64,000 nucleotides of DNA from Nonomuraea montanisoli (GTDB lineage: Bacteria; Actinomycetota; Actinomycetes; Streptosporangiales; Streptosporangiaceae). The DNA lies in the NCBI RefSeq assembly GCF_013363975.1, contig NZ_JABWGN010000002.1, positions 372,001 to 436,000 on the forward strand, read 5' to 3'. The notes under the pieces were generated by a model. That model ran no database searches, had not been told where the DNA came from, and saw only the letters and a list, made by a program, of their open reading frames with translations. The position numbers and the translations under genes were made by a program. Positions 1-64,000 of the stretch are shown here, one piece after another (position 1 is the stretch's first letter; each line of letters opens with the position of its first letter).

Positions 1-212
1 TGACTCGGCCACTCGCGCCGATGACGTAGCTGCCCTCGGGCAGGCGCGCCCGGCCGCCGACCGTGCAGCGCAGGACGTCTGTGCCGCCCCGCGTTACTGC
101 CCGGCCGGCCCGTCCTCGCCGGCGGCCTGGAAGCCGCCCGCCCGCCCGAAGGAAGCCGCCCGTCCGCCGCCCGGTCGCCGGGCGCCCGCACGCGCTCGGC
201 GACCGGTGGCGG
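1..212. other. left-edge segment, no gene assigned
   Basis: No convincing gene can be called here. A minus-strand frame across positions 1-80 reads like protein (TVGGRARLPEGSYVIGASG) and could be the start or middle of a gene leaving the window, but I find no good start codon with a ribosome binding site. A plus-strand frame is also open, so coding direction is unresolved. Confidence 0.3.
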
Positions 213-812
213 TCACAGGTCGGTGGGGGCGAGGCCGAGCTCGGCCGCGGCGGCCGTGCGGATGAGCTGGTTGGCGCGGCGGCGCGACAGCGCCTTCGGG
301 TGGACCTGGATCTGGATGGCGAGCCCGTCGATGAGCGCGAACAGGCGCCAGCTCGCCCCTTCCGGGTCCTCGCAGGCGAACTGGCCGCGCGCCACCCCGT
401 CCTCGATGATGCCCCGCAGCACCTGGCGGCCCTGCTGGTCGAGCCGGCGGGTGGTCTCCTCCAGGTCCGAGCTGCGGATCGACTCCGCCCAGGCGTCGAT
501 CCACAGCCGCCAGCCGTCGGGCGAGCCGCCCGGCGAGCAGCGCCGCAGCAGTGTGCGCAGCCGCTCCAGCGGTGGCCGCTCCAGCCGCTCGATGCTGTCC
601 AGCGTGTCGCGGTGCAGGCGGGCCGCGTACGCGAACGCCTGGGCGAACAGCCGGTCCTTGGTCTCGAAGTGGTAGAAGAGCAGCGCCTGGCTCACCCCGG
701 CGGCTCGGGCGATGTCGAGTGTCCTGGTGTGCCCGAACCCCTGCGCGGAGATCACCTCGCAGGCTGTCTTGAGCAAGTCCTCACGTCGTAATCGGCTGAA
801 ACCTGGTGTCAC
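213..812 (-). CDS. TetR/AcrR family transcriptional regulator
   Basis: DNA-binding repressor of the TetR type, about 199 residues, the usual family length. The N-terminal helix-turn-helix is clear (RREDLLKTACEVISAQGFG, then DIARAAGVSQALLFYHFETK), followed by an alpha-helical ligand/dimer domain. The GTG at 812 (VTPGFSRL) is chosen because the domain begins right after it; the frame stays open to 884 but the extra N-terminal residues look non-coding. The target is unknown; the nearest genes are the sensor kinase upstream and whatever lies left of the window. TetR class is certain, the start less so. Confidence 0.85.
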   Translation of the reverse strand: MTPGFSRLRREDLLKTACEVISAQGFGHTRTLDIARAAGVSQALLFYHFETKDRLFAQAFAYAARLHRDTLDSIERLERPPLERLRTLLRRCSPGGSPDGWRLWIDAWAESIRSSDLEETTRRLDQQGRQVLRGIIEDGVARGQFACEDPEGASWRLFALIDGLAIQIQVHPKALSRRRANQLIRTAAAAELGLAPTDL

Positions 813-948
813 AGCGGGCCACTCTAACCAGTGCCCAGAAACAGCTGTAGGACAAACCGGGCATGGGTATGGGAGCGTGACCACCTGGTGCGGTTCCGGG
901 CGGGCGCGCTGACGGCCGCCGGATGCCCGAAGCCGGCCGTCCGACCGC

Positions 949-2289
949 TCACATCTCCCTGATCGGCAGCCGCAGCACGAACCGGGCCCCGCTGTCGGAG
1001 TCGCCCAGGGTGAGCGTGCCGTGATGCGCCTGGGCGATGTCGCGGGCGATCGACAGGCCGAGCCCCGTGCCGCCGGCGTCGCGGTTGCGCGAGGCGTCCA
1101 GCCTGGTGAAGCGCTGGAAGACGAGCTCGCGCTGCTCGGGCGCGATGCCGCCGCCGTCGTCCAGCACCTCCAGGACGGCGTGGCCGTCGTCCAGGCGCAC
1201 GGTCACGGTGATCGTGGACTCCGCGTGGCGCTCGGCGTTGTCGAGCAGGTTCGTCAGCAGGCGGGCGAGCTGCAGCCGGTCGCCGGTCACGACCACGCCC
1301 GGCTGGAGCGTGGTGATGAGCTTCTTCGCGCGCGGCCTGGTCGTCTCGGCCGCGACGAGCTCGGCGAGGTCCACCGGGTCGCGCGCCATGGGCGAGCCCG
1401 CGTCGAGCTTGGCCAGGGTCAGCAGGTCGGTCACGATGGCCTGCAGCCGGTCGAGGCTCGACAGCAGGGCGCGGCCGATCTCCTCCCACTCGGCGTCCTC
1501 GGGGTGCAGCATCGCCTCCTCGACCTGGGCGCGCATCGCCGTGATCGGGCTGCGCAGGTCGTGGGAGGCGTCGGAGGCGAACCGGCGCTGCTGCTCGACC
1601 GCCGCCTCCAGCCGGTCGAGCGTCTGGTTGGCGGTGTCGGCCAGGGACCGGATCTCGTCGGCCTGGCTGGGCACGGGCAGGCGTTTGCCCAGGTCGCTGC
1701 TCGTGATCTCGGCGAGCTTGTCGCGGATCTCCTGCACGGGCGCGAGCGTCCTCGCCACGACCCGCGACACCCCGAACCAGGCCAGCGCCACCATGGCCAC
1801 CGAGATGCCGATGAGGAACGCCAGCACGGCCGGATGGACGTACCAGGGGACGGTGGGGCCGACCGCGTACACCAGCCAGTCGCCGCCGTGCTCGTACACC
1901 CGGGCCACGGCCATGTACTCGCACTGGCCCCGGAAGTACGGCAGGTCGCAGACCACCTCCAGGGTGCTCGCGCTGAACTCGTCCGGCATGACGGTGCTCA
2001 TGCGCGGCAGGCCGACGAGGTTGTCGGTGGAGGCCACCACCTGCCCCTTGGAGTCGACCACCTGGATCCCGTCCAGGTCGCTGGGGATCACGGTGGGCAG
2101 CGCGCCGCGTTTGACCAGGTGGACCACGCGCAGGGCCGAGGTCGTCACCTCGGTCTTGCGGTAGTCGTCCGCGGTGCTGTGGATGGCCCACAGCACGAAC
2201 GCGTTCACCACGATGCTGAGCAGCACCATGGCGATCCCGGCGAACAGCGTCAGCCGCGTCCGGATGGACCTGCCGAACCGTGTGACCAA
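949..2289 (-). CDS. membrane sensor histidine kinase (orphan)
   Basis: Two-component sensor of about 446 residues. Visible parts in order: cytoplasmic basic N-terminus, TM1 (about 12-35), an extracytoplasmic loop (about 40-150) with two Cys, TM2 (about 153-175), a HAMP segment, the HisKA box with the phospho-accepting His near residue 243 (ASHDLRSPIT), and an HATPase domain with N, G1 (DDGGGIAPEQ) and G2 (GGTGLGLSIARDIAQAHHG) boxes. The only start near TM1 is a TTG at 2289. No response regulator lies beside it: TetR is downstream and an oppositely oriented acyl-CoA dehydrogenase operon upstream, so the partner must be elsewhere. Signal unknown. Confidence 0.9.
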   Translation of the reverse strand: MVTRFGRSIRTRLTLFAGIAMVLLSIVVNAFVLWAIHSTADDYRKTEVTTSALRVVHLVKRGALPTVIPSDLDGIQVVDSKGQVVASTDNLVGLPRMSTVMPDEFSASTLEVVCDLPYFRGQCEYMAVARVYEHGGDWLVYAVGPTVPWYVHPAVLAFLIGISVAMVALAWFGVSRVVARTLAPVQEIRDKLAEITSSDLGKRLPVPSQADEIRSLADTANQTLDRLEAAVEQQRRFASDASHDLRSPITAMRAQVEEAMLHPEDAEWEEIGRALLSSLDRLQAIVTDLLTLAKLDAGSPMARDPVDLAELVAAETTRPRAKKLITTLQPGVVVTGDRLQLARLLTNLLDNAERHAESTITVTVRLDDGHAVLEVLDDGGGIAPEQRELVFQRFTRLDASRNRDAGGTGLGLSIARDIAQAHHGTLTLGDSDSGARFVLRLPIREM

Positions 2290-2449
2290 TCCTTTCCCCC
2301 CGGTGATCAGATGATCACACTAAGTCGCCATCGCCCTAATCAACGGAGATTCACCGGCAAATCCGGTTAAAAGGTGCATTCGGCGGCGCTCTATGCCGGT
2401 CCGGCGGGGCTGGTTAGAGTAAGTGAACACTGATGCCCGAGGAGCGAAC
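2290..2449. promoter_or_regulatory. divergent promoter region
   Basis: This 160-bp gap separates the sensor kinase (leftward) from the acyl-CoA dehydrogenase operon (rightward) and is the most AT-rich part of the neighbourhood. It must hold both promoters. A GAGGAG ribosome binding site at 2439-2444 sets the GTG start at 2450. I could not assign -35/-10 elements with confidence. Confidence 0.5.
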
Positions 2450-3634
2450 GTGAATCTCGACGAGTACCGGCGGGCCGCCAGGGCATGGCTGCGCGACTAC
2501 GCGCGGCCCGGCGAATCCGCGCCCGAGAACGCGATTTCTCACGCCAAGGACTTCATGGCCAGGCTGTACGACGCCGGCTACTCCGGCATCACCTGGCCCG
2601 CGCGATGGGGCGGCCAGGGCCTGACGCAGGCCGAGGAGCGCGCCTTCGCCGCCGAGGCCCGCCACTTCTCCCTCCCCACGTACGTCTTCTCCATCGGGCT
2701 CGGCATGACCGGACCCACCCTGGTCGACCGGGGCACCGACGAGCAGCGCGAGAGGTTCGTCCGGCCGCTGCTGCGCGGCGAGGAGATCTGGTGCCAGCTG
2801 TTCTCCGAGCCGGGCGCGGGCAGCGACGTGGCCGCCCTGCAGACCCGGGCGGTCCGCGACGGCGACCGCTGGATCGTCAACGGGCAGAAGGTGTGGACCT
2901 CGGTCGCCCAGCACGCCGACTGGGGCCTGCTGCTCACCCGCACCAACCCGGACGCGCCCAAGCACCGGGGGCTGACCATGTTCGTCGTGGGCATGCGCGA
3001 CCCGGGCGTCACGGTCAGGCCGCTCAAGGACATGACCGGCCGGGCCCACTTCAACGAGGTCTTCTTCGACGACGTGGCCGTCCCCGACGCGCACCGCGTG
3101 GGCGAGGTGGACGACGGCTGGAGCGTCGCGGTCACGACCCTGCTGCACGAGCGGCTGTCGATCTCCGCGGGCGTCGGCATGGGCCGGGCCAAGGACGACC
3201 CCACCTCGCTGGAGGCGCTGCGCCGCACCGCCGACACGAGCGACCCGCTGGTCCGCGACGACCTGGTCGAGCTGCACATCCGCACCCGGGCGCTGGCCCT
3301 GTTCAACCAGCGGCTCGCCCAGGAGGCCGAGGCGGGCCTGTTCCCCGGTGCCCGGGGCAGCGCCGCCAAGCTGCTGCTGGCCGAGCTGACCCTGTTCGAG
3401 GCCGACCTGGCCACCCGCCTGGCCGGCCCGTCCGCCGTCGTGGGGACCGGGGACGGCGAGGGCGCCGGCCCGCTCGCGCACGCGATCTCCCTGGCCCCGG
3501 CCATGTCGCTGGGCGGCGGCACCAACGAGATCATGCGCAACATCATCGGCGAGCGCGTCCTCGGCCTGCCGCCCGGCCCGCGCGTCGACAAGACCGTGCC
3601 CTTCAAGGACCTGAAGGTGGGGACCCAGGGATGA
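2450..3634 (+). CDS. acyl-CoA dehydrogenase, first subunit
   Basis: FAD-dependent acyl-CoA dehydrogenase of about 394 residues, introducing an alpha-beta double bond in an acyl-CoA. Seen: N-terminal helical domain, the flavin/substrate segment CQLFSEPGAGSDVAALQTRA, and the C-terminal signature GGGTNEIMRNIIGERVLGLP. The GTG at 2450 follows a GAGGAG; an in-frame GTG at 2423 lacks a good site. The stop overlaps the next gene by four bases (ATGA), so the two are translationally coupled. Adjacent unlike ACAD genes often form heteromeric enzymes, as in actinobacterial sterol side-chain degradation; that is inference here and the substrate is unknown. Confidence 0.9.
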   Translation: MNLDEYRRAARAWLRDYARPGESAPENAISHAKDFMARLYDAGYSGITWPARWGGQGLTQAEERAFAAEARHFSLPTYVFSIGLGMTGPTLVDRGTDEQRERFVRPLLRGEEIWCQLFSEPGAGSDVAALQTRAVRDGDRWIVNGQKVWTSVAQHADWGLLLTRTNPDAPKHRGLTMFVVGMRDPGVTVRPLKDMTGRAHFNEVFFDDVAVPDAHRVGEVDDGWSVAVTTLLHERLSISAGVGMGRAKDDPTSLEALRRTADTSDPLVRDDLVELHIRTRALALFNQRLAQEAEAGLFPGARGSAAKLLLAELTLFEADLATRLAGPSAVVGTGDGEGAGPLAHAISLAPAMSLGGGTNEIMRNIIGERVLGLPPGPRVDKTVPFKDLKVGTQG

Positions 3635-4728
3635 GGCTCACGCTCACACCGGAGCAGCGGGAGCTGCGCGAGGCGGTCCGCTCGTTCCTCGCCGCGGCCT
3701 CGCCGCCAGCGAAGGCCCGCGACGGCTACGACCCGGCCGTCCACGCTCGCCTCAACGGTGAGCTGGGCCTGTCCGGGCTGATCGTCCCCGAGGAGTACGG
3801 CGGGGCGGGGGCGGGCATGGCGGAGCTGGCCGTGGCGCTGGAGGAGACCGGGGCGGCGCTGCTGCCGGGGCCGTTCCTGGCCACGGCGTTCGCGGCCCTC
3901 GCGCTCACCCGGGCGCCCGACAAGGAGCTGCTGACCGGGGTCGCCGAGGGCCGGATCGCCGCCACGCTCGCGCTGCCCGTCGTGCCGGACGGGCTGACGG
4001 CGCGGGCGGAGGGCGGCGGGCTGGTCGTGCGCGGGACGCTGCCACAGGTGCTGAGCGGGGCGGAGGCGGACGTGCTGCTGGCCGCTCTGCCCGGGACACC
4101 GGCGGGCGACGGGTCCGGCGCGCCGGGGGAGGCGTCGGATGGCGGGCCCGTGCTGGTCGCCGTGGATCTGGGCGGTCCGGGCGTCACCCGCGTCCCGCTG
4201 GAGACCCTCGACCTCACCCGGAGCCAGGCGCGGGTGGAGCTGGACGGCGCCCCGGCCCGGGTGCTCGGCCGGCTGGGCGCCGAGGGGGCCGCCGCGGTGG
4301 CCGACCTGGTGGCCGTCGCGCTGGCCGCCGAACAGCTCGGCGTGCTGCGCGCCTCGCTCGACGCCATCGTCGCCTACGCCAAGATCCGGGTCGCGTTCGG
4401 CCGCTTCATCGGCTCGTACCAGGGCGTCAAGCACAAGCTGGCCGACATGCACTGCAAGCTCGAACAGGCCGAGTCCGTCGTGCGCTACGCCGCCTGGGCC
4501 GCCGACGAGGATCCCGCCGAGCTGCCCCACGCCGCCGCGCTCGCCCAGGCGCACACGGGCCGCGCCTGCTTCGAGGTGGCCCGCGACCAGCTGCTGCTGC
4601 ACGGCGGCGTCGGCTTCACCTGGGAGCACGACGCGCACCTGTTCTACAAGCGGGCCAAGGCCGACGAGGTGCTGCTCGGCCCGCCGCGCGTCCACCGCGC
4701 CCGCCTGGCCGCCCTGATGGAGGCGTGA
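3631..4728 (+). CDS. acyl-CoA dehydrogenase, second subunit
   Basis: Second ACAD-fold protein, 365 residues, more divergent than its partner. Recognisable parts are the N-terminus LTPEQRELREAVRSFLAAA, GLIVPEEYGGAGAGMAELAV, the long helix KIRVAFGRFIGSYQGVKHKL, and the C-terminal HGGVGFTWEHDAHLFYKRAK. The ATG at 3631 overlaps the upstream stop. It ends in the TGATG that starts the acyl-CoA synthetase. The three-gene operon suggests uptake and first oxidation of a particular acyl substrate. Which of the two ACAD subunits carries the catalytic base cannot be decided by eye. Confidence 0.9.
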   Translation: MRLTLTPEQRELREAVRSFLAAASPPAKARDGYDPAVHARLNGELGLSGLIVPEEYGGAGAGMAELAVALEETGAALLPGPFLATAFAALALTRAPDKELLTGVAEGRIAATLALPVVPDGLTARAEGGGLVVRGTLPQVLSGAEADVLLAALPGTPAGDGSGAPGEASDGGPVLVAVDLGGPGVTRVPLETLDLTRSQARVELDGAPARVLGRLGAEGAAAVADLVAVALAAEQLGVLRASLDAIVAYAKIRVAFGRFIGSYQGVKHKLADMHCKLEQAESVVRYAAWAADEDPAELPHAAALAQAHTGRACFEVARDQLLLHGGVGFTWEHDAHLFYKRAKADEVLLGPPRVHRARLAALMEA

Positions 4729-6293
4729 TGGCGACCGGCGACCCCGCGGCGACGGCAGCGGCCGGCGAGCCGGCAAGGACGGGAGAGGCCGGCGAGCCCG
4801 CGGGCGGGCACCCGCCCGGCTTCTACGCGCTGGCCGCCGCCGACCCCGGCCGCCTCGCGGTGATCGACGCCGACGGCACCCGCACCACGTACGGCGAGCT
4901 GCTGGCCCGCGTCAACCAGGTCTCCCACGGCCTGCGCGCCCGCGGGCTCGGCGCCGGCGACGTGGTCGCCGGCGTGCTGCCCAACGGCCTCGACGCGATC
5001 GTCATGCTCATGGCCACCGGGCAGATCGGCCTGTACTACGTACCGGTCAACTGGCACCTCACCGCGCCGGAGATCGCCTACATCCTCGGCGACTGCGACG
5101 CCGGGCTGGTCGTCACCCACGAGGCGTACGCGGACAAGGTGCCCGCCGGCGCCGAGACGGGCACGGCCGGGCTCGCCGACGGGCGCCCCGAGAGCGCGCC
5201 CGAGGGCCGCGCCGCGGGCGCGGTCATGTGGTACACCTCCGGCACCACCGGCTTCCCCAAGGGCGTGCAGCGCCGGCTGCCCGGCGCGGAGCCGGAGGCG
5301 ATCGTCCCGCTCTACACCTGGTTCCTCGGCGAGGTGGTGGACCTGACGCCGGGGCGCGACGTCCATCTGGTGACCTCGCCGATGTACCACTCGGCGCCGT
5401 GCGCGCACACGCAGTTCGCGCTGCACCTCGGGCACACGGTCGTGATCACGGCGCGGTTCGAGCCGGTCCACGTCCTGGAGCTGATCCAGCGCCACCGGGT
5501 GACGAACGCGATGATGGTGCCGACGATGTTCCACCGCATGCTCCAGCTCCCGCGCGAGGTCCGCGAGGCGTACGACGTGTCCAGCCTGCGGCAGGTGATC
5601 CACACGGCCGCGGCCTGCCCGGTCGCGGTCAAGCGGGAGATCATGGAGTGGTGGGGGCCGGTGCTGTACGAGTACTACGGCTCCACCGAGTCCACGATCG
5701 CCTTCGCGGTCAAACCGGAGGAGTGGCTGGCCAGGCCCGGGACCGTGGGCCGTCCCGCGCCGACGTTCGAGGTGCGGATCCTCGACGACGCGGGCCGCGA
5801 GCTGCCGCCGGGCGAGCCCGGCATGGTGTACGTCAAGTCGGGCCTCGGCCGGTTCGAGTACCGCAAGGACCCGGCCAAGACGGCCGCCAGCATGCGCGGC
5901 GAGTGGTACGCCCCCGGCGACATCGGCTACCTGGACAAGGACGGCTACCTGTTCCTGTGCGACCGGCGCACCGACCTCATCGTCTCCGGCGGCGTCAACA
6001 TCTACCCGGCCGAGGTCGAGGCCGCGCTGCTGGAGCACCCGGCGGTCGCCGACGTGGCCGTGATCGGGGTGCCCGACGAGGAGTGGGGGCACCGGGTGGT
6101 CGCGCTCGTGCAGCCGGTCGAGGGGGTCACGCCCGGCCCGGAGCTGACGGCCGCGCTGCTGGAGCACTGCGCGCCGCGCCTGGCCCGGTTCAAGCATCCG
6201 CGGGTGGTCGAGTACCGGGACAGCCTGCCGCGCACGCCTACGGGCAAGCTGTCCCGCTCCCGGGTCCGGGAGGCGTACCTGGCTCAGCAGTGA
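4728..6293 (+). CDS. AMP-dependent acyl-CoA synthetase
   Basis: ANL-superfamily adenylating enzyme of about 521 residues that would activate a fatty or aryl acid to its CoA thioester for the dehydrogenases upstream. Motifs: P-loop-like WYTSGTTGFPKGVQ, YEYYGSTES, YAPGDIGYLDKDGYLFLCDR, hinge and C-terminal lysine motif PRTPTGKLSRSRVREA. The ATG at 4728 shares one base with the upstream stop and has GGAGG at 4719-4723; GTG at 4725 would be too close to that site. The segment around residues 145-165 is shorter than in many relatives. The substrate is not predictable from the sequence alone. Confidence 0.92.
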   Translation: MATGDPAATAAAGEPARTGEAGEPAGGHPPGFYALAAADPGRLAVIDADGTRTTYGELLARVNQVSHGLRARGLGAGDVVAGVLPNGLDAIVMLMATGQIGLYYVPVNWHLTAPEIAYILGDCDAGLVVTHEAYADKVPAGAETGTAGLADGRPESAPEGRAAGAVMWYTSGTTGFPKGVQRRLPGAEPEAIVPLYTWFLGEVVDLTPGRDVHLVTSPMYHSAPCAHTQFALHLGHTVVITARFEPVHVLELIQRHRVTNAMMVPTMFHRMLQLPREVREAYDVSSLRQVIHTAAACPVAVKREIMEWWGPVLYEYYGSTESTIAFAVKPEEWLARPGTVGRPAPTFEVRILDDAGRELPPGEPGMVYVKSGLGRFEYRKDPAKTAASMRGEWYAPGDIGYLDKDGYLFLCDRRTDLIVSGGVNIYPAEVEAALLEHPAVADVAVIGVPDEEWGHRVVALVQPVEGVTPGPELTAALLEHCAPRLARFKHPRVVEYRDSLPRTPTGKLSRSRVREAYLAQQ

Positions 6294-6336
6294 CGTTCAG
6301 GACGTTCAGGACGTTCAGGACGTTCAGGACGTTCAT
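6292..6336. repeat. five tandem 9-bp units (gacgttcag)
   Basis: Four exact copies of gacgttcag and a fifth ending in t run head to tail from 6292. The array covers the stop codon of the acyl-CoA synthetase and the last codons and stop of the convergent WYL regulator, so changes in copy number would move the gene ends. Confidence 0.95.
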
Positions 6337-7304
6337 GACGTGGGAGGGCGGGTGGCGGCGGCCGCCCGCCGGTAGCGCTCGCCCAGCTCCGCCACCGCCT
6401 CCGCCAGCTCGGGCGGGTCCAGCACCTCGAAGTCCACGCCCAGGAACCCCATCCACGCCGCCAGCCCGCCCAGGTCGTCGCCGCCGATCCGCAGCAGGCA
6501 GGTGTCGTCGTCCACCGGCTCCGGCTCCAGCCCGGCCGGCAGGTGCCCCATCCGGTCGGCGGGCGCGTGCAGCAGCACCGTCGCCCGGTACCTCCACATC
6601 GCGGTGTTGACGCCCTTCTCCACGTACTGGGCCACGTCGCCGTCGCCGGGCAGCTCGCGCGGCGCGAACCGCGGCCCCTCCGGGACGCGCGGGCGCATCC
6701 GGTCCACCCGGAACGTCCGCCAGTCGCCTCGCTCGACGTCGTAGGCCAGCAGGTACCACCGGCCGCGCCGATGGACCAGCCGGTACGGCTCCGCGTCCCG
6801 CACCGTGGAGTCGCCCTCGTGGCCGGTGTAGTCGAAGCGCAGCCGGTGCCGGTCACGGGCGGCGTTGGCGATCGTCGTCAGCACCTCCGGCGCCACCGAG
6901 GGACCCTGGCCGGGGATCTGCACCGTGTAGGCGTTGAGGGCGCTCACGCGGTGCCGCAGCCGCGACGGCAGCACCTGCTCCAGCTTGGCCAGGGCCCGTA
7001 CCGACGTCTCCTCGATGCCCTCGACGCCGCCGCCCGCGGCCCGGCCCAGCCCCACCGCCACGGCGACGGCCTCCTCGTCGTCCAGCAGCAGCGGCGGCAG
7101 CGCGGCGCCCGCCCCGAGCCGGTAGCCGCCCGCGACGCCGGGGGTGGCGTGGACGGGGTAGCCGAGGCTGCGCAGGCGCTCGACGTCGTTGCGGATCGTC
7201 CGGGTCGAGACCCCGAGCCGCCCGGCCAGCTCGGGGCCCGACCACTCCCGGTGCGCCTGGAGGAGGGACAGCAGCTTCAGCAGGCGCGCGGACGTTTCCA
7301 GCAT
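6333..7304 (-). CDS. HTH/WYL-domain transcriptional regulator
   Basis: DeoR-type winged-helix regulator with a WYL ligand-sensing domain, 323 residues. Seen: HTH at 3-60 (LGVSTRTIRNDVERLRSLGYPV), a GYRLGAG wing, a WYL core with RLVHRRGRWYLLAYDVERGDWRTFRVDRM, and a WCX-like C-terminal extension (about 235-315). WYL proteins in actinobacteria respond to nucleotides or single-stranded DNA in known cases; no ligand can be assigned here. It converges on the acyl-CoA synthetase and sits just downstream of the Nramp-like gene on the same strand. Confidence 0.9.
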   Translation of the reverse strand: MLETSARLLKLLSLLQAHREWSGPELAGRLGVSTRTIRNDVERLRSLGYPVHATPGVAGGYRLGAGAALPPLLLDDEEAVAVAVGLGRAAGGGVEGIEETSVRALAKLEQVLPSRLRHRVSALNAYTVQIPGQGPSVAPEVLTTIANAARDRHRLRFDYTGHEGDSTVRDAEPYRLVHRRGRWYLLAYDVERGDWRTFRVDRMRPRVPEGPRFAPRELPGDGDVAQYVEKGVNTAMWRYRATVLLHAPADRMGHLPAGLEPEPVDDDTCLLRIGGDDLGGLAAWMGFLGVDFEVLDPPELAEAVAELGERYRRAAAATRPPTS

Positions 7305-7346
7305 GCGCCCAGTCTGCCCGGTATCGCGGAAGCGTCGCTTCCGCTT

Positions 7347-8780
7347 TCAGCCGCCGAACAGCTTCTGCGCCTGCTGGATGACGGTGAGCACGGTCAGCGT
7401 GCCGAAGAACGCGATCGACCACACCAGCGCGCCCAGCCGGTACGACCGGACCTTGATCGCGGACGGCAGCGCCCGGCGGTTCAGCACGATGAGCAGGATC
7501 GAGTACACGAACATCATCACGGCGGCGAAGCTCGCCGACAGCACGAGCAGGATGAGCGGCTGGTCGAAGCCGAGCAGCAGGACCGCGATGCCGACCAGTG
7601 TCATGGCCCAGACCACGGCGAAGTAGACCCGGTTCACCGAGACGGGCCGGTCCCGCAGGTAGACCGTCTTGATCGTGTCGGAGGCCAGCCGGGAGGTGTA
7701 GTCCACGATGCCCATGGCGGAGGCGAACAGCGCCAGCGCCCCGATCAGCCAGAACAGGACCCCGAACCACGGGCCCACCACGTCCTGCAGCGTCTCGCCC
7801 TCGACCTTGAGGAACCCGATGCCGTTGGCCAGCCCCTGCTTCCCGAACACGGTGGAGTACGCCAGCATCGACATGAACGCGATCGTCAGGAACGACACCA
7901 GCGCGAACGTCGTGGCCTGCTCGACGTTCGCGAAGCGCCACCAGGCCCGCCACCGGGCCAGGTTCGCCTTGGTCGGCGCGAACTGGAAGCCCGTCGAGGA
8001 GGCCGCCTCCTCGTGCCCGGTGACCGGGCTGACCAGGCGCGGCACGTACACGCCCATGCCGAAGCCCTTGTCGCGGATCCAGTTGCTCTGGCAGAGGTTC
8101 TGCCCGCCGCCCGCGCCCGCGTAGGCGATGGCGCCCATGAGCAGAGCGAAGTCCAGCGGCGGGACCGGGATCCGGGCGCCCACCGTCAGCCCCTTGCCCA
8201 GCTCCACCCAGCTCTGCGCGGTGATCGCCAGCGCGACCGCCACCACCACGAGGATCGTCACCAGCGCGATCTTGACGAAGATCACCCGTTCCAGCGCGAC
8301 GTAGATGACCGGCGCCAGCGTCAGCGCGAGCGCGATGACCAGCAGCATGCCGATCGCGATCCAGCGCACGCTGCCCTCGCCCGAGCCGGTCAGGTACGTG
8401 ACCATGGTGGCCGACGTGGTCACCCAGCCCGGCCACAGGTTCGACGCGAGCGTCATGAGGACGAACACGATGCCCCAGTGCCGCCACAACCGGCTGAACC
8501 CGGTCAGCGCCGTCTCGCCGGTGGCCAGCGTGTAGCGCTCGATCTCCATGTTGAGGAACCACTGCGTGATGATGCCGATCGCCGCGCCCCAGATGAAGAC
8601 CAGCCCGACCTGGGAGGCGATGTACGGCCAGAGGATGAACTCGCCCGAGGCGAGCCCCACGCCCGCTCCCACCAGCCCGGGGCCGATGATGCGCCAGGTG
8701 GATCGGGGTGGCTCGGGCAGGTCGCGGACGCTGACGGACGGCAGGACGCGTGCGGGGACGGTCGGAGTGAACTCCGTCAT
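7347..8780 (-). CDS. Nramp-related membrane transporter
   Basis: Integral membrane protein of 477 residues with about 11 predicted TM segments, related to the Nramp divalent-metal transporter superfamily. Start ATG 8780 with AAGGAG upstream. The canonical Nramp metal-site motifs are not visible: TM1 carries GAGVGLASGEF where classical members have DPGN, and the TM6 MPH motif is absent. It may therefore carry a substrate other than Mn2+/Fe2+. The upstream gap (8781-8945) contains an AT-rich stretch (about 8840-8900) that is likely its promoter. Confidence 0.8.
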   Translation of the reverse strand: MTEFTPTVPARVLPSVSVRDLPEPPRSTWRIIGPGLVGAGVGLASGEFILWPYIASQVGLVFIWGAAIGIITQWFLNMEIERYTLATGETALTGFSRLWRHWGIVFVLMTLASNLWPGWVTTSATMVTYLTGSGEGSVRWIAIGMLLVIALALTLAPVIYVALERVIFVKIALVTILVVVAVALAITAQSWVELGKGLTVGARIPVPPLDFALLMGAIAYAGAGGGQNLCQSNWIRDKGFGMGVYVPRLVSPVTGHEEAASSTGFQFAPTKANLARWRAWWRFANVEQATTFALVSFLTIAFMSMLAYSTVFGKQGLANGIGFLKVEGETLQDVVGPWFGVLFWLIGALALFASAMGIVDYTSRLASDTIKTVYLRDRPVSVNRVYFAVVWAMTLVGIAVLLLGFDQPLILLVLSASFAAVMMFVYSILLIVLNRRALPSAIKVRSYRLGALVWSIAFFGTLTVLTVIQQAQKLFGG

Positions 8781-8945
8781 CGCGGATCTCCTTGTTCGAC
8801 TCCCGGCTTCGTTCGGCTCCCGGCTGGAAGCTCAAAACAGCGGATAGCGTTTATTTCCTGGTTTGCGATGACATATTCACATTTGCACAAATTTCGCGAG
8901 ACGCCCGTAAGGCAGCAAAGTCCGGCATGTCAGCGAATGTCGGCG

Positions 8946-9872
8946 TCACTGAGCGTCCGACGACGCCCGCTCGCTTGCTGTTTGGCGTGTTTGGCGTGTT
9001 TGGCCTGTTTTGGCTTGTGCGGCGGTCAGCAGGCTCAGCGCGGAGGCGCGAGGTGCGGGGTCGGGCAGTGCGAGTGCGGCGGGGACGCGGATCGGCGGGT
9101 CGGGCCGGACGAGTGCGACGGCGGCGAGGTCTCGCGAGACGGCGCCGGCGGGGAGCAGGGTCCAGCACGCCCCGGCGGCGACGGGTCCGGCGAGGAGGTC
9201 CTGGACCCGGGTCAGAGTCGGCCCCACGCGGGGGGTGAACCCGGCTGCTCGGCAGGCGGCCATGATCAGGTGGTGGATGCCGGGATTGTCCGCGCGGGCG
9301 GCCAGGGCCAGGGGGAGCTCGGCGAGCGTGGCGAGGTCGCCGGCGGTGCGGGCGTACGCGGCGGGGACGGCCAGGAGCAGCGGCTCGTCCCAGAGGTGAT
9401 GAACCCGCACGCCCGGGGTGTCCGGCGGCGCCGCCACGAACGCGGCGTCGAGGTCGCCGGCGGCGAGGGCGGCGAGCTGGCCGGTCGTCGAGGCGGAGCT
9501 CGTCACCTGGAGCGTGATGCCGGGGTGGGCGTCGCGGACGGCGGCGAGAGCGGCTTCGATACGAGAGCTGAACACGACGCTGCTGCCGATGCGCAGCAGA
9601 CCGGTGTTGCCGGCGGCGATGTCGGCGGCGGCAGCGGCGGCACGGTCGATGCCGCGTAGCGCACGGCGCGCGTGGACGAGGAACGCCTGGCCGTCCGGGG
9701 TGAGCCGGACCCGACGGTGGGACCGGTCGAACAAGGTCAGTCCGAGTTCGCGTTCCAGCCGCGCGACCTGCTTGCTCACCGCGGGTTGAACGATGCGCAG
9801 GGCCTCCGCGGCCCGGCCGAAGTGCTCGCACTCGGCGACGGCGACGAAATAGCGCAGCTGCCGGACCTCCAT
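8946..9872 (-). CDS. LysR family transcriptional regulator
   Basis: LysR-type regulator, 308 residues. HTH at residues 1-60 (MEVRQLRYFVAVAECEHFGRA, then RIVQPAVSKQVARLERELG), followed by the periplasmic-binding-like effector domain. ATG 9872 is chosen because every LysR begins with this helix; the upstream extension is spurious. It is divergent from the amidohydrolase with a 182-bp shared promoter, the classic arrangement in which LysR controls the neighbour. The C-terminus repeats QTR in a small tandem repeat (gtgtttggc on the plus strand near 8985-9005). Confidence 0.92.
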   Translation of the reverse strand: MEVRQLRYFVAVAECEHFGRAAEALRIVQPAVSKQVARLERELGLTLFDRSHRRVRLTPDGQAFLVHARRALRGIDRAAAAAADIAAGNTGLLRIGSSVVFSSRIEAALAAVRDAHPGITLQVTSSASTTGQLAALAAGDLDAAFVAAPPDTPGVRVHHLWDEPLLLAVPAAYARTAGDLATLAELPLALAARADNPGIHHLIMAACRAAGFTPRVGPTLTRVQDLLAGPVAAGACWTLLPAGAVSRDLAAVALVRPDPPIRVPAALALPDPAPRASALSLLTAAQAKTGQTRQTRQTASERASSDAQ

Positions 9873-10054
9873 CGCCACCGCCCTCCTCGCCTCGATCGAT
9901 TCCGTTCGGTGATTGTTCCATGGGCGGGTTGCCCGTTGATCGGCCCTGGCGGGACCGGCTGGAGTAGAGCACGTGGTCGAACCGGTGCGGGGACCCTCGC
10001 GCTGGGTGAACCACTTCTGTCCAGATTGTTCTGGATCCCTTGGAGGAGAACGTC
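9873..10054. promoter_or_regulatory. LysR/amidohydrolase intergenic promoter region
   Basis: Shared 182-bp region between divergent genes, expected to hold the LysR binding site (T-N11-A dyad) and both promoters. A strong GGAGGAG at 10042-10048 precedes the GTG start of the amidohydrolase. No single dyad stands out enough to be named. Confidence 0.4.
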
Positions 10055-11347
10055 GTGACCGCGGCAACAACAATCGTGAACGCGAAGGTGTTCGACGGGA
10101 CGAAGTCACAGGACTGGACCTCGGTCCGATTCGCTGACGGGCTGATCACCGAATGCTCGGCCGCCTCGGCCGCCCGGGAAGGCGACGAAGTGATCGACGC
10201 GGGCGGCGGGACCGTGCTTCCCGGTCTGATCGACGCGCACGTGCACCTCGTTCCCGGCGCTCTCGCGCAGTCGTTGACCTTCGGCGTCACCACCGTTCTC
10301 GACATGTTCAGCAAGCCCGACCTGGTGGCCGAGGCCAAGGAGCAGGCCGGCTCCCGTCCCGACGTGGCCGATGTGCGCTCCTCGGGTGTCGGCGCCACCG
10401 CGCCCGGCGGGCACCCGTCGCTGATGTACGCCCCCTTCCCGACGTTGACCGCCCCTGACCAGGCCGAGCGGTTCGTCGCGGAACGGATCGCGGAGGGCTC
10501 GGACCATCTGAAGATCTTCTCCGGCGCCGGGGGGCTATGGCCGTCGCTGGACTCCGCAACCATCGAGGCGCTGGTCGCCGCCGCGCACGCCCGCGGCCTG
10601 GTCGTCGTCGCTCACGTGAGCTCGACGGCCGGTCTCGAGGAGGTCGTGGCCGCCGGTGCCGACGTGGTGGCCCACGTCCCCGCGGACGCCGAGCTGGACA
10701 AGGCCCTGGTCGAACGCATGGCCGAGGCCGCAATCGCGGTCGGTCCGACGCTGGCCACCGTCGAGAACACCCTCGGCGAACCGGGTGGCGCGGCAGTGGC
10801 AGGGGACCCGCGGCTCGCCGAGACGCTCGGTGACGCCTGGGCGCGCCGGTTGACCTCGGGTGCTGCCCCCGGATGGCGCGGCCGGGAGATGCCGCCGTAC
10901 TCGCGGGCCGAGGACAACGTGCGGCGACTGGCCGATGCGGGGGTCACTCTGCTGGCGGGCACCGACGCCCCGAACCCGGGGACCGTGTTCGGGGCAAGCC
11001 TGCACCGGGAGCTGGAACTCCTTGTCCGGTGCGGCATCAGCCCGGCGCAGGCCCTGGCCGCTGCCACAGCCGAACCGGCACGGGTGTTCGGCCTGGCCGA
11101 CCGAGGACGTGTGGCGGCCGGGCAACGCGCGGACCTGGTTCTCGTGTCCGGTGACCCGTTGACGGACATCACCGCGACACGCGCGATCGAGCGGATATGG
11201 CGCGCGGGCACGGCCTGCGATCGACGTGCCTTCGTCGCGAGCGCTGCCGAAGCCGAGCAGCTTGACGCTTTCGACGCGCAGGTCGCCAAGGCTGTGGCCG
11301 CCGTGCGCGAACGCTGGTCCGACGCCGACCGGACGAAGGCCCTCTGA
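10055..11347 (+). CDS. metal-dependent amidohydrolase
   Basis: Amidohydrolase-superfamily TIM-barrel enzyme of about 430 residues, related to imidazolonepropionase/prolidase-like hydrolases. Motifs: small beta-domain start (VNAKVFDGTKSQDW), metal-binding HxH in GLIDAHVHLVPG, later histidines in VVAHVSSTAG and VVAHVPADAE, and the catalytic Asp in LLAGTDAPNPG. The GTG at 10055 follows GGAGGAG; the TTG at 10040 does not. Probably controlled by the divergent LysR. The stop codon lies inside a 44-bp tandem duplication. Substrate unknown. Confidence 0.9.
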   Translation: MTAATTIVNAKVFDGTKSQDWTSVRFADGLITECSAASAAREGDEVIDAGGGTVLPGLIDAHVHLVPGALAQSLTFGVTTVLDMFSKPDLVAEAKEQAGSRPDVADVRSSGVGATAPGGHPSLMYAPFPTLTAPDQAERFVAERIAEGSDHLKIFSGAGGLWPSLDSATIEALVAAAHARGLVVVAHVSSTAGLEEVVAAGADVVAHVPADAELDKALVERMAEAAIAVGPTLATVENTLGEPGGAAVAGDPRLAETLGDAWARRLTSGAAPGWRGREMPPYSRAEDNVRRLADAGVTLLAGTDAPNPGTVFGASLHRELELLVRCGISPAQALAAATAEPARVFGLADRGRVAAGQRADLVLVSGDPLTDITATRAIERIWRAGTACDRRAFVASAAEAEQLDAFDAQVAKAVAAVRERWSDADRTKAL

Positions 11348-11423
11348 ACCGCGGGTCCCGTGGCTCATGGACCGCCCAGAAGGCCCTCTGAACCGCGGGT
11401 CCCGTAGCTCATGGACCGCCCAG
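11336..11423. repeat. 44-bp tandem duplication over the amidohydrolase stop codon
   Basis: Positions 11336-11379 and 11380-11423 are identical except for one g/a difference. The unit contains the last four codons and the stop of the amidohydrolase plus about 30 bp of downstream sequence, so a second identical tail and stop follows the real one. Confidence 0.95.
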
Positions 11424-11927
11424 ATGCGGCCGGCAGCAGGCGCCGTCGGAGGAAAGACCTCGGCTCTCCTGCCGGCGCCCCTCGCCGGGGGCCGCGGCCC
11501 GCACCTGCCAACGGATCGCCGCTCACCGGCTCACAGCACCGGATCACCGCCCACCGGACCATCGCCCACCGGACCATCGCCCACCACTGCAGCAGGGCAT
11601 GGGCCCACCGAAGCAGGGCATGGGCGCGTGAACTGGCATCGTCGCCCCCGACCGCGGCCGGCCTACCCCGGCATGCGACATATGGCATCCGGCACACGAC
11701 ATCCGGCAAGCCTGGCGCGACGCCCCCCGTGGCACCAGTCGGGACCGACGGAAGCCGGCGCGATGGGAACTGCGACGAGGTGAGGAGGCGCTTGCAGACC
11801 GGTGTTGAACATGACCCCAGGCAGACGCGTCAGCCCAGCGACTCCTTGACAGGTCGCCACCACTCCAACGGCACCCCCCAGGCTGCGGCCCCTGGCAGGC
11901 GCTGCTCACCGGTGGATGGGGGCGGGG
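11424..11927. other. repeat-rich intergenic region, no gene
   Basis: About 500 bp with no convincing coding frame. It contains a 15-bp tandem repeat (gcccaccggaccatc at 11549 and 11564, partial third copy at 11579), a doubled gcagggcatgggc motif just after it, and several ggcat/gacat-type repeats around 11670-11710. All open frames are biased by these repeats. Confidence 0.7.
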
Positions 11928-13154
11928 TTATTGGGACTGTCGGGACTGGCGGGTCGTGACGACGTACTCGCCGGCGTCCGTGAATCCCACCACGCTGCCG
12001 CCCTCCCTCATCAACCCGCCCAGCACGTCCCGGACCGCCAACCTCCATGCCTTGCCCGCACCAGGATCGCGCCGCCGCAGCGTCTCGATGTCGCGCGGTG
12101 TCGCCACCAACGTCACCGGCCCGTCCGCGCGGCCCCTCACCGGCTGCTCGTCATCCACGCCCAGCGCCACCGTGTACGGCGGGGGCGGCGGCTGCTCCAG
12201 GTCCTCGTCCAGCCGCCACGCCATGAGCAACCGGTCGGACTCGTCGCCCTCGTTGATGGCATCGGCCATGACCCCGTAGAAGTTCTCGGCGTACCCGGTC
12301 GGCCGCGCGCCGAGCTTCACCAGGTTGAACCGCGCGTTCCTGCGGACCAGCGGGTCGAACGTCCAGGTGATGCGGGCCAGGTCGTGCTCCAGGCACCAGG
12401 CGCGCTGGTGAAGCTTGAGCGCGTAACCGATGCCGCGCCCGATGGCGGCGCCGGTCACGTGGGAATGCAGCGCGCCCCCCGCCGCCAGGAACCCCACGGA
12501 CGCGCCCACCAGCCGCTCACCCTCGTACGCCCCGGCCACGTACCCGCCGGTGTGAGCGAACCCGATCATCAGCTCGACGGACACGGGGGCGTTGGCCGGA
12601 TCAGGGTGCCAGATGTCGTCGAACAGGCGGTGGACGTCCCGGAACTCAGGGATCCTGTGCAGCTCGCGGATCGTCACCCCGGTCCGCTGGGCGGCCTCCT
12701 CCGCCACTCGCCGCGCAGCCTCCACCCCGCTACCCGTCCGCCGCGCGCCCTCCGCTCTGCCGTCCGTTCGCCGCATGGTCTCCGCTCTGCTGCCCGTCCG
12801 CCGTGTGGTCTCCACACCACTCCCCGCTTGCTGCCTGCCCTGCGCCTCGCCTTCCTCCCGCCGCATGACGTCCGCGCCGCGTCCCGCCTGCCGCATGGCG
12901 TCCGGGCCGCGTCCCGCCTGCCGCATGGCGTCCGCACTGTGTCCCGCCTGCTGCGTGGCCTCAGCCTCGCCTTCGGCTTGCTGCGCGACCTCTGCCGACT
13001 CTGCCGAACCTCCCGGTCGCTGTGTGGCGTCCGCGCCGCCCGTCTCTGCCCGCTGGGTGGGCTCAGCTTCGTCTTCGGCTCGCCGCATGGCTTCCACGTG
13101 GGACTCCGCCTGCCGGGCGACCTCCGTCCTGCTCTCCGCAGGCTGCTCACTCAT
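11928..13154 (-). CDS. GNAT-type acetyltransferase with N-terminal decapeptide repeats
   Basis: About 408 residues. The last 250 form a GNAT-like domain resembling the predicted acetyltransferases of the COG3375 type (FAHTGGYVAGAYEGERLVGASVGF, then HSHVTGAAIGRGIGYALKLHQRAWCLEH and ITWTFDPLVRRNARFNLVKLG). The first 150 residues are a highly charged decapeptide repeat (see 12711-12980) with no counterpart in the family, probably helical or disordered. ATG 13154 fits the GAAAGG site; GTG 13160 is an alternative. It lies 27 bp downstream of the TetR-like gene on the same strand, so the two are probably cotranscribed. Acceptor unknown. Confidence 0.75.
   Translation of the reverse strand: MSEQPAESRTEVARQAESHVEAMRRAEDEAEPTQRAETGGADATQRPGGSAESAEVAQQAEGEAEATQQAGHSADAMRQAGRGPDAMRQAGRGADVMRREEGEAQGRQQAGSGVETTRRTGSRAETMRRTDGRAEGARRTGSGVEAARRVAEEAAQRTGVTIRELHRIPEFRDVHRLFDDIWHPDPANAPVSVELMIGFAHTGGYVAGAYEGERLVGASVGFLAAGGALHSHVTGAAIGRGIGYALKLHQRAWCLEHDLARITWTFDPLVRRNARFNLVKLGARPTGYAENFYGVMADAINEGDESDRLLMAWRLDEDLEQPPPPPYTVALGVDDEQPVRGRADGPVTLVATPRDIETLRRRDPGAGKAWRLAVRDVLGGLMREGGSVVGFTDAGEYVVTTRQSRQSQ
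12711..12980. repeat. in-frame 30-bp repeat encoding nine decapeptides
   Basis: Nine uninterrupted ten-residue units in the N-terminus of the acetyltransferase, for example AGHSADAMRQ, AGRGPDAMRQ, AGRGADVMRR, AGSGVETTRR, TGSRAETMRR, TGSGVEAARR. More degenerate copies extend to about 13110. Consensus is A/T-G-x-x-A/V-E/D-x-x-R-R/Q. Confidence 0.92.
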
Positions 13155-13181
13155 GGCCACACGCCTTTCCTCTCACGCTGC

Positions 13182-14822
13182 TCATCCCCGCTCACCCCCG
13201 CGTTTCGTCCCCCGAGTGCCCGTGGCGCGGATCCCCGGCGCTTCCGGCCTGCTGTCCTGCATGCCCGCTACCCCAGAGGGGTCAGTCTTTCCCGGCGTCT
13301 CAGCCTCTCGAGTCGGCCCGGAAAGCCCGGCGTCTCCTGCGGAGTCGGTGTGCCCGCTCGGTTGGGACGACCTGGCATCCCCCGCGACCTCGGACGCGAC
13401 AACGTCCCCCAGGTTCTCCAACACGAGGACGTCCCCCACGACCTCCGACGCGAGGGCGTACCCCGCTCCGCGGCCGTCGGCCCGCCGTATCAACCGCCCT
13501 CCCGACACCCGTACGGCGGTCTCCGTCCCGTCGTTCACAGACGGCAACCCGGCGGTCGCGGCCACGCGCCCGAGCTCGTCGCACACGATCCGCACGTCCG
13601 GCCACCCGCCCGCGGGTACGGCGGCGCGCAGGTGCGCTCCCATCCGGGCCAGCGCGAACCGCGCCAGCGGCCCGTGCTCGCCGGGATCGTCCGTCACCAC
13701 GACCAGGGTGATGGGCAGAGCGGCGGGCGCGGCCCGCACGACGTCCTCCACGGCCGACAGGCGCCGCAACCCGAGAAAGACCACCAGCCCGTCGCCGTAG
13801 AGGGCGAGAGGAATTCCGCGCAGCGCGTCCACCGCCGGGGGCGGGGCCCAGGGGGCGTCGAGGGAGTACGGCTTCAGGGCGAGGATGGGGAACAGCGGGA
13901 CAGGGCCGGGATCGAGTCGTGCCAGCCGCTCACATGCTCGCACCACGTCCTCCCGCTCGGCGCACAGTGTCCGAGTGCGGGAGGGAAGGTCGGCGACCGG
14001 GTGGGCGGCGAGGGCAGCGCGCTGCGACGCCCCCTGGAGCAGGGTGAGCGCTGCAGTCGCCGACCGCACCAGCCGCCGTCCCGGGCTTGCGTCGAGCCGT
14101 TCCATGGCCAGCCCGAGGAGCGTCGCGTACAACGTCATGAGCTCCGCGAACGCCAGCCGGCTGCCCTCCTCGGCCTGTACCTGCGGCACCAGCTCGCGCC
14201 ACACGGCCATGGCGCCCGCCGGCACGGGATCATCCAGCCAAGCCCGCGCGACCGCCCCCAGCACCCCGGCCACGTCTCCGCCGTGAGGCTCTTCACCGGG
14301 ACGTGGTCCACCGCGCCCCACACCGGCTGGCGATCCGCCGCGCCCCGCACGGGTGAGCGATCCGCTGCGCCCCTCGCCGAATGTCGATGTGCCACGTTCC
14401 TCAGCGGAGAGCGTCGCGTTCGGCCCTGTGCCAGAGAGCGATTCGCCCGGTCCTGTGCCGAGGAGTGGCACGTCTGGCCCGCCAGCTGGGAGCGCGGTCT
14501 CTGCCTCTGCCCCAGCGCGTCCCGTAAGCGATATGTCGATGGGGGGCGGCGCGTCAGGACCCTCGGTGGAGGACGGGGCGCCGTCCGGCCGCTCGCCCGG
14601 AATCGGGCTGTCCGGCCGGTAGGCGTCGGCGAGGACGGAGAAGAACAAGGCTCGCTTGCCGGGGAAGTTCGAGTAGACCGCGCCCCGGGTGAGCCCCGCT
14701 CGCTCAGCTATGTCATCGATCTTGACGTCACGGAAGCCCCGCTCGGCGAACTCGTCATGCGCCGCTGCCAGGACGCGCGCCCGGTTGCGCTCCTGCGACT
14801 CCGCCCTCGTCATCCTCCCCAT
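13182..14822 (-). CDS. TetR-like regulator with low-complexity insertion and extra C-terminal domain
   Basis: 546 residues, more than twice the normal TetR size. Residues 4-66 are a standard TetR HTH (VLAAAHDEFAERGFRDVKID, DIAERAGLTRGAVYSNFPGK). Residues about 70-178 are Gly/Pro/Ser-rich low complexity. Then comes a plausible helical TetR ligand domain (VAGVLGAVARAWLDDP...), an additional alpha/beta segment (VVVTDDPGEHGPLARFALAR) and a disordered tail. The insertion falls between DNA-binding and regulatory domains. ATG 14822 or 14813 may be the start. Probably heads an operon with the acetyltransferase downstream. Confidence 0.75.
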   Translation of the reverse strand: MGRMTRAESQERNRARVLAAAHDEFAERGFRDVKIDDIAERAGLTRGAVYSNFPGKRALFFSVLADAYRPDSPIPGERPDGAPSSTEGPDAPPPIDISLTGRAGAEAETALPAGGPDVPLLGTGPGESLSGTGPNATLSAEERGTSTFGEGRSGSLTRAGRGGSPAGVGRGGPRPGEEPHGGDVAGVLGAVARAWLDDPVPAGAMAVWRELVPQVQAEEGSRLAFAELMTLYATLLGLAMERLDASPGRRLVRSATAALTLLQGASQRAALAAHPVADLPSRTRTLCAEREDVVRACERLARLDPGPVPLFPILALKPYSLDAPWAPPPAVDALRGIPLALYGDGLVVFLGLRRLSAVEDVVRAAPAALPITLVVVTDDPGEHGPLARFALARMGAHLRAAVPAGGWPDVRIVCDELGRVAATAGLPSVNDGTETAVRVSGGRLIRRADGRGAGYALASEVVGDVLVLENLGDVVASEVAGDARSSQPSGHTDSAGDAGLSGPTREAETPGKTDPSGVAGMQDSRPEAPGIRATGTRGTKRGGERG

Positions 14823-14868
14823 CCGCTCACGATATCGCCCGTATCTGCCCCCTGATCAGCCCGAACCC

Positions 14869-15006
14869 AGCCCCTGGACAAGCCCGTCGTTGGTCCATGG
14901 GCCAGCCCGCACCCGGCCCCTGGACAGGCCCGTCCTTGGTCCATGGGCCGGTCGGCATCCAGCTCCTGAACAGGTCCGCGCCTGGTCCACGGGCCGGCCC
15001 GCGCCT
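14869..15006. repeat. three degenerate 46-bp tandem units
   Basis: Units begin at 14869, 14915 and 14961. Each contains a version of cccctggacaggcccg, then ttggtccatgggcc. They fill most of the gap between the TetR-like gene start and the end of the dipeptidase gene. Confidence 0.85.
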
Positions 15007-15060
15007 CGTCCTCAGCTCAGGCCGGCCTCGGTCCTCGAAAGCCCCGCCGCCTGTCCGCGA

Positions 15061-16092
15061 TCAGGCGAGGAGCTCGCCGAGGAATCGGTGCAGGTTGCCG
15101 CCGATGATCTTGGCGACGTCCTTCTCCGGCAGACCGCGTCCGAGCAGGCCCTCGGTCACCATCGGGAGCCCGCTCGGCCCCTCAAGGCCGGGGACGGCCG
15201 CCATCGGGTCCACATCTCTCGGCTCGAGGTCCTCGCAGCACGGCGGGGTCAGGTCGACCATGACCTCGCGGATGAAGTCGGGCCCGAGCCCCACATGGTC
15301 GACGCCCGCCACGTTCACCACGTGTTCGATGTGGTCGAGCACGTGGTCGAGCGTCGCGGACCGGGCGTCCTCGGTGAGGAAGGGGGCGAAGAAGTTCACG
15401 CAGATGACGCCGCCGGTGGCCGCCACGCCCCGGAGCTGGTCATCGGTGAGGTTGCGGTGATGGTCGCGCAGCGCGCGGGCCGACGAGTGCGTCGCCATGA
15501 CCGGCCTGGTGGCCAGCTCCAGCACGTGCGCGACCCCGGACGCGCCCAGGTGCGACACGTCGAACACCATGCCGAGCCGTTCCATCTCCTTCAGCGCGGC
15601 GACGCCGTGCGAGGTCAACCCGCTGCCGGTCGCGTCCTCGCCGCTGCCGTCGGCGAGCGGCGTGCGGCCGAAGTGGGCGATGGAGGCGATCCGCACGCCC
15701 AGCCGGTACGCGGTCGGGATCAGCTCCACGCTCGCGTCCAGCCCCGGCATGCTCTCCAGCGCCAGGACGAGGGCGATCCGGCCCGACTCCAGCGTCTCGT
15801 CGATGTCTCGTGAGGTGAGGCAGAGCGCCACCCGGTCGGCGTTGCCCTCGGCGATCACGTGCGCGCACTCGATCATGCGCAACGTCTGCCGCAGCGCCCC
15901 TTCGGGCCGGTACTGGTCGTCTATGAAGACCGGCAGCACCTGGAGCCCGACCCCGCCCTCCTGGAGCTGCGGCAGCCACTGCTCGCGGAAGAAGGCGGCC
16001 CATCGCTCGGGCGGCCGGGCGGAGACGGCCATGAGGAGGTCGTTGTGGGCGTCGGCGACGACGGAACGCTGGTGGAGGGATGCGCTGCTCAT
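15061..16092 (-). CDS. membrane dipeptidase-like peptidase (M19 family)
   Basis: Zinc-dependent M19 (renal dipeptidase-like) hydrolase, 343 residues. Metal-binding pattern: HND in VVADAHNDLLMAVS near the N-terminus, catalytic-site residues in IVLALESMPGL, histidines in MATHSSARALRDHHRNLTDD, and DHVGLGPDFIREV near the C-terminus. ATG 16092 (MSSASLHQRSVV) is chosen because the family's first strand starts there; the upstream 50 residues of the frame are not conserved-looking. No signal peptide, so probably cytoplasmic. Confidence 0.9.
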   Translation of the reverse strand: MSSASLHQRSVVADAHNDLLMAVSARPPERWAAFFREQWLPQLQEGGVGLQVLPVFIDDQYRPEGALRQTLRMIECAHVIAEGNADRVALCLTSRDIDETLESGRIALVLALESMPGLDASVELIPTAYRLGVRIASIAHFGRTPLADGSGEDATGSGLTSHGVAALKEMERLGMVFDVSHLGASGVAHVLELATRPVMATHSSARALRDHHRNLTDDQLRGVAATGGVICVNFFAPFLTEDARSATLDHVLDHIEHVVNVAGVDHVGLGPDFIREVMVDLTPPCCEDLEPRDVDPMAAVPGLEGPSGLPMVTEGLLGRGLPEKDVAKIIGGNLHRFLGELLA

Positions 16093-16347
16093 GTCCGGGA
16101 CGCTACCGCCAGAGGCTTGGCGGAGGCCATGCTCGGGCGTGGGCTGTGGACAAGGCACCGCGAGGTGCGAGGGGCTGTGGACAACCGGTCGGGCGATCAA
16201 TGGATGGTCGGCGGGCCACAGCCGGACGATCAGCGAAAACATCGGAGGCGGAGGCGGAGGCGGGGCTTGGCGTCTGCGACGCCGAGTCGTGCGCGAGCGG
16301 AAGACGTCCGCCGGGGCTCGCGCGTGAGGGTACGCGGCGGACGCCGC

Positions 16348-17793
16348 TCACACGTGACGGTACGCGGCCCGCGGTGGGCGGGACGTCAGCCTGCGGTAGA
16401 GGGTGGTCGTCCCGGGCCAGTTGTTGGTGACCCGGCCGTCGGCCGTCTTGTACCAGCTCCGGCACCCGTCCTGCCACACCATCCGCTCCATCGCGGCGCC
16501 GAGCCGCCGCGTCCACGCGGCCATCGCCTCCGGCCGCACCTCCATGGGCCCGTGCGCGGACAGGTGCGGCAGGCAGGCCATGACGTGGTTCACCTGGCAT
16601 TCCAGCATGAAGACGATCGAGTTGTGGCCCAGGTTGGTGTTGGGGCCGTACAGCAGGAACAGGTTCGGGAAGCCGGGCACCGAGATCCCCAGGTACGCTT
16701 CCGCGCCGGCCCTCCACCGCTCCGCGAGGTCCAGCCCGTCGCGGCCGGTGACGCTCATCGGCGCGAGGAACTCGGTGCTCCGGAAACCGGTGGCGTAGAT
16801 GATCGTGTCGGCCGGGTGGAGAGCTTCGGTCGTCTCGACGCCCTCCGGCGTGATCCGGACGATCTTCTCGGTCACGACGTCCACGTTCGGCCTGGTCAGG
16901 GCGGGATAGAAGGCGCTGTCGATGACGACGCGCTTGCAACCCGGCGGGTAGTCGGGGGTGAGCTTCGCGCGCAGACCGGGGTCCGGCACCTGGCGGTGCA
17001 GGTGTCCGAGGGCACGCCTGCGCAACAGGTCGGTGCTCCAGCCCTGCGCGAGCGCCGGGTACAGGGCCGCCTCGGCGTACCGGTAGATCCACTCGCGGTA
17101 GACGCGCTGCACGCCAGGTATGTACCGGAACGCGAGCCTCGCACGGGGGCCGAACGCGGCGTCGGGCTTGGGGATCACCCAGTTCGGGGTGCGCTGGAAG
17201 ACCTCCAGACGCGCGGCGGCCCGGGCGACGTGGGGGATGAGCTGGGCGGCGGACGAGCCGTTGCCGATCATGGCCACCCGCCTGCCGGAGAGGTCGTGGC
17301 CGTGGTCCCAGCGGGCGGAGTGGAATGACGTGCCCGCGAAGTCCTGCATGCCCGGGATGTCGGGGAGGTGGGGCCGGTTGAGCTGGCCCACCGCAGCCAC
17401 CACCACGTCGAACGCCTCGGTCGAGGGACCGGCGGAACCGGTCGCGCCGGTCACCTGCCAGCGGTTGCCGTCGAAGGCGGCGCTCACGACTTCAGTGTTG
17501 AACCTGATTTTCCGCCTGATGCCGTATTTATCGGCGCAATGCTGCAGATAGGCAAGGATTTCGGGTTGTCCGGGGTAGCGGCGCGTCCAGCTTCCGTAGT
17601 TCTCGAACGAGTACGAGTACAGGTGCGAAGGGATGTCGCACCCCGCGCCCGGATAGGTGTTGTCGCGCCAGGTCCCGCCGAGGTCGCCCGCCTTCTCGAA
17701 CACGGTGTACGTCGTGATGCCGGCCCGTTCCAGCCGGATGGCCATGCACAGCCCGCCGAACCCCGCCCCGATGATCGCGACCCTGGGTGCCAT
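16348..17793 (-). CDS. flavin-containing monooxygenase (Baeyer-Villiger type)
   Basis: NAD(P)H/FAD-dependent monooxygenase of about 481 residues. Seen: FAD Rossmann motif IIGAGFGGLCMAIRLERAG, FEKAGDLGGTWRDNTYPGAG, the BVMO fingerprint FAGTSFHSARWDH, the NADPH motif MIGNGSSAAQLIP, and IIYATGFRSTEF. ATG 17793 has GAGGAGG upstream. It would oxygenate ketones or other soft nucleophiles; the substrate cannot be read from sequence. Its upstream region carries three 23-bp tandem units. Downstream on the same strand lies the dipeptidase after 255 bp. Confidence 0.92.
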   Translation of the reverse strand: MAPRVAIIGAGFGGLCMAIRLERAGITTYTVFEKAGDLGGTWRDNTYPGAGCDIPSHLYSYSFENYGSWTRRYPGQPEILAYLQHCADKYGIRRKIRFNTEVVSAAFDGNRWQVTGATGSAGPSTEAFDVVVAAVGQLNRPHLPDIPGMQDFAGTSFHSARWDHGHDLSGRRVAMIGNGSSAAQLIPHVARAAARLEVFQRTPNWVIPKPDAAFGPRARLAFRYIPGVQRVYREWIYRYAEAALYPALAQGWSTDLLRRRALGHLHRQVPDPGLRAKLTPDYPPGCKRVVIDSAFYPALTRPNVDVVTEKIVRITPEGVETTEALHPADTIIYATGFRSTEFLAPMSVTGRDGLDLAERWRAGAEAYLGISVPGFPNLFLLYGPNTNLGHNSIVFMLECQVNHVMACLPHLSAHGPMEVRPEAMAAWTRRLGAAMERMVWQDGCRSWYKTADGRVTNNWPGTTTLYRRLTSRPPRAAYRHV

Positions 17794-17845
17794 CCATGCC
17801 TCCTCGACGGATGTCAGGACGCACTTACGGTACGCCGGGCCCGCG

Positions 17846-17914
17846 CCGTACGACAGCCCGGACATGCGCCGTACGACGGCTCGGACATGTGCCGTACGAC
17901 GGCTCAGGCATGTG
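17846..17914. repeat. three 23-bp tandem units upstream of the monooxygenase
   Basis: Units start at 17846, 17869 and 17892, each beginning ccgtacgac and ending in acatg or gcatg. CGTACG is self-complementary, so each unit holds a small palindrome. The array sits 53-121 bp upstream of the monooxygenase start, where an operator or activator array would be expected. Confidence 0.85.
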
Positions 17915-18041
17915 CTGTTCGCATGTGAGGGCCGCGCGCTCCCTCACATGACCGGCGCGCCGCGCAGCGGTCGCGCGGCGCCCCGCGAGGGGGTGCCGCG
18001 GCAAGGGACGGGACGCCCTCCGTTCCCGATAGTCTGCCGAG

Positions 18042-18851
18042 GTGGCTGCAGTGACGCTGGCAGAGGTGATCGGGGTGCTCGAGGCGGCCTACCCGCCCGC
18101 CCGGGCCGAGTCGTGGGACGCGGTGGGCCTGGTCTGCGGAGACCCCGCCCAGCCGGTGGGACGGGTGCTGTTCGCGGTCGACCCGGTCAGGGCCGTCATC
18201 GACGAGGCCGTCGAGTGGGGAGCCGACCTGATCGTCGTCCACCACCCGCTCTACCTGCGCGGCACCACCACGGTCGCCGCGGACACGCCCAAGGGCCGCA
18301 TCGTCCACACCCTGATCAAGCACGACATCGCCCTCTACACCGCCCACACCAACGCCGACGTCGCCAATCCCGGCGTCTCCGACGCGCTGGCCCGCGCCGT
18401 CGGGCTGGTGGGCGACCTGGTGCCGCTCCGGCCGTTCCCGGACGACCCGTGGCGCGGCCTGGGGCGCATCGGGGAGCTGCCGGAGCCGGTGACGCTGGAG
18501 GAGTTCGCGGTCGCGGTGGCCGAGGGGCTGCCGAAGACCTCGTGGGGCATTCGTGTGGCGGGCGACCCGTCGCGCCGCGTCGCCCGCGTGGCGGTCAGCG
18601 GGGGAGCGGGCGACTCGCTGCTGGAGACGGCCCGCGCGGCGGGCGTCGACGCGTTCCTCACCGCCGATCTGCGGCACCACCCGGCCAGCGAGTTCGCCGA
18701 GGCGGGCGGGCCCGCGCTCATCGACGCCGCCCACTGGGCCACCGAGTGGCCATGGCTGGGCGGCGCCGCGTCCATCCTGCGCGGCGGTGGCGTTAACGTT
18801 GAGACGCGCGTCTCCGCCACGGTCACCGATGCTTGGACAAGAGGATATTGA
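18042..18851 (+). CDS. Nif3-like dinuclear metal centre protein
   Basis: Nif3/YbgI/YqfO family, 269 residues; family members form toroidal hexamers with a two-metal site and no agreed function. Signatures: ESWDAVGLVCGDP, DLIVVHHPLYLRG (metal His pair), DIALYTAHTNAD, and the C-terminal TADLRHHPASEFAEAG and LIDAAHW. GTG 18042 or GTG 18051 may be the start. It is the first gene of a conserved actinobacterial trio; the same three functions are adjacent in Mycobacterium tuberculosis (Rv2230c-Rv2228c). Confidence 0.93.
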   Translation: MAAVTLAEVIGVLEAAYPPARAESWDAVGLVCGDPAQPVGRVLFAVDPVRAVIDEAVEWGADLIVVHHPLYLRGTTTVAADTPKGRIVHTLIKHDIALYTAHTNADVANPGVSDALARAVGLVGDLVPLRPFPDDPWRGLGRIGELPEPVTLEEFAVAVAEGLPKTSWGIRVAGDPSRRVARVAVSGGAGDSLLETARAAGVDAFLTADLRHHPASEFAEAGGPALIDAAHWATEWPWLGGAASILRGGGVNVETRVSATVTDAWTRGY

Positions 18852-18853
18852 TC

Positions 18854-19594
18854 ATGAAAGCAGCCCCTGACGCCCAGAAGCGACTCCTCGACCTGGCCGA
18901 GCTCGACTCCGTCGCCGACCGGCTCGCCCATCGTCGCCGCACGCTGCCCGAGCTGGCCGAGATCGACGAGCAGTCCAAGCGCTACGCCAAGCTCGCCACC
19001 GAGGTGATCGAGGCCGAGACCGAGGCCGGCGACCTCGCCCGTGAGCAGGCCAAGGCCGAGGGTGACGTCGACACCGTGCGCGCCCGCGCCGAGCGGGACC
19101 AGAAGCGGCTCGACTCCGGCGCCGTGACCTCGCCGAAGGACCTCGCGAGCCTCCAGTCCGAGATCGCCTCGCTGCACCGGCGGCAGGGCGACCTCGAAGA
19201 GGTGGTGCTGGAGATCATGGAACGGCGCGAGGCCGCCGACAGCAAGGTCGCCGACCTGCGCGGCAAGCTCGACGAGGTGGCCGCCTCCCGCAGCGCCGCC
19301 GAGGACCGCCGCGACGCCGCCCTCGTCGAGATCGACAAGGAGGCGGGCGAGACCCAGGGCCGCCGCTCCGCCGTGGCCGGCGACATCCCGGCCGACCTGC
19401 TCGGGCTCTACGAGAAGCTCCGGGAGCAGTACGGCGTCGGCGCCGCCATGCTGCGCGGCGGCCGCTGCCAGGGCTGCAAGGTCGCGTTGTCCATCGCCGA
19501 GATGAACCGCATCAAGGCCGCCCCCCACGACGACGTGGTGCGCTGCGACGAGTGCCGCCGCATCCTCGTCCGCACCGCAGAGTCGGGCCTGTGA
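18854..19594 (+). CDS. zinc-ribbon / coiled-coil protein (COG1579 type)
   Basis: 246 residues. A long antiparallel coiled coil (about residues 10-170, rich in Glu/Arg/Ala heptads) is followed by a C4 zinc ribbon: RGGRCQGCKVALS and VRCDECRRILVR. Family function is unsettled; such proteins are proposed to bind nucleic acid. ATG 18854 with AAGAGG upstream is chosen over the in-frame start at 18833. The stop overlaps the GTG of the next gene (GTGA). Confidence 0.92.
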   Translation: MKAAPDAQKRLLDLAELDSVADRLAHRRRTLPELAEIDEQSKRYAKLATEVIEAETEAGDLAREQAKAEGDVDTVRARAERDQKRLDSGAVTSPKDLASLQSEIASLHRRQGDLEEVVLEIMERREAADSKVADLRGKLDEVAASRSAAEDRRDAALVEIDKEAGETQGRRSAVAGDIPADLLGLYEKLREQYGVGAAMLRGGRCQGCKVALSIAEMNRIKAAPHDDVVRCDECRRILVRTAESGL

Positions 19595-20853
19595 CGTCGT
19601 ACGTCATCGAGGCCGACGGCGGCTCGCGCGGCAACCCGGGACCGGCCGGTTACGGCGCCGTGGTCCGCGACGCCTCCGACGGCCAGGTGCTGGCGGAGGC
19701 CGCCGAGGCCATCGGCGTCACGACCAACAACGTCGCCGAGTACCGCGGGCTGATCGCCGGCCTGCGCGCCGTCCTCGACGTGGGCGGCGAGGGGGCGTCC
19801 GTGGCGGTGCGCATGGACTCCAAGCTGGTCGTCGAGCAGATGGCCGGCCGGTGGAAGATCAAGAACGAGGGGCTGCGCCCGCTCGCCGTCGAGGCGGCCG
19901 GGCTGGCGCGGCGGCTGCGCGTGACGGAGTGGACGTGGATCCCGCGCGCCCGCAACACCCACGCCGACCGCCTGGCCAACGAGGCCATGGACGCCGCCGC
20001 CAAGGGCCTCAGCTGGACCCGCTCCACCTCCCCGGCCGACGCCTCAGACGCCTTGGACGGCACTGTCGATGTCGCGTCCGGTGGTGGCGCGGCGCGGCCC
20101 GCCGGTCGTTCCGGGGACCAGACGGACCTCCTCGACCTCGCGGCCCCCACGGCGTCCGTCGCCGCCGAGCAGCAACGCCAGGGCGGCCGGCCCGAGGGGG
20201 TGGGCACCGGATGGGCGCCGCCCACCCGGGTCGCCACGTCCCTGCTGCTCCTGCGCCACGGCGAGACCCCGCTGTCGGTCGAACGCCGCTTCTCCGGGCT
20301 CGGCGACCCCGAGCTGACCCCCCACGGCCTGGCCCAGGCCGAGGCCGCCGCCGAGCGGCTGTCCCGCCCGCCGTACCGGCTGGACGCCATCGTGTGCTCC
20401 CCGCTCGCGCGCGCCCGCCGCACCGCGCAGGCGGTCGCCGAGAAGACCGGCCTGCCGGTCGAGGTGGACGACGACCTCAGGGAGACCGACTTCGGCGCGT
20501 GGGAGGGGCACACGTTCACCGAGGTCCAGCGCCGGTGGCCGGAGGAGCTGGCCCGGTGGCTGGCCGACTCCGACGCGGCGCCGCCGGGCGGCGAGAGCTT
20601 CGCCGAGGTGGCCGAGCGCGTCCAGCGCGCCCGCGACCGGCTGCTCGAACGCTACGAGGGCCGTACGGTGCTGGTCGTCTCGCACGTGACGCCCATCAAG
20701 ACTGTGCTGCGGCTCGCCCTGATGGCCCCGCCGGCGGCCCTGTACCGGATGCATCTCGACGTCGCCTGCCTGTCGCTGGTCGAGCACTACACCGACGGCG
20801 GGTGCGTGGTGAAATCGTTCAACGACACCGCGCACCTTCGATCAGTACGCTGA
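19591..20853 (+). CDS. bifunctional RNase H / acid (histidine) phosphatase
   Basis: About 420 residues in two domains. Residues 1-135 are RNase HI: IEADGGSRGNPGPAGYG (first catalytic Asp), NVAEYRGLIAGL (Glu), MDSKLVVEQM (Asp), and ARNTHADRLANEAMD (last Asp). A low-complexity linker of about 70 residues leads to a phosphoglycerate-mutase-like phosphatase: LLLRHGETPLSVERRFSG, CSPLARARRTAQA, DFGAWEG, VVSHVTPIK. The architecture matches M. tuberculosis Rv2228c, whose N domain is an RNase H and C domain an alpha-ribazole phosphatase-like (CobC) enzyme. GTG 19591 overlaps the upstream stop by four bases. Confidence 0.95.
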   Translation: MTSYVIEADGGSRGNPGPAGYGAVVRDASDGQVLAEAAEAIGVTTNNVAEYRGLIAGLRAVLDVGGEGASVAVRMDSKLVVEQMAGRWKIKNEGLRPLAVEAAGLARRLRVTEWTWIPRARNTHADRLANEAMDAAAKGLSWTRSTSPADASDALDGTVDVASGGGAARPAGRSGDQTDLLDLAAPTASVAAEQQRQGGRPEGVGTGWAPPTRVATSLLLLRHGETPLSVERRFSGLGDPELTPHGLAQAEAAAERLSRPPYRLDAIVCSPLARARRTAQAVAEKTGLPVEVDDDLRETDFGAWEGHTFTEVQRRWPEELARWLADSDAAPPGGESFAEVAERVQRARDRLLERYEGRTVLVVSHVTPIKTVLRLALMAPPAALYRMHLDVACLSLVEHYTDGGCVVKSFNDTAHLRSVR

Positions 20854-20909
20854 CCGGCACCGTCACGGCCGCCTGACCGACCCCGGGACCGGCAGGGCAA
20901 GATGGAGCC

Positions 20910-21446
20910 GTGCCGACCTATGTTGCGTTGCTGCGCGGGATCAACCTCGGATCGCGGCGGCGGGTGTCGATGGCCGACCTGCGAGGCTGGCTGGGCGAAT
21001 TGGGCTGTACCGGGGTCAGGACCTTCCTGCAGAGCGGCAACGTCGTCTTCGACAGCGACGAACCGCCCTCCACCCTGGGCCCGCTGATCGAGGCCCGGCT
21101 GGCGGAGAGCGCCGGCTTCCCGATCGCCTGCGTGCTGCGGACGGCCGGCGAACTCCGTGCTGTCGTCGAGTCCGACCCGTTCGGCGACGTGGCGATCGAC
21201 GGCACGCGTTACCTCGTGTCCTTCCGCGCCGCCCCGGCGCCGCCGCCGGCCTTCGCCCGCGCCGACTTCGAGCCGGAACGCTTCCACTTCGACGAGCACG
21301 TCTCCTATTTCTGGCTGCCGGACGGCATGCGGAATTCCAGGCTGCTCGCCGCAGCCGCGAAGGCGGACGACGGCGCCGCCACGATGCGCAACTGGAACAC
21401 CGTCACCCGGCTCCTCGCCATCGCCGAGACGGCCCCGACCGCCTGA
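20910..21446 (+). CDS. DUF1697 family protein
   Basis: 178 residues with the typical DUF1697 start TYVALLRGINLGSRRRVSMADL, then FLQSGNVVFDS and the C-terminal RNWNTVTRLLAIA. The family is widespread, its function unknown. GTG 20910 follows the histidine phosphatase by 56 bp and may be cotranscribed with the Nif3 trio. Confidence 0.92.
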   Translation: MPTYVALLRGINLGSRRRVSMADLRGWLGELGCTGVRTFLQSGNVVFDSDEPPSTLGPLIEARLAESAGFPIACVLRTAGELRAVVESDPFGDVAIDGTRYLVSFRAAPAPPPAFARADFEPERFHFDEHVSYFWLPDGMRNSRLLAAAAKADDGAATMRNWNTVTRLLAIAETAPTA

Positions 21447-21455
21447 CCGTCCCGA

Positions 21456-21880
21456 TCACGACCGGCCTCCCTGCTGCTTCCCGGAGGACGTCCGGCACGT
21501 GTCCTCGGCCCGAACCGGTGGAACGAACGGGAAGGCGACGTCGGCGACGTGGTCCGCCGGGCCGGCCGTGTTCCAGTTGGCACTGCGGCACGTCGTGGTC
21601 GTCGAGCCGGCCTCGCAGCGCGTCGTACACGGGCAGGATCGCGGGATGGCCGCAACGTTCCTTGGAGACCACGATGTACGCCTCGCGATGCGCCGGCTCC
21701 AGCCGCACCCCGATCCGTCCGGCCCGCGAACTGTGGTCCGGACGCGGCCGCCGAGAGGTGGATGGACAGCGTGGCCGAGGACTCGGTGATGAAGCTCGCC
21801 AGTGAGGCGGCGTCCACGAGCAGTCCTTTGGCGGCGTGGGGCCGCAGCGCCTTGACCGTCCGGGCTTCCGGGGGGCGTGA
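21456..21880 (-). pseudogene. decayed effector-binding domain of a MerR/BltR-like regulator
   Basis: Three collinear pieces in different minus-strand frames read as one decayed protein: AASLASFITESSATLSIHL, then RIGVRLEPAHREAYIVVSKE and HPAILPVYDALRGRLDDHD, then after a frameshift GPADHVADVAFPFVPP. These match, in order, the GyrI-like effector-binding domain of MerR-type regulators. The middle of the domain (roughly 50 residues) is missing and no HTH is visible. The family call is from memory of the motif order and is moderately confident; that it is non-functional is clear. Confidence 0.6.
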
Positions 21881-21943
21881 CCGTCTCGAAGCCCTCGTGC
21901 GACGCCGTGGGATGCCCGGCGCTTTGGTAGGGTCACAGGCAGA

Positions 21944-22334
21944 CGAGCCGGCCGGGCGACCGCGTCGAGCCCCCTTCGCGGGGCTCGCCGAGGAAGGTCC
22001 GGGCTCCACAGGGCAGGGTGGTCGGTAACACCGACCCGGGGCGACCCGCGGGACAGTGCCACAGAGAGCAGACCGCCTCCCGTCCGCGGGAGGTAAGGGT
22101 GAAAGGGTGGTGTAAGAGACCACCAGCGCCCACGGTGACGTGGGCGGCTCGGTAAACCCCACCCGGAGCAAGGTCAAGAAGGGACGCTCTCCGGAGCGTC
22201 CCGCGCGCGACGTTCGAGGGCTGCCCGCCCGAGCCGCGCGGGTAGACCGCTTGAGGCCGCCGGCAACGGCGGCCCTAGATGGATGGTCGCCCCTTCGGCA
22301 ACGAAGGACAGAACCCGGCCTACAGGCCGGCTCG
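21944..22334 (+). ncRNA. rnpB: RNase P RNA (bacterial type A)
   Basis: Catalytic RNA of RNase P, which removes tRNA 5' leaders. The universally conserved core is visible: gaggaaggtccgggctccac with the following cagggtggtcgg (21989 onward), the acagtgccacagagagcaga region and ggtaagggtgaaagggtgg, and the 3' element ggacagaacccggcctacag. The 5' cgagccggc pairs with the 3' gccggctcg to form helix P1, which sets the ends at about 21944 and 22334, giving 391 nt, a normal actinobacterial size. Confidence 0.96.
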
Positions 22335-22440
22335 TCACTTCCACCCCTTCGACGGGTTGACGTTCGCCGCGATCAAGGTCGAGGCCTAGTAGTGGCGGAG
22401 GTCGTGGAAGCGCGTCCCCGACTCGTCCGTACACGCGAGG
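22335..22440 (-). pseudogene. tyrosine-integrase relic abutting rnpB
   Basis: Minus-strand reading gives GTRFHDLRHY, a stop (TAG), then in the same frame ASTLIAANVNPSKGWK and a stop. This is the catalytic His-x-x-Arg region of phage-type integrases (FHDLRHYYASTLIAAGV-like) with the second Tyr codon changed to TAG. The rest of the gene, including the catalytic Tyr, is gone. The fragment ends next to the last base of rnpB. Confidence 0.8.
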
Positions 22441-22467
22441 AGCGAAATCATCAGGGGAGGGTGACAG

Positions 22468-23256
22468 ATGCCTGATCGGGAGATTCTGGCTGGCGGCGGC
22501 GTCAACGAGGTGGTGAGGATCGGCGCGACCGTGCAACGTCCGACCGGGCCGTGGTCACCCGTAGTCCACGGACTCCTGCGATACCTGCGAGCGCGGGGCT
22601 TCACCGCGTCGCCTGCGGTCCATGGAGTGACCGACGACGGCTTCGAGATCCTGGACTTCCTGCCGGGTGAGGTGAGTAACTACCCGGCCACCCCTGCGGC
22701 CGCCTCTTTGGAAGCGCTGGAGAGCGCCGCCGAGTTGCTGCGCTCCTACCATGACAGCACCGTGGAGTATGCCCGCGACGTGGTGGGCGGCTGGATGCTG
22801 CCCGCTCGCGTGCCCGTCGAGGTGATCTGCCACGGTGACTACGCTCCGCACAACTGCGTCCTCGACGGTGACAGGGTGGTCGGGATCATCGACTTCGACA
22901 CCGCTCATCCCGGCCCCCGACTTTGGGACGTCGCCTACGCCGTCTACCGCTGGGCCCCCACCACCGCACCCGCCAACGCCGCCGGCTTCGGCACGGCAGA
23001 AGAACAAGCCCGCCGCGCGCGCCTGTTCTGTGATCGCTACGGACTCGACGCCGCCGACCTTGCCAGCCTGGTCGACACCATCATCGCCCGCCTGCGCGCT
23101 CTGGTGGACTTCATGCATGCCCAAGCCGCCGCCGGCAACGCGGCCTTCGCAGGCCACCTGGCCGACGGGCACCACCTTCAGTACCTCGCGGATGCTGCCT
23201 ACCTCAACGAGCAACGGGCTGTTTTCGACCGCCAGCTCGGCCTTGGAGGAGGATGA
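22468..23256 (+). CDS. aminoglycoside phosphotransferase-like kinase
   Basis: 262-residue protein-kinase-fold phosphotransferase (APH family). Catalytic Brenner motif VICHGDYAPHNCVLDGDRVV and the metal-binding Asp in GIIDFDTAHPGPRLWDVAYAVYRW are intact. The N-terminal lobe is short (starts at MPDREILAGGGVNEVVRIG). Members phosphorylate antibiotics or small metabolites; no drug can be assigned. ATG 22468 with GGAGGG upstream. First gene of the accessory island beyond the integrase relic. Confidence 0.88.
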   Translation: MPDREILAGGGVNEVVRIGATVQRPTGPWSPVVHGLLRYLRARGFTASPAVHGVTDDGFEILDFLPGEVSNYPATPAAASLEALESAAELLRSYHDSTVEYARDVVGGWMLPARVPVEVICHGDYAPHNCVLDGDRVVGIIDFDTAHPGPRLWDVAYAVYRWAPTTAPANAAGFGTAEEQARRARLFCDRYGLDAADLASLVDTIIARLRALVDFMHAQAAAGNAAFAGHLADGHHLQYLADAAYLNEQRAVFDRQLGLGGG

Positions 23257-23312
23257 CCTCCGGGCCAGGTCGAGCGTGTCATGAAGTTCAATGAGCTCGA
23301 CCGGGTCGCGGC

Positions 23313-23774
23313 CTACTCGGTGGCCGAAGAGGTGATCTGAGATATGCGCTGGTGAGACAGGCGCAGCGCACTACCTGCGTCGCGGGTGGTCCACCCCTGG
23401 CTGATGAGTAGGTGGGCAGCGTGGCGGACGGCGTCACGCTCGGCCTGCTCGGCGTTGGCCCGCGCGATGCGTGCGCTCACCACAGCATTCAGGGCAGCCG
23501 CGGCCTCCGAGTCGGCGGGTGCAAGGTGGACACCGAGTGTGCCGGGTTCTACCCGGAGGCAGTCGAAGACGAGCTGAGCGACATTCTTCTTGACTTCGAC
23601 CCAGGTGGCGCCTTGGGCCTTTACTGGGCGCCCGTCTGGGAGCTTGGCGACGGCGGTCCACTGCTTGCCGGTACGGGTGGCGGTTGCGCTGATGATGGTG
23701 GCCTCGTCGTGAGGCCAATCGCCGGGCGGGATGAGGTCGGGCTGATCGAAGATCGCTTCAAGGTGTGGATGCAT
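23313..23774 (-). CDS. HicB-like protein with C-terminal HTH
   Basis: About 153 residues. The N-terminal half resembles HicB-type antitoxin folds (TGKQWTAVAKLPDGRPVKAQ, GATWVEVKKNVAQLVFDCL), and the C-terminus has a helix-turn-helix (GWTTRDAGSALRLSHQRISQ). Start ATG 23774 is chosen because the fold begins there; the open frame continues to a TTG at 23897. No HicA-like partner is visible next to it, so it may be an orphan DNA-binding regulator. It could act on the inverted repeat at 23940-23975, but that is only a guess. Confidence 0.6.
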   Translation of the reverse strand: MHPHLEAIFDQPDLIPPGDWPHDEATIISATATRTGKQWTAVAKLPDGRPVKAQGATWVEVKKNVAQLVFDCLRVEPGTLGVHLAPADSEAAAALNAVVSARIARANAEQAERDAVRHAAHLLISQGWTTRDAGSALRLSHQRISQITSSATE

Positions 23775-23939
23775 GGTTGGTTCATAGATCCCAATCCGTC
23801 GCTTGTCTAGCCGGATTGCCAAACCTCGTCTAGTTCGCTTGCCAGTCGCGACGCTGAGAGCGAGGGATGCCTCCGACTCCCGGCTGCCAGTACTCAATGC
23901 GTGGCACGCCGTCGGCCCCGGAAGGATCTAGTAGGCCGC

Positions 23940-23975
23940 TCTGGGTCGCGATTACATGCCTTATCGCGACCCAGA
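23940..23975. promoter_or_regulatory. perfect 13-bp inverted repeat upstream of the integrase
   Basis: Left arm tctgggtcgcgat (23940-23952) and right arm atcgcgacccaga (23963-23975) are perfect complements with a 10-base loop. It lies 31 bp before the integrase start and is not followed by a T-run, so it looks more like an operator or recombinase arm/core site than a terminator. Confidence 0.8.
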
Positions 23976-24006
23976 ATCTTGATCAACTGAAGACGGGAGA
24001 ACGCCG

Positions 24007-25062
24007 GTGACCGAGCTGGTGCGGGCAGAGGACGACCTGACCGCCTCGCTTCCCGTCTCCATGGAGACGGCCGACCATGAGCTGACCGAGGCGGCGCGGG
24101 CGCGGGTAGCCGGCGGGTTCGCCGCCAACACCAGCCGGGCCTACCAGCGTGACTGGGAGAGCTTCGCCGCCTGGTGTGCGGCGGAGAATCGCAGCGCGCT
24201 CCCCGCTACCCCGGAGACGGTCGCCGAGTACGTCACCCACCTGGCCGCGACCCCCATTCGCAAGGGAACCCTTCGGGCGCCCTCGACGATCGAGCGCGCC
24301 CTGGCGTGCATCCAGTCTCGGCACAAGAAGGCCGGCGTCCCTCTCAATGCGGAGTTCGCCAGACTGGCCCTCCGCGACTACCGCAAGGAGCGCAGCTCCG
24401 CCGGGCACCGCACCCGCAAGGCGCCCCCAGCCGAGCTGGCCGTGCTGCGTGCCCTGGTGGACGCCACCGACCCGGCCACCCTCGTCGGCCTGCGCGACCG
24501 CGTGGTCTTGGTGCTGGGTTTCGCTCTCATGGGCCGCCGGTCCGAGCTGGCGGCGCTCGACATCGCTGACTTAACGGTCACCGAAGACGGCCTGGAGGTG
24601 GCGATCCGCCGATCCAAGACGGATCAGGACGCGGTGGGTGAGATGGTGCCCCTTCCGTACGGCTCGCACCGGGAGACCTGCCCTGTGCGCGTCGTACGGA
24701 CTTGGCTGTCCATGCTGGAGGCCCATGGGGTTGCCGATGGCCCGCTGCTGCGTGCCGTCGACCGGCACGGGCGTCTTTCTGGCACCCCTGGTGCGACCAT
24801 GCGTGGGGCTGGCCGGATGTCGGGGGACGGGCTCAACCAGATCGTGCGACGTGCGGCGGAGAGGGCCGGACTCAAGGACGCCCACACCTACACTGCGCAC
24901 TCGCTGCGGGCCGGAGGGGCGACGGCCGCGGCCAAGGCCGGTGCCTCGGTGTCGGCCATAGCGCGGCATGGTCGTTGGTCGGAGAAGTCCCCCGTGGTGC
25001 ACGGCTACATCCGGGCGGCCGACAAGTGGCGGGACAACCCGATGCGCGGTGTAGGGCTCTAG
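24007..25062 (+). CDS. tyrosine-type site-specific recombinase/integrase
   Basis: 351 residues. N-terminal SAM-like core-binding domain (NTSRAYQRDWESFAAWCAAE; residues 40-130) and a complete catalytic domain: Arg in MGRRSELAAL (about 177), Lys in RRSKTDQDA (204), His-x-x-Arg in AHSLRAGGAT (298/301), His in ARHGRWSEKS (321) and nucleophile Tyr in VHGYIRAA (334). GTG 24007. All residues needed for activity are present, unlike the relic near rnpB. No excisionase is visible beside it. Such enzymes drive integration of mobile elements, though similar stand-alone genes occur in actinobacterial chromosomes. Confidence 0.92.
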   Translation: MTELVRAEDDLTASLPVSMETADHELTEAARARVAGGFAANTSRAYQRDWESFAAWCAAENRSALPATPETVAEYVTHLAATPIRKGTLRAPSTIERALACIQSRHKKAGVPLNAEFARLALRDYRKERSSAGHRTRKAPPAELAVLRALVDATDPATLVGLRDRVVLVLGFALMGRRSELAALDIADLTVTEDGLEVAIRRSKTDQDAVGEMVPLPYGSHRETCPVRVVRTWLSMLEAHGVADGPLLRAVDRHGRLSGTPGATMRGAGRMSGDGLNQIVRRAAERAGLKDAHTYTAHSLRAGGATAAAKAGASVSAIARHGRWSEKSPVVHGYIRAADKWRDNPMRGVGL

Positions 25063-25154
25063 AGGGTCCTGCCCACGCCGTATGGCTGAACCGGGAGTGA
25101 GAGTCGCTGACCGGATCATCCGCTCGGACCCGGACACAACATATCTACAACGCA

Positions 25155-25193
25155 AAGGCGGCCGTCCCCACACACCCTGGGGCCGGCCGCCTT
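25155..25193. terminator. terminator-like hairpin after the integrase
   Basis: aaggcggccg (25155-25164) pairs perfectly with cggccgcctt (25184-25193) around a 19-base loop. It sits 93 bp after the integrase stop and 30 bp past the stop of the convergent small gene, so it can serve both strands. Confidence 0.75.
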
Positions 25194-25222
25194 CGTCACG
25201 GCCTACACGTCACGATGCGGCA

Positions 25223-25360
25223 TCAGCCGATCGTGAAGCTCATCGCCGCCCCGTGCCGCACCAGGACGACCACGACGACCACGACGACGATGGCGCCCCA
25301 GACGAGCCGGACGACCGGCTTCGGCACGGTGACGTTGAGGGCGATGCCAAAGAGCTCCAC
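25223..25360 (-). CDS. 45-residue single-pass membrane peptide
   Basis: Small protein: short amphipathic N-terminus ELFGIALNVTVPKPVVR, a TM helix LVWGAIVVVVVVVVLV with eight consecutive valines, then RHGAAMSFTIG. The GTG at 25360 is preceded by AGGAGG ten bases upstream, the best ribosome site in the region; ATG 25393 would add eleven residues. I do not recognise the family. It could be a membrane-acting or accessory peptide; no function is claimed. It faces the integrase. Confidence 0.6.
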   Translation of the reverse strand: MELFGIALNVTVPKPVVRLVWGAIVVVVVVVVLVRHGAAMSFTIG

Positions 25361-25504
25361 AGTGAAGCCACCTCCTGCGGGCTGTGCCCGCATGTCGATA
25401 CCAACATGTGGCCGGACCTGGGCTTTTGTCCCCCTCAACGCGGTACACTGAGGTGTCGAAACTGCTGGTAGCAGCGTTCAGGGTTAGGCCCGGCTGATAC
25501 CGCC

Positions 25505-25542
25505 AGGGCCCCGCACCCTCCGGCAAGAGGGAGCGGGGCCCC
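25505..25542. promoter_or_regulatory. strong GC-rich hairpin
   Basis: gggccccgc (25506-25514) pairs with gcggggccc (25533-25541), and the inner accctc roughly with gaggga, around a short loop. No T-run follows on either strand. It lies about 145 bp upstream of the small membrane peptide gene and could be an attenuator, a factor-dependent terminator or part of a small RNA. Confidence 0.6.
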
Positions 25543-25987
25543 TTCGGTTGCCCACTATTATGCCGCCCTTTGTGGAGTCCGTGAGACAATTCGGCGTCCA
25601 CGCGAGCGAAAGTTTTTGCGCATGATCGCGCGCGGCGAACAGGGCGTGTACACGGCCCACGCTGCAGTGACTAACTTGACTAACTGACCGGCCAAGCTCC
25701 GGCTGCCGAGTAAGCCCGCACAGATGCGTGATGGGAATACCGGTAGGAACGGAACCTTCTCGCGGCAGTATTAAGGCCATTATCTCTATGGTTTAGATAT
25801 CGGGGTCGATACTCATCCTCTTAGTATCTGCTCCCAATAATCGTGCCCTCGTTCTTATCTATCTCTTGGCTTGTCCACCCGTCTGGCGAAAGACCTCGTC
25901 GGGCGAGGGGATATGGTTTTCCACGCCACAAGCAACTGACCTCCGCCTGATGCGAGGATGAAGCCAGCGCCGTGAGGGAGAAGTCGT
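25543..25987. other. AT-rich non-coding stretch
   Basis: About 445 bp without a supportable gene. Positions 25640-25880 are markedly AT-rich for this genome (for example around ttaaggccattatctctatg and ttcttatctatctcttggc), which suggests acquired DNA or a regulatory region. No tRNA or known RNA is recognisable. Confidence 0.6.
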
Positions 25988-26794
25988 CTAGCAGGTGGTG
26001 TTAGCTCTGCGATCGCCCGCCAGAAGCTGCCCGCGCAGAGCTGCCAGATTCCGCCCCAGAGCGCACGACCCGACGAGCATCAGGGCGTGAACGGCGCTCA
26101 CCTCGCGGGCGGAGGCCCAGATCGACGACATGGGTGTCCGGAACGGTAGGACCTCGATTGAGTAGACCCGGAAGACGCCCGGGTCCAGGTATCGCATGCC
26201 CCCGGTCCCGCACAGGTACGTCGTAGCGCCGGTCAGCCAGGCAAGATCAGCCAGCCGCTGCGACCGCTCACCTCGTGCGAGCAGATCACTGCTGTGCAGG
26301 ATCCGCCCCGGCCGCCCCACCTCCTCCAGCAGCACGCGCGTGGACAGCTCCGTCACGTCCACCAGCCGGTCCGTGCTGTCGAACGCGTCAAGCACGGGTT
26401 CGAGCCGCCGCTTGAACGCCGGCCAGTAGGGGCTGTGGCGGTAGTGGTCCGCGAGAAGCTGGGCGACGCGGCGCCGGCAGCGGGCGGGATCGGCCAAGCG
26501 GGCTCCACGAATGGTGGTGGAGCGGCCGTGCGGCAGGTGGGTGGCGATCGAGAGCCACTGTGTCTGCCCGGAGCCGTCGAGCGAGGCGAGGCGCGCGCGG
26601 TGCTGGTAGTCCCTGCGGGCGAACTGCACGTCGTCCAGGACGATCCAGTAGTCGGCGGCGAACAGCTTTGCCAGGGTCGCGAGCCGAGGGAAGAGGTTGG
26701 GCTGGTGGATGGCACACACCTCGCCGTACGGCGGGTCAGGGCGTAAGAAGTCTGCTGTCGAATCCGGCGCGGAGAAGAGCCTGGTAGGCGTCAT
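25988..26794 (-). CDS. WbqC-like family protein
   Basis: 268 residues of the WbqC-like type: CAIHQPNLFPRLATLAKLFA, DYWIVLDDVQFARRDYQHRA, then a long alpha/beta region ending in YLCGTGGMRYLDP. WbqC homologues lie in surface-polysaccharide and other biosynthetic clusters; the biochemical role is not established here. ATG 26794 has AGGAG six bases upstream, although this start overlaps the 3' end of the next gene by 59 bp, implying translational coupling with the HTH-YdcF protein. Confidence 0.85.
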   Translation of the reverse strand: MTPTRLFSAPDSTADFLRPDPPYGEVCAIHQPNLFPRLATLAKLFAADYWIVLDDVQFARRDYQHRARLASLDGSGQTQWLSIATHLPHGRSTTIRGARLADPARCRRRVAQLLADHYRHSPYWPAFKRRLEPVLDAFDSTDRLVDVTELSTRVLLEEVGRPGRILHSSDLLARGERSQRLADLAWLTGATTYLCGTGGMRYLDPGVFRVYSIEVLPFRTPMSSIWASAREVSAVHALMLVGSCALGRNLAALRGQLLAGDRRANTTC

Positions 26795-28520
26795 GAACCT
26801 CTCCTGGGACGGGTTGCTCGATGGCGTAGCCGAGCTTGGGGTACTCGATCACGCGCTGGAGGTCGCCGACGAGCATGTCGATGACCAACTTCGGATCGCC
26901 GATCGAGCTGACGTAGTCGTCCAGCTCCAGCGGCTCGGAGGCGCACACCACCTCGACCTCGGGCCACACCTTCCGCGCCGTGGCGTACGCCCGGCGCTCC
27001 ATGTACGGCTTGGAGATCAGGAGCACCGAGCCGGGCTGGATACCCGCGTCGGCCAGCACCTGACGGGACAGTGCGATGTTCTGGCCGGTGTTGGTGGCGT
27101 TCGGCTCCAGCAGGATCGCCTCGTCGGGCACGCCGACTTCCAGCGCGTGCTCGCGGTAGTGGACGGCCTCGCCGCGGGGGAAGCGGGCCGCGGTGGTCGG
27201 GCTGGTGGCGCCGGAGAAGACGAGCAGCGGGAACCAGCCGGCGTTGTACAGCTCGGCTGCCGCACGAGCGACTCCCAGATCGTGGCTGCCCAGACCGATA
27301 GCCACATCACATCGGCGCAGGTCGTGGTGCATCTGGTGGTAGTCCCAGATGGTGCGGGCGTGCTGCCACTGCTCGTCGGTGATGACCTGCTGCTTGACGC
27401 TCACTCGGCTGCTCCCTGATCGCCTGGGCAGAGGGGGACGGATCTCCCTCTCGATGGTTCGCTGGATGCCCTCGATGCTCCGCAGTTGGTGCGCGAGCCC
27501 GTGCTGCGCGGCCTGGCGTGCGGCACGGTCGAGGATCATCAGCCCATCATCCACGGTTGCCTGGTCCGAGATCAGGATGTGTCCGTAAGCCGTCTCCAGC
27601 CGGACCCGCTGCATGGGCGCATCAGTCACGGCGGTGGAGCGGGCGAGGTCGATCAGGCGTAGCGCCTCTGAGAGGTTCCCGGCGCCGCGGTGGGCCAGGG
27701 CGAGTTTCTGGTGCGCGACGGACCAGTCCTCGGGTTCGCCGAGGCTCTCGAACTCGCGGATGGCGGTCGTCATCAGACGCGCGGCGTAGTCGTTCTTGTC
27801 GTTCTTGCTCAGTGCGGTTCCGACCCACAGCCGGGCTCGCGTCCGGTCGCGTGGCGAGAGCCGGTCGTCCACTGCCAGCGCCTCGTACTCCTTGGCGGCC
27901 TCGTCCAACTGGCCCGCCATCTCGGCGACGACCGCCAGCGATAGGTCGAGCTGTGCGATGCGGCGGGGGATGTCGAGCTGGCTGTAGATCGAGCGGGCGT
28001 TGAGGTAGGAGCGGCGGGCGGACAGGGGGCCGGCGACTGCGCCTTGGTCGCGTTGGAGGTCGCCGAGCAGCGTCGTGGATCGTGCGAACAGGTACAGGCC
28101 CTTGTCGTCCAGGGCGTGTGGGTCGTAGCGGGTGAGCCAGCGGTTCAGCAGGTCGCCGGCGTAGCTGAAGCTCTGGCGGCTGAGTGCGACCACGGTCCGG
28201 TCGAGGTCGTCGGTCCAGGTTTCGTAGTCCCAGGCCCGTGGTCCCACGCGGGTGACTCGTAGCCCCTGGTCGGCCTCTTGGCCGAGTTCGAGGAGGAGGG
28301 TCTCGAACCGCAGGTGGGCCGCCGAGTCCGCGCGAGCGAGTGCGGTGTCCAGGATGGCCTGAGTGTCCGGGCGTGGCCTGGTGACGGTGCCGAGGTGGTC
28401 CCACTTCGCCACGGTGCGGGGCGCCACGCCGAGGTGCTGGGCGAACACCCGCACGCTCATCCGCAACGCGAGACGAAGTGCATGCGCTTCGAGGCCGGTC
28501 CACTCGTGCACTGTCGTCAC
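26736..28520 (-). CDS. HTH-TPR regulator fused to a YdcF/DUF218 domain
   Basis: About 594 residues. N-terminal HTH (LALRMSVRVFAQHLGVAPRT, VAKWDHLG) resembles XRE-type domains; residues about 90-400 are helical TPR-like repeats; residues about 430-585 form a YdcF/SanA-like DUF218 domain (CDVAIGLGSHDLGVARAAAE, ENPNATNTGQ-like LEPNATNTGQNIALSRQVL, LLISKPYMERRAYATARK). DUF218 proteins of the ElyC/SanA group act in envelope metabolism, but here the domain is cytoplasmic. GTG 28520 follows GGGAG; ATG 28544 is the alternative. Divergent from the resolvase-like gene. Confidence 0.8.
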   Translation of the reverse strand: MTTVHEWTGLEAHALRLALRMSVRVFAQHLGVAPRTVAKWDHLGTVTRPRPDTQAILDTALARADSAAHLRFETLLLELGQEADQGLRVTRVGPRAWDYETWTDDLDRTVVALSRQSFSYAGDLLNRWLTRYDPHALDDKGLYLFARSTTLLGDLQRDQGAVAGPLSARRSYLNARSIYSQLDIPRRIAQLDLSLAVVAEMAGQLDEAAKEYEALAVDDRLSPRDRTRARLWVGTALSKNDKNDYAARLMTTAIREFESLGEPEDWSVAHQKLALAHRGAGNLSEALRLIDLARSTAVTDAPMQRVRLETAYGHILISDQATVDDGLMILDRAARQAAQHGLAHQLRSIEGIQRTIEREIRPPLPRRSGSSRVSVKQQVITDEQWQHARTIWDYHQMHHDLRRCDVAIGLGSHDLGVARAAAELYNAGWFPLLVFSGATSPTTAARFPRGEAVHYREHALEVGVPDEAILLEPNATNTGQNIALSRQVLADAGIQPGSVLLISKPYMERRAYATARKVWPEVEVVCASEPLELDDYVSSIGDPKLVIDMLVGDLQRVIEYPKLGYAIEQPVPGEVHDAYQALLRAGFDSRLLTP

Positions 28521-28659
28521 GTCGCCACTCCCTTCCACGGCCATGGAAGCACGCAGAGGTACCGAGGGCCCACGGAAGTGCAACGCAAGTGCGACAGCCG
28601 GTCGTATCCAGCGGGGTCCGGGCTGGCCATGCTCGAAGAGCCGGCCATCAGCCCCGGCC

Positions 28660-29064
28660 ATGGTAAGGACGGCTACCTTGTGGACCCTCACGGAACAACA
28701 CGATGTGGACGGCCCGATCGTCTACGGGTACCTGCGGCTGCACCGCTCGACACCGGAGCGCCAAGCAGCACTGACGGCGGCCCTCGCCCAGTACTGCGAG
28801 CAGCACGAATTGCAGCTCTGCGGCATCTTCACCGATCGCGGGGCTGAGTCGGCAGACGCTCCGGCGTTCGCCGGGTTGCTGGATGTCCTCCTCCTGTCCA
28901 ACGTGTACGGGGTGGTCCTGCCCACCACGCACCACCTGGGCGGGAAGCACGTCGCCGCCCGCCGGCGGGAACAGCTCGACGCGATCGGGGCGCGGCTGCT
29001 CATCGCCCGGCCTGCGCTACTCCATCGTCCCTGTTCCCGAGGAGGAACCCATGCCGGTCAGTGA
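28660..29064 (+). CDS. small resolvase-N-like protein
   Basis: 134 residues resembling the catalytic-domain fold of serine recombinases (IVYGYLRLHRSTPERQAALT, a short QYCEQHELQLCGIFTDRG strand, LLLSNVYGVVLPTTHHLGG) but without a visible catalytic Ser at the expected N-terminal position (YGYLRLH) and without a DNA-binding domain. Short proteins of this type are frequent in actinobacteria and probably not active recombinases. ATG 28660 is the best start, with only a weak site. It overlaps the next gene by 14 bp. Confidence 0.55.
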   Translation: MVRTATLWTLTEQHDVDGPIVYGYLRLHRSTPERQAALTAALAQYCEQHELQLCGIFTDRGAESADAPAFAGLLDVLLLSNVYGVVLPTTHHLGGKHVAARRREQLDAIGARLLIARPALLHRPCSRGGTHAGQ

Positions 29065-29473
29065 GGCCGAGGCCGCCGCTGAGGCGGCAGCGAGGAGGCA
29101 GGTGGCCGACTTTCAGCGTCGTGCACGCGGCATGACGTTCGACAGGGCCACCGAGGCCATGAGCGACGAGACAGCCCGGCTCCTGGCCGCGCAGTTGCAG
29201 GAGTCGTGGGCCGGTCGCTGGCAGGTGATGTGGGAGCCCTGGGGCCGCAAGTTCCGGGCGTTCCCGGCGTACGACATGGACGTCACCACCCCGGCCGAGG
29301 GCGCGACTCTCCGTGAGCTGTGGCGGGCCGTGCTCGACGTCGACCAGGCACTGCTGTTCGCCATGGCCGAGGCCATCCCTGCGCACCCGCCCACGGTCGT
29401 CTACGCCCCTCCTGACTTCGTCCAAGAGGTGCTCGGGCGTCTGTCGCCCGGGTCCCGTGCGCGGAGGGTCTGA
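29051..29473 (+). CDS. hypothetical protein, helical, in the peptide cluster
   Basis: 140 residues, no family recognised. Ala/Glu-rich helical N-terminus (SEAEAAAEAAARRQVADFQR), a central WAGRWQVMWEPWGRKFRAFP with four Trp, and an acidic C-terminal half ending VVYAPPDFVQEVLGRLSPGS. ATG 29051 has an excellent GAGGAGGAA upstream. Its stop is two bases before the ATG of the small FTLD peptide, so it is in the same transcription unit and may act on or bind that peptide. Confidence 0.75.
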   Translation: MPVSEAEAAAEAAARRQVADFQRRARGMTFDRATEAMSDETARLLAAQLQESWAGRWQVMWEPWGRKFRAFPAYDMDVTTPAEGATLRELWRAVLDVDQALLFAMAEAIPAHPPTVVYAPPDFVQEVLGRLSPGSRARRV

Positions 29474-29474
29474 C

Positions 29475-29681
29475 ATGGACGCCGGCATCGTGTGCGCCGC
29501 CATGTTCACCCTCGACACCCTCAGGCGGGGGCAGCGCACGCCGCCTGTCGAGGACAGCGCGGACCGCCCTCCCGTTACTGCTCACTCCACGGGGGACGGC
29601 GCGGCTAACCCGCGCAGCAGCCAACCAACAGCCACCATCGACCCGTTGCCCACCACGACCGAAGAGGGGACCTACCCGTGA
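29475..29681 (+). CDS. 68-residue FTLD-motif peptide, candidate RiPP precursor
   Basis: Short ORF with a GGAGG site; ATG 29475. Residues 11-14 read FTLD, matching the FxLD leader motif of FxLD-type lanthipeptide precursors. The remaining 50 residues are rich in Thr, Ser, Pro and Asp/Glu (ATIDPLPTTTEEGTYP at the end) and contain no Cys after residue 7. The stop overlaps the methyltransferase start by four bases (GTGA), so both are made together. Without a core Cys it cannot form lanthionines; an aspartate or isoaspartate modification would fit the neighbour. The assignment is an inference from motif and context. Confidence 0.5.
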   Translation: MDAGIVCAAMFTLDTLRRGQRTPPVEDSADRPPVTAHSTGDGAANPRSSQPTATIDPLPTTTEEGTYP

Positions 29682-30958
29682 CCACCTACTCCGACGTACA
29701 GGACGCTGCCGCGTTGCGTGACGCCATGACCACCGCAGTAGCGGCCGAATGCGAGCGGTGGGGCTTCCCGCTGCCCGCGCCGGTCGAGGCGGCGCTCCGT
29801 GCGGTCCCTCGCCACCTTTTCGCTCCCGAGGTGCCGCTGGAGAAGGCGTACGCGCGGGACATCGTCGAGGTCAAGCGCAGCGAGCAGGGCGCGTTGATCT
29901 CCACGATGTCCGCCCCCGAGATCCAGGCCATGCAGCTCGTACAGGCCGACATCGGCCCGGGGATGCGCGTGCTGGAAGTCGGCTCAGGCGGCTACAACGC
30001 CGCCCTCATCGCGGAGATCGTGGGTCCGACCGGCCAGGTCACGACCATGGACATCGATCCCGACGTGACCAGCCGGGCTCGCCGATGCCTGGACGCCGCC
30101 GGTTATCCGCAGGTGCGGGTAGTCACGGCCGACGCCGAACACGGCTGGGAGGACGACGCCCCGTATGACCGGGTCATGGTCACCGTGGGCGCGTGGGACA
30201 TCCCGCCGTCCTGGCGCGAGCAACTCGCCGAGCGCGGCAGGATCGTCGTACCGCTGAGGATGAAGGGCATCACCCGCTCCCTAGCCCTCGAACGCACGAA
30301 CGACCACCTGGTCGGCTTGTCGCAGGGGGTCTGTGGATTCGTCAAGATGCAGGGCGCCGGCGCTCACGACGAAGACCTCTGGCTCGCGAACGGCGAGAGG
30401 ATCGGGTTGCGATTCGATGACGCCAACCTCGCCCACCCAGACAGGCTGGACGGCGTGCTCACCGGCCCGCCCGCCGCGGCCTGGTCCGGGGTGACGGTGG
30501 CCTCCGGCGAGCCCTTCCCCGATCTGCCCCTGTGGATGGCGACAGCGCTGCCGGGCTTCTGCAACATGACCGTGAACACCCCCGAAGGCGAGGACCCCGG
30601 CATCGAGTCCGCGGAGGGAGGCCGGTGGTTCCCCTACGCGGTGGTCGAGGATGACTCGTTCGCCTACCTGTCCATCCGGCCGGCAGCCGGAGAGGGCGTC
30701 GTGGAGTTCGGCGCGCACGGCTACGGCCCCCACGGCGACGAGGTCGCCCGGTCCATCGTGGAGCAGGTTCAGGTCTGGGACCGTGACTACCGCGGCGGAC
30801 CCGGCCCGCGGTTCTCGGTCTGGCGGATCGACCACCATGTCGAGGTGCCGCCTAAGAGTGTGGTCATCACCAAGCAGCACACTCAGGTCGCGATCTCCTG
30901 GCCGGATGCCGGACCCCGTGGCCAGCGAATGCAAGCTGGCCCCAGACGAGGGCACTGA
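29678..30958 (+). CDS. FxLD-system / protein-L-isoaspartate methyltransferase-like enzyme
   Basis: 426 residues. The N-terminal 230 are a PIMT-type SAM methyltransferase (VPRHLFAPEVPLEKAYARDI, ISTMSAPEIQAMQL, SAM motif I MRVLEVGSGGYNAALIAE, and RIVVPLRMKGITRSLALER). The C-terminal 200 residues (FVKMQGAGAHDEDLWL ... HTQVAISWP) are the extension found in methyltransferases annotated for the FxLD lanthipeptide system. PIMT-like enzymes in RiPP clusters methylate Asp side chains, leading to aspartimide or isoaspartate. GTG 29678 is coupled to the small peptide ORF. No lanthipeptide dehydratase or cyclase is present nearby. Confidence 0.85.
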   Translation: MTTYSDVQDAAALRDAMTTAVAAECERWGFPLPAPVEAALRAVPRHLFAPEVPLEKAYARDIVEVKRSEQGALISTMSAPEIQAMQLVQADIGPGMRVLEVGSGGYNAALIAEIVGPTGQVTTMDIDPDVTSRARRCLDAAGYPQVRVVTADAEHGWEDDAPYDRVMVTVGAWDIPPSWREQLAERGRIVVPLRMKGITRSLALERTNDHLVGLSQGVCGFVKMQGAGAHDEDLWLANGERIGLRFDDANLAHPDRLDGVLTGPPAAAWSGVTVASGEPFPDLPLWMATALPGFCNMTVNTPEGEDPGIESAEGGRWFPYAVVEDDSFAYLSIRPAAGEGVVEFGAHGYGPHGDEVARSIVEQVQVWDRDYRGGPGPRFSVWRIDHHVEVPPKSVVITKQHTQVAISWPDAGPRGQRMQAGPRRGH

Positions 30959-31009
30959 GCTAGTAGTTCAGGAGCGGGCGAACTCGTTCCGGGTCCCAGT
31001 GGTGCGCGG

Positions 31010-31249
31010 CGGCTTCGCTACCTCGCGGTGCGCCGGGCGCTCGGCGGCGCCGGTGTCGAGTTCGCGGCACGCGCCTACGGGCCGCGCGGCCAGGAGGGCG
31101 CGGCCGCAATGGCGGCGCAAGGCAGCCGCGCAGAGCTGGCGGACGGCACCGCCGTGCTGGAGAAGACGCACGGCGTAGTCGCGATCTCCTGGCGGGCGGT
31201 GGGCCGTGCAGCGACACCGACGCCGCTGGCACGGGCCGACACCGCATGA
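31010..31249 (+). pseudogene. C-terminal fragment of a second FxLD-type methyltransferase
   Basis: The frame RYLAVRRALGGAGVEFAARA followed by YGPRGQEGAAAMAAQ, then THGVVAISW, aligns in order with the C-terminus of the intact upstream gene (AYLSIRPAAGEGVVEFGAHG, YGPHGDEVARSIVEQ, HTQVAISWP). The part between the two blocks is shortened and no N-terminal domain remains, so this is the tail of a deleted paralogue. Confidence 0.7.
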
Positions 31250-31393
31250 GGGCACCTGACTGTCCTCGGACCCGCCATCGGCAAGAAGGCGGAGGCGGTC
31301 TTCTCGCTGAATCACCCACGCCGAAACGACTCAGAGAGGAGGTTTCGCCGTCGACCAGCACCACAACCCGTGACGACCACGATGGGAGTGGAC

Positions 31394-31861
31394 ATGTCCC
31401 AGACGACCCGGCCGCAGGCCGATGTCATCGACCCGAAGACGCTCATCCCGCCTGACCTGTACGGCAGGCTCGTCGCCCGCATCGTCGGCGAGCACGACCT
31501 GCCGCCCGAGCAGGCGGAGCGCATCATGAGCCAGGCGCTCGCGTTCCTGGCCGCGTGCGCGTTCAACCCCAGTCTGTCCCTGGCTCCGTCTCGGGCGGTG
31601 GACATCGGCTGGCACACGTTCCTGCTCTACACCCGCGAGTACGCCGCCTTCTGTGAGCAGGTCGCGGGCCGCTTCCTCCACCACGTGCCCGACGACGAGC
31701 GCGAGCTGGGGCACGACAGCGCCGACGCTGTGCAGCGGCTCGGCGTCACGGTGGAGGCCATGCGCGCTTCCGACCTGCCCGTGGAGGCAGACTTGTGGCT
31801 CGCCGACGGCAAGTGCAGCCAGTGCTACGCCGGCTGCGCCAGCGACCCGAGAAAGGCGTGA
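31394..31861 (+). CDS. hypothetical protein with WH/HH motif and Cys-rich tail
   Basis: 155 residues. The body has the motif VDIGWHTFLLYTREYAAFCE followed by GRFLHHVPDDE, as in glycine-rich-domain-containing-like proteins. The last 16 residues, KCSQCYAGCASDPRKA, hold three Cys (C-x2-C-x3-C). ATG 31394 is chosen for GGGAG at the right spacing; GTG 31370 is possible. The kinase-like gene begins three bases after the stop. The tail could bind metal, or be a modified core behind a folded leader; neither is shown. Confidence 0.7.
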   Translation: MSQTTRPQADVIDPKTLIPPDLYGRLVARIVGEHDLPPEQAERIMSQALAFLAACAFNPSLSLAPSRAVDIGWHTFLLYTREYAAFCEQVAGRFLHHVPDDERELGHDSADAVQRLGVTVEAMRASDLPVEADLWLADGKCSQCYAGCASDPRKA

Positions 31862-31863
31862 TC

Positions 31864-32772
31864 GTGAGCCGAATCCCCTGGGAGCACCTCCCGGTCGCCG
31901 TGCGCGACAAGGTGCAGAACGAGGTCGGCCAGGTCGTCAAGGCCGAGACCGCCGAGGGCGGCATCATGCCGGGCATCGCCTCGCGGCTGTACCTCGATGA
32001 CGGATCCAGCGTCTTCCTCAAGGCCATCGCCAAGGACGACCCGGCGGCGCGCCTGCACGAGCGGCAGGAGTGGGCCGGTCGTGTCCTGCCCAAGGCCACG
32101 CCGACCCCGCGCATGCTCTGGAGCGCGCATGCTGACGGCTGGATCGTCTTCGTCCACGAGTACGTCAACGACGGCGCCAAGCCCGCGGACCTGAGCCCGG
32201 GTTCGCCCGACGTGCCCATCGTGCTGGCGCTGCTGAGGCGCCTGACCAGCGTGCTCACGCCCTGTCCCGCGCCGGATGCCCCGCTGATCGGCGACAACCT
32301 GGCGCCGCTACGCGCCAAGGGCCAGGCCATGCTTGGCAAGCACGCCTACCGGCTGTCGGCGGCCGACCAGGTCCTGTACGAGACGGCGCTGGCCGGGTTC
32401 GATCCCGCCGCGCTGGAGGGCGACGGCCTGATCCACTACGACCTGCACAGCGACAACATCCTCATCCTGCTCGACCACGCCGTGGTGCTCGACTGGTCGT
32501 TCGCCGCGCGTGCCGCCTCGTGGGTGGACGCGGCGCTGCTCGCGCCCCGGCTGGTCGAGGCCGGCCACCAGCCCAAGCACGTCCAGTGGCTGCTGTCGGA
32601 GGTGCCCGCCTGGACGGCGGCGCCGCCCGCCGCGGTGCGGGGACTGGCCGCGATGTGGACGCTGTTCCGCGTCTACAAGGCGACCTTCGGCCCGCCCGAG
32701 GCGCGCAGGTTCCGAGCGCGGGCGGCTGAGGCGGGCCGCGCCTGGACGCGGTACTGCCTCGACGCCCGATAG
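31864..32772 (+). CDS. APH-like phosphotransferase
   Basis: 302-residue protein-kinase-fold enzyme. Intact catalytic motif GLIHYDLHSDNILIL (His-x-Asp-x4-Asn) and metal Asp in VVLDWSFAARAASWVDAALL; the N-lobe has SRLYLDDGSSVFLKAIAKDD with the ATP Lys. GTG 31864 has GAAAGG seven bases upstream; GTG 31858 would overlap the previous stop. Tight linkage to the Cys-tail protein suggests it acts on that protein or a shared product. APH-like kinases occur in antibiotic resistance and also as LanK-type kinases in some lanthipeptide systems; context alone cannot decide. Confidence 0.85.
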   Translation: MSRIPWEHLPVAVRDKVQNEVGQVVKAETAEGGIMPGIASRLYLDDGSSVFLKAIAKDDPAARLHERQEWAGRVLPKATPTPRMLWSAHADGWIVFVHEYVNDGAKPADLSPGSPDVPIVLALLRRLTSVLTPCPAPDAPLIGDNLAPLRAKGQAMLGKHAYRLSAADQVLYETALAGFDPAALEGDGLIHYDLHSDNILILLDHAVVLDWSFAARAASWVDAALLAPRLVEAGHQPKHVQWLLSEVPAWTAAPPAAVRGLAAMWTLFRVYKATFGPPEARRFRARAAEAGRAWTRYCLDAR

Positions 32773-32881
32773 CGGGCGTCGCCCTCGATGGAGTGGGTGT
32801 GGGGCGTCAGCGGCTCTGGGCACCGCCGCGCTTCACACCCTTCCGGGCGCGGTCTCAGCCTCGGCGCGTTGCTCGGACACC

Positions 32882-32906
32882 GGCCGGCCTGCCCGGCAGG
32901 CTGGCC
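32882..32906. promoter_or_regulatory. 12-bp palindrome before the Mur ligase gene
   Basis: The sequence around the centre at 32894 (cctgcc c ggcagg) continues outward as complementary bases on both sides for 12 pairs with one G-T mismatch. With a one-base centre it cannot fold as a normal hairpin, so it fits a protein operator. It ends 17 bp before the ATG at 32923. Confidence 0.55.
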
Positions 32907-32922
32907 TCATGAAGGAGAGCTG

Positions 32923-34407
32923 ATGAAACTGAGTGACCTACTCGCCGGCTACCCCCACCAGGTGGTCCAGGGTGAGCCGGACAAGACGGATGTGCGAGCG
33001 GGCATCGCCTACGACTCGCGGCGGATGACCTCCGGGTCGATGTACGTGGCGATGCGGGGCCGCCACGCTGATGGGCACCAGCACGTGGCCGACGCGGTGC
33101 GCCGGGGCGCGGTCGCGGTGCTCGTCGACCAGCCGATCGAGGCGCTGCCCGAGCCGGTGTGCGTGGTGCGGGTGGCCGACACCCGCGCCGCCGTACCGCT
33201 GGTCGCCGCCCGCTACTTCGGCGAGCCGAGCCGGGAGATGGACGTCGTGGCTGTCACCGGCACCAACGGCAAGAGCTCGGTGTCGTACATGGTGGAGGCG
33301 GTGCTGCGGATCGGGGCGCGGGCCAGGGTCGGGGTGATCGGCACCGACGGGTGCCGCGTCGGCCAGGGGACGGTCGCGGTGGACCGTACGACGCCCACCA
33401 CCCCCGAGGCCGTGGACCTGCAGCACATTCTGCGCACCATGCGGGATCGCGGCGCCGGGACAGTGGTGCTGGAGGCGTCCTCGATGGCGCTGGAGCTGCA
33501 CCGGGTGGATCACACCGACATCGACGTCGGGGTGTTCACCAATCTGACTCCGGATCACCTGGACGACCACGGCGGTCTGGAGGCGTACAAGCGGGCCAAG
33601 CTGCTGCTGTTCCAGGGGCTGTGCGGCAAGGCGGTGGCCAACGCCGACGACCCGGTCAGCGCCGACATCGCCGCCCTCATGCCGGGTGCCACGACGACGT
33701 ACGGCCTGGACGACGCGTCCGCGGACTTCCGCGCGAGCGACCTGCTCATCGAGGCGACCGGGACACGCTTCGTGCTGCACCACGCCGGTCGGACGATCCC
33801 GGCCCGGGTGCCGATCCCCGGGCGGTTCGCCGTCCACAACGCCCTGGCCACCCTGGCAGCCGGTCACCTGCTCGGCCACGACCTGGACGCCCTCGTCGCC
33901 GCGCTGGCGGAGCTGCCGCCGATGCCGGGCCGGTTCGAGACCCACCAGACGCCGGACGGGGTGACGGTGGTGGTCGACTACGCCCACAGCAGCGACTCGC
34001 TGGAGAAGGTGCTGACCACGATCCGTGGCTTCGCCGCCGGCCGGGTGATCACGGTGTTCGGCTGCGGCGGCGACCGCGACCCGAGCAAGCGCGGCCCAAT
34101 GGGCGAGATCGCCGGCAAGCTGTCCGACATCGTCGTCGTCACCAGTGACAACCCGCGCACCGAGGACCCCGAGACGATCATCGACGAGATCATGCCCGGC
34201 GTGGCGGCCACCGACGCCTCGGCCGAGCGGATCACCGATCGGCGCGCGGCCATCGCCCGGGCCCTGCTGGAGGCCCGGCGCGGCGACATCGTGCTGGTGG
34301 CGGGCAAGGGCGCGGAGCCGTACCAGATCATCGGCGAGCGCAAGGTGCCGTTCGACGACATGAGCGTCGTCCGCGAGCTGGCCGGCGACTCGTCGCCGGC
34401 TCTGTAG
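32923..34407 (+). CDS. MurE-type UDP-MurNAc tripeptide ligase paralogue
   Basis: 494-residue Mur ligase. Three domains: N-terminal UDP-binding (IAYDSRRMTSGSMYVAMRG), central ATPase (VVAVTGTNGKSSVSYMVEAV, TTPEAVDLQHIL, VLEASSMALELHRVD, NLTPDHLDDHG), C-terminal (VVVDYAHSSDSLEKVLTTIR, GCGGDRDPSKRGPMGEIA, TSDNPRTEDP, VLVAGKGAEPYQI). DNPR is the motif tied to meso-diaminopimelate recognition. It would add the third residue to the peptidoglycan stem peptide. It lies outside any division/cell-wall (dcw) cluster, between kinase-like genes, so it is probably a second copy with a specialised role. ATG 32923 has GAAGGAGA upstream. Confidence 0.92.
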   Translation: MKLSDLLAGYPHQVVQGEPDKTDVRAGIAYDSRRMTSGSMYVAMRGRHADGHQHVADAVRRGAVAVLVDQPIEALPEPVCVVRVADTRAAVPLVAARYFGEPSREMDVVAVTGTNGKSSVSYMVEAVLRIGARARVGVIGTDGCRVGQGTVAVDRTTPTTPEAVDLQHILRTMRDRGAGTVVLEASSMALELHRVDHTDIDVGVFTNLTPDHLDDHGGLEAYKRAKLLLFQGLCGKAVANADDPVSADIAALMPGATTTYGLDDASADFRASDLLIEATGTRFVLHHAGRTIPARVPIPGRFAVHNALATLAAGHLLGHDLDALVAALAELPPMPGRFETHQTPDGVTVVVDYAHSSDSLEKVLTTIRGFAAGRVITVFGCGGDRDPSKRGPMGEIAGKLSDIVVVTSDNPRTEDPETIIDEIMPGVAATDASAERITDRRAAIARALLEARRGDIVLVAGKGAEPYQIIGERKVPFDDMSVVRELAGDSSPAL

Positions 34408-34560
34408 CCCCGCCTTCTCCGGCCACCTGCTCGGCTGGCGTCCCGACCCCCTCACCACGCCCGACGCGAGTCCGCGACGCGAGAATGCCCGCCCCGTTCC
34501 GCCTCGGCGGATCGAGCTCCGGCCTGGTGGCTTCGTCGGGCCGGCGCTAGGGTGCGCCGA

Positions 34561-35493
34561 ATGATCGAGATCCCGGAGGCGTTCGCGCGGAGCACTGTCG
34601 AGCGTGAAGGAGAGCCTGGAGCGGCGTGGCTGGCCGAACTGCCCAGGACGGTGGACGAGCTGCTGACGCGCTGGACGTGTGAGCCGGACGGCGAGGTCAT
34701 GCACGGGGGCGTCGGGGTCATCGTCCCGGTGCGACGGCGGACCGGGGGAGCCGCCGTGCTCAAGGTGTCGTTTCCGCATCCCGGCAACGTCCACGAGCCG
34801 GACGCGTTCGCGGCATGGGGCGGGCGGGGAGCTGTTCTGCTGCACGAGCGCGACGACGAACGTTTCGCCATGCTGCTTGAGCGGGCCTGCACGTCGACGC
34901 TGGCGGAGGTGGACGACGGTGATGAGGTGGTCGCGATCGCGGGACGGATCAGCCGCCGGCTGGCCGTCCCCGCGCCGCGAGGGCTGCCCCGGCTGCGGGA
35001 GCAGGCCGACGCCTGGGAAGAGGAGCTGCGCAAGGACGCCGGGGAGCTGAGGCACACACTGCCGCGTCATGTCCTGGACGCTGCCGTGGCGACCATCCGC
35101 GAGCTGGGGCGCGTCCAGCCGGACATCCTCATCCACGGCGACCTGCACGCCAGGAACATCCTGCGGGCGGATCGTGAGCCCTGGCTGGCCGTCGACCCCA
35201 AGGGATATGTGGGGGACCCCGCGTACGACGGCGGCACGCTGCTCAAGTCACGCGCGCTGACGCTGCTGGAAGCGGACGACCTGCGAAAGGTCGTCCACCG
35301 CACGGTGGACATCTTCGCCGAGGCCGCGGAAGTCGATCGCGAGCGTGCCCGGCGCTGGGCCCAGTTCCATGCCGTCCAGGCCGCGTTCTGGGGCCGCCGT
35401 CACGGCTTCCGCGTCGCCCGCGGCGGAGCGCGCCTGGACTGGCTCACCGAATTCGCGGACCGCCTGGCGGAGTTGCTCGCGGAAGGCTCCTAG
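34561..35493 (+). CDS. APH(6)-like aminoglycoside/hydroxyurea phosphotransferase
   Basis: 310 residues of the APH(6)/hydroxyurea phosphotransferase family, which includes streptomycin 6-kinases. Signatures: AAVLKVSFPHPGNVHEPDAF, GRGAVLLHERDDERFAMLLE, catalytic ILIHGDLHARNILRADREPW and LAVDPKGYVGDPAYDGGTLL. ATG 34561. Streptomycin resistance is possible from family membership, but other substrates are equally plausible. Lies alone between the Mur ligase and the GntR/ABC operon. Confidence 0.88.
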   Translation: MIEIPEAFARSTVEREGEPGAAWLAELPRTVDELLTRWTCEPDGEVMHGGVGVIVPVRRRTGGAAVLKVSFPHPGNVHEPDAFAAWGGRGAVLLHERDDERFAMLLERACTSTLAEVDDGDEVVAIAGRISRRLAVPAPRGLPRLREQADAWEEELRKDAGELRHTLPRHVLDAAVATIRELGRVQPDILIHGDLHARNILRADREPWLAVDPKGYVGDPAYDGGTLLKSRALTLLEADDLRKVVHRTVDIFAEAAEVDRERARRWAQFHAVQAAFWGRRHGFRVARGGARLDWLTEFADRLAELLAEGS

Positions 35494-35564
35494 ACAGGTA
35501 TCGCTGCCATGGCGCGGCATGGAGCCAGCAGGAGGTTTGACAAAGAACGATCACCGCAACACCA

Positions 35565-35586
35565 TTTCACTACTTATCTAGTGAAA
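35565..35586. promoter_or_regulatory. GntR operator (8-bp inverted repeat)
   Basis: tttcacta (35565-35572) and tagtgaaa (35579-35586) are perfect inverted arms with a 6-bp spacer, 14 bp before the GntR start. A TTGACA at 35537-35542 is a candidate -35, so the operator covers the expected -10/transcription start. This placement fits autorepression by the YtrA-type regulator. Confidence 0.75.
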
Positions 35587-35599
35587 GGGTGTTGGTCGC

Positions 35600-36007
35600 G
35601 TGATCGAGTTCCACCTGGACCGAAGATCCGGGGTTGCGACGTACCTTCAGCTCGTCCACCAGGTCAAGCAGGCCCTCCGTCTGGGCACGCTGCGGCCGGG
35701 CGACCGGCTGCCCACCGCGCGGGAGGTGGTCGAGGCCCTGGCGATCAACCCCAACACCGTGCTCAAGGCGTACCGCGAGCTCGAACGGGAGGGCCTGGTG
35801 GAGGGCAGGCCGGGGCTGGGCACGTTCGTCCAGCGCTCCCTCGGCGGAGTGCGGCTCGCCGACCAGGCCGCACTGCGCCGTGAGCTCGACGAGTGGGTAC
35901 GGCGGGCGCGCCGGGCCGGGCTGGACCGGGACGACATGGAGACGCTGTTCTCCCTGGCGATGACCGACGCGTACCGAGGCGGAGCGGCCGGAGAGGAGAC
36001 GGCGTGA
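35600..36007 (+). CDS. GntR family (YtrA-type) regulator
   Basis: 135 residues: a winged HTH (TYLQLVHQVKQALRLGTLRP, GDRLPTAREVVEALAINPNT, VLKAYRELEREGLVEGRPGL) followed by only a short helical tail, the YtrA subfamily layout. These repressors normally control the ABC transporter operon they head. GTG 35600; the stop overlaps the ATPase start by four bases. Operator visible just upstream. Confidence 0.93.
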   Translation: MIEFHLDRRSGVATYLQLVHQVKQALRLGTLRPGDRLPTAREVVEALAINPNTVLKAYRELEREGLVEGRPGLGTFVQRSLGGVRLADQAALRRELDEWVRRARRAGLDRDDMETLFSLAMTDAYRGGAAGEETA

Positions 36008-36852
36008 CGGCCGCCCTGACGGTCACCGGGCTGAGCGTCCGCCACCGGCGGGGTTGGGCGCTGCGCGACTGCTCCCTGTCCGTGCCGGCCGGCCGGGTCG
36101 CCGCGCTCGTCGGCCCCAACGGCGCCGGCAAGACCACGTTGCTCCACACCGTGACCGGCCTGCTCACGCCGCACGGCGGCACGGTCACGGTCGCCGGCGA
36201 CGTGGCGTTCATGGCCCAGGACAAGCCCCTGTACGACACGTTCACGATCGCCGAGACGCTCACGTTCGGCCGCCGCCTGAACCCCCGCTGGGACGGCGCG
36301 TACGCGGCGGGACGTCTCGCCGAGCTCGGCATCGAGCCCGAGCGGAAGATCAAGGAGCTGTCGGGCGGGCAGCAGGCGCAGGTGGCGCTCACACTGGCGC
36401 TGGCCAGGCGTCCCGGCCTGCTCGTGCTGGACGAACCGCTCGCCAACCTCGACCCGCTGGCCCGCCACGACGTCATGCGCGCGCTCATGGGCGAGGTGGC
36501 CGAGCGGGGGACCACGGTCCTCATCTCGTCTCACGTCGTCGCCGACCTCCACGACACCTGCGACTGGCTCGTCGTGCTGAACGGCGGCCGGGTCCAGGTC
36601 AGCGGCGACATCGACGACCTGCTGGCCGGCCACCTGATGCTGTCGGGACCGGACGAGCTCCGCCCCCCGGCCGGGGCCCAGGTGATCGAGGAGAGCCGTA
36701 CCGGCCGCCAGGTGAGGCTGCTGGTGCGCGGCGCGCAGGTGCTCGACCCGCGCTGGAACGTCCGGCAGGCCGACCTCGACGAGCTGGTCCTGGCCTACCT
36801 GCGCAGCCCGGAGGCGTCCGCGCTGCCTCGGCTCTCGGAGGTGGGCGCGTGA
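36004..36852 (+). CDS. ABC transporter ATP-binding protein
   Basis: 282-residue ATPase with Walker A LVGPNGAGKTTLLHTVTGLL, Q-loop FMAQDKPLYDTFT, signature KELSGGQQAQVALTLALARR, Walker B LLVLDEPLANLDPLARHDV and switch His ISSHVV. A C-terminal extension of about 80 residues is typical of drug or peptide exporters of the YtrB/BcrA type. Coupled to GntR upstream and the permease downstream by GTGA overlaps. Confidence 0.94.
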   Translation: MTAALTVTGLSVRHRRGWALRDCSLSVPAGRVAALVGPNGAGKTTLLHTVTGLLTPHGGTVTVAGDVAFMAQDKPLYDTFTIAETLTFGRRLNPRWDGAYAAGRLAELGIEPERKIKELSGGQQAQVALTLALARRPGLLVLDEPLANLDPLARHDVMRALMGEVAERGTTVLISSHVVADLHDTCDWLVVLNGGRVQVSGDIDDLLAGHLMLSGPDELRPPAGAQVIEESRTGRQVRLLVRGAQVLDPRWNVRQADLDELVLAYLRSPEASALPRLSEVGA

Positions 36853-37805
36853 TCTGGCTGACGTGGCGCCAGCACCGCGCGCAGATCCTCGTCACCGGCG
36901 GGCTGCTGGCCGCGCTGGGCCTGCTCCTGCTCGGCTCCGCGGTCGAGGCCCGCCTGTACGTGGCCGGCCACGCGCCGCCCGGCTGCCCCGGCCGCGCCGC
37001 GGCCTGCTGGGATCTGGCCCTGGCACTGAGCGAGCGGTACGACGCCGTCTACACCCTCTTCGGCTGGATGCCGCTGATGGCCCCGGCGCTGGTCGGCGTC
37101 TTCTGGGGCGCCCCGCTGCTGGGACGCGAGTACGAGCGCGGCACGCAGAAGCTGGCCTGGACCCAGGCGGTGTCGGTGCGCCGCTGGATGCTGGTCAAGC
37201 TCGGGGTGCTCGGCGGGCTGGTGTCCGCCGGAGGGCTCCTGCTGTCGGCGATGGTCGCCCTCTGGCGGCCGGTGCTCCAGCGGGAGGACTGGTTCGGCAA
37301 CATCGGCGTGTTCAACATGGTGGGTGTGGCTCCGGCGGCGTGGTGGCTGTACGCCTTCGCGATGGGCGTCGCGGGCGGTGCGCTGTTCCGGCGTACGCTG
37401 CCGGCCATGGCGCTGGTCGTGGCGGGGATCGCGCTGACGATGCCGGGCCTGTTCAGGCTCAGCGAGCACTACGCCGAGCCCGTGCGCACCGTGCAGTCCG
37501 GCAGCACCGTCCTGAACGCCGACGACGCCCGCGTGGTGGGATGGGCCTGGATCGCCCCCTCGGGGACGGAGCTGCCGTCGCCGCCCACGGGCGTGTGCGC
37601 GCACCGTCCCGACACGGGGCGGAGCGGCCGCAACCAGGAGGCGTACGAACGGTGCCTGTTCGGCAAGGGGTACCGGTACGCGATCTACCATCATCCGGCG
37701 ACGCGGTTCTGGAGGTTTCAGTGGACGGAGGCCGCCATCCTGGCCGTGGGCTCGGTGGCCTTCGCGGGGACGGCCGTTCGCCGCACGTTGCGCCGCCGGG
37801 TGTGA
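36849..37805 (+). CDS. ABC transporter permease
   Basis: 318 residues, about six TM helices (first at 10-30, then pairs around 75-95, 115-140, 160-185, 190-205 and 285-305), starting WLTWRQHRAQILVTGGLLAA as in ABC-2-type permeases next to YtrA regulators. A 75-residue extracytoplasmic loop before the last TM has two Cys (GVCAHRPDT and RCLFGKGY). Likely exports or senses a cell-envelope-active compound together with the ATPase. Confidence 0.88.
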   Translation: MIWLTWRQHRAQILVTGGLLAALGLLLLGSAVEARLYVAGHAPPGCPGRAAACWDLALALSERYDAVYTLFGWMPLMAPALVGVFWGAPLLGREYERGTQKLAWTQAVSVRRWMLVKLGVLGGLVSAGGLLLSAMVALWRPVLQREDWFGNIGVFNMVGVAPAAWWLYAFAMGVAGGALFRRTLPAMALVVAGIALTMPGLFRLSEHYAEPVRTVQSGSTVLNADDARVVGWAWIAPSGTELPSPPTGVCAHRPDTGRSGRNQEAYERCLFGKGYRYAIYHHPATRFWRFQWTEAAILAVGSVAFAGTAVRRTLRRRV

Positions 37806-37833
37806 GGGACTCGCGCACGTTCACGTACGGGCA

Positions 37834-37849
37834 CCCGCCAATTGGCGGG
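37834..37849. promoter_or_regulatory. perfect 16-bp palindrome cccgccaattggcggg
   Basis: Exact palindrome 29 bp after the permease stop and 166 bp before the hydrolase ATG. With no loop and no T-run it resembles a repressor operator more than a terminator. Confidence 0.75.
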
Positions 37850-37910
37850 CAACGTCCGCCATGTAGCGCTCGATTCGCGCGCACGGGGCCGCCCATGATG
37901 GTGCACACGC

Positions 37911-37976
37911 CTTCAGGGGACACGTGCATTGAGGGGCACGCGCTTTCAGGGGGCGCGCCTTGAGGGGACACGTGCC
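37911..37976. repeat. four imperfect 15-17 bp units in the hydrolase leader
   Basis: Copies of ttcagggg/ttgagggg followed by acacgtgc- or cgcgc-like sequence start near 37912, 37929, 37945 and 37960. They lie upstream of the alpha/beta hydrolase gene. Confidence 0.7.
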
Positions 37977-38014
37977 GCCGGACGGCGGTGACGTCCACGA
38001 GACCGGAGAGACTC

Positions 38015-39037
38015 ATGAGCAGCGACTTGTCCTCGCCTTCCCCCCGTTCTCCGCGAAGTGCTCAGGTCCTCGGCGGGCCGCCGCCGTTCGACCCGGAACT
38101 GGCGGCGGCACTCCCGCTGATCCACGAGTACATCCCCGCGTCGATCACCCCGGACATGCTCTCCATCCTCCGGCCTGACGCGCCGGACATGGGTGCTCTC
38201 ACGGACGAGGAACTGGCCAGGGGAGGGGCGTTCCACGTCGAGGAGCGGACCGTGCCGGGGCCGGCGGGCGCGCCCGACGTCTCCCTGCTGGTGTGCCGCC
38301 CCGCCGACGCCGACACGCCGCTGGCCGCGATCTACCACACGCACGGCGGCGGCATGATCGCCGGCAACAACCGCATCGGCCTGGCCGAGCTCCTCGACTG
38401 GGCGAAGGACCTGCGGCTCGTCGTCGTGTCGGTGGAGTACCGCCTCGCGCCGGAGCACCCGCATCCCGCGCCGGTGGAGGACTGCTACGCGGGGCTGGTG
38501 TGGACGGCCGAGCACGCCGCCGAGCTGGGCATCGACCCCGAGCGCATCGTGATCGCCGGTGCCAGCGCCGGGGGCGGGCTGACGGCCGCGCTCGCCCTCA
38601 TGGCCCGCGACCGCAAGGGCCCCGCCCTGGCCGGGCAGCTCCTCATCTGCCCCATGATCGACGACCGCAACGACACCCCGTCCTCCCTGCAGATGGCGGG
38701 GCTCGGCATCTGGGACCGCACCGCCAACGAGACCGGCTGGACGGCCCTGCTCGGCGGGTCGCGCGGCGGTCCTGACGTCTCCCCGTACGCCGCCCCGGCG
38801 CGTGCCGAGGACCTGTCGGGGCTGCCCCCGGCGTTCGTGGACGTGGGGTCGGCGGAGACCTTCCGTGACGAGGCGGTCGAGTACGCCTCGCGCATCTGGC
38901 AGGCGGGCGGGCAGGCCGAGCTGCACGTGTGGCCGGGCGGGTTCCACGGGTTCGACGGGCTGGTCCCGCATGCCGCCCTGTCGCGGGACACCAGGGAGGC
39001 CCGGTTCCGGTGGCTGCGCCGTCTCCTGAGCACCTGA
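38015..39037 (+). CDS. alpha/beta hydrolase (hormone-sensitive-lipase type)
   Basis: 340-residue esterase. Oxyanion-hole motif YHTHGGGMIAGNN, nucleophile elbow VIAGASAGGGLTAALALMAR, catalytic Asp in AFVDVGSAETFRDEAVEYA and His in WPGGFHGFDGLV: a full HSL/BFAE-family set. YRLAPEHPHPAPVEDCYAGL is also typical. ATG 38015 follows GGAGAG; the earlier in-frame start at 37988 lacks a site. No signal peptide. Preceded by a palindrome and an imperfect repeat. Confidence 0.92.
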   Translation: MSSDLSSPSPRSPRSAQVLGGPPPFDPELAAALPLIHEYIPASITPDMLSILRPDAPDMGALTDEELARGGAFHVEERTVPGPAGAPDVSLLVCRPADADTPLAAIYHTHGGGMIAGNNRIGLAELLDWAKDLRLVVVSVEYRLAPEHPHPAPVEDCYAGLVWTAEHAAELGIDPERIVIAGASAGGGLTAALALMARDRKGPALAGQLLICPMIDDRNDTPSSLQMAGLGIWDRTANETGWTALLGGSRGGPDVSPYAAPARAEDLSGLPPAFVDVGSAETFRDEAVEYASRIWQAGGQAELHVWPGGFHGFDGLVPHAALSRDTREARFRWLRRLLST

Positions 39038-39084
39038 CCGCCGGAGGCCTGACCGCTGGGCCCCGCCGGAGGGGCGGGACGTAC

Positions 39085-39169
39085 GGCTGGGGTGGTGCGT
39101 GGGCTGGGGTGGGGCTTGGGCTGGGGTGGGGCTTGGGCTGGAGTGGGGCTTGGGCTGGGGTGATCGACG
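39085..39169. repeat. five 17-bp G-rich tandem units
   Basis: Unit ggctggggtggggcttg; copies at 39085, 39102, 39119, 39136 and 39153, the middle two exact. Each copy carries GGGG-T-GGGG runs, so the plus strand can form G-quadruplexes. The array ends 25 bp before the PucR-like regulator. Confidence 0.93.
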
Positions 39170-39193
39170 GCTGAGGTGAGGCAGAATGGCCCG

Positions 39194-40762
39194 ATGAAGG
39201 ACCTCGTGGGGCGAGTATCCGCACTCGATCCCGACGCCGGCGCGGCAGTCAAGGTCATCGCCTACTTCGACCGGCTCGGCCGGACGAGGGTCGGCCTGGA
39301 GGCGATCATCCGCGCGGCGGCCGTGCTGGCGGGTTGTCCGGTGCGCCTCGTCGACGACGAGCGCCGTCTTCGCATCCGGGCGCTGGCGGACGGACGCCAC
39401 GAGGACGACGACACACCACCGGATCCAGGCTGGCCGAGCGAACCCGTGGGCAGCGGGGCGGCCCGGCTGTGGCTCGAGCGCCCGGCGCCCTCCGGTCCAG
39501 TCGACGCCATCGTGCTGGAACGGGCCGCCGTGGCGGCGCGGGACGTACTGGACCGTGCCTGGGGCCGCGCTCCCTCCGTGCCGCCACGCGAGGATCCGGC
39601 GCTCGTCGAGCTGCTGCTCAACCCCGCGGCGTCCACCCAGGCCCGGCTCCGCGCGGCTCGCACCCTCGGCCTGGAGGACGGCGGGCTCTTCCGAGCCGTG
39701 GCGGTGTCCGGCGGCACTGCCCGAATCGAACGAGAGACAGTGGCAGGTCCGGGCCGTCCGGACCGCCCGGCGTCGGCCGGCATGGCGCGTCCGGACCGCC
39801 CGGCGTCGGCCGGAACGGAGCGTCCGGACCGCCCGATGTCGACCGGCACGGGGCGTCCGGGCCGCATGGCGCCGACCGACGTGGGGCGTCCCGATCGCAT
39901 GGCGCCGATCGACATGGGCCGTCCCGATCGTTCCGCAGCAGGCGGCACGGCAGGTCCCGGCCGCCCCTCCCTCGCCGATCCGATGACCCGCCAGGACCCG
40001 AATGACCGCCCCTCCGATCCGACTTCGATGACGCGTCAGGCGCCGCCGTCCGGCGGCTCCGCTCATTCGGATCGGATGACGCGTCACGCGCCGCCCCACC
40101 GCTCTTCCCAGCCAGACCCGATGACGCGTGAGGCGCCGTCCGACAGCCCCTCCCGCCCGGATCTGCCCGCTCGCCAAGCGATGTCCGGCCGGCGCGGCCG
40201 TCCGGACCTGGCAGTGCGCCAGACCCCGCCGGATGGACACGCTCAGCCGGGTACGGCGGCAGGCCTGGCCGCGCCTGAGCGACTGGGGATCGGCCGTGCC
40301 GTTCCAGTGCTGGAACTGCCCGAGTCGTGGCGTTCGGCTCGGCTGGCGCTGCGACTCACCGCAGAGGGAACGGACGACGACCCAGGCCCCCGCGTGGTGT
40401 ACGCGGACGACTTGGGCGCCCTGGAACTGCTGGCCGCGGCGGTGGACCCGGGCACGTGGAAGGACGTTCCCGACGTGCGGGCCCTCGACCGCGCCGCCGG
40501 GGCTGCGCCCTGGATGCTCGCCACCTTGCACGCGGTGGCCGGGGCCGTGAGCCTGCGCGCCGCCGCCGCGGAGCTGACCGTTCATCACTCGACCCTCCTG
40601 GATCGTCTCGTTCGGGCCGAGCACCTTCTGGGCTGGAGTGTGCGCACCCCGCAGGGTCGGGTGCGGCTGCACCTGGCCTTCGCCGTACGGCGTCTGCTGC
40701 GTCACCCGGATCAGCTGACGCGCCCGTCCACATCCACATCCACCGGTTCTTCGCACGCCTGA
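39194..40762 (+). CDS. PucR/CdaR-like regulator with repeat insertion
   Basis: 522 residues. The N-terminal 180 look like a GAF-like sensor (FDRLGRTRVGLEAIIRAAAV, CPVRLVDDERRLR). Residues 184-355 are two tandem repeat families (see repeat entry). The C-terminal 130 residues end in a PucR-type HTH (VAGAVSLRAAAAELTVHHST, LLDRLVRAEHLLGWSVRTPQ). ATG 39194 is used; GTG 39176 is possible. The repeat insertion separates sensor from output domain. Regulated genes unknown. Confidence 0.75.
   Translation: MKDLVGRVSALDPDAGAAVKVIAYFDRLGRTRVGLEAIIRAAAVLAGCPVRLVDDERRLRIRALADGRHEDDDTPPDPGWPSEPVGSGAARLWLERPAPSGPVDAIVLERAAVAARDVLDRAWGRAPSVPPREDPALVELLLNPAASTQARLRAARTLGLEDGGLFRAVAVSGGTARIERETVAGPGRPDRPASAGMARPDRPASAGTERPDRPMSTGTGRPGRMAPTDVGRPDRMAPIDMGRPDRSAAGGTAGPGRPSLADPMTRQDPNDRPSDPTSMTRQAPPSGGSAHSDRMTRHAPPHRSSQPDPMTREAPSDSPSRPDLPARQAMSGRRGRPDLAVRQTPPDGHAQPGTAAGLAAPERLGIGRAVPVLELPESWRSARLALRLTAEGTDDDPGPRVVYADDLGALELLAAAVDPGTWKDVPDVRALDRAAGAAPWMLATLHAVAGAVSLRAAAAELTVHHSTLLDRLVRAEHLLGWSVRTPQGRVRLHLAFAVRRLLRHPDQLTRPSTSTSTGSSHA
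39743..40250. repeat. in-frame 33-bp (x7) then 45-bp (about x6) repeats
   Basis: Residues 184-260 are seven 11-residue units (AGPGRPDRPAS, AGMARPDRPAS, AGTERPDRPMS, TGTGRPGRMAP, TDVGRPDRMAP, IDMGRPDRSAA and a weaker copy). They run into about six 15-residue units (DRMTRHAPPHRSSQP, DPMTREAPSDSPSRP, DLPARQAMSGRRGRP, DLAVRQTPPDGHAQP). Confidence 0.92.
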
Positions 40763-40980
40763 CGTGCGGTGCCCGGTTCGCCGCCCGGTGAGTCCGGGGC
40801 TCGCCGTGCCCCGACACACGTGGGAATCGCCCAGCGTGAGGCAGGCCGAGTGCGATCGCGAGGTACGTCAGGCAGTGTGGTGGTGAGGTGCAGCCGGCCG
40901 CGTGAGGTGCCGTGTCCGCCTGGCTCCGGTCACGTCGGGTTGGAGCCGTCACCCTCCCTCGGCCGGGACGAAGGGCAGGT

Positions 40981-42186
40981 TCACGGGCCCCAGAACCTCA
41001 CCTCCGGATATTCGGCGGAGGGACCGTCCAGAAGAGGGCGACGTTCGCCGCGCAGGTGCGTGTCCAGGAAGGCCGTGACGTAGGCGCGGGTGATCCGCAA
41101 CGAGCGCTCGCCGTCGATCGGGGACGCGGGCAGCCCGAGCTGGGGCTGGAGCACCGCGTAGTCCACGAAGCTCATGTGCTCGGCCCCCGTGACGGTCAGC
41201 CAGCGCTTCCAGTCGCCGGTCACGTGCGTCCAGAACGTGTCCCACGAGCCCTGCTCGCCGCTCGTGCTCGGCTGCTGACGGGGGTTGCCGATCATCATGA
41301 ACGGCTTGCCGATGTCCTGGGCCGGGGTCTTCGGGTTGTACGAGCCGTCCAGGTTGACCGCGGCCCGGATGCGCCGGCTCACGGGGAGCAGATGGGCGGC
41401 GCTCTGCCCGCCTACCGAGTGGCCCACCATCGCGATCCTGCGCTCGTCGACGAGGCGTCTCCAGCGCCCCGCCTTCTCCAGCCGGTCCAGCACGAACTCC
41501 GTGTCGGCCGCCCGCACCCGCGCCACCTTCTCGCCCAGCTCGGGCGTCTGCCCGCCCTTGCCGGCCTCGAACGTCGCGGTCCTGCCGTCCGGGAGCGTGG
41601 TCGCCACGGCCTCGTACGTGTGCCCGATGGCCGCGACCACGTAGCCTCTGCTCGCGAACTCCTCGGCGAGCGAGGTCAACGTCGCCCTCGGCAGCGTCAT
41701 GCCGGGGGACATCACCACCAGCGGTCTGCCGCCCTTCCGTCCCAGCGCGGGCGCGTCGGTCGTGGCGTACGTCCTGGTCTTCGCGAGCGTGTCCGGTGGC
41801 AGGTCCTTCAACTGCGGCACGCTGCGCAGGATCAGCTCCGACTCCTCAGTCGTGACGTACGGGGCGGGGCTGTCCGCCGCCTTGCGCGCCGGATACCAGA
41901 CGGACACCATCAGCCCCCGGGCCTTGCGGTCGGGCACCCATGGATCGGGACGGCTGGAGTCGACCAGGTGGAGAGTCGAACGACCCACCAGGTGCGGACC
42001 GGTCGGGCGGGGAAGGGCGGGCTTGACGGCGGCCGCGGTGTGCGCGCCGGGACGCGACAGGGCGGCTGTCACGGATGCGTTCGAACGGGGTGAAGCGGAC
42101 GCGGCGGCCGGGGCGGACCCCATGAGTGTCGAGGTGCCGATGCAGGTGAGCGCGAGCAGAAGGCCCGCGACGGCGTGCTTCTTCAT
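40981..42186 (-). CDS. secreted alpha/beta hydrolase (PAF-acetylhydrolase-like)
   Basis: 401 residues with a signal peptide (MKKHAVAGLLLALTCIGTST, then APAAASA). Fold landmarks: RGLMVSVWYPARKA, PLVVMSPGM, nucleophile elbow IAMVGHSVGGQSAAHLLP, an Asp in AAVNLDGSYNP, and C-terminal TGAEHMSFVDYAVLQP supplying His. This is the pattern of platelet-activating-factor acetylhydrolase-like and related cutinase-like esterases. ATG 42186 is chosen because the signal peptide starts there; the 86 upstream residues in frame are spurious. Divergent from the sensor kinase. Confidence 0.88.
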   Translation of the reverse strand: MKKHAVAGLLLALTCIGTSTLMGSAPAAASASPRSNASVTAALSRPGAHTAAAVKPALPRPTGPHLVGRSTLHLVDSSRPDPWVPDRKARGLMVSVWYPARKAADSPAPYVTTEESELILRSVPQLKDLPPDTLAKTRTYATTDAPALGRKGGRPLVVMSPGMTLPRATLTSLAEEFASRGYVVAAIGHTYEAVATTLPDGRTATFEAGKGGQTPELGEKVARVRAADTEFVLDRLEKAGRWRRLVDERRIAMVGHSVGGQSAAHLLPVSRRIRAAVNLDGSYNPKTPAQDIGKPFMMIGNPRQQPSTSGEQGSWDTFWTHVTGDWKRWLTVTGAEHMSFVDYAVLQPQLGLPASPIDGERSLRITRAYVTAFLDTHLRGERRPLLDGPSAEYPEVRFWGP

Positions 42187-42258
42187 GCCGCCCACCTTTC
42201 TGGAGAACCGGGCGGCACCGTACCCGGCGAAAGAGACGGAGCACGTTCGACTTTCGTA

Positions 42259-42281
42259 GGGGGTCGTCCCGCCGGACCCCC
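42259..42281. promoter_or_regulatory. 7-bp inverted repeat between divergent genes
   Basis: gggggtc (42259-42265) and gaccccc (42275-42281) are perfect arms 15 bp before the sensor kinase ATG, in the 109-bp gap shared with the divergent hydrolase. Could be an operator or an RNA hairpin over the leader. Confidence 0.45.
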
Positions 42282-42295
42282 GATAGCCTCGGGCC

Positions 42296-44500
42296 ATGAC
42301 GTACGGCGACGGAAGCGTTATCGAGCGCATCACGCCGTGGACGCTCGGTGCGGTGGTCTCCGCGCTGTCCATGGCCTCGGTGACCGGCAGCGTGGGCGTC
42401 CCTTCGGGGCTGCCTTCGCCGCTGCTCGTCGCGGTGGCCGTCACCTCGGGCGCGGTCGCGGTGTTCGCGGCACTGGGCGAGCGGATGGCGCTTCACGCGG
42501 ACGAGCGGTCGGCGCTGGACGCGGACAACCGGACGTCGCTGCGCGGGACCGAACGGACGCCGCCGCATGCGGACAACCGGGCGGCGCTGGTCGGGGATGA
42601 CGGGGCTGCGCTGTTCGGGGACGACGGGACGCCCCGGCAGGCTGACGGGGGAGCGTCGCGTCACGCGGACGGGAAGCCGTCGCCCCGCGCGGACGGGAAG
42701 CCGTCGCGTCACGCGGGCGGGAAGCCGTGGCATGACACGGGCGGGAAGTCATGGCGCCACATGAGCGGCGAGCCTTTGCGTCACATGGGTGGGCGTCGGT
42801 TGTGGCCGCTCGTCCTGGTGGGCGCGGTGTTCTATGTGTGGCTGGTGATGTGGCCGGCCGCCGCGGCGGCGTCCTATTACGCGGGCGCACGGCTGCGTGG
42901 GCGTGCCCTGTGGCTGTACTGCGGGGGAGCGGTCGCGGTCCTGGCTGCGGGCGGCGTCGTCTCCCATCTCGCGGGCGGCTACCGCATGGTGGTCGCGGGC
43001 ACTCTGCCCAACGTGGTGGTCCTGGGCGGCGCGCTGCTGGGACTGCCCCTGATGGCCGGCCTGTGGACGCGGGCGCGCAGGCAAGTGATCGACGCGATGC
43101 GCGAGCAGGCCGAGCAGCTCCGGCGGGAGCAGGGGCTGCGCGCCGACCAGGCCAGGGCACACGAACGCGCGCGCATCGCCAGGGAGATGCACGACGTGGT
43201 CGCGCACCGGGTGTCGCTGATGGTGCTCCACGCCGGCGCGCTGGAGCTGCGCGCGCCGGACGAGTCCACGGCCGAGGCCGCGGCCCTCATCGGCCGGGTC
43301 GGCCGGGACGCGCTGACCAATCTGCGCGAGGTCCTCGGGGTGCTGCGCTCGGCGGGCGGCGTCTCACATGAGGTCGGAGCTGCGGCGTCAGCGGAGGGTG
43401 GGGCCGCGCCATCCGAGGATGAGGTCGCGTCCCTCGCGGGGAGTGTTGGGGCACGGGACGGCGGTGCTGCTGGGGGAGCTGTGCCAGCAGAGGGTGAGGT
43501 CGCGTCATTCGCGGGGAGTGCTGGGGCACGCGACTGCGGTGATGCCCCGGGTGCTGCGTCACCAGAGATCGGTATTGCGTCGGATGCCACGTCACCAGAG
43601 CCGGGTGCTGCATCACCGGAGGGGAGCGCTGCGTCGCGGGTGCAGGAGCCGAGCGACGCGCCTGCCAGGGGCGACACGCCTGCCATGGTGGAGTCGAGTG
43701 CGGGGTCATCCGGTCCGGTGACAGGGGTGCGGACCGGGTCTGATGACGGGGTGAATGGCCTTCCGGCAGGGCCGGTCGATGGCGTACCGGGCGCTCAGCC
43801 CGGGTTCGCCGATCACGTACGGCGGCATCTGACGGGCGGTGCAGAGCTCCATCCACAGCCGACGCTCGCCGACCTCGACCGGCTGCTCGACGAGTCGCGT
43901 GCACTGGGCGTCGTGGTCACCCGGCATGACGAGGGGGAGGTGCGTTCGCTGAGTTCCACGGTCGAACGCACCGCCTACCGCGTCATCCAGGAGGCCCTCA
44001 CCAACGCGCACAAGCATGCGGGCGACACCAGGATCGACGTGTTCGTCCGCTATCTGCCTGCGGATCTCGAGGTGGTGGTGCGTAACACGGCACCGCCCAG
44101 GTCCGACCGCGGATGTCCGGATGGCGGAATGTCGCATGGGGGGCGTCCAGGTGCTGACGCTGGGGCTGGGGTGCCGGGATCCGGGTGGGGGCTGGTCGGG
44201 TTGAGGGAGCGGGTGGAGCTGGCCGGAGGCATCCTGGTGGCCGGTCCCCACGTCGAGGAACGGGCCATGGATGGGGCGAGGCGCGACGAGGAGGGCGGAA
44301 CTCGGGTGGGGGTGAGCGGTGGGGCCCAAGCCGAGGACGGGTCCAAGGGCGAGGATGAGTCCCCGGTCAGGGGCGCGGGTTGGGCCGAGGTGCAGGAGCA
44401 GGCCAGGAAGAAGGGGCGACCCGGAGCCGGGGACCAGGCCGGGGAACCGGTCTGGGACGAGGTGGGGTTTCAGGTGCTGGCGAGGATACCGGCTCCATGA
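42296..44500 (+). CDS. NarL-type sensor histidine kinase with three repeat insertions
   Basis: 734 residues, nearly twice the normal size. TM segments at about 15-60 and 168-260; HisKA_3 dimerisation/phosphorylation box with His in ARIAREMHDVVAHRVSLMVL; HATPase with YRVIQEALTNAHKHAGD (N box) and GSGWGLVGLRERVELAGG (G box). Extra material interrupts it in four places: octapeptide repeats between TM1 and TM2 (68-171), an acidic Ala/Ser/Gly block between HisKA and HATPase (about 360-510), a 30-residue Gly-rich piece inside the HATPase lid, and a charged tail. All core motifs survive. Overlaps the response regulator by four bases. Confidence 0.88.
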   Translation: MTYGDGSVIERITPWTLGAVVSALSMASVTGSVGVPSGLPSPLLVAVAVTSGAVAVFAALGERMALHADERSALDADNRTSLRGTERTPPHADNRAALVGDDGAALFGDDGTPRQADGGASRHADGKPSPRADGKPSRHAGGKPWHDTGGKSWRHMSGEPLRHMGGRRLWPLVLVGAVFYVWLVMWPAAAAASYYAGARLRGRALWLYCGGAVAVLAAGGVVSHLAGGYRMVVAGTLPNVVVLGGALLGLPLMAGLWTRARRQVIDAMREQAEQLRREQGLRADQARAHERARIAREMHDVVAHRVSLMVLHAGALELRAPDESTAEAAALIGRVGRDALTNLREVLGVLRSAGGVSHEVGAAASAEGGAAPSEDEVASLAGSVGARDGGAAGGAVPAEGEVASFAGSAGARDCGDAPGAASPEIGIASDATSPEPGAASPEGSAASRVQEPSDAPARGDTPAMVESSAGSSGPVTGVRTGSDDGVNGLPAGPVDGVPGAQPGFADHVRRHLTGGAELHPQPTLADLDRLLDESRALGVVVTRHDEGEVRSLSSTVERTAYRVIQEALTNAHKHAGDTRIDVFVRYLPADLEVVVRNTAPPRSDRGCPDGGMSHGGRPGADAGAGVPGSGWGLVGLRERVELAGGILVAGPHVEERAMDGARRDEEGGTRVGVSGGAQAEDGSKGEDESPVRGAGWAEVQEQARKKGRPGAGDQAGEPVWDEVGFQVLARIPAP
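42497..42808. repeat. in-frame 24-bp repeat, thirteen octapeptides
   Basis: Residues 68-171 of the sensor kinase are thirteen consecutive eight-residue units, for example ADNRTSLR, ADNRAALV, ADGGASRH, ADGKPSPR, ADGKPSRH, AGGKPWHD, TGGKSWRH, MSGEPLRH. No unit is lost or shifted in frame. They lie in the loop between transmembrane segments. Confidence 0.92.
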
Positions 44501-45144
44501 TCCGTGTACTGGTGGTCGATGACGAGGCGCTCGTCAGGTCCGGGTTGCGGATGATCCTGGAGGCCGCGGGCGACATGGTGGTCGTCGGTGAGGCTCGGGA
44601 CGGCGATGAGGCCGTGTCCGCAAACACCCGGCTCAGGCCCGACGTCGTGCTGATGGACGTCCGCATGCCGGGCACCGACGGCCTGACCGCCGGTGCGCGG
44701 CTGATGGCGGGGCCGCGAGCGCCGAAGCTCATCATGTTGACCACGTTCGACCTGGACGAGTACGTCCACGAGGCGCTGCGAGTGGGGGCCGTGGGGTTCC
44801 TGCTGAAGGACACGCCGCCGCGCGACCTGGCCGCCGCCGTGCGTACGGTGGCGGCCGGGCACGCCATGCTGTCGCCCACGGTCACCAAACGGGTGATCAG
44901 CTCGTTCGCCGACAGAACCCCTTCTCGGGCGGAGGCCGCGCGTGGCCGGCTCGCGACGCTGACGGCCCGCGAGGAAGACGTGATCAGGGCCGTTGCTCGT
45001 GGCCTGTCCAACGCCGAGATCGGCCGCGAGCTCAAGTTGACCGAGGCGACCGTGAAGGCTCATGTCAGCCGGGTGCTGGCCAAGCTGAACCTTGCCAACC
45101 GGGTCCAGGCAGCCATCCTGGTCCACGACGCCGACCTCGGCTGA
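44497..45144 (+). CDS. NarL/LuxR-type response regulator
   Basis: 215 residues. Receiver domain with acidic pocket LVVDDEALVRSGL, phosphorylated Asp in PDVVLMDVRMPGTDGL, Thr in MLTTFDLDEY and Lys in GFLLKDTPPRDLA; C-terminal LuxR HTH LTAREEDVIRAVARGLSNAE, IGRELKLTEATVKAHVSRVL. Partner of the kinase upstream (ATGA overlap). Target genes unknown; candidates are the divergent hydrolase and the pair itself. Confidence 0.95.
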   Translation: MIRVLVVDDEALVRSGLRMILEAAGDMVVVGEARDGDEAVSANTRLRPDVVLMDVRMPGTDGLTAGARLMAGPRAPKLIMLTTFDLDEYVHEALRVGAVGFLLKDTPPRDLAAAVRTVAAGHAMLSPTVTKRVISSFADRTPSRAEAARGRLATLTAREEDVIRAVARGLSNAEIGRELKLTEATVKAHVSRVLAKLNLANRVQAAILVHDADLG

Positions 45145-45146
45145 TC

Positions 45147-45391
45147 GGGTGCCGTCTTCTGGTTCATGCTGCTGTGGTGGGTTGGTGGGGCGTGGTCTTC
45201 TGGCCCCGATGCGGACTTGGGCTGGCCGGGTGCGGTTCTTTGGTTCACGATGCTGCGGGGGGCTGGCCGGGTGCGGTCTTCTGGTTCATGATGCTGCGGG
45301 GGCCGATCGGGTGCGGTCTTCTGGTTGATGGTGCTGTGGTGGGCTGGTCGGGTGCGGTCTTCTGGTTCATGGTGCCGTGGTGGGTTGGTCA
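45147..45391. repeat. six 40-41 bp tandem units after the response regulator
   Basis: Units start near 45147, 45188, 45228, 45269, 45309 and 45350, each beginning gggtgcggtcttctggttca or a variant. They directly follow the stop codon. No spacers separate them. Open frames across the array are repeat artefacts. Confidence 0.9.
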
Positions 45392-45603
45392 GCCGGTGAT
45401 CTTCCGGGCCGCGATGTCGAGCTGGGTGGTCCTGTGCGCGCTGTGCCGGTTCGAGTGCGCAAGGCCGCCGGTATGACGTCCACCGCTACGGCTGCGTCGC
45501 CTTCATCCCCTTAGGTGTATCCCTGCCGCGCAGAGGCCCTGCCCCCCCTCGTGCACATCCTCATGACGGCCTGCCGCCCCGGGGGATGAGGACTCCCAAG
45601 CAT

Positions 45604-45630
45604 CGCACCGGTCAGCAACCGACCGGTGCG
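45604..45630. promoter_or_regulatory. 10-bp perfect hairpin upstream of the erm-type locus
   Basis: cgcaccggtc (45604-45613) pairs with gaccggtgcg (45621-45630), loop of seven. No T-run follows. It could end upstream transcription or serve as an operator; ggaacgttcc (45657-45666), another perfect palindrome, lies just beyond in the likely promoter. Confidence 0.6.
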
Positions 45631-45680
45631 TCGCGGAAAAGGCGTTGCGCCGGAACGGAACGTTCCCTAAGGTCTCGCGC

Positions 45681-45740
45681 ATGACAGGCTTCTGCATCTG
45701 CTTCATTCGCATCCGCTCCGGCCGGGCCCAGGCCCGCTAG
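45681..45740 (+). CDS. 19-residue leader peptide of the erm-type gene
   Basis: Short ORF ATG...TAG with AAGG eight bases upstream, encoding MTGFCICFIRIRSGRAQAR. The stop is 82 bp before the methyltransferase. Inducible erm genes carry such leaders, where drug-bound ribosomes stall; the RIR here matches the Arg/Lys-x-Arg/Lys arrest motif known from macrolide stalling peptides, and the hydrophobic stretch before it is also typical. Identification rests on position and motif, so it is a strong candidate rather than proven. Confidence 0.6.
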   Translation: MTGFCICFIRIRSGRAQAR

Positions 45741-45838
45741 GAGCGATTCTCCGCATCGCCTCCGGCGTGCCCGGGGCCCTTCGAGATCCCTTTTCTCTCG
45801 AAGACCCAGAAGGGCAACTGCTGTGGCGCAGTCTTTCG
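45741..45838 (+). promoter_or_regulatory. attenuator-like competing hairpins
   Basis: Hairpin A: cttcgaga (45779-45786) with tctcgaag (45796-45803). Hairpin B: cgaagac (45799-45805) with gtctttcg (45831-45838, one bulge), enclosing the agaaggg ribosome site and GTG start. A and B share the cgaag segment and cannot form together. A gggccc late in the leader ORF can also pair with gggccc at 45774-45779, linking leader translation to the fold. Confidence 0.55.
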
Positions 45839-46650
45839 CATTCGGCGACTTTTCCCACACCCAGAAGAAGACCGCCCAGAAGAAGGGCGGCGGTCGCACG
45901 CCCAGAGACCGGGCACGACGCGAGCTCTCCCAGAACTTCCTGGTCGATCGGCATGCCGTGGGCCAGATGGTCAAGGCGGCCGAACCCGCCGGGCTCATCC
46001 TGGAACCCGGCTCCGGCGAGGGCGTCCTGACCACGGCGCTGGCCGCGACCGGCGCCCACGTCATCGGCTACGAGCTCGATCCGCTGCTCGCGGCCAAGGT
46101 ACGGGCCAGGACCCGTGACAACGCGGGCATCGAGATCGTGAAGGGCGACTTCACCGCGGCCCGGCCGCCGGAGGAGCCGTTCGCGGTCGTCGGCAACATC
46201 CCGTACTCGATCACCTCGAAGATCGTGGACTGGTGCCTGACGGCCGAGCACCTCACCTCCGCGACCCTCCTCACCCAGCTCGAGTACGCGCGCAAGCGCT
46301 CGGGCGACTACGGCCGGTGGAGCCTGGTCACGGTGCTCAGCTGGCCGTGGTTCACCTGGGAGCTGCTCGGCCACGTCGACCGGACCAGCTTCCGCCCGGT
46401 GCCCTCGGTCGACTCGGCCATCCTGCGCATCGACCGGCGGCCGGACCCGCTGGTCGCGGACGAGCAGGCCTATCGAGAACTGGTGGAGCTCGGCTTCACC
46501 GGTGTCGGCGGCTCGTTGCACGCCTCGCTCGAGCCGCACTACCGACATCTCCCTCAGGCCTTCCGCGCCGCGGGCATCGCTCCCGACACGGTCGTCGCCT
46601 TCGTCCATCCGGATCAGTGGATCACGCTGTTCCGGGAGCTGCACCGCTGA
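45823..46650 (+). CDS. erm: Erm-type 23S rRNA (adenine-N6) dimethyltransferase
   Basis: 275 residues, KsgA/Erm superfamily. Motifs: RRELSQNFLVD (33-42), SAM motif I LILEPGSGEGVLTTAL (58-73), IGYELDP (81-87), EIVKGDFTAA, catalytic GNIPYSITSK (124-133), FRPVPSVDSAILRI (190-203), and the C-terminal FVHPDQWITLFRELH. SQNFL and the FVxPDQWxxLF ending are typical of actinobacterial Erm rather than KsgA. Erm dimethylates A2058 and gives macrolide-lincosamide-streptogramin B resistance. GTG 45823 with AAGGG upstream. A leader ORF and hairpins precede it. A Lys/Gln-rich N-terminal tail (13-25) is an addition. Confidence 0.85.
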   Translation: MAQSFAFGDFSHTQKKTAQKKGGGRTPRDRARRELSQNFLVDRHAVGQMVKAAEPAGLILEPGSGEGVLTTALAATGAHVIGYELDPLLAAKVRARTRDNAGIEIVKGDFTAARPPEEPFAVVGNIPYSITSKIVDWCLTAEHLTSATLLTQLEYARKRSGDYGRWSLVTVLSWPWFTWELLGHVDRTSFRPVPSVDSAILRIDRRPDPLVADEQAYRELVELGFTGVGGSLHASLEPHYRHLPQAFRAAGIAPDTVVAFVHPDQWITLFRELHR

Positions 46651-46737
46651 TCGGTCCGTGGTCGCGCCGTCCCCCTCGTCGGTGAACGTACCGGCGAAGG
46701 TGACGGCGCGACCACGGTCGCGCGGCCGCCCCTGATC

Positions 46738-47154
46738 GTGCGGTGTTCGCCCGGGCGACCGGTGCCGGGGAGACCGGTGGCCGATCACGGCTGCGGCCCC
46801 GGACGGGTGACGGCGCACCTGCGGGACCGGGGACTGGACACCTTCGGCCTCGACCTGTCGCGGGTGAAGCCGGCGGACGAGTACGAGTACTTGGACTATC
46901 ACGGAGTGGCGTGGGCCGGCTTTCCGCTTCGACAAGACCAGCTACGCCGCGGCCATCTTGGAGGTCCGACGCCGTCGATCCATCTCAAGATCCGAACTCC
47001 GTGTGACGGACGGTTCCGCCTGGAGACCGCGCTCGAAGCCGCCGAGGAACCGGCGGAGCCGAGCTCGCCGGGGTCTCCCGGCGCCGTGGAGCGGCTGACC
47101 GCCGCTGCCGCGCTGCCCGAGGACGGGGCAAAGAGCTCCAACGGCTGATCGCCG
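46738..47154 (+). pseudogene. decayed SAM-methyltransferase fragment
   Basis: The frame PVADHGCGPGRVTAHLRDRG with LDTFGLDLS matches motif I-II of small SAM-dependent methyltransferases (normally DLGCGPG). Next DEYEYLDYHGVAWAG appears, after which the sensible reading moves to another frame (FRFDKTSYAAAILEVRR). The full domain is not present in any frame. The stretch 46651-47312 holds no intact gene. Confidence 0.55.
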
Positions 47155-47312
47155 AGATGCGCATGCTGCTGGGGAGCCGGCCGAAACCCGCGGACGAGTG
47201 CGAACTGGAGGCTGGACGTCCTGGGTGATCCGCAGCAGGTGTGCCGCCGTGCTCCCCTCAGCGTCCGCGCGCACCTGCGATCCGGCCAGGATCCGCGCCC
47301 GGATCGAATGAG

Positions 47313-48218
47313 TCAGGCCTCTGCGTCACCTCGAGGAGCTGATGGCACGAGCTCGCGTACGACGGCAAGGAAGTTGGCCGTGACCGGCCTCATGTGAGCG
47401 CGATCCCACACGGCGCCCACCTGCCATCTCGCGGGAGGCAATTCGATCGGCACAATGGTGACGGCGGGGGATGCGATGGTGACGGCACTGGCCGGCACGA
47501 TGGCGACGCCGGCGCCGGAGGCCACCAGGGCCACGACTGTTTGCAGATCGTGAGCTTCCTGCAGGATGTGCGGCCTCAGGTCGTAGGCGCCGAGGAAGCC
47601 GTCGACCTGGGCCGCCAGTCCTGGGCCCTTCGCCGACGCCAGCCGGATGAGCGGGCGGTCGGCCAGCCATGACACGACGCTCTGATCGCTCAGAGGCGCG
47701 GGTCCTTCGTCGCAGGTCACGGCGATGGCCAGCGTGTCAGTGCGCAGGGTGATGGCCCCCAGATCGTCGTCCACAGGCAGCCTGACGAAACCGACATGCA
47801 GCCGGCCCGCCCGTATGAGGTCTGTCTGAGTGGCGCCGGACATGTCGTCAAGGGTGATCTCGACGTGAGGGTAGCGGCGGCGGAACGCCGCCACGGCGCG
47901 CGGGGCCAGGTCGATGGTGGACATTCCGAAGCCGACGCTCAGCAAGCCCCGTTCGCCGAGTGCGGTCTGGCGGGCCCGCCGGGTCAGGATGTCCGCGCGG
48001 CGGACGAGGTCCTGGGCATCGGGGAGGAACATCTGGCCGAGGGGGGTCAGGGCGGCCCCGTGCCGTCCCCGGTCGAACAGCAGCCCGCCGATCTCGGCCT
48101 CCAGAGCCTGAATCTGCTTGGTCAGGGCGGGCTGTGTGACACAGAGCTCCTGCGCCGCCCGGCCGAACGCGCCCAGCCTGGCCGTCTCGATGAACGCGCG
48201 CAGCAGACGAAGTTCCAT
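47313..48218 (-). CDS. LysR family transcriptional regulator
   Basis: 301 residues from ATG 48218. HTH MELRLLRAFIETARLGAFGR, CVTQPALTKQIQALEAEIGG; effector domain LLSVGFGMSTIDLAPRAVAA onwards with a typical DLQTVVALVASGAGVAIVPA loop. Divergent from the nitrilase/ABC operon with a 97-bp shared promoter containing an AT-rich dyad (gtatatggatac, 48225-48236) suitable as its binding site. Likely controls that operon. Confidence 0.92.
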   Translation of the reverse strand: MELRLLRAFIETARLGAFGRAAQELCVTQPALTKQIQALEAEIGGLLFDRGRHGAALTPLGQMFLPDAQDLVRRADILTRRARQTALGERGLLSVGFGMSTIDLAPRAVAAFRRRYPHVEITLDDMSGATQTDLIRAGRLHVGFVRLPVDDDLGAITLRTDTLAIAVTCDEGPAPLSDQSVVSWLADRPLIRLASAKGPGLAAQVDGFLGAYDLRPHILQEAHDLQTVVALVASGAGVAIVPASAVTIASPAVTIVPIELPPARWQVGAVWDRAHMRPVTANFLAVVRELVPSAPRGDAEA

Positions 48219-48315
48219 TCCCACAGTATATGGATACCGTCGAAATTTTCATTGGACCGGGCCGGCTCGGATGAGATGTCATATGAACCTGCCAATCCGG
48301 TTCAGGGAGGATCAT

Positions 48316-49356
48316 TTGTCAGCGCCGACCGTCGACAATAAACAGATAAACGTCCTGAGGTGCGCCTCGGTGCAGTTCGAGGCCATGCCCGACGCCAAAG
48401 AACGCAATTTGGAGAGGATCAAGCACTTCGTGCGTGAAGCCGCCTCCGACTCCGTGCGAGTCATTGTGTTCCCCGAAATGTGCCTGCTGGGCTACTGGCA
48501 TCTCCGCAACCATTCGGCCGAGCGGCTCCGCGAACTCGCGGAGCCGATCTCCGGGCCGTCGACCACCGAGGTGCGCCGGCTCGCGATGGAGAGCGGCATG
48601 GCCGTCGGCGTGGGATTCCTGGAGGTGGGCGAGGACGGCCGCCTCTTCAACTCGTACGCGGTATGCCTTCCCGACGGGCAGGTGCACCGCCATCGCAAGC
48701 TGCACGCGTTCGAGCACGAAGCCATATCCAGCGGCGAGGAGTACACCGTATTCGACACTCCCTGGGGTGTTCGCCTCGGGGTGCTCATCTGCTGGGACAA
48801 CAATCTTGTGGAAAACGTGCGCGCCACCGCCCTCATGGGCGCCTCCGTCCTTCTGGCTCCCCATCAGACCGGCGGAACGGCGTCGCGCAGTCCTCATGCG
48901 ATGAAGCCGATCCCGATGGAATACTGGCAGGCCAGATATCGGGATCGGGAAACAATAGAGGAGCAGTTCCGCGGGCCCAGTGGACGCGAATGGCTGCTCC
49001 GCTGGCTGCCGTCGCGCGCCCACGACAACGGCCTCGGCATCGTCTTCAGCAACGGCGTCGGGCGTGACGACGACGAGGTGCGCACAGGGAACGCCATGAT
49101 CCTCGACCCCTATGGCCGGATCATGGTGGAGACGACTTCTCCCGAGGACACCATGGTGGTCGCCGACCTTGACCTGGGACTCCTGCCGATGTCCACCGGG
49201 CGGCGCTGGCTGAAGGGCCGTAGACCCGAGTTGTACGGGATTCTCACCGAGCGTTTCGGCGACGAGCGCGACCCACGCACCGCGCGTTTCTCCGACGAGC
49301 CCGCGCGCATCGACGTCTCACACCCTCACGACATGCGGCAGGAAAGTCACTCATGA
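48316..49356 (+). CDS. carbon-nitrogen hydrolase (nitrilase superfamily)
   Basis: 346 residues. Complete Glu-Lys-Cys triad: Glu in VIVFPEMCLLGYW, Lys in HRKLHAFEHE, Cys in LGVLICWDNNLVENVR. Hydrolyses an amide, carbamoyl or nitrile bond. Start: TTG 48316 has a perfect GGGAGG five bases upstream, while ATG 48283 has no clear site; both are in frame. Overlaps the transport lipoprotein by four bases (ATGA). With a sugar-type importer and ROK kinase, it probably attacks an imported N-containing sugar derivative. Confidence 0.9.
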   Translation: MSAPTVDNKQINVLRCASVQFEAMPDAKERNLERIKHFVREAASDSVRVIVFPEMCLLGYWHLRNHSAERLRELAEPISGPSTTEVRRLAMESGMAVGVGFLEVGEDGRLFNSYAVCLPDGQVHRHRKLHAFEHEAISSGEEYTVFDTPWGVRLGVLICWDNNLVENVRATALMGASVLLAPHQTGGTASRSPHAMKPIPMEYWQARYRDRETIEEQFRGPSGREWLLRWLPSRAHDNGLGIVFSNGVGRDDDEVRTGNAMILDPYGRIMVETTSPEDTMVVADLDLGLLPMSTGRRWLKGRRPELYGILTERFGDERDPRTARFSDEPARIDVSHPHDMRQESHS

Positions 49357-50627
49357 TGAGAACACATCCGATCGCCGCTGTCGCGGCGGGCCTGGCGATC
49401 CTCGCGGGACTCACCGGATGCGGCAAGGGCGGCTCGTCAGCCGACGGAGAAGACACCGGCAAGGAGATCAGGTTCGTCGCCGCCAAGTACGACGACGATA
49501 CCCAGCCGTACTGGGAGAGCCTGATCAAGGATTTCGAGGCGCAGAACCCCGGCTACCGGGTCAAGCTCGAGATCGTCGATTGGGAACAGATCGACGCCAA
49601 GGTGAAAACCTACATCCAGACCCGTCAGCAGCCCGACATCCTCAACTACAACGCCTATTCCGACTTCGCCCGCGACGGTCTGATCTACAAGGCGTCCGAT
49701 GTCGTCTCGACGCAGGTCATGAAGGACTTCCTGCCCAAGTTCGCCGACGGGGCCAAGTACGGTGGACAGCAGTACGGACTCCCCTTCCTCGCCAGCGCGC
49801 GACTGTTCTTCTACAACCGGGACATCTTCCGCAAGGCCGGGATCGCCGGACCGCCGAAGACCTGGGACGACGTGAAGCTCGCCGCCCAGAAGATCAAGTC
49901 CGCGGTGAACGGGGTGAGCCCGCTCGGATTGCCCTTCGGCGCCGAAGAGGCACAGGCCGAGTTCTTCATCTGGGCGATGAACAACGGCGGCGGCTGGGTG
50001 GACTCCTCCGGCAAGTGGGCGATCAACCAGCAGGCCAACGTCGACACGCTCCGGTTTCTGCGGGAGCTGACAAAGGCCGGGCTGACCCAGCCGAACCCGG
50101 AGACCACCAATCGCAAGGACGTGTTCAACCTGTTCTCGCAGGGCAAGATCGGCATGCTCAACGGTGCCGTCTTCCAGCGCAAGGGCTTCATCGACACGGT
50201 CGACAAGAACCTGGCGTACGGCGTGGCGCCCCTGCCCGGCGCGGCCGGCGCGACGCCTCAGACGCTCAGCGTCCAGGACTTCCTGGTGGCCTTCAAGAAC
50301 GGCGACGGCAAGAACGGCGACGGCAGGAACAAGGACGCCGTTTCGAGGTTTCTCAACTTCTTCTACCAGAAGGACAACGTCGCCGGGTTCCTCAAGACCG
50401 AAGGCTTCCTGCCGGTCACCAGGTCGGCCGGCGACGCGTTGAGTTCCGACCCGTACTACAAGCCCTTCGTCGAGTCGCTGGCGAACGCGCGGTTCGCGCC
50501 GACCGACGATCCGGCCTGGAGCGCGGTCGCGGGCGCCGCCAAACAGCAGATAGGAACCGCTGTCGCCGACGCCGACCCCAAGACCGTCCTGGACAAGCTC
50601 CAGGACGCCGCGGCAAAGAACGACTGA
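49353..50627 (+). CDS. ABC sugar transporter substrate-binding lipoprotein
   Basis: 424 residues. Lipoprotein signal peptide with lipobox LTGC (IAAVAAGLAILAGLTGCGKG). MalE/UgpB-type binding protein: YWESLIKDFEAQNPGYRVKL, RQQPDILNYNAYSDFARDGL, LPFLASARLFFYNRDIFRKA, SQGKIGMLNGAVF. Binds a sugar-like ligand outside the membrane and delivers it to the two permeases that follow. No ATPase is encoded, so a shared MsiK-type ATPase elsewhere is expected. Confidence 0.94.
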   Translation: MMRTHPIAAVAAGLAILAGLTGCGKGGSSADGEDTGKEIRFVAAKYDDDTQPYWESLIKDFEAQNPGYRVKLEIVDWEQIDAKVKTYIQTRQQPDILNYNAYSDFARDGLIYKASDVVSTQVMKDFLPKFADGAKYGGQQYGLPFLASARLFFYNRDIFRKAGIAGPPKTWDDVKLAAQKIKSAVNGVSPLGLPFGAEEAQAEFFIWAMNNGGGWVDSSGKWAINQQANVDTLRFLRELTKAGLTQPNPETTNRKDVFNLFSQGKIGMLNGAVFQRKGFIDTVDKNLAYGVAPLPGAAGATPQTLSVQDFLVAFKNGDGKNGDGRNKDAVSRFLNFFYQKDNVAGFLKTEGFLPVTRSAGDALSSDPYYKPFVESLANARFAPTDDPAWSAVAGAAKQQIGTAVADADPKTVLDKLQDAAAKND

Positions 50628-50628
50628 C

Positions 50629-51579
50629 ATGCGCGACGCGCGAACCACGCCGCTCGAGACAGCAGCGAGCGGCGTGGCACCACGATCCGTCTGGTGGCGC
50701 ACCGCGGGCCGGGCATTGACGCCGCTGGCGTGGGTCGGCCCGGCCGTGGCCCTGATTCTCGGCGTCGTGCTGTGGCCCGCCGTCGAAATGGTGCGGACAT
50801 CACTGACGAGAGTCAGTTCCTCCGGTCTGTCCGGCGGGTTCACCGGCTTTCGCAACTACGCCGAGCTGTTCGGCGAGAACGACCTCGTGCCGGTGCTGTG
50901 GCGCACGGCGCTGTGGGTGGTCGGCGTCGTGGCCGTCACCCTGGCGGTCTCACTGGCCTTGGCACAGGTCCTGAACGCCCGCTTCCCCGGACGCCGGTTG
51001 GTGCGGTGGGCGGTGATCGTGCCATGGGCGGCCTCGGTCCTCATGACCGCCCTGCTCTGGAAATGGATGCTCGACGACTTCTACGGCGTGGTGAACAAGC
51101 TCCTCATGGACACGGGAGTGATCGAGACGCCCGTGAACTGGCTCGCCCACCCGGAGGTGGCGTTCGCCTGCATGATGGCGGTCTCGGTCTTCGTCTCACT
51201 GCCGTTCACCTCGTTCGTCATCCTCGCCGGCCTGCAGACCATCCCCGGCGAGGTGTACGAGGCGGCACGCGTCGACGGCGCGGGGCACCTTCGCACCTAT
51301 TTCCAGATCACTCTCCCCCTTCTGCGGCCGGTGTTGTTCGTCGCATCGGTCATCAACGTCATCAACGTCTTCAATTCCTTTCCGATCATCTGGGCGATGA
51401 CCCAGGGCGGGCCGGGACGCGCCACCGACACCACGACGACCCTCATGTACAAGCTCGCTTTCCTGAACCAGGACGTCGGCGAGTCCGCCGCCCTGGCCGT
51501 GGTCAACTTCGCACTGATTCTCACCCTCGCGCTGCTCTACTCGTGGGGCGCGCGGCGGCAGGGGAGGGCGCAGGCATGA
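50629..51579 (+). CDS. ABC sugar transporter permease (MalF type)
   Basis: 316 residues, six TM helices. EAA-loop signature EVYEAARVDGAGHLRTYFQI TLPLLRP region is intact (residues about 203-228), which docks the ATPase. ATG 50629 lies one base after the lipoprotein stop. Overlaps the second permease by four bases. Confidence 0.94.
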   Translation: MRDARTTPLETAASGVAPRSVWWRTAGRALTPLAWVGPAVALILGVVLWPAVEMVRTSLTRVSSSGLSGGFTGFRNYAELFGENDLVPVLWRTALWVVGVVAVTLAVSLALAQVLNARFPGRRLVRWAVIVPWAASVLMTALLWKWMLDDFYGVVNKLLMDTGVIETPVNWLAHPEVAFACMMAVSVFVSLPFTSFVILAGLQTIPGEVYEAARVDGAGHLRTYFQITLPLLRPVLFVASVINVINVFNSFPIIWAMTQGGPGRATDTTTTLMYKLAFLNQDVGESAALAVVNFALILTLALLYSWGARRQGRAQA

Positions 51580-52412
51580 GATCGCCGATACGGCCGCGCA
51601 CCGTACTTCTCACGGCCGTCGGATGGCTGGTCGCCATCGCCTTCGTCGCGCCGTACCTCCAGATGTTCCTGACCGCCCTCAAACCGGCACCGGAACTGAT
51701 GCGGCCGCCACCCTCCTACCTGCCCGGCACATGGGAGTGGGCGAACTTCGTGAACGTATGGAAGGTGAACGACCCCAGGATCTGGGCGGCCCTGAGGTTC
51801 TCACTCCAGGTCTCGGGCGCGGCTACCGCCCTGGCGTTGGCCGTGGGCCTGCCGGCGGCCTACTACACGGCGCGCAACCGATACCGCGGACGTGGCGTGT
51901 TCCTGTTCGTCGTGCTGGTCACGCAGATGTTCGCGCCGACCGCGTTGCTGGTCGGCATCTACCGTGAGCTCGTCGCACTGGACTGGACGGACACGAGCCA
52001 GGCGCTGATCGTCGTGAACGCCGCGTTCAACCTGCCGTTCTGCGTGTGGATTCTGAACGCCTACTTCTCCAGCATCCCGAAGGAGATGGAGCAGGCGGCC
52101 TACCTCGACGGCGCCGGCCGCCTCACGGCCTTCACCCGCGTGATGCTTCCGCTGGCCATGCCCGGCGTGGTGACGGCGGCCGTCTACACCTTCATCGGGA
52201 CATGGAACGAATACATCGTGGCCATCACCGTGACGTCCTCGGACGACCGGATGACCCTCACGAGGGCGATCCCCGGGTTCGTCACCCAGTATCACGAGCA
52301 GTGGCAGTACTTGTTCGCTGTCTCGCTCATCGCGATCGTCCCCGTCGTCATCCTCTTCGCCTCGATCGAACGCCATCTTGTCGGCGGTCTGACCGCCGGG
52401 AGCGTCAAATAG
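51576..52412 (+). CDS. ABC sugar transporter permease (MalG type)
   Basis: 278 residues, six TM helices, EAA loop KEMEQAAYLDGAGRLTAFTR then VMLPLAMPGVVTAAVYTF. Typical MalG start (GWLVAIAFVAPYLQMFLTAL KP). ATG 51576. Completes the importer except for the ATPase. The ROK gene follows after 63 bp. Confidence 0.94.
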   Translation: MRSPIRPRTVLLTAVGWLVAIAFVAPYLQMFLTALKPAPELMRPPPSYLPGTWEWANFVNVWKVNDPRIWAALRFSLQVSGAATALALAVGLPAAYYTARNRYRGRGVFLFVVLVTQMFAPTALLVGIYRELVALDWTDTSQALIVVNAAFNLPFCVWILNAYFSSIPKEMEQAAYLDGAGRLTAFTRVMLPLAMPGVVTAAVYTFIGTWNEYIVAITVTSSDDRMTLTRAIPGFVTQYHEQWQYLFAVSLIAIVPVVILFASIERHLVGGLTAGSVK

Positions 52413-52475
52413 CCATGGCCAAGAGCCCTGGTCTTCTCAGCACACGGCCCTCGACGAGAGTTCGGACAACCTGAC

Positions 52476-53426
52476 ATGAACACTTCGGCGGATCCCGCCG
52501 CGATCGGCATCGACCTCGGAGCCACCCACATCCGCGCCGCGATCGTGGCGGCCGACGGAACGGTGTCGAGCGTCGTGCGACACGCCCTGCCCGCCGACGC
52601 CGCAGCCCGCAGGCAGGCCGCCGCCAACGTCGCGCTCCACCTGCTCGCCCGCCATCCGGACCGGTGGATCCACGCCATCGGCCTGGCCGTCGCGGGAACC
52701 ATCGCCGACGGCGTGCTGACCTCGTCGACGAACCTCGGCATGCAAGCCGTTGACTACCGCAGCGAGATCCACGCGGCGACCGGGCGCGCGACGACCGTGC
52801 TGAACGACGCGCACGCCGCCGCCACAGCCGAAGCACGTCTCGTCGACGGGGCCAGGACGGCCACGATCCTCATGGTGACCGTCGGCACAGGCATCGGCGG
52901 CGGCCTCGTCATCAACGGTGCCCTGCACACCGGCACCGGCGACGCCGGCGAGATCGGCCACGTCGTCGTCGATCCGGGCGGCCCCTCCTGTGGCTGCGGT
53001 CGCCGCGGGTGCTGGGAGCAGGTGGCCGGTGGCCTCGCACTGGATGCCGCGGCGTCGGACGAAGCACGGGCCGACCCTGGCGGGCGGATCGCTGCCATCG
53101 CCGGCGACCGCCACCCCGGCGCCGCGGACCTGGCCCGAGCCGCCGCCGAAGGCGACAGCGCCGCGATGGGCGTCGTCGCCCGGCATGCCGGCCTGTTCGC
53201 CGCCGGCCTCGACAACGTCTGCGCCGTCGTCGCCCCGCATGTGCTCATCCTCGGCGGAGGAATCATGGCCAGGCCTGGCCCGATCAGGGACGCCTACCTC
53301 GCGGCGACGCGTACGCTGCGCTGGCACCAGGGAGACGTCCGGCCGGCGAACCTGGGCGACAATGCGGGCATGATCGGGGCCGCCCAGGCAGCCTGGGACA
53401 ACAGCCGGTGCCGCGCAGGTGGGTGA
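52476..53426 (+). CDS. ROK family kinase
   Basis: 316-residue ROK protein without an N-terminal HTH, so a sugar kinase rather than a repressor. ATP-site IGIDLGATHIRAAIVAADG, VTVGTGIGGGLVINGAL, catalytic/metal block GTGDAGEIGHVVVDPGGPSC and the Cys zinc motif GPSCGCGRRGCWEQ, then VLILGGGIMA. Probably phosphorylates the imported sugar (glucose, N-acetylmannosamine or similar). ATG 52476. Confidence 0.92.
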   Translation: MNTSADPAAIGIDLGATHIRAAIVAADGTVSSVVRHALPADAAARRQAAANVALHLLARHPDRWIHAIGLAVAGTIADGVLTSSTNLGMQAVDYRSEIHAATGRATTVLNDAHAAATAEARLVDGARTATILMVTVGTGIGGGLVINGALHTGTGDAGEIGHVVVDPGGPSCGCGRRGCWEQVAGGLALDAAASDEARADPGGRIAAIAGDRHPGAADLARAAAEGDSAAMGVVARHAGLFAAGLDNVCAVVAPHVLILGGGIMARPGPIRDAYLAATRTLRWHQGDVRPANLGDNAGMIGAAQAAWDNSRCRAGG

Positions 53427-53570
53427 GAGCCCGGACGGCGTGACGGAGACTGCCTCCCTTGTGCGGGCAGTCCGCCCGCACCGAACACCGTCGGCTCCGC
53501 CGCCAGGCTGAGGGGCCGTCACTCGGCCGGTGGACGACGCGGCAGGCCCCCGCCGCCTACCGTCGGCGGC

Positions 53571-54293
53571 GTGTTCAACGACCACGTGACCTTCCGCCGC
53601 CTCGCGGCGGGCACCCTGCTCATCGCCGCCCCCCTGCTCCAGGCGGTGGCGGTCATCGTCGACCCCGGCACCTGGGGCGACGACCGGGAGGCGGTCAGCT
53701 ACGGCTCCAACCCCGCCCTCGCCCAGACCGAGTCCGCCCTCTACCACTGGAGCTGGATGCTCATGGCCGTGGCCGCCATCGGCCTCGTCCACCTCACCCG
53801 GCAGCGGGCGACCCGGCTCGGGCACATCGCCGGCGCCATGACGGTCATCGGCTACCTCAACCTGTCGGCCCTGCTGATGATGGACCCCGTCGAGTGGTGG
53901 CTCGGCCGGCACCACCCGCCGGAGCAGGCGCAGAAGATCCTCGACGAGATGCTCGACCTGCCGGGTGTGATCGTCGGGTTCCAGATGCCGTGGGTGCCGC
54001 TCGGCCTCATCGGACTGCCGCTGCTGACCGTCGCCGTGTGGCGGTCAGGGTTCTCCGGCTGGTGGGTGCCCGTGACGGTCGTCGTCGGCTACGGAGGCGG
54101 GTTCGCGGTCGACTACGGCCCGATCACCGTCGTGCTCTGGATCATCCCCGTCGCCGGGCTCGGCGCGCTCGGGGTCAAGGTCCTGCGCATGGGCGACGAC
54201 GCCTGGGCCGCCCTCTACGCGCGGCGAAGGGCGGAGGACACGCCTCCGCCCCTCCCGGTCCCTGGAGATCAGGACCGGCACAGCGCGCGGTGA
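53571..54293 (+). CDS. multi-pass membrane protein, function unknown
   Basis: 240 residues, about five or six TM helices (11-30, 62-82, 88-107, 137-160, 165-185, 188-208). No domain recognised; the layout (YHWSWMLMAVAAIGLVHLTR, IAGAMTVIGYLNLSALLMMD) resembles DUF4386-like or similar small actinobacterial membrane proteins. GTG 53571. Convergent with the SulP fusion gene 34 bp away. Confidence 0.75.
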   Translation: MFNDHVTFRRLAAGTLLIAAPLLQAVAVIVDPGTWGDDREAVSYGSNPALAQTESALYHWSWMLMAVAAIGLVHLTRQRATRLGHIAGAMTVIGYLNLSALLMMDPVEWWLGRHHPPEQAQKILDEMLDLPGVIVGFQMPWVPLGLIGLPLLTVAVWRSGFSGWWVPVTVVVGYGGGFAVDYGPITVVLWIIPVAGLGALGVKVLRMGDDAWAALYARRRAEDTPPPLPVPGDQDRHSAR

Positions 54294-54327
54294 CTCCCGG
54301 GACCGCCTCGCAGGCGCCGCGCCCGGG

Positions 54328-56559
54328 TCAGATCTTCACCGACACCGTGGACGGCAGCGGCGGGAGCATCTGGACCCGGGCCGAGCCGATGTCGAAGTAC
54401 AGCCCGACCAGCTCCAGCCGCCCCGCCCGTACCTGCTCGTCCACCTTGCGGTGGGTGCGGAGGTTCTCGAGCTGCTGCTGCACGTTCATCCGGCAGAGCT
54501 GGTCGAGCGCCCGCGAGTCGAGCGGCCCGTCGGCGCTCTCGATGAACCTGGCCAGGCTGTGGTGGCCGTGCCGCAGCCAGCGTCGCATCCCCGGCAGGCT
54601 GCCGGCCTTCACCCCGCCGCTCAGCAGCCCCGCCATCGCCCCGCAGCCCGAATGCCCGCACACGGTGATCGTGTGGACGCCCAGCACCTGCGTGGCGTAC
54701 TCGATGGCCGCCACCACCGAGTCGTCGTGCGGCTCGGCGCCCCGGCGGGGCACCAGGTTGCCGATGTTGCGGACCGTGAACAGGTCGCCCGGCCCGCTCG
54801 CCGTGATCAGGCTCGGCACGACCCGCGAGTCGGCGCACGTGATGAACAGGTGCGACGGCTGCTGCTTGTGGGCCAGCTCGGTGAGAATGGGCCGCACCAG
54901 CGGCGCCGTACGCCGGTGGAACTCCCGCGCGCCCGCCGTCAGCCGGCACTCGGGCCGGTCGGGCGGCCCCACCGGCGGCTCCGACGACGGCTCGGCCGAG
55001 GGCCGGACGGGGCGGCGGTGCCGGTGCGCCCACGGCAGCCACCACCGGTCGGGCGCCCGGGGCGGCTTCTTGGCCTGATACGTACGGGCGCCGCTCGCGG
55101 CCAGCGCGTACCACTCGTCGTGCAACTCGTCGATGTCCACCGTTCCACCGGACCGCTCGTGGTTGAGCCGCCAGGAGTGGATGGCCTCGAAGGCGGCGTT
55201 GTCCATGAAGTCGATGTTGAGGTCGAGGTCCACGGCCGAGCGCGGCGGGATGGCCCGCAGCTCGTGAGTCAGCCGGGGCACCCCCAGGAACGTCAGCGAC
55301 CCGCTGATCGACACGTGCCACCGCCCGTCGTCCACCGGCTCGTGCGTCCTGACCGTCACCCACGTCAGCCGCCGCAGCGCCATCACCGCGGCCAGCGCCA
55401 GGCCCGCCACCACGCCCTCGGCCAGGCCGAGCACGATGACCGCGAGCATGGTCACGACGTAGACCGGCACCTCGCCGTGGCCGTGGACCTTGCGGACGTG
55501 GCCGAGGTTGACCATCTGCACGCCGATGAACACGAGCAGCGCCGCCAGCGCCTCCATGGGGATGAGCTGGATCGTCCAGCCGAACCCCAGCGCGAACATC
55601 AGCACCCACACCCCGTGCAGCACCGCCGACGCGCGGCTGCGGGCGCCCGCCTGGACGTTGGCGGTGCTGCGCACGATCACCCCGGCCACCGGCAGGCCGC
55701 CGAGCGCGCCCGAGATCATGTTGGCCACGCCCTGGCCGGTCAGCTCCTGGTCGAGGTCGGCGCGCGGCCCCGCGTGCATGCCGTCGACCGCCACCGAGCA
55801 CAGCAGCGACTCGACGCCCGCCAGCAGCGCCACCAGCAGCACGGCGGCCACGACCTCGTGCCAGTCGCCCTGCGGCAGCACCGGGAACGCCCACGTGCCG
55901 AAGCTGCCCGACAGGTCGACCCGGGTGACGTCCCACTGGAACGCCCACGCGACGAGCGCGGCCACGAGCAGCGCCGCGAGCGGCGCGGGCACCACCCTGA
56001 CGTGCTTGGGCAGCCGCGTCCACAGTGCGAGGACCGCGATCGTGAGCAGCCCGACCGCCACGGTGTGGCCGTGCATCGCGGCCACCTGGGCGGGCAGCTC
56101 CATGAGGTTGGCCAGGGCGGAGCGTTGCGGGCTGCCGCCGAGCACGATGTGCAGCTGGGACAGCGCGATCACCACGCCGACACCCGCCAGCATGCCGTGG
56201 ATCACGGCGGGGGAGACGGCCAGCGCCGCCCGGGCCGCCCGCAGCAGGCCCAGCACGAGCTGGACCGCCCCCGCCAGCAGCGTGATCATGCAGGTCGCCC
56301 GCCAGCCGTACGTCTGGACGAGGTCCGCCACCACCAGAGAGAGGCCGGCGGCGGGCCCGCTCACCTGGACGACGGAGCCGCCGAGCGCTCCGGCCACGAC
56401 ACCGCCCACGACGGCGGCTATGAGTCCAGCGGCGAGGGGGGCACCCGAGGCCATCGCGATGCCCAGGGAGAGGGGCACCGCGACGAGGAAGACCACGAGC
56501 GAGGCAGGCACATCGTACCTGAGAGTCCTCAGCACGTTACTGTGAGTGTCGCCGGTCAT
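54328..56559 (-). CDS. SulP-type bicarbonate/sulfate transporter fused to beta-carbonic anhydrase
   Basis: 743 residues. Residues 1-400: SulP membrane domain (LRYDVPASLVVFLVAVPLSL, VVQVSGPAAGLSLVVADLV, then about ten TM). Residues about 400-510: STAS-like domain (ISGSLTFLGVPRLTHELRAI, VDLDLNIDFMDNAAFEAIHS). Residues about 565-730: beta-carbonic anhydrase with zinc ligands Cys/Asp/Arg in FITCADSRVVPSL and His-Cys in CGHSGCGAMAGLL. The fusion couples CO2 hydration to bicarbonate transport at the membrane. ATG 56559; the 37 upstream in-frame residues lack family similarity. Confidence 0.95.
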   Translation of the reverse strand: MTGDTHSNVLRTLRYDVPASLVVFLVAVPLSLGIAMASGAPLAAGLIAAVVGGVVAGALGGSVVQVSGPAAGLSLVVADLVQTYGWRATCMITLLAGAVQLVLGLLRAARAALAVSPAVIHGMLAGVGVVIALSQLHIVLGGSPQRSALANLMELPAQVAAMHGHTVAVGLLTIAVLALWTRLPKHVRVVPAPLAALLVAALVAWAFQWDVTRVDLSGSFGTWAFPVLPQGDWHEVVAAVLLVALLAGVESLLCSVAVDGMHAGPRADLDQELTGQGVANMISGALGGLPVAGVIVRSTANVQAGARSRASAVLHGVWVLMFALGFGWTIQLIPMEALAALLVFIGVQMVNLGHVRKVHGHGEVPVYVVTMLAVIVLGLAEGVVAGLALAAVMALRRLTWVTVRTHEPVDDGRWHVSISGSLTFLGVPRLTHELRAIPPRSAVDLDLNIDFMDNAAFEAIHSWRLNHERSGGTVDIDELHDEWYALAASGARTYQAKKPPRAPDRWWLPWAHRHRRPVRPSAEPSSEPPVGPPDRPECRLTAGAREFHRRTAPLVRPILTELAHKQQPSHLFITCADSRVVPSLITASGPGDLFTVRNIGNLVPRRGAEPHDDSVVAAIEYATQVLGVHTITVCGHSGCGAMAGLLSGGVKAGSLPGMRRWLRHGHHSLARFIESADGPLDSRALDQLCRMNVQQQLENLRTHRKVDEQVRAGRLELVGLYFDIGSARVQMLPPLPSTVSVKI

Positions 56560-56718
56560 GCCGCAAACCCTAATGCCCCGCCGGGGCGGGGCTTCAGGCT
56601 CGTCACCGGGTTTTACGGAATCCAGGGCTGGCGCGGCGGCGCGCCTGGCTGCGACACCGGCCGCCGTCACTCTCGCCGGCCCCGGCGGGGCCGCGAAAGC
56701 GACGGCCCCGGCGCGGGA

Positions 56719-58305
56719 TCAGCGGTAGTAGTCGGGGAAGTCCGGCTCGGGGGTGGCCCGGCGACGGCCGCGGCCGCCACCGCTCTGGCCCGGACGCTGG
56801 CCCTCGGACTTGCCGTACATCTCGTTGTAGGTCGGCCAGCCGCCCGTGCCGCCGGTGGACGGCGACTCGGGCCAGTCGGGGCCGCCGGGCTGGCCGGCCG
56901 CGCTGGCGAAGTCGCCCGTCTCGTACGCGATGGACTGCGGGACGGGCGGCGCCGACAGCACGTCGTCGCGGGGCGAGACCGCGCGCGCCGGCGCGGTCGG
57001 CACGCCCGTCGCCGGGGACGGTGCGGTCAGCGGGTCGGAGTCGTCGGCCACGGCCCAGCCGGAGCGCACCTCGTACGACGCCGGGTAGGAACCGGACGGC
57101 TGCTGCGGCTGGAAGCCTGGCCACGACCCGGAGGGGCCGGGGACGGGCGCGGGGGCCGGAGCCGGGGAGTCGTCGAGGATGTCGTGCGACGGCCAGGAAC
57201 CGGAGGCGGACGGGGTGGCCGGGCCGGCGGCGGGCCAGCCGGCGTCGAGGGCGTCGGCGCCGTTGTAGGCCGCCGGGAACGGGTCACTCGTCGGCGCCCC
57301 GTGGATGGGGGCGACCGGCGTGGCAGGGAAGGAACCGCTGCCAGCCGGGTTGAACGCGCCGCCGGCGGCGGCGAACGAGCCGGTCACCGGGCCGGTGGCG
57401 GGCATCGGGCCGGTCGCGACGCCGTTGCTGGACAGGGAGCCGGGGGCGCCCACGGCCGGGAAGGAGCCGCTGGTGGCCGGCGCCCCGTTGGTCGACAGGG
57501 AGCCGGAGGGGCGCGGGTCGGGGCGGTTGGCGGGCACCGGCTTGGCGCCGGCGCCGAGGATGCTCATCACGTCCGCGGGCGGGGCCGAGAACGTCACCGT
57601 GCGCTGGTCGGCAAGGTCGGACGCCGACGGGGCGGGACGGGGCTGCGCGGGCTCGACCAGGTCGGCCAGGGCGGCCGTGGGAGCGGGGACGGGAGCGGCG
57701 GGCTCGCGGCGCGACCGCTGCGGCCGTTGCGGCAGCGGCGCCTGGACGGTGGTGGCGTCGGGATCGACGGCGGCGGCCTCGCGGCGGGAGGGACGCTTGC
57801 GCTCGCCGGTGCGCTCACGGCCGGCGGGACGGGCCGCGGCGGGCCGCTCGGGCTCGCGCTCGGCGGGGCGGGGGGCGGCGGGCTCGCGCTCGTCACGCTC
57901 GACCGGGCGGGCGGCGCCCTTGCGGGCCGCCACGGTGCCCCCGGCGCCGAAGCCGCCCTCGGTGGCGTCGCTGCGGATGGTCGCCCAGAACTCCTCGTCG
58001 TCCTCGTCGTTCGTCGGGTTGCCCCACTCGTCCACACCGCGCTTGCCACGCTGACCGGTGCGCACCGGTTTGGGCTTGACCTCGTCGATGGGACTGAAGT
58101 CGGGACTGAAGTTGGCCATACGGGGCTCGTGGGCGGCGAACTCGTCCGTGGACCGAGCGTGCGTCTGCTCTTCCTTCTCGATCATCTGCTTCAGCCGCTC
58201 CGGTGGAAGCGAGCTCTCCCGCCGGCTCATCGAACGCATGCCCAGTGCCACGACAGCGATCACGAGGAGCACGACAGCGACCAAGCTGACTACGACCGCG
58301 ATCAT
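56719..58305 (-). CDS. single-pass membrane protein with long disordered domain
   Basis: 528 residues. One N-terminal TM (IAVVVSLVAVVLLVIAVVAL), a short conserved-looking segment (PDFSPIDEVKPKPVRTGQRG, DEWGNPTNDEDDEEFWATIR), then about 400 residues rich in Ala, Pro, Ser and Gly with recurring GSFPA/GSLS/GSWP words. No enzyme domain. Such proteins are common in actinomycetes and unassigned. ATG 58305 is set by the TM start. The tail is basic (GRGRRRATPEP). Confidence 0.8.
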   Translation of the reverse strand: MIAVVVSLVAVVLLVIAVVALGMRSMSRRESSLPPERLKQMIEKEEQTHARSTDEFAAHEPRMANFSPDFSPIDEVKPKPVRTGQRGKRGVDEWGNPTNDEDDEEFWATIRSDATEGGFGAGGTVAARKGAARPVERDEREPAAPRPAEREPERPAAARPAGRERTGERKRPSRREAAAVDPDATTVQAPLPQRPQRSRREPAAPVPAPTAALADLVEPAQPRPAPSASDLADQRTVTFSAPPADVMSILGAGAKPVPANRPDPRPSGSLSTNGAPATSGSFPAVGAPGSLSSNGVATGPMPATGPVTGSFAAAGGAFNPAGSGSFPATPVAPIHGAPTSDPFPAAYNGADALDAGWPAAGPATPSASGSWPSHDILDDSPAPAPAPVPGPSGSWPGFQPQQPSGSYPASYEVRSGWAVADDSDPLTAPSPATGVPTAPARAVSPRDDVLSAPPVPQSIAYETGDFASAAGQPGGPDWPESPSTGGTGGWPTYNEMYGKSEGQRPGQSGGGRGRRRATPEPDFPDYYR

Positions 58306-58488
58306 TGCACCACCCTCAAAGCCATGGCCTCCCTGTGGCACCGGTGAGGTCGCGCGGCCATCGACGCGACCTGCCCCCATTGATCACCAGCGCCTGACAA
58401 TTGGATCTGATTGTGTCGGACCACTGCGAGCGTTGTCACACCCTAAGCGAAGAATTGGTAACGATTACTACACCGGGTGTTTGGAACC

Positions 58489-59064
58489 TCACTCGATGTT
58501 CACCGCCGTCAGCCGACCTCGGGCGATGGTCCTGTCGGCGATGTCGCGCAGGATCTCGGGCAGGGGAGCGCCCTCCTTGGCTGGCACCTTCGCCGACAGC
58601 GTGTACACCGTGAAGCGGTAGCTCACGCCTCGCGCGCACGGAGGCTGGTAGCCGACCTTCCCACTGGTCACCCGGGCCTGGCTGGAGCCGTCCGGAGGGT
58701 TCTCCGCCGCTCCGGGGCCGAGCTCGGTGGTGGTCGCGGGGATGTTGTACAGCACCCACTGCACGGCCGACTCGGACTGCGTGTGGGAGTCGACCACGAT
58801 CGCGATCGCCTTCGCCTGGGGGAGCGGCTCGCTGGACCAGCGCAGCGGCGGGCTGCCCTGGGTGCCCTCGCACGAGTACTCGCGCGGCAGCGGCTCGCCC
58901 TCGCGCAGCTCGGGACTGGAGACGTTGATCTGCGCGATCTCCTTGGCCTCCGACCTGCCCACCAGGAAACTGGCGCCGCAACCCGACAAGGCCAGCATGG
59001 CCGTCACCGCTGTCACAGTGACAACGATGGATCCCATGCGTCCAGTCGTGTTACACAGCCCCAT
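58489..59064 (-). CDS. YbhB/YbcL (PEBP-like) lipoprotein
   Basis: 191 residues with a lipobox (TVTAVTAMLALSGC). PEBP/Raf-kinase-inhibitor-like fold: LREGEPLPREYSCEGTQGSP, PLRWSSEPLPQAKAIAIVVD, VQWVLYNIPATTTEL, YQPPCARGVSYRFTVYTLSA. Exported and lipid-anchored. Function of bacterial members is unclear. ATG 59064 gives a basic residue before the hydrophobic core; ATG 59037 is possible. Confidence 0.9.
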   Translation of the reverse strand: MGLCNTTGRMGSIVVTVTAVTAMLALSGCGASFLVGRSEAKEIAQINVSSPELREGEPLPREYSCEGTQGSPPLRWSSEPLPQAKAIAIVVDSHTQSESAVQWVLYNIPATTTELGPGAAENPPDGSSQARVTSGKVGYQPPCARGVSYRFTVYTLSAKVPAKEGAPLPEILRDIADRTIARGRLTAVNIE

Positions 59065-59251
59065 GTCGCATGATGCTACGCGGCCATGAGGCGTGCGCCG
59101 ACCGTTTCGCGAAGGTCGGTGAATGGTAAAGAGACCCAAAGGGGCCAGAAACCCGACATCAAGACCGTGTATCCGCAGGCGAGCACGCGGTGAGGCCGGA
59201 GGGGGATCGGGCGGAGATCGCCCGGGGGCGGCGCGGCTTAAGCTGGTTTGC

Positions 59252-59773
59252 GTGACCGCAACTGGCCCGCTACGGGATCCGGCGCACCGCGTCTCGCCCA
59301 AGGCCGTCCGGCTCTGGCTGATGGAGGCGTTGATCGCCTTCGTGCTGCTGGTCGGCGGCTCGTTCCTGGCCGGGAGGTGGGTCGGCGGGAGCGGCTGGCC
59401 GTGGGTGCCCGACTGGTTCGCGGCCCGGCCCTGGCTGCTGCCGGTGGCCGTGGGCGTGCTGACGACGCCGTTCCTGCTGGCCGAGCCGTTCGTCCGCTAC
59501 GCCGTGCACCGCTGGGAGCTGTCCGGGGACGTCGTGTACGCGCGGACCGGGTTCCTGACCAGGGAGTGGGTGTTCGTGCCGGTGAGCCGCATCCAGACGG
59601 TCGACAAGGCCCAGGGGTGGCTGGAGCGGGCGCTCGGGCTGGCGACGCTGGAGATCCGCACCGCCTCGCACGCGGGCTCGTCCACCATCAAGGGGCTCGA
59701 CTACGCGGTGGCGGCGGGGCTGGCCGAGCGGCTGGCCAACCGCGCCGAGCAGCTCAGGGACGACGCCACATGA
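59252..59773 (+). CDS. bacterial PH domain membrane protein (YdbS-like)
   Basis: 173 residues: two TM helices (about 22-40 and 62-80) followed by a bacterial PH-2 domain (YAVHRWELSGDVVYARTGFL, VFVPVSRIQTVDKAQGWLER, LATLEIRTASHAGS). GTG 59252. The stop overlaps the ATG of the larger PH protein, the usual YdbS/YdbT pair. Proposed to act in envelope stress or antimicrobial resistance in other genera. Confidence 0.92.
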   Translation: MTATGPLRDPAHRVSPKAVRLWLMEALIAFVLLVGGSFLAGRWVGGSGWPWVPDWFAARPWLLPVAVGVLTTPFLLAEPFVRYAVHRWELSGDVVYARTGFLTREWVFVPVSRIQTVDKAQGWLERALGLATLEIRTASHAGSSTIKGLDYAVAAGLAERLANRAEQLRDDAT

Positions 59774-61602
59774 CCCATCCCGCCCAGCCGCCCCAGGATC
59801 CCGCGCCGATGGGCCCGCCGCCCGGGGGGCCTGCGCCTGGGGGACCCACGCCCGGCGGGCCGGCGCCGGTGGGCCGTGAGTCGGTCACGCCGTTGCGGCT
59901 CAGTCCCAAGGTGCTGCTCATCGACCCCGTGCGGATGCTGCCGTCCCTGTTGCTGCCGCTGGTCGGCGTGCTGTTCGTGGGCGGCTTCTCCGGCCGCTCG
60001 TACCTCTGGGCGGCCCTCGGCCTGGTCGGCACCGTCGCGTTCGCCGTGGTCAGGTGGGCCACGCTCACGTACGAGGTGCTGGGCGACCGGCTGGAGATCA
60101 GGCGCTCGCTCGTCAGCCGCTCCGTGCGCACCATCCCGCTCGAACGCATCCGCGGCGTCGACGTCTCCACCCCGCCCCTGCACCGGGTCCTCGGCCTGGC
60201 CGTCCTCAAGATCGACACCGGGGCGAGCGGCGGCGACGAGGAGGGCAGGCTCGACGGCGTCACGCTCGGGGAGGCCGAGCGGCTGAAGGCCGTCCTGCTG
60301 CGCCGGGCCCGCCCCGCCGACGGCGGGGGCGTCCCCGTCCCGGCGGCCGGGCCGCTCGCCGGGGAGGCGCCCGCCGCGCGGCCCTCCGGCCGCACGATCA
60401 TCGAGGTGCCACGGATGTGGCTGCTGTACGGCCCGCTGTCCGGCGCGTACCTGCTGACCCCGTTCGCGCTGGCCGGCGGCGCCGTCGGGCTGGCGTTCCA
60501 GTGGGGCGGCGACTTCGGCTTCGGCCGCGACGCCGCCTGGACGGCCGGCGAATGGCTCTGGCACCACCCGTACCTGCTGCTCGGGGTCGCCGTGCTGCTC
60601 GTGCTGGCGATGCCGTTCGCGGGCGGCGCCATGTACGCGGTGTTCAACTGGGACTTCCGGCTCATGGAGCGCGACGGCTACCTCGTGGCCGAGCGGGGGC
60701 TGGTCAACCGGCGCAGCGTGTCGCTGGAGTCCAGGCGGGTGCGCGGGTACGAGATCGTCGAAGGGTTCGCGGAGCGCTGGGCCGGAGTCGTACGCGTCTG
60801 GGCGATCGTGACCGGACTCGGCGACTCCTCCACCCGCGGCCAGCTCCTGCCGGACGTGCCGCGGCCGGTCGCCTTCCAGGTCACGGCCGACGCCATCGGG
60901 CCCTACCGGGCCGGGCTGCGCCCCCACCCGCCCATCGCCCGCAACCGGCGCCTGTTCCGCGCGATCTTCCCGTGGGCGGCGCTCACGGTGCTGGCGGTGC
61001 TGGGGGAGGCGGTGACGGGGTCGCCGCTGTGGTGGTTCCTCGCGGTGCCCGCGCTGCTGCTGGCGATCCTGGGCGTGCCGCTGGGGATCGACCGCTACCG
61101 CTCGCTGGGCCACGGGTACGACGGGGTACGGCTGGCCGTCCGCTCGGGCTCGCTCCGGCGGTCGCAGGCGGTGGTGGAACGGCGCGCGGTGGTGGGCTGG
61201 CGCGTCAGGCAGACGTGGTTCCAGCGGCGGGCCGGGGTGTTCACGCTGATCGCCGGGGTCGGGGCGGGGAAGGGCGGCTACGAGGCCGTGGACGTGTCCC
61301 GGGCCCAGGTGGTGGGGTTGCCGGTCGAGGTGACGCCGGACTGGGTGACGCCGTTCCTGCCGGGGGCGGGTTCTGAGGGACGGTCGTCCGCGGTGGCGCG
61401 TCCTGAGGAGTCGTCTGTGGGGACGGGGTCTGAGGGGTCGTCCGTGAGGGCGGGATCTGAGGAGCGGCCCTCCGCGGTGGCGCGTCCGGAGGCGAGGCCG
61501 CCCGTCGGGGCGGGGGACGCGCCGGGAGGTGGGGACGGCGAGGGCCGGTCTCGGGCGTCCGACGACCGGAGGGCGGCCGGGGGCGGCGCTCCGACCTCCT
61601 GA
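59770..61602 (+). CDS. bacterial PH domain membrane protein (YdbT-like)
   Basis: 610 residues with three PH-2 repeats separated by paired TM helices: repeat 1 at about 90-165 (YEVLGDRLEIRRSLVSRSVR TIP region), repeat 2 at about 295-375 (NWDFRLMERDGYLVAERGLV), repeat 3 at about 440-520 (GVRLAVRSGSLRRSQAVVER). The N-terminus is Pro/Gly-rich (GPPPGGPAPGGPTPGGPAP) and the C-terminal 75 residues repeat GSEG/SSAVARPE words. Pairs with the smaller PH protein upstream. Confidence 0.9.
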   Translation: MTHPAQPPQDPAPMGPPPGGPAPGGPTPGGPAPVGRESVTPLRLSPKVLLIDPVRMLPSLLLPLVGVLFVGGFSGRSYLWAALGLVGTVAFAVVRWATLTYEVLGDRLEIRRSLVSRSVRTIPLERIRGVDVSTPPLHRVLGLAVLKIDTGASGGDEEGRLDGVTLGEAERLKAVLLRRARPADGGGVPVPAAGPLAGEAPAARPSGRTIIEVPRMWLLYGPLSGAYLLTPFALAGGAVGLAFQWGGDFGFGRDAAWTAGEWLWHHPYLLLGVAVLLVLAMPFAGGAMYAVFNWDFRLMERDGYLVAERGLVNRRSVSLESRRVRGYEIVEGFAERWAGVVRVWAIVTGLGDSSTRGQLLPDVPRPVAFQVTADAIGPYRAGLRPHPPIARNRRLFRAIFPWAALTVLAVLGEAVTGSPLWWFLAVPALLLAILGVPLGIDRYRSLGHGYDGVRLAVRSGSLRRSQAVVERRAVVGWRVRQTWFQRRAGVFTLIAGVGAGKGGYEAVDVSRAQVVGLPVEVTPDWVTPFLPGAGSEGRSSAVARPEESSVGTGSEGSSVRAGSEERPSAVARPEARPPVGAGDAPGGGDGEGRSRASDDRRAAGGGAPTS

Positions 61603-61715
61603 CGTGCCGGCGCGGGGGCCGGTCCTGGGGACGCCGTGTCGCAGGCGTCGCCCAGGATGCCGCCCGATCCGTCAGCCCTGGCTCTCCGCAGCCCCGGTTG
61701 TCCGCCGGCCCTGAC

Positions 61716-64000
61716 TCAGTCCTGGCGGCGGGCGCCGAACATGATCTCGTCCCAGGTGGGCACCGAGGCGCGGCGTCCCCTCGAACCCTTGCGCGCCTGC
61801 CGGGCCGCCGGCGCGGGCGGCGGCGAGGGCACCGGCACGGGCGACCCGTCCTTGCCACGCTTGCCCCGGTCGCTGCGGGGGTCGGGCTTGGGCTCGTCCT
61901 TCGGGCCGGTTGCCTTGGGCTCGTCGTCCTTGGGCTCGTCGTCCTTGGCCGTGTCGGTCTCGGTTGTGTCGGTCTTGGTCGTGTCGGTCTTGGGCGTGTC
62001 CTCGTGGGCGGCGTCGTTCACCTGAGCCGTCTCCTCCTTCTGGGGGGATGGCTGTGGGGTGGGCGCCGGCTTCGGCTTGGGTACGGGCGCCTTCGAGTCC
62101 TCCGCGGACGCTGACGTCGTCTCACCGGTCGTGGCGGTGGGCGTCTCGGCGGCAGGCTCGGTGACAGGCGCGCTGCCGGATGCGGTGGCCGGGGGTGCCT
62201 CAGGAGGCGTGGTGGCGGCCTGGGGCTCCTCGGTGGTCGTGGTGGCGGGCGGGCTGGGCTCCGCGGTGTCGTCGGTTGCCGTCTGGGCGGCGGGCGTCTC
62301 GGCGCCGGGCTCGGTGGCGGGCGCGTCGGGCGTCTCGGCGACCGGTGCTTCGGCGGGCTCGGCGGCCGGAGTCTCTGCAGGCGTCTCAGCGGTGGCCGGA
62401 GTCTCCGTAGGAGGCTCAGCGGTCGCGATGGCCGGAGTCTCCGTCGGCGTCTCAGCGGTCGAAGTGGCCTGGGCGGCCGGAGGCACGTCGGCGGTCGGGG
62501 TGGCCGGGGGTGCCTCAGGAGGCGTGGTGGCGGCCTGGGGCTCCTCGGTGGTCGTGGTGGCGGGCGGGCTGGGCTCCGTGGCGTCGTCGGTTGCCGTCTG
62601 GGCGGCGGGCGTCTCGGCGCCGGGCTCCGCGGCCGACTCATCGGTGGACTCGGCCGTGGACGCGGCCGACTCATCGGTGGGCTGGGTCGCACCTGTCTCG
62701 ACGGGCTGCGGCGCGGCACCGGCAGCAGCATCGGCAGAGGCGTCGGCTGCGGTGGCGGTCGCGGCCTCCTCCGCGGTGCTCGGTGCGGCTTCGGACTGCG
62801 TGGTCTCAGCAGGCGGGGCGGCCTCAGGCTGCGCGGCCTCACCCGGCTGGATCTCGGCCTGCGCGGCGTGACCCGGCTGAGCCTCGGCCTGCGTGGCCTC
62901 GATGGGCGCCGTGGCCGGTGACGTCTCGGCGGGGGCAGGCGCCGCCTCCGAAGGCGCCTCCGTTCCGGTCGAGGCGGCGGCCGGGGCAGCGGTCTCGGGC
63001 GAGGCCGGAACATCGGCCCCCACGGGAGCCTGCTCCGTGACTGCCCCGGACGAGGTCTCCCCGGCAACGGCCTCACCGGAGGACTGCCCGGCAACGGCGT
63101 CAGCGGAGGACTGCCCCGCAACGGCGTCAGTGGAGGGCTGTCCGGCAACGGCCTCGCCGGAGGTCTGTCCAGGAGCAGCCTCGGCGGAGATCTGTGCAGG
63201 AACGGCCTCGGCGGAGGCGGGGCCGGGAACGGCCGCCGACGGGGACTCGGGCGTCCTGCCCGTGTCGGACGGCTGCGGCGTGACCGGCAGGAACGCCGGG
63301 GTCGGCTGGCTGGACGGCGTGCCGGGGAACGCGTCGGCGGGACGCTGCTGGGCCGCGTCCGCGGGACGCGGCGCGGAGGTGTCCGCGGGACGCGGCTCGC
63401 GGGCGTCGGCGGGACGCTGCTGGGGCGCCTCCGCGGGACGCGGCTCGGGGGCGTCCATGGGCCGCTGCTGGGATGTGTCCGCGGGAGGGGGCTCAGAGGC
63501 GTCCGCGGGACGCTGCTGGAACGGGTCCGCGGGACGCTGCTGGGACGGGTGCGTGGCGGGCGCGTAGTACGCCTCGGCCTCGTGCCCCGTGCCGCGGTCG
63601 CTCGTACGGCCGGCCCCGAAGTCCGGCAGCCACGCCGGAGCGCCGCCACGGCGGGAGGCGTCACCGGGACGGGACTGCGCACCCCCACGGTCGCCCCCGC
63701 GGTCGCCCGCTGCGCCGGCGCCCGGAACACCGTGTTCCGCGCCCCCGTGGTCCCCGGAGTCGGCGGCGCCCGAGGCGGACGCGCCAGGGGACGAGGCCGG
63801 GGGACGGTCGAAGCCGTACTCGCCCGCCGGACGTGCGTAGATGCCCTCCGCGCCGCGCGGCGGAGAGGGGAAGCCCACGGCGGGTTCCTCGGGCTCCGGG
63901 TCGCGCCGCGGCACCGAGGGGAACGGCACCGGGTCGGAGGAGGCCAGCGGCGGCACCGGCTGCAGCTTGGCCACCCGCGGCGTGAACGGCGTGACCGTGG
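61716..64000 (-). CDS. sepH: septation protein SepH, C-terminal part (runs off window)
   Basis: At least 761 residues; the frame is open to the right edge, so the N-terminal DUF3071 domain lies outside. The visible part is a very long Ala/Pro/Thr/Glu-rich linker ending in the conserved tail RRASVPTWDEIMFGARRQD, the short C-terminal signature of SepH proteins, which bind FtsZ and promote division in Streptomyces and Mycobacterium. The linker is longer than usual and contains a 129-bp direct repeat and many ten-residue RPADA-type units. The GTG at 63974 is probably internal. Confidence 0.8.
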   Translation of the reverse strand, partial: TVTPFTPRVAKLQPVPPLASSDPVPFPSVPRRDPEPEEPAVGFPSPPRGAEGIYARPAGEYGFDRPPASSPGASASGAADSGDHGGAEHGVPGAGAAGDRGGDRGGAQSRPGDASRRGGAPAWLPDFGAGRTSDRGTGHEAEAYYAPATHPSQQRPADPFQQRPADASEPPPADTSQQRPMDAPEPRPAEAPQQRPADAREPRPADTSAPRPADAAQQRPADAFPGTPSSQPTPAFLPVTPQPSDTGRTPESPSAAVPGPASAEAVPAQISAEAAPGQTSGEAVAGQPSTDAVAGQSSADAVAGQSSGEAVAGETSSGAVTEQAPVGADVPASPETAAPAAASTGTEAPSEAAPAPAETSPATAPIEATQAEAQPGHAAQAEIQPGEAAQPEAAPPAETTQSEAAPSTAEEAATATAADASADAAAGAAPQPVETGATQPTDESAASTAESTDESAAEPGAETPAAQTATDDATEPSPPATTTTEEPQAATTPPEAPPATPTADVPPAAQATSTAETPTETPAIATAEPPTETPATAETPAETPAAEPAEAPVAETPDAPATEPGAETPAAQTATDDTAEPSPPATTTTEEPQAATTPPEAPPATASGSAPVTEPAAETPTATTGETTSASAEDSKAPVPKPKPAPTPQPSPQKEETAQVNDAAHEDTPKTDTTKTDTTETDTAKDDEPKDDEPKATGPKDEPKPDPRSDRGKRGKDGSPVPVPSPPPAPAARQARKGSRGRRASVPTWDEIMFGARRQD
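62184..62627. repeat. 129-bp direct repeat within the sepH linker
   Basis: Positions 62184-62312 and 62499-62627 are the same 129-bp sequence with two differences near tccgcggtgtcg/tccgtggcgtcg, 186 bp apart and in frame (43 codons). Encoded text includes PSPPATTTTEEPQAATTPPE in both copies. Confidence 0.92.

What the first reader, a model, noticed from the sequence alone, without database searches (positions are those of the whole stretch)
45604..46650. Erm-type methyltransferase with a leader peptide and competing hairpins: candidate drug-inducible attenuator
Seen directly: a 19-codon ORF (45681-45740) containing RIR, an 8-bp hairpin (45779-45803), and an overlapping alternative hairpin (45799-45838) that hides the ribosome site and GTG of the methyltransferase. 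Known: inducible erm genes use macrolide stalling on leader peptides, and Arg/Lys-x-Arg/Lys is a stalling motif. Inferred: stalling at the RIR codons would shift the fold and expose the start. The peptide sequence does not match the leaders I know (ErmBL, ErmCL, ErmDL).
Basis: partly seen in the sequence, partly recalled or inferred. Interest (0 to 1): 0.8.

Follow-up and report, generated by a model that had tools for sequence, protein, structure and literature searches.

The report
Leaderless drug-sensing switch before erm
A ribosome-protecting antibiotic-resistance gene (erm) in soil actinomycetes is preceded by a short peptide gene and an RNA fold that are both conserved in its relatives; together they are predicted to keep the resistance gene silent until a macrolide-type drug would stall the ribosome on the peptide's Arg-x-Arg codons, and the peptide's start codon likely is the first base of the messenger RNA.

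Summary
The finding holds, with a different RNA switch. The gene is an Erm; the genome has a separate KsgA. All 54 genomes of its genus (Nonomuraea) that were searched carry this erm with an Arg-x-Arg leader, as do Acrocarpospora, Rhodococcus and Nocardia loci (60 of 60 primary upstreams). New: (1) the leader is probably leaderless: its ATG lies exactly 7 nt after a TAnnnT -10 box in 56 of 60, under a WhiB7/WblC-type promoter. (3) On average the erm start is cheapest to open with a ribosome at RxR, though not in every relative, and weakly in the window. (4) Of 96 further erm upstreams, 47 carry a short R/K-x-R/K ORF exactly 7 nt after a -10 box (0 in two controls), in several unrelated peptide groups. 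Transcript start, stalling and induction are untested. A new variant of the known erm attenuator.

The parts
45636..45641 (+). WhiB7/WblC-type box GAAAAG, 3 nt upstream of the -35
   Evidence: Fits the published WblC consensus GAAAWY-N3-TKGMNN-N16..19-TANNNT (PMC7157823, passages read) except the last base of the box; positions -44 to -42 are A/T in 60 of 60 upstreams.
45645..45650 (+). -35 TTGCGC
   Evidence: Spacer to -10 is 17 nt.
45668..45673 (+). -10 TAAGGT, 7 nt before the leader ATG
   Evidence: 56 of 60 upstreams exactly 7 nt, 59 of 60 6-8 nt; in the window 5 of 1202 ATGs (both strands) have this spacing and only this one has the full promoter.
45681..45740 (+). leader ORF MTGFCICFIRIRSGRAQAR, probably leaderless
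   Evidence: Leader conserved in 60 of 60 primary upstreams.
45708..45716 (+). RIR codons, predicted stall site (I codon 45711-45713 in the P site)
   Evidence: RxR in 60 of 60 (x = I 46, L 8, M 5, T 1); stall geometry by analogy to ErmDL (PMC8298421, passages).
45714..45722 (+). S0, codons R-S-G; can pair with the erm start region 45820-45828 (helix P0)
   Evidence: 94.7% of cells paired in 59 relatives, mostly purine swaps opposite U; in the window 8 of 9 pairs, and P0 is not predicted to form there.
45724..45732 (+). S1, codons R-A-Q-A; pairs with 45771-45779 (helix P1)
   Evidence: P1 with its extension 96.2% paired; two-sided change U-A to G-C in two relatives.
45740..45763 (+). H1 hairpin after the leader stop (45740-45747 with 45755-45763)
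   Evidence: 6 of 8 pairs have two-sided changes among 59 relatives, 7 of 8 in the 31-row family-level set.
45771..45779 (+). S2, partner of S1
45779..45803 (+).
   Evidence: 94.9% paired; U-A to C-G in 10 of 31 family-level rows.
45805..45814 (+). T hairpin CCC-AGAA-GGG that holds the ribosome-binding site
   Evidence: CCC and GGG invariant in 59 of 59, so no covariation test is possible.
45810..45814 (+). Shine-Dalgarno-like AAGGG of erm
   Evidence: Sequence; conserved position.
45823..46650 (+). erm, 23S rRNA (adenine 2058) methyltransferase
   Evidence: NCBIfam erm_SHROVE 331.9 bits (cut-off 320), Erm broad 244.4 (212), ksgA 136.9 (below 171).

Best explanation
This is an erm gene preceded by a conserved Arg-x-Arg leader ORF and a covarying RNA fold, which together likely work as a drug-inducible translational attenuator whose leader is predicted to be leaderless and to be transcribed from a WhiB7-type promoter. 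Shown by sequence and comparison: the Erm identity, the leader, the -10 box 7 nt before its ATG, the promoter motif, and covariation in helices P1, H1 and H2. Inferred: WhiB7 raises transcription when translation is inhibited; transcription starts at the leader ATG, so a ribosome loads without a Shine-Dalgarno. Without drug the ribosome finishes the leader and the erm ribosome site and GTG stay folded (P1 with T and, in most relatives, P0; or S2 paired to the ribosome site once S1 is covered). With a macrolide or ketolide in the tunnel the ribosome would stall with the x codon of RxR in the P site; it then covers S0 and the first bases of S1, P0 cannot form, P1 weakens, and S2 can pair with the CCC that otherwise holds the ribosome site, so the erm start opens. 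Erm would then methylate A2058.
For: Erm identity and a separate KsgA over its cut-off. Erm in 54 of 54 genomes of the genus, leader at the primary copy of all 54. ATG 7 nt after TAnnnT in 56 of 60, C at -1 in 60 of 60, A/T box; published WblC promoters have this layout with most starts 7 or 8 bp after the -10 (PMC7157823 passages); a WhiB-family protein ending in an AT-hook, KRPRGRPRKHP, in the same genome. Fold: 95.1% of cells paired (shuffles 93.4), 26 two-sided cells against 2.9, 0 of 500 shuffles reach it, slid registers 37-49% paired; on 31 family-level matches 90.5% paired, 59 two-sided cells against 18.6, 0 of 500 (one of the 31, L108, is identical to training row L036). Nucleotide constraint: Ala codon GCT in 49 of 55 leaders with Ala there, against 1.9% of Ala codons in 30 erm genes. 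Opening cost of the erm start: mean 15.9 kcal/mol full length, 12.1 with the first free base at 20 (stall on RxR), 14.6 past S1; position 18 is cheaper than full length in 52 of 59 and than position 39 in 47 of 59; dip of over 1 kcal on both sides at 20 in 41 of 59 real against 41 of 295 shuffled. Further erm upstreams: 47 of 96 have a short R/K-x-R/K ORF exactly 7 nt after TAnnnT, 39 with a WblC-type box; reversed 0, antisense 0, shuffles mean 0.26; all 39 boxed ORFs have RxR, residue shuffles mean 20, maximum 29 of 39. The +X+ motif with x in the P site is the stall site of ErmDL with telithromycin (PMC8298421 passages).
Against: No transcript start, induction, toeprint or drug test exists here. 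The 59 sequences are related, so shuffle counts are not probabilities; A3 is fitted to the model. P0 has no two-sided change in the 59 rows and one such pair (two cells) in the 31. In the window itself P0 is not predicted, P1 is 0.13 with the full leader (a local leader hairpin competes), the S2:CCC pairing stays at 0.23 or less, and the dip is small (10.7-12.3 to about 9.8-10.5 kcal). The cheapest position varies: in the fine scan 38 of 59 have it at 20-24 and 14 at 8-13; in the coarse scan, which ran further, 17 of 59 have it at 51-60, past the leader stop. Even in the 'open' state the predicted cost stays near 11-12 kcal, and the SD bases stay mostly paired at every position. T is invariant, and the S2:SD alternative shows no covariation above shuffles. 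With erythromycin, unlike telithromycin, ErmDL does not need its RLR to stall. 49 of 96 further upstreams fail the scan; in at least eight of these a leader-like ORF (L111, L112, L113, L127, L134, L135) or the fold (L128, L131) is there. Second erm copies in four genomes of the genus lack the leader.
Confidence: 0.73

Rival explanations
1. Erm is controlled only by the WhiB7-type promoter; the short leaderless ORF and the fold are by-products (for example for mRNA stability) and no ribosome stalling is involved.
For: The promoter motif is strong, a WhiB7-like protein is present, and erm(37) of M. tuberculosis is described as a whiB7-regulon exception to uORF control (PMC4128351 passages).
Against: RxR in 60 of 60 leaders and in 39 of 39 boxed distant leaders with otherwise unrelated peptides; covarying fold that includes leader codons; wobble bases fixed.
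Confidence: 0.13
2. Transcription attenuation: the leader fold acts as a terminator (intrinsic or Rho) and stalling lets RNA polymerase read into erm.
For: whiB7/wblC and ABC-F resistance leaders are described as transcription attenuators (PMC12421871 and PMC4128351 passages). Three of 59 rows (L006, L007, L036) have UUUU just after hairpin T.
Against: No run of five or more U lies between leader stop and GTG in any of 59 rows; 51 of 59 have no U right after T, which has only three pairs. The conserved hairpins hold the ribosome site. Rho was not tested.
Confidence: 0.1
3. The leader senses amino-acid supply (Arg or Cys) rather than the drug, like the leaderless poly-cysteine ORFs of mycobacteria.
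For: 57 of 60 leaders hold a Cys and 44 hold two or more; leaderless Cys-rich attenuators are known in mycobacteria (Canestrari 2020, seen only as cited in PMC9094748).
Against: Three of 60 leaders lack Cys, the number and place of Cys vary, while RxR never varies; the downstream gene is Erm.
Confidence: 0.05

Closest known systems
ermD / ErmDL (RLR or +X+ class of inducible erm leaders)
   Same: Short leader with Arg-x-Arg, erm downstream; the x codon in the P site is the stall position with telithromycin (PMC8298421, passages).
   Different: No peptide similarity seen outside RxR (ErmDL recalled); here the leader is probably leaderless under a WhiB7-type promoter, and the leader codons after RxR form the attenuator helix.
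ermSV (Erm(V)) of Streptomyces viridochromogenes, a translational attenuator (Kamimiya and Weisblum; recalled, not read)
   Same: Actinomycete erm with an R-x-R leader. Six erm loci of one unnamed genus, probably Streptomyces (L184, L185, L214-L217), carry leaders of the form ..RMRRGPGALTG.. or RKRRGPGALTG that resemble it from memory, also starting 7 nt after a -10 box; of the three proteins scanned, L185 passes the Erm(O) cut-off and L184 scores best with Erm(V), 469.3 against 500.
   Different: Different peptide and RNA: L184 and L185 gave no match to the model of the window's fold (L214-L217 not tried).
WblC/WhiB7 regulon erm genes (SCO6089 Erm(O)-type; erm(37))
   Same: erm under WblC/WhiB7 control (PMC7157823 and PMC4128351 passages).
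   Different: The passages that I saw do not describe an RxR leader ORF at the transcript start or an RNA switch there.
Leaderless cysteine-responsive attenuators of mycobacteria (Canestrari 2020, seen as cited)
   Same: A leaderless short ORF as cis regulator.
   Different: Sense cysteine, not a drug.
whiB7/wblC uORF attenuator
   Same: uORF-controlled antibiotic response in actinobacteria (PMC4128351 passages).
   Different: Described with a start about 350 nt upstream and a predicted intrinsic terminator; here probably no 5' UTR before the leader and no long U run.

Membership tests
Erm 23S rRNA A2058 methyltransferase | Scores above curated Erm cut-offs and below the KsgA cut-off | tested here: met
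   erm_SHROVE 331.9 against 320; Erm broad 244.4 against 212; ksgA 136.9 against 171; the genome's KsgA is another gene, 223.6 against 171.
Erm 23S rRNA A2058 methyltransferase | Methylates A2058 and gives MLS resistance | not testable with these tools
   Needs primer extension or MIC.
Inducible erm translational attenuator | Short leader ORF between promoter and erm, conserved | tested here: met
   60 of 60 primary upstreams.
Inducible erm translational attenuator | Known macrolide/ketolide stall motif in the leader | tested here: met
   RxR in 60 of 60.
Inducible erm translational attenuator | Alternative RNA folds that hide or open the erm ribosome site | tested here: inconclusive
   The hiding fold is conserved and covaries; the opening by a stalled ribosome is a folding prediction, clear on average and weak in the window.
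Inducible erm translational attenuator | Drug-dependent stalling and induction | not testable with these tools
   Needs toeprinting and a reporter.
WhiB7/WblC regulon promoter | GAAAWY-N3-TKGMNN-N16..19-TANNNT | tested here: met
   Window GAAAAG-N3-TTGCGC-N17-TAAGGT, one base of the box off; conserved layout in relatives.
WhiB7/WblC regulon promoter | WhiB7 encoded in the genome | tested here: met
   WhiB-family protein ending in AT-hook KRPRGRPRKHP at G000:C2:21337-21477; named WhiB7 by that motif, recalled.
Leaderless transcript | Transcription starts at the leader ATG | tested here: inconclusive
   -10 spacing fits, but no transcript data.
RNA family in Rfam 15 | Match above gathering score | tested here: not met
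   Only RNase P in the window.

The most novel reading that the evidence does not exclude
Actinobacterial erm genes share a two-lock control not yet described as a class: a WhiB7 promoter whose start point is the start codon of a leaderless Arg-x-Arg peptide, so 70S ribosomes load directly on the 5' end and sense the drug within the first 9 to about 25 codons. Several unrelated leader groups converged on the same RxR core. In the Nonomuraea/Rhodococcus group the stall codons and the codons after them are themselves the lid on the erm start site, so the stalled ribosome removes the lid by sitting on it.
Probability: 0.45. Interest if true: 0.8.

Novelty: new variant of a known kind. Interest (0 to 1): 0.63.

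Why it matters
Erm attenuators are textbook systems, best known from Firmicutes. If right, actinomycetes, the group that makes many of these drugs, use a leaderless version wired to WhiB7. That makes the question how leaderless ORFs respond to ribosome-bound drugs directly testable, and gives a set of natural RxR stall peptides for comparing macrolides and ketolides. The promoter-plus-ORF signature also lets leaders be found in actinobacterial genomes by sequence alone.

Tried and rejected
Rejected: KsgA identity. Rejected: my early reading that many Nonomuraea loci lack the leader; genome-search loci of '-' matches are not reoriented, and after reverse complementing them the leader was there. 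The strict regex found 55 of 69; of the 14 it missed, 8 are distant or second copies and 6 have variants such as RPLAR or GARAR, which includes. RNAalifold's own consensus prefers a fold in which S2 pairs the ribosome site and start; it is conserved (97.1%) but shows no covariation above shuffles, so I keep it as an alternative 'off' state. Probability-unpaired of the SD did not separate states; opening cost did. Taking the minimum over several ribosome positions (57 of 59) is biased, so I rely on single positions. The leader string also hit G250 in the phylum scan and G641 and G754 in the class scan; their flanks lack the attenuator. Literature: the phrase searches listed no paper whose title or opening abstract lines describe an RxR leaderless erm leader in actinomycetes; the library lacks most subscription papers, so this is weak. 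The main text of the erm leader survey PMC11264731 holds no 'Streptomyces', 'Nonomuraea' or 'Rhodococcus' and 'Actinomy' once, as an abbreviation.

Full report
What is there. The ORF 45823-46650 is an Erm: it passes the NCBIfam Erm cut-offs and fails KsgA's, its best solved relative by sequence is an rRNA adenine N-6-methyltransferase, 6nvm, and the genome holds a separate KsgA.

Conservation of the leader. All 54 genomes of the genus that were searched have this erm. After reverse complementing the loci on the minus strand, the primary erm copy of all 54 and the copies of one Acrocarpospora, four Rhodococcus and one Nocardia carry an Arg-x-Arg leader (60 of 60 rows). Nine rows of 69 were dropped beforehand: four second erm copies (L102-L105) and four distant erms (L043-L046), none of which shows such a leader by the scan, and L040, a duplicate of L026. 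In one genome (G032) leader and gene body lie on two contigs. The core is RxR (x = I 46, L 8, M 5, T 1), followed after two codons by R-A-L-A-R or a variant; x is codon 9 to 14. A 17-base string from the leader's end occurs exactly once in 37 of 54 genomes of the genus and in no second place. In 394 class genomes (one mismatch allowed) a 19-base version occurs in 8; I read the flanks of five, and two (L190, L191) lack the attenuator. In 396 phylum genomes the 17-base string occurs in 3, one of which (L049) lacks it.

Probably a leaderless leader. In 56 of 60 upstreams the ATG stands exactly 7 nt after TAnnnT, in 59 of 60 at 6-8 nt; the base before the ATG is C in 60 of 60; an A/T box lies upstream of the -35. 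The published WblC promoter is GAAAWY, 3 bp, TKGMNN, 16-19 bp, TANNNT, with most starts 7 or 8 bp after the -10 (PMC7157823, passages read). The window reads GAAAAG-N3-TTGCGC-N17-TAAGGT-N7-ATG. In the 64-kb window 5 of 1202 ATGs have a TAnnnT at that spacing and only the leader has the whole promoter. Of eight WhiB-family matches in the genome, one ends in an AT-hook, as WhiB7 does. A start at the ATG is thus predicted, not shown.

The RNA. An alignment of 59 upstreams from RxR into erm (A1; 59 of the 60, L100 left out) supports one fold: P0, leader codons R-x-G/S with the erm start GCUGUGGCG; P1, codons R-A-L-A with a strand before H2; H1, just after the leader stop; H2; and T, CCC-tetraloop-GGG on the ribosome site. 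95.1% of cells pair (shuffles 93.4%), 26 cells have two-sided changes (shuffles 2.9), no shuffle of 500 reaches the observed values, and slid registers pair 37-49%. H1 has two-sided changes in 6 of 8 pairs; P1 has one such pair, in two species in which the Leu codon became Arg and the partner base changed with it (L030, L095). P0 varies on one side only: the x and G/S codons swap CAC/CGC and AGC/GGC, purine swaps that keep a pair with the U bases of the start region. A covariance model from A1, run on 61 sources, finds 31 erm upstreams of the family and of one further genus at E up to 1.6e-7, and these pair 90.5% with 59 two-sided cells against 18.6. That alignment is fitted to the model, and one of the 31 is identical to a training row. 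Codon choice shows pressure on the RNA: the Ala codon GCT is used in 49 of 55 leaders that have Ala there, against 1.9% of Ala codons in 30 erm genes.

The switch. I removed the 5' part that a ribosome would cover and computed what it costs to open the ribosome site and GTG. Counting from the first base of the first Arg codon, the mean cost is 15.9 kcal/mol for the full leader, 12.1 with the first free base at 20, lowest (11.5) at 22-23, and 14.6 at 39. A ribosome with the x codon of RxR in the P site would leave about base 18-20 as the first free base (toeprint geometry, general knowledge), so the predicted 'on' range lies next to the expected stall. Position 18 is cheaper than full length in 52 of 59 and than position 39 in 47 of 59. 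A dip of more than 1 kcal against both neighbours occurs in 41 of 59 real and 41 of 295 shuffled sequences. Against this: the cheapest position is at 20-24 in 38 of 59 and at 8-13 in 14, and in the coarse scan it is at 51-60 in 17 of 59. Mean pair probabilities show the change: with the edge up to 17, P1 and T hold; from 22 on, S2 pairs with the CCC of T instead. In the window itself P1 and P0 carry mismatches, P1 is minor with the full leader, the S2:CCC pairing stays at 0.23 or less, and the dip is only 1-2.5 kcal.

Wider. Of 102 further erm hits from the family and class, 96 upstreams were scanned (94 new, two are duplicates of A1 rows). In 47 a short ORF with R/K-x-R/K starts exactly 7 nt after TAnnnT; 39 of these also have the WblC-type box; reversed and antisense controls give 0, shuffles 0.26 on average. 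All 39 boxed ORFs have RxR; residue shuffles give 20 on average and at most 29. The peptides fall into clearly different groups (..RALAR..PAPGR..RPRxTRALAR..ARLRSALPDR..HSVRMRRGPGALTG....FRLRTVARTLP....TRIRRS), so RxR and the leaderless start are what they share. The HSVRMRRG group (genus g3, probably Streptomyces; L185's protein passes the Erm(O) cut-off, L184's scores best with Erm(V)) resembles the known ErmSV leader (recalled). The FRLRT group comes from genus g5, probably Nocardia, since the other erm of G288 is identical to that of N. cyriacigeorgica (L041). 49 of the 96 do not pass the scan.

Placement. It works like an inducible erm attenuator of the RxR (ErmDL) class, in which the x codon sits in the P site at telithromycin-induced arrest (PMC8298421, passages). 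It differs in the predicted leaderless start, the WhiB7-type promoter, the peptide and the RNA. No Rfam family matches it at its gathering score. I call it a new variant of a known kind.

Noticed in passing
window 45139-45390: Array of about 6 copies of a 41-bp unit between the response-regulator gene and the erm promoter; function unknown.
   Followed up: no
window 45604-45630: Perfect 9-bp inverted repeat CGCACCGGT/ACCGGTGCG just upstream of the promoter; neither arm is present in loci L004 and L005 of the two closest relatives.
   Followed up: partly
L102, L103, L104, L105 (G045, G024, G008, G009): Four genomes of the genus have a second erm copy without the leader in the 400 bases upstream; perhaps controlled otherwise.
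   Followed up: partly
L222, L224, L226, L228: More distant erm genes (38-39% identity) have very short leaders that end in RIRRS (MLAFSCFMRIRRS, MLAFPCFVRIRRS, MCCFACFTRIRRS), also 7 nt after a -10 box.
   Followed up: partly
L209, L213, L221, L165, L169: A separate leader group ending in RxRSAxxDR or similar, 330-390 nt upstream of the erm match, with the WblC-type promoter.
   Followed up: no
alignment A1 columns 28-30 (Ala codon GCT right after the leader's third Arg): GCT gives a U.G pair in P1 where GCC would give C.G; the rare, weaker codon is kept in 49 of 55 leaders with Ala there; unexplained, perhaps P1 must not be too stable.
   Followed up: no
PLSDB record NZ_LT559118.1: Listed among plasmids for Nonomuraea gerenzanensis but 11.85 Mb long, so probably the chromosome.
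   Followed up: no
window 21944-22338: Bacterial RNase P RNA, class A.
   Followed up: no
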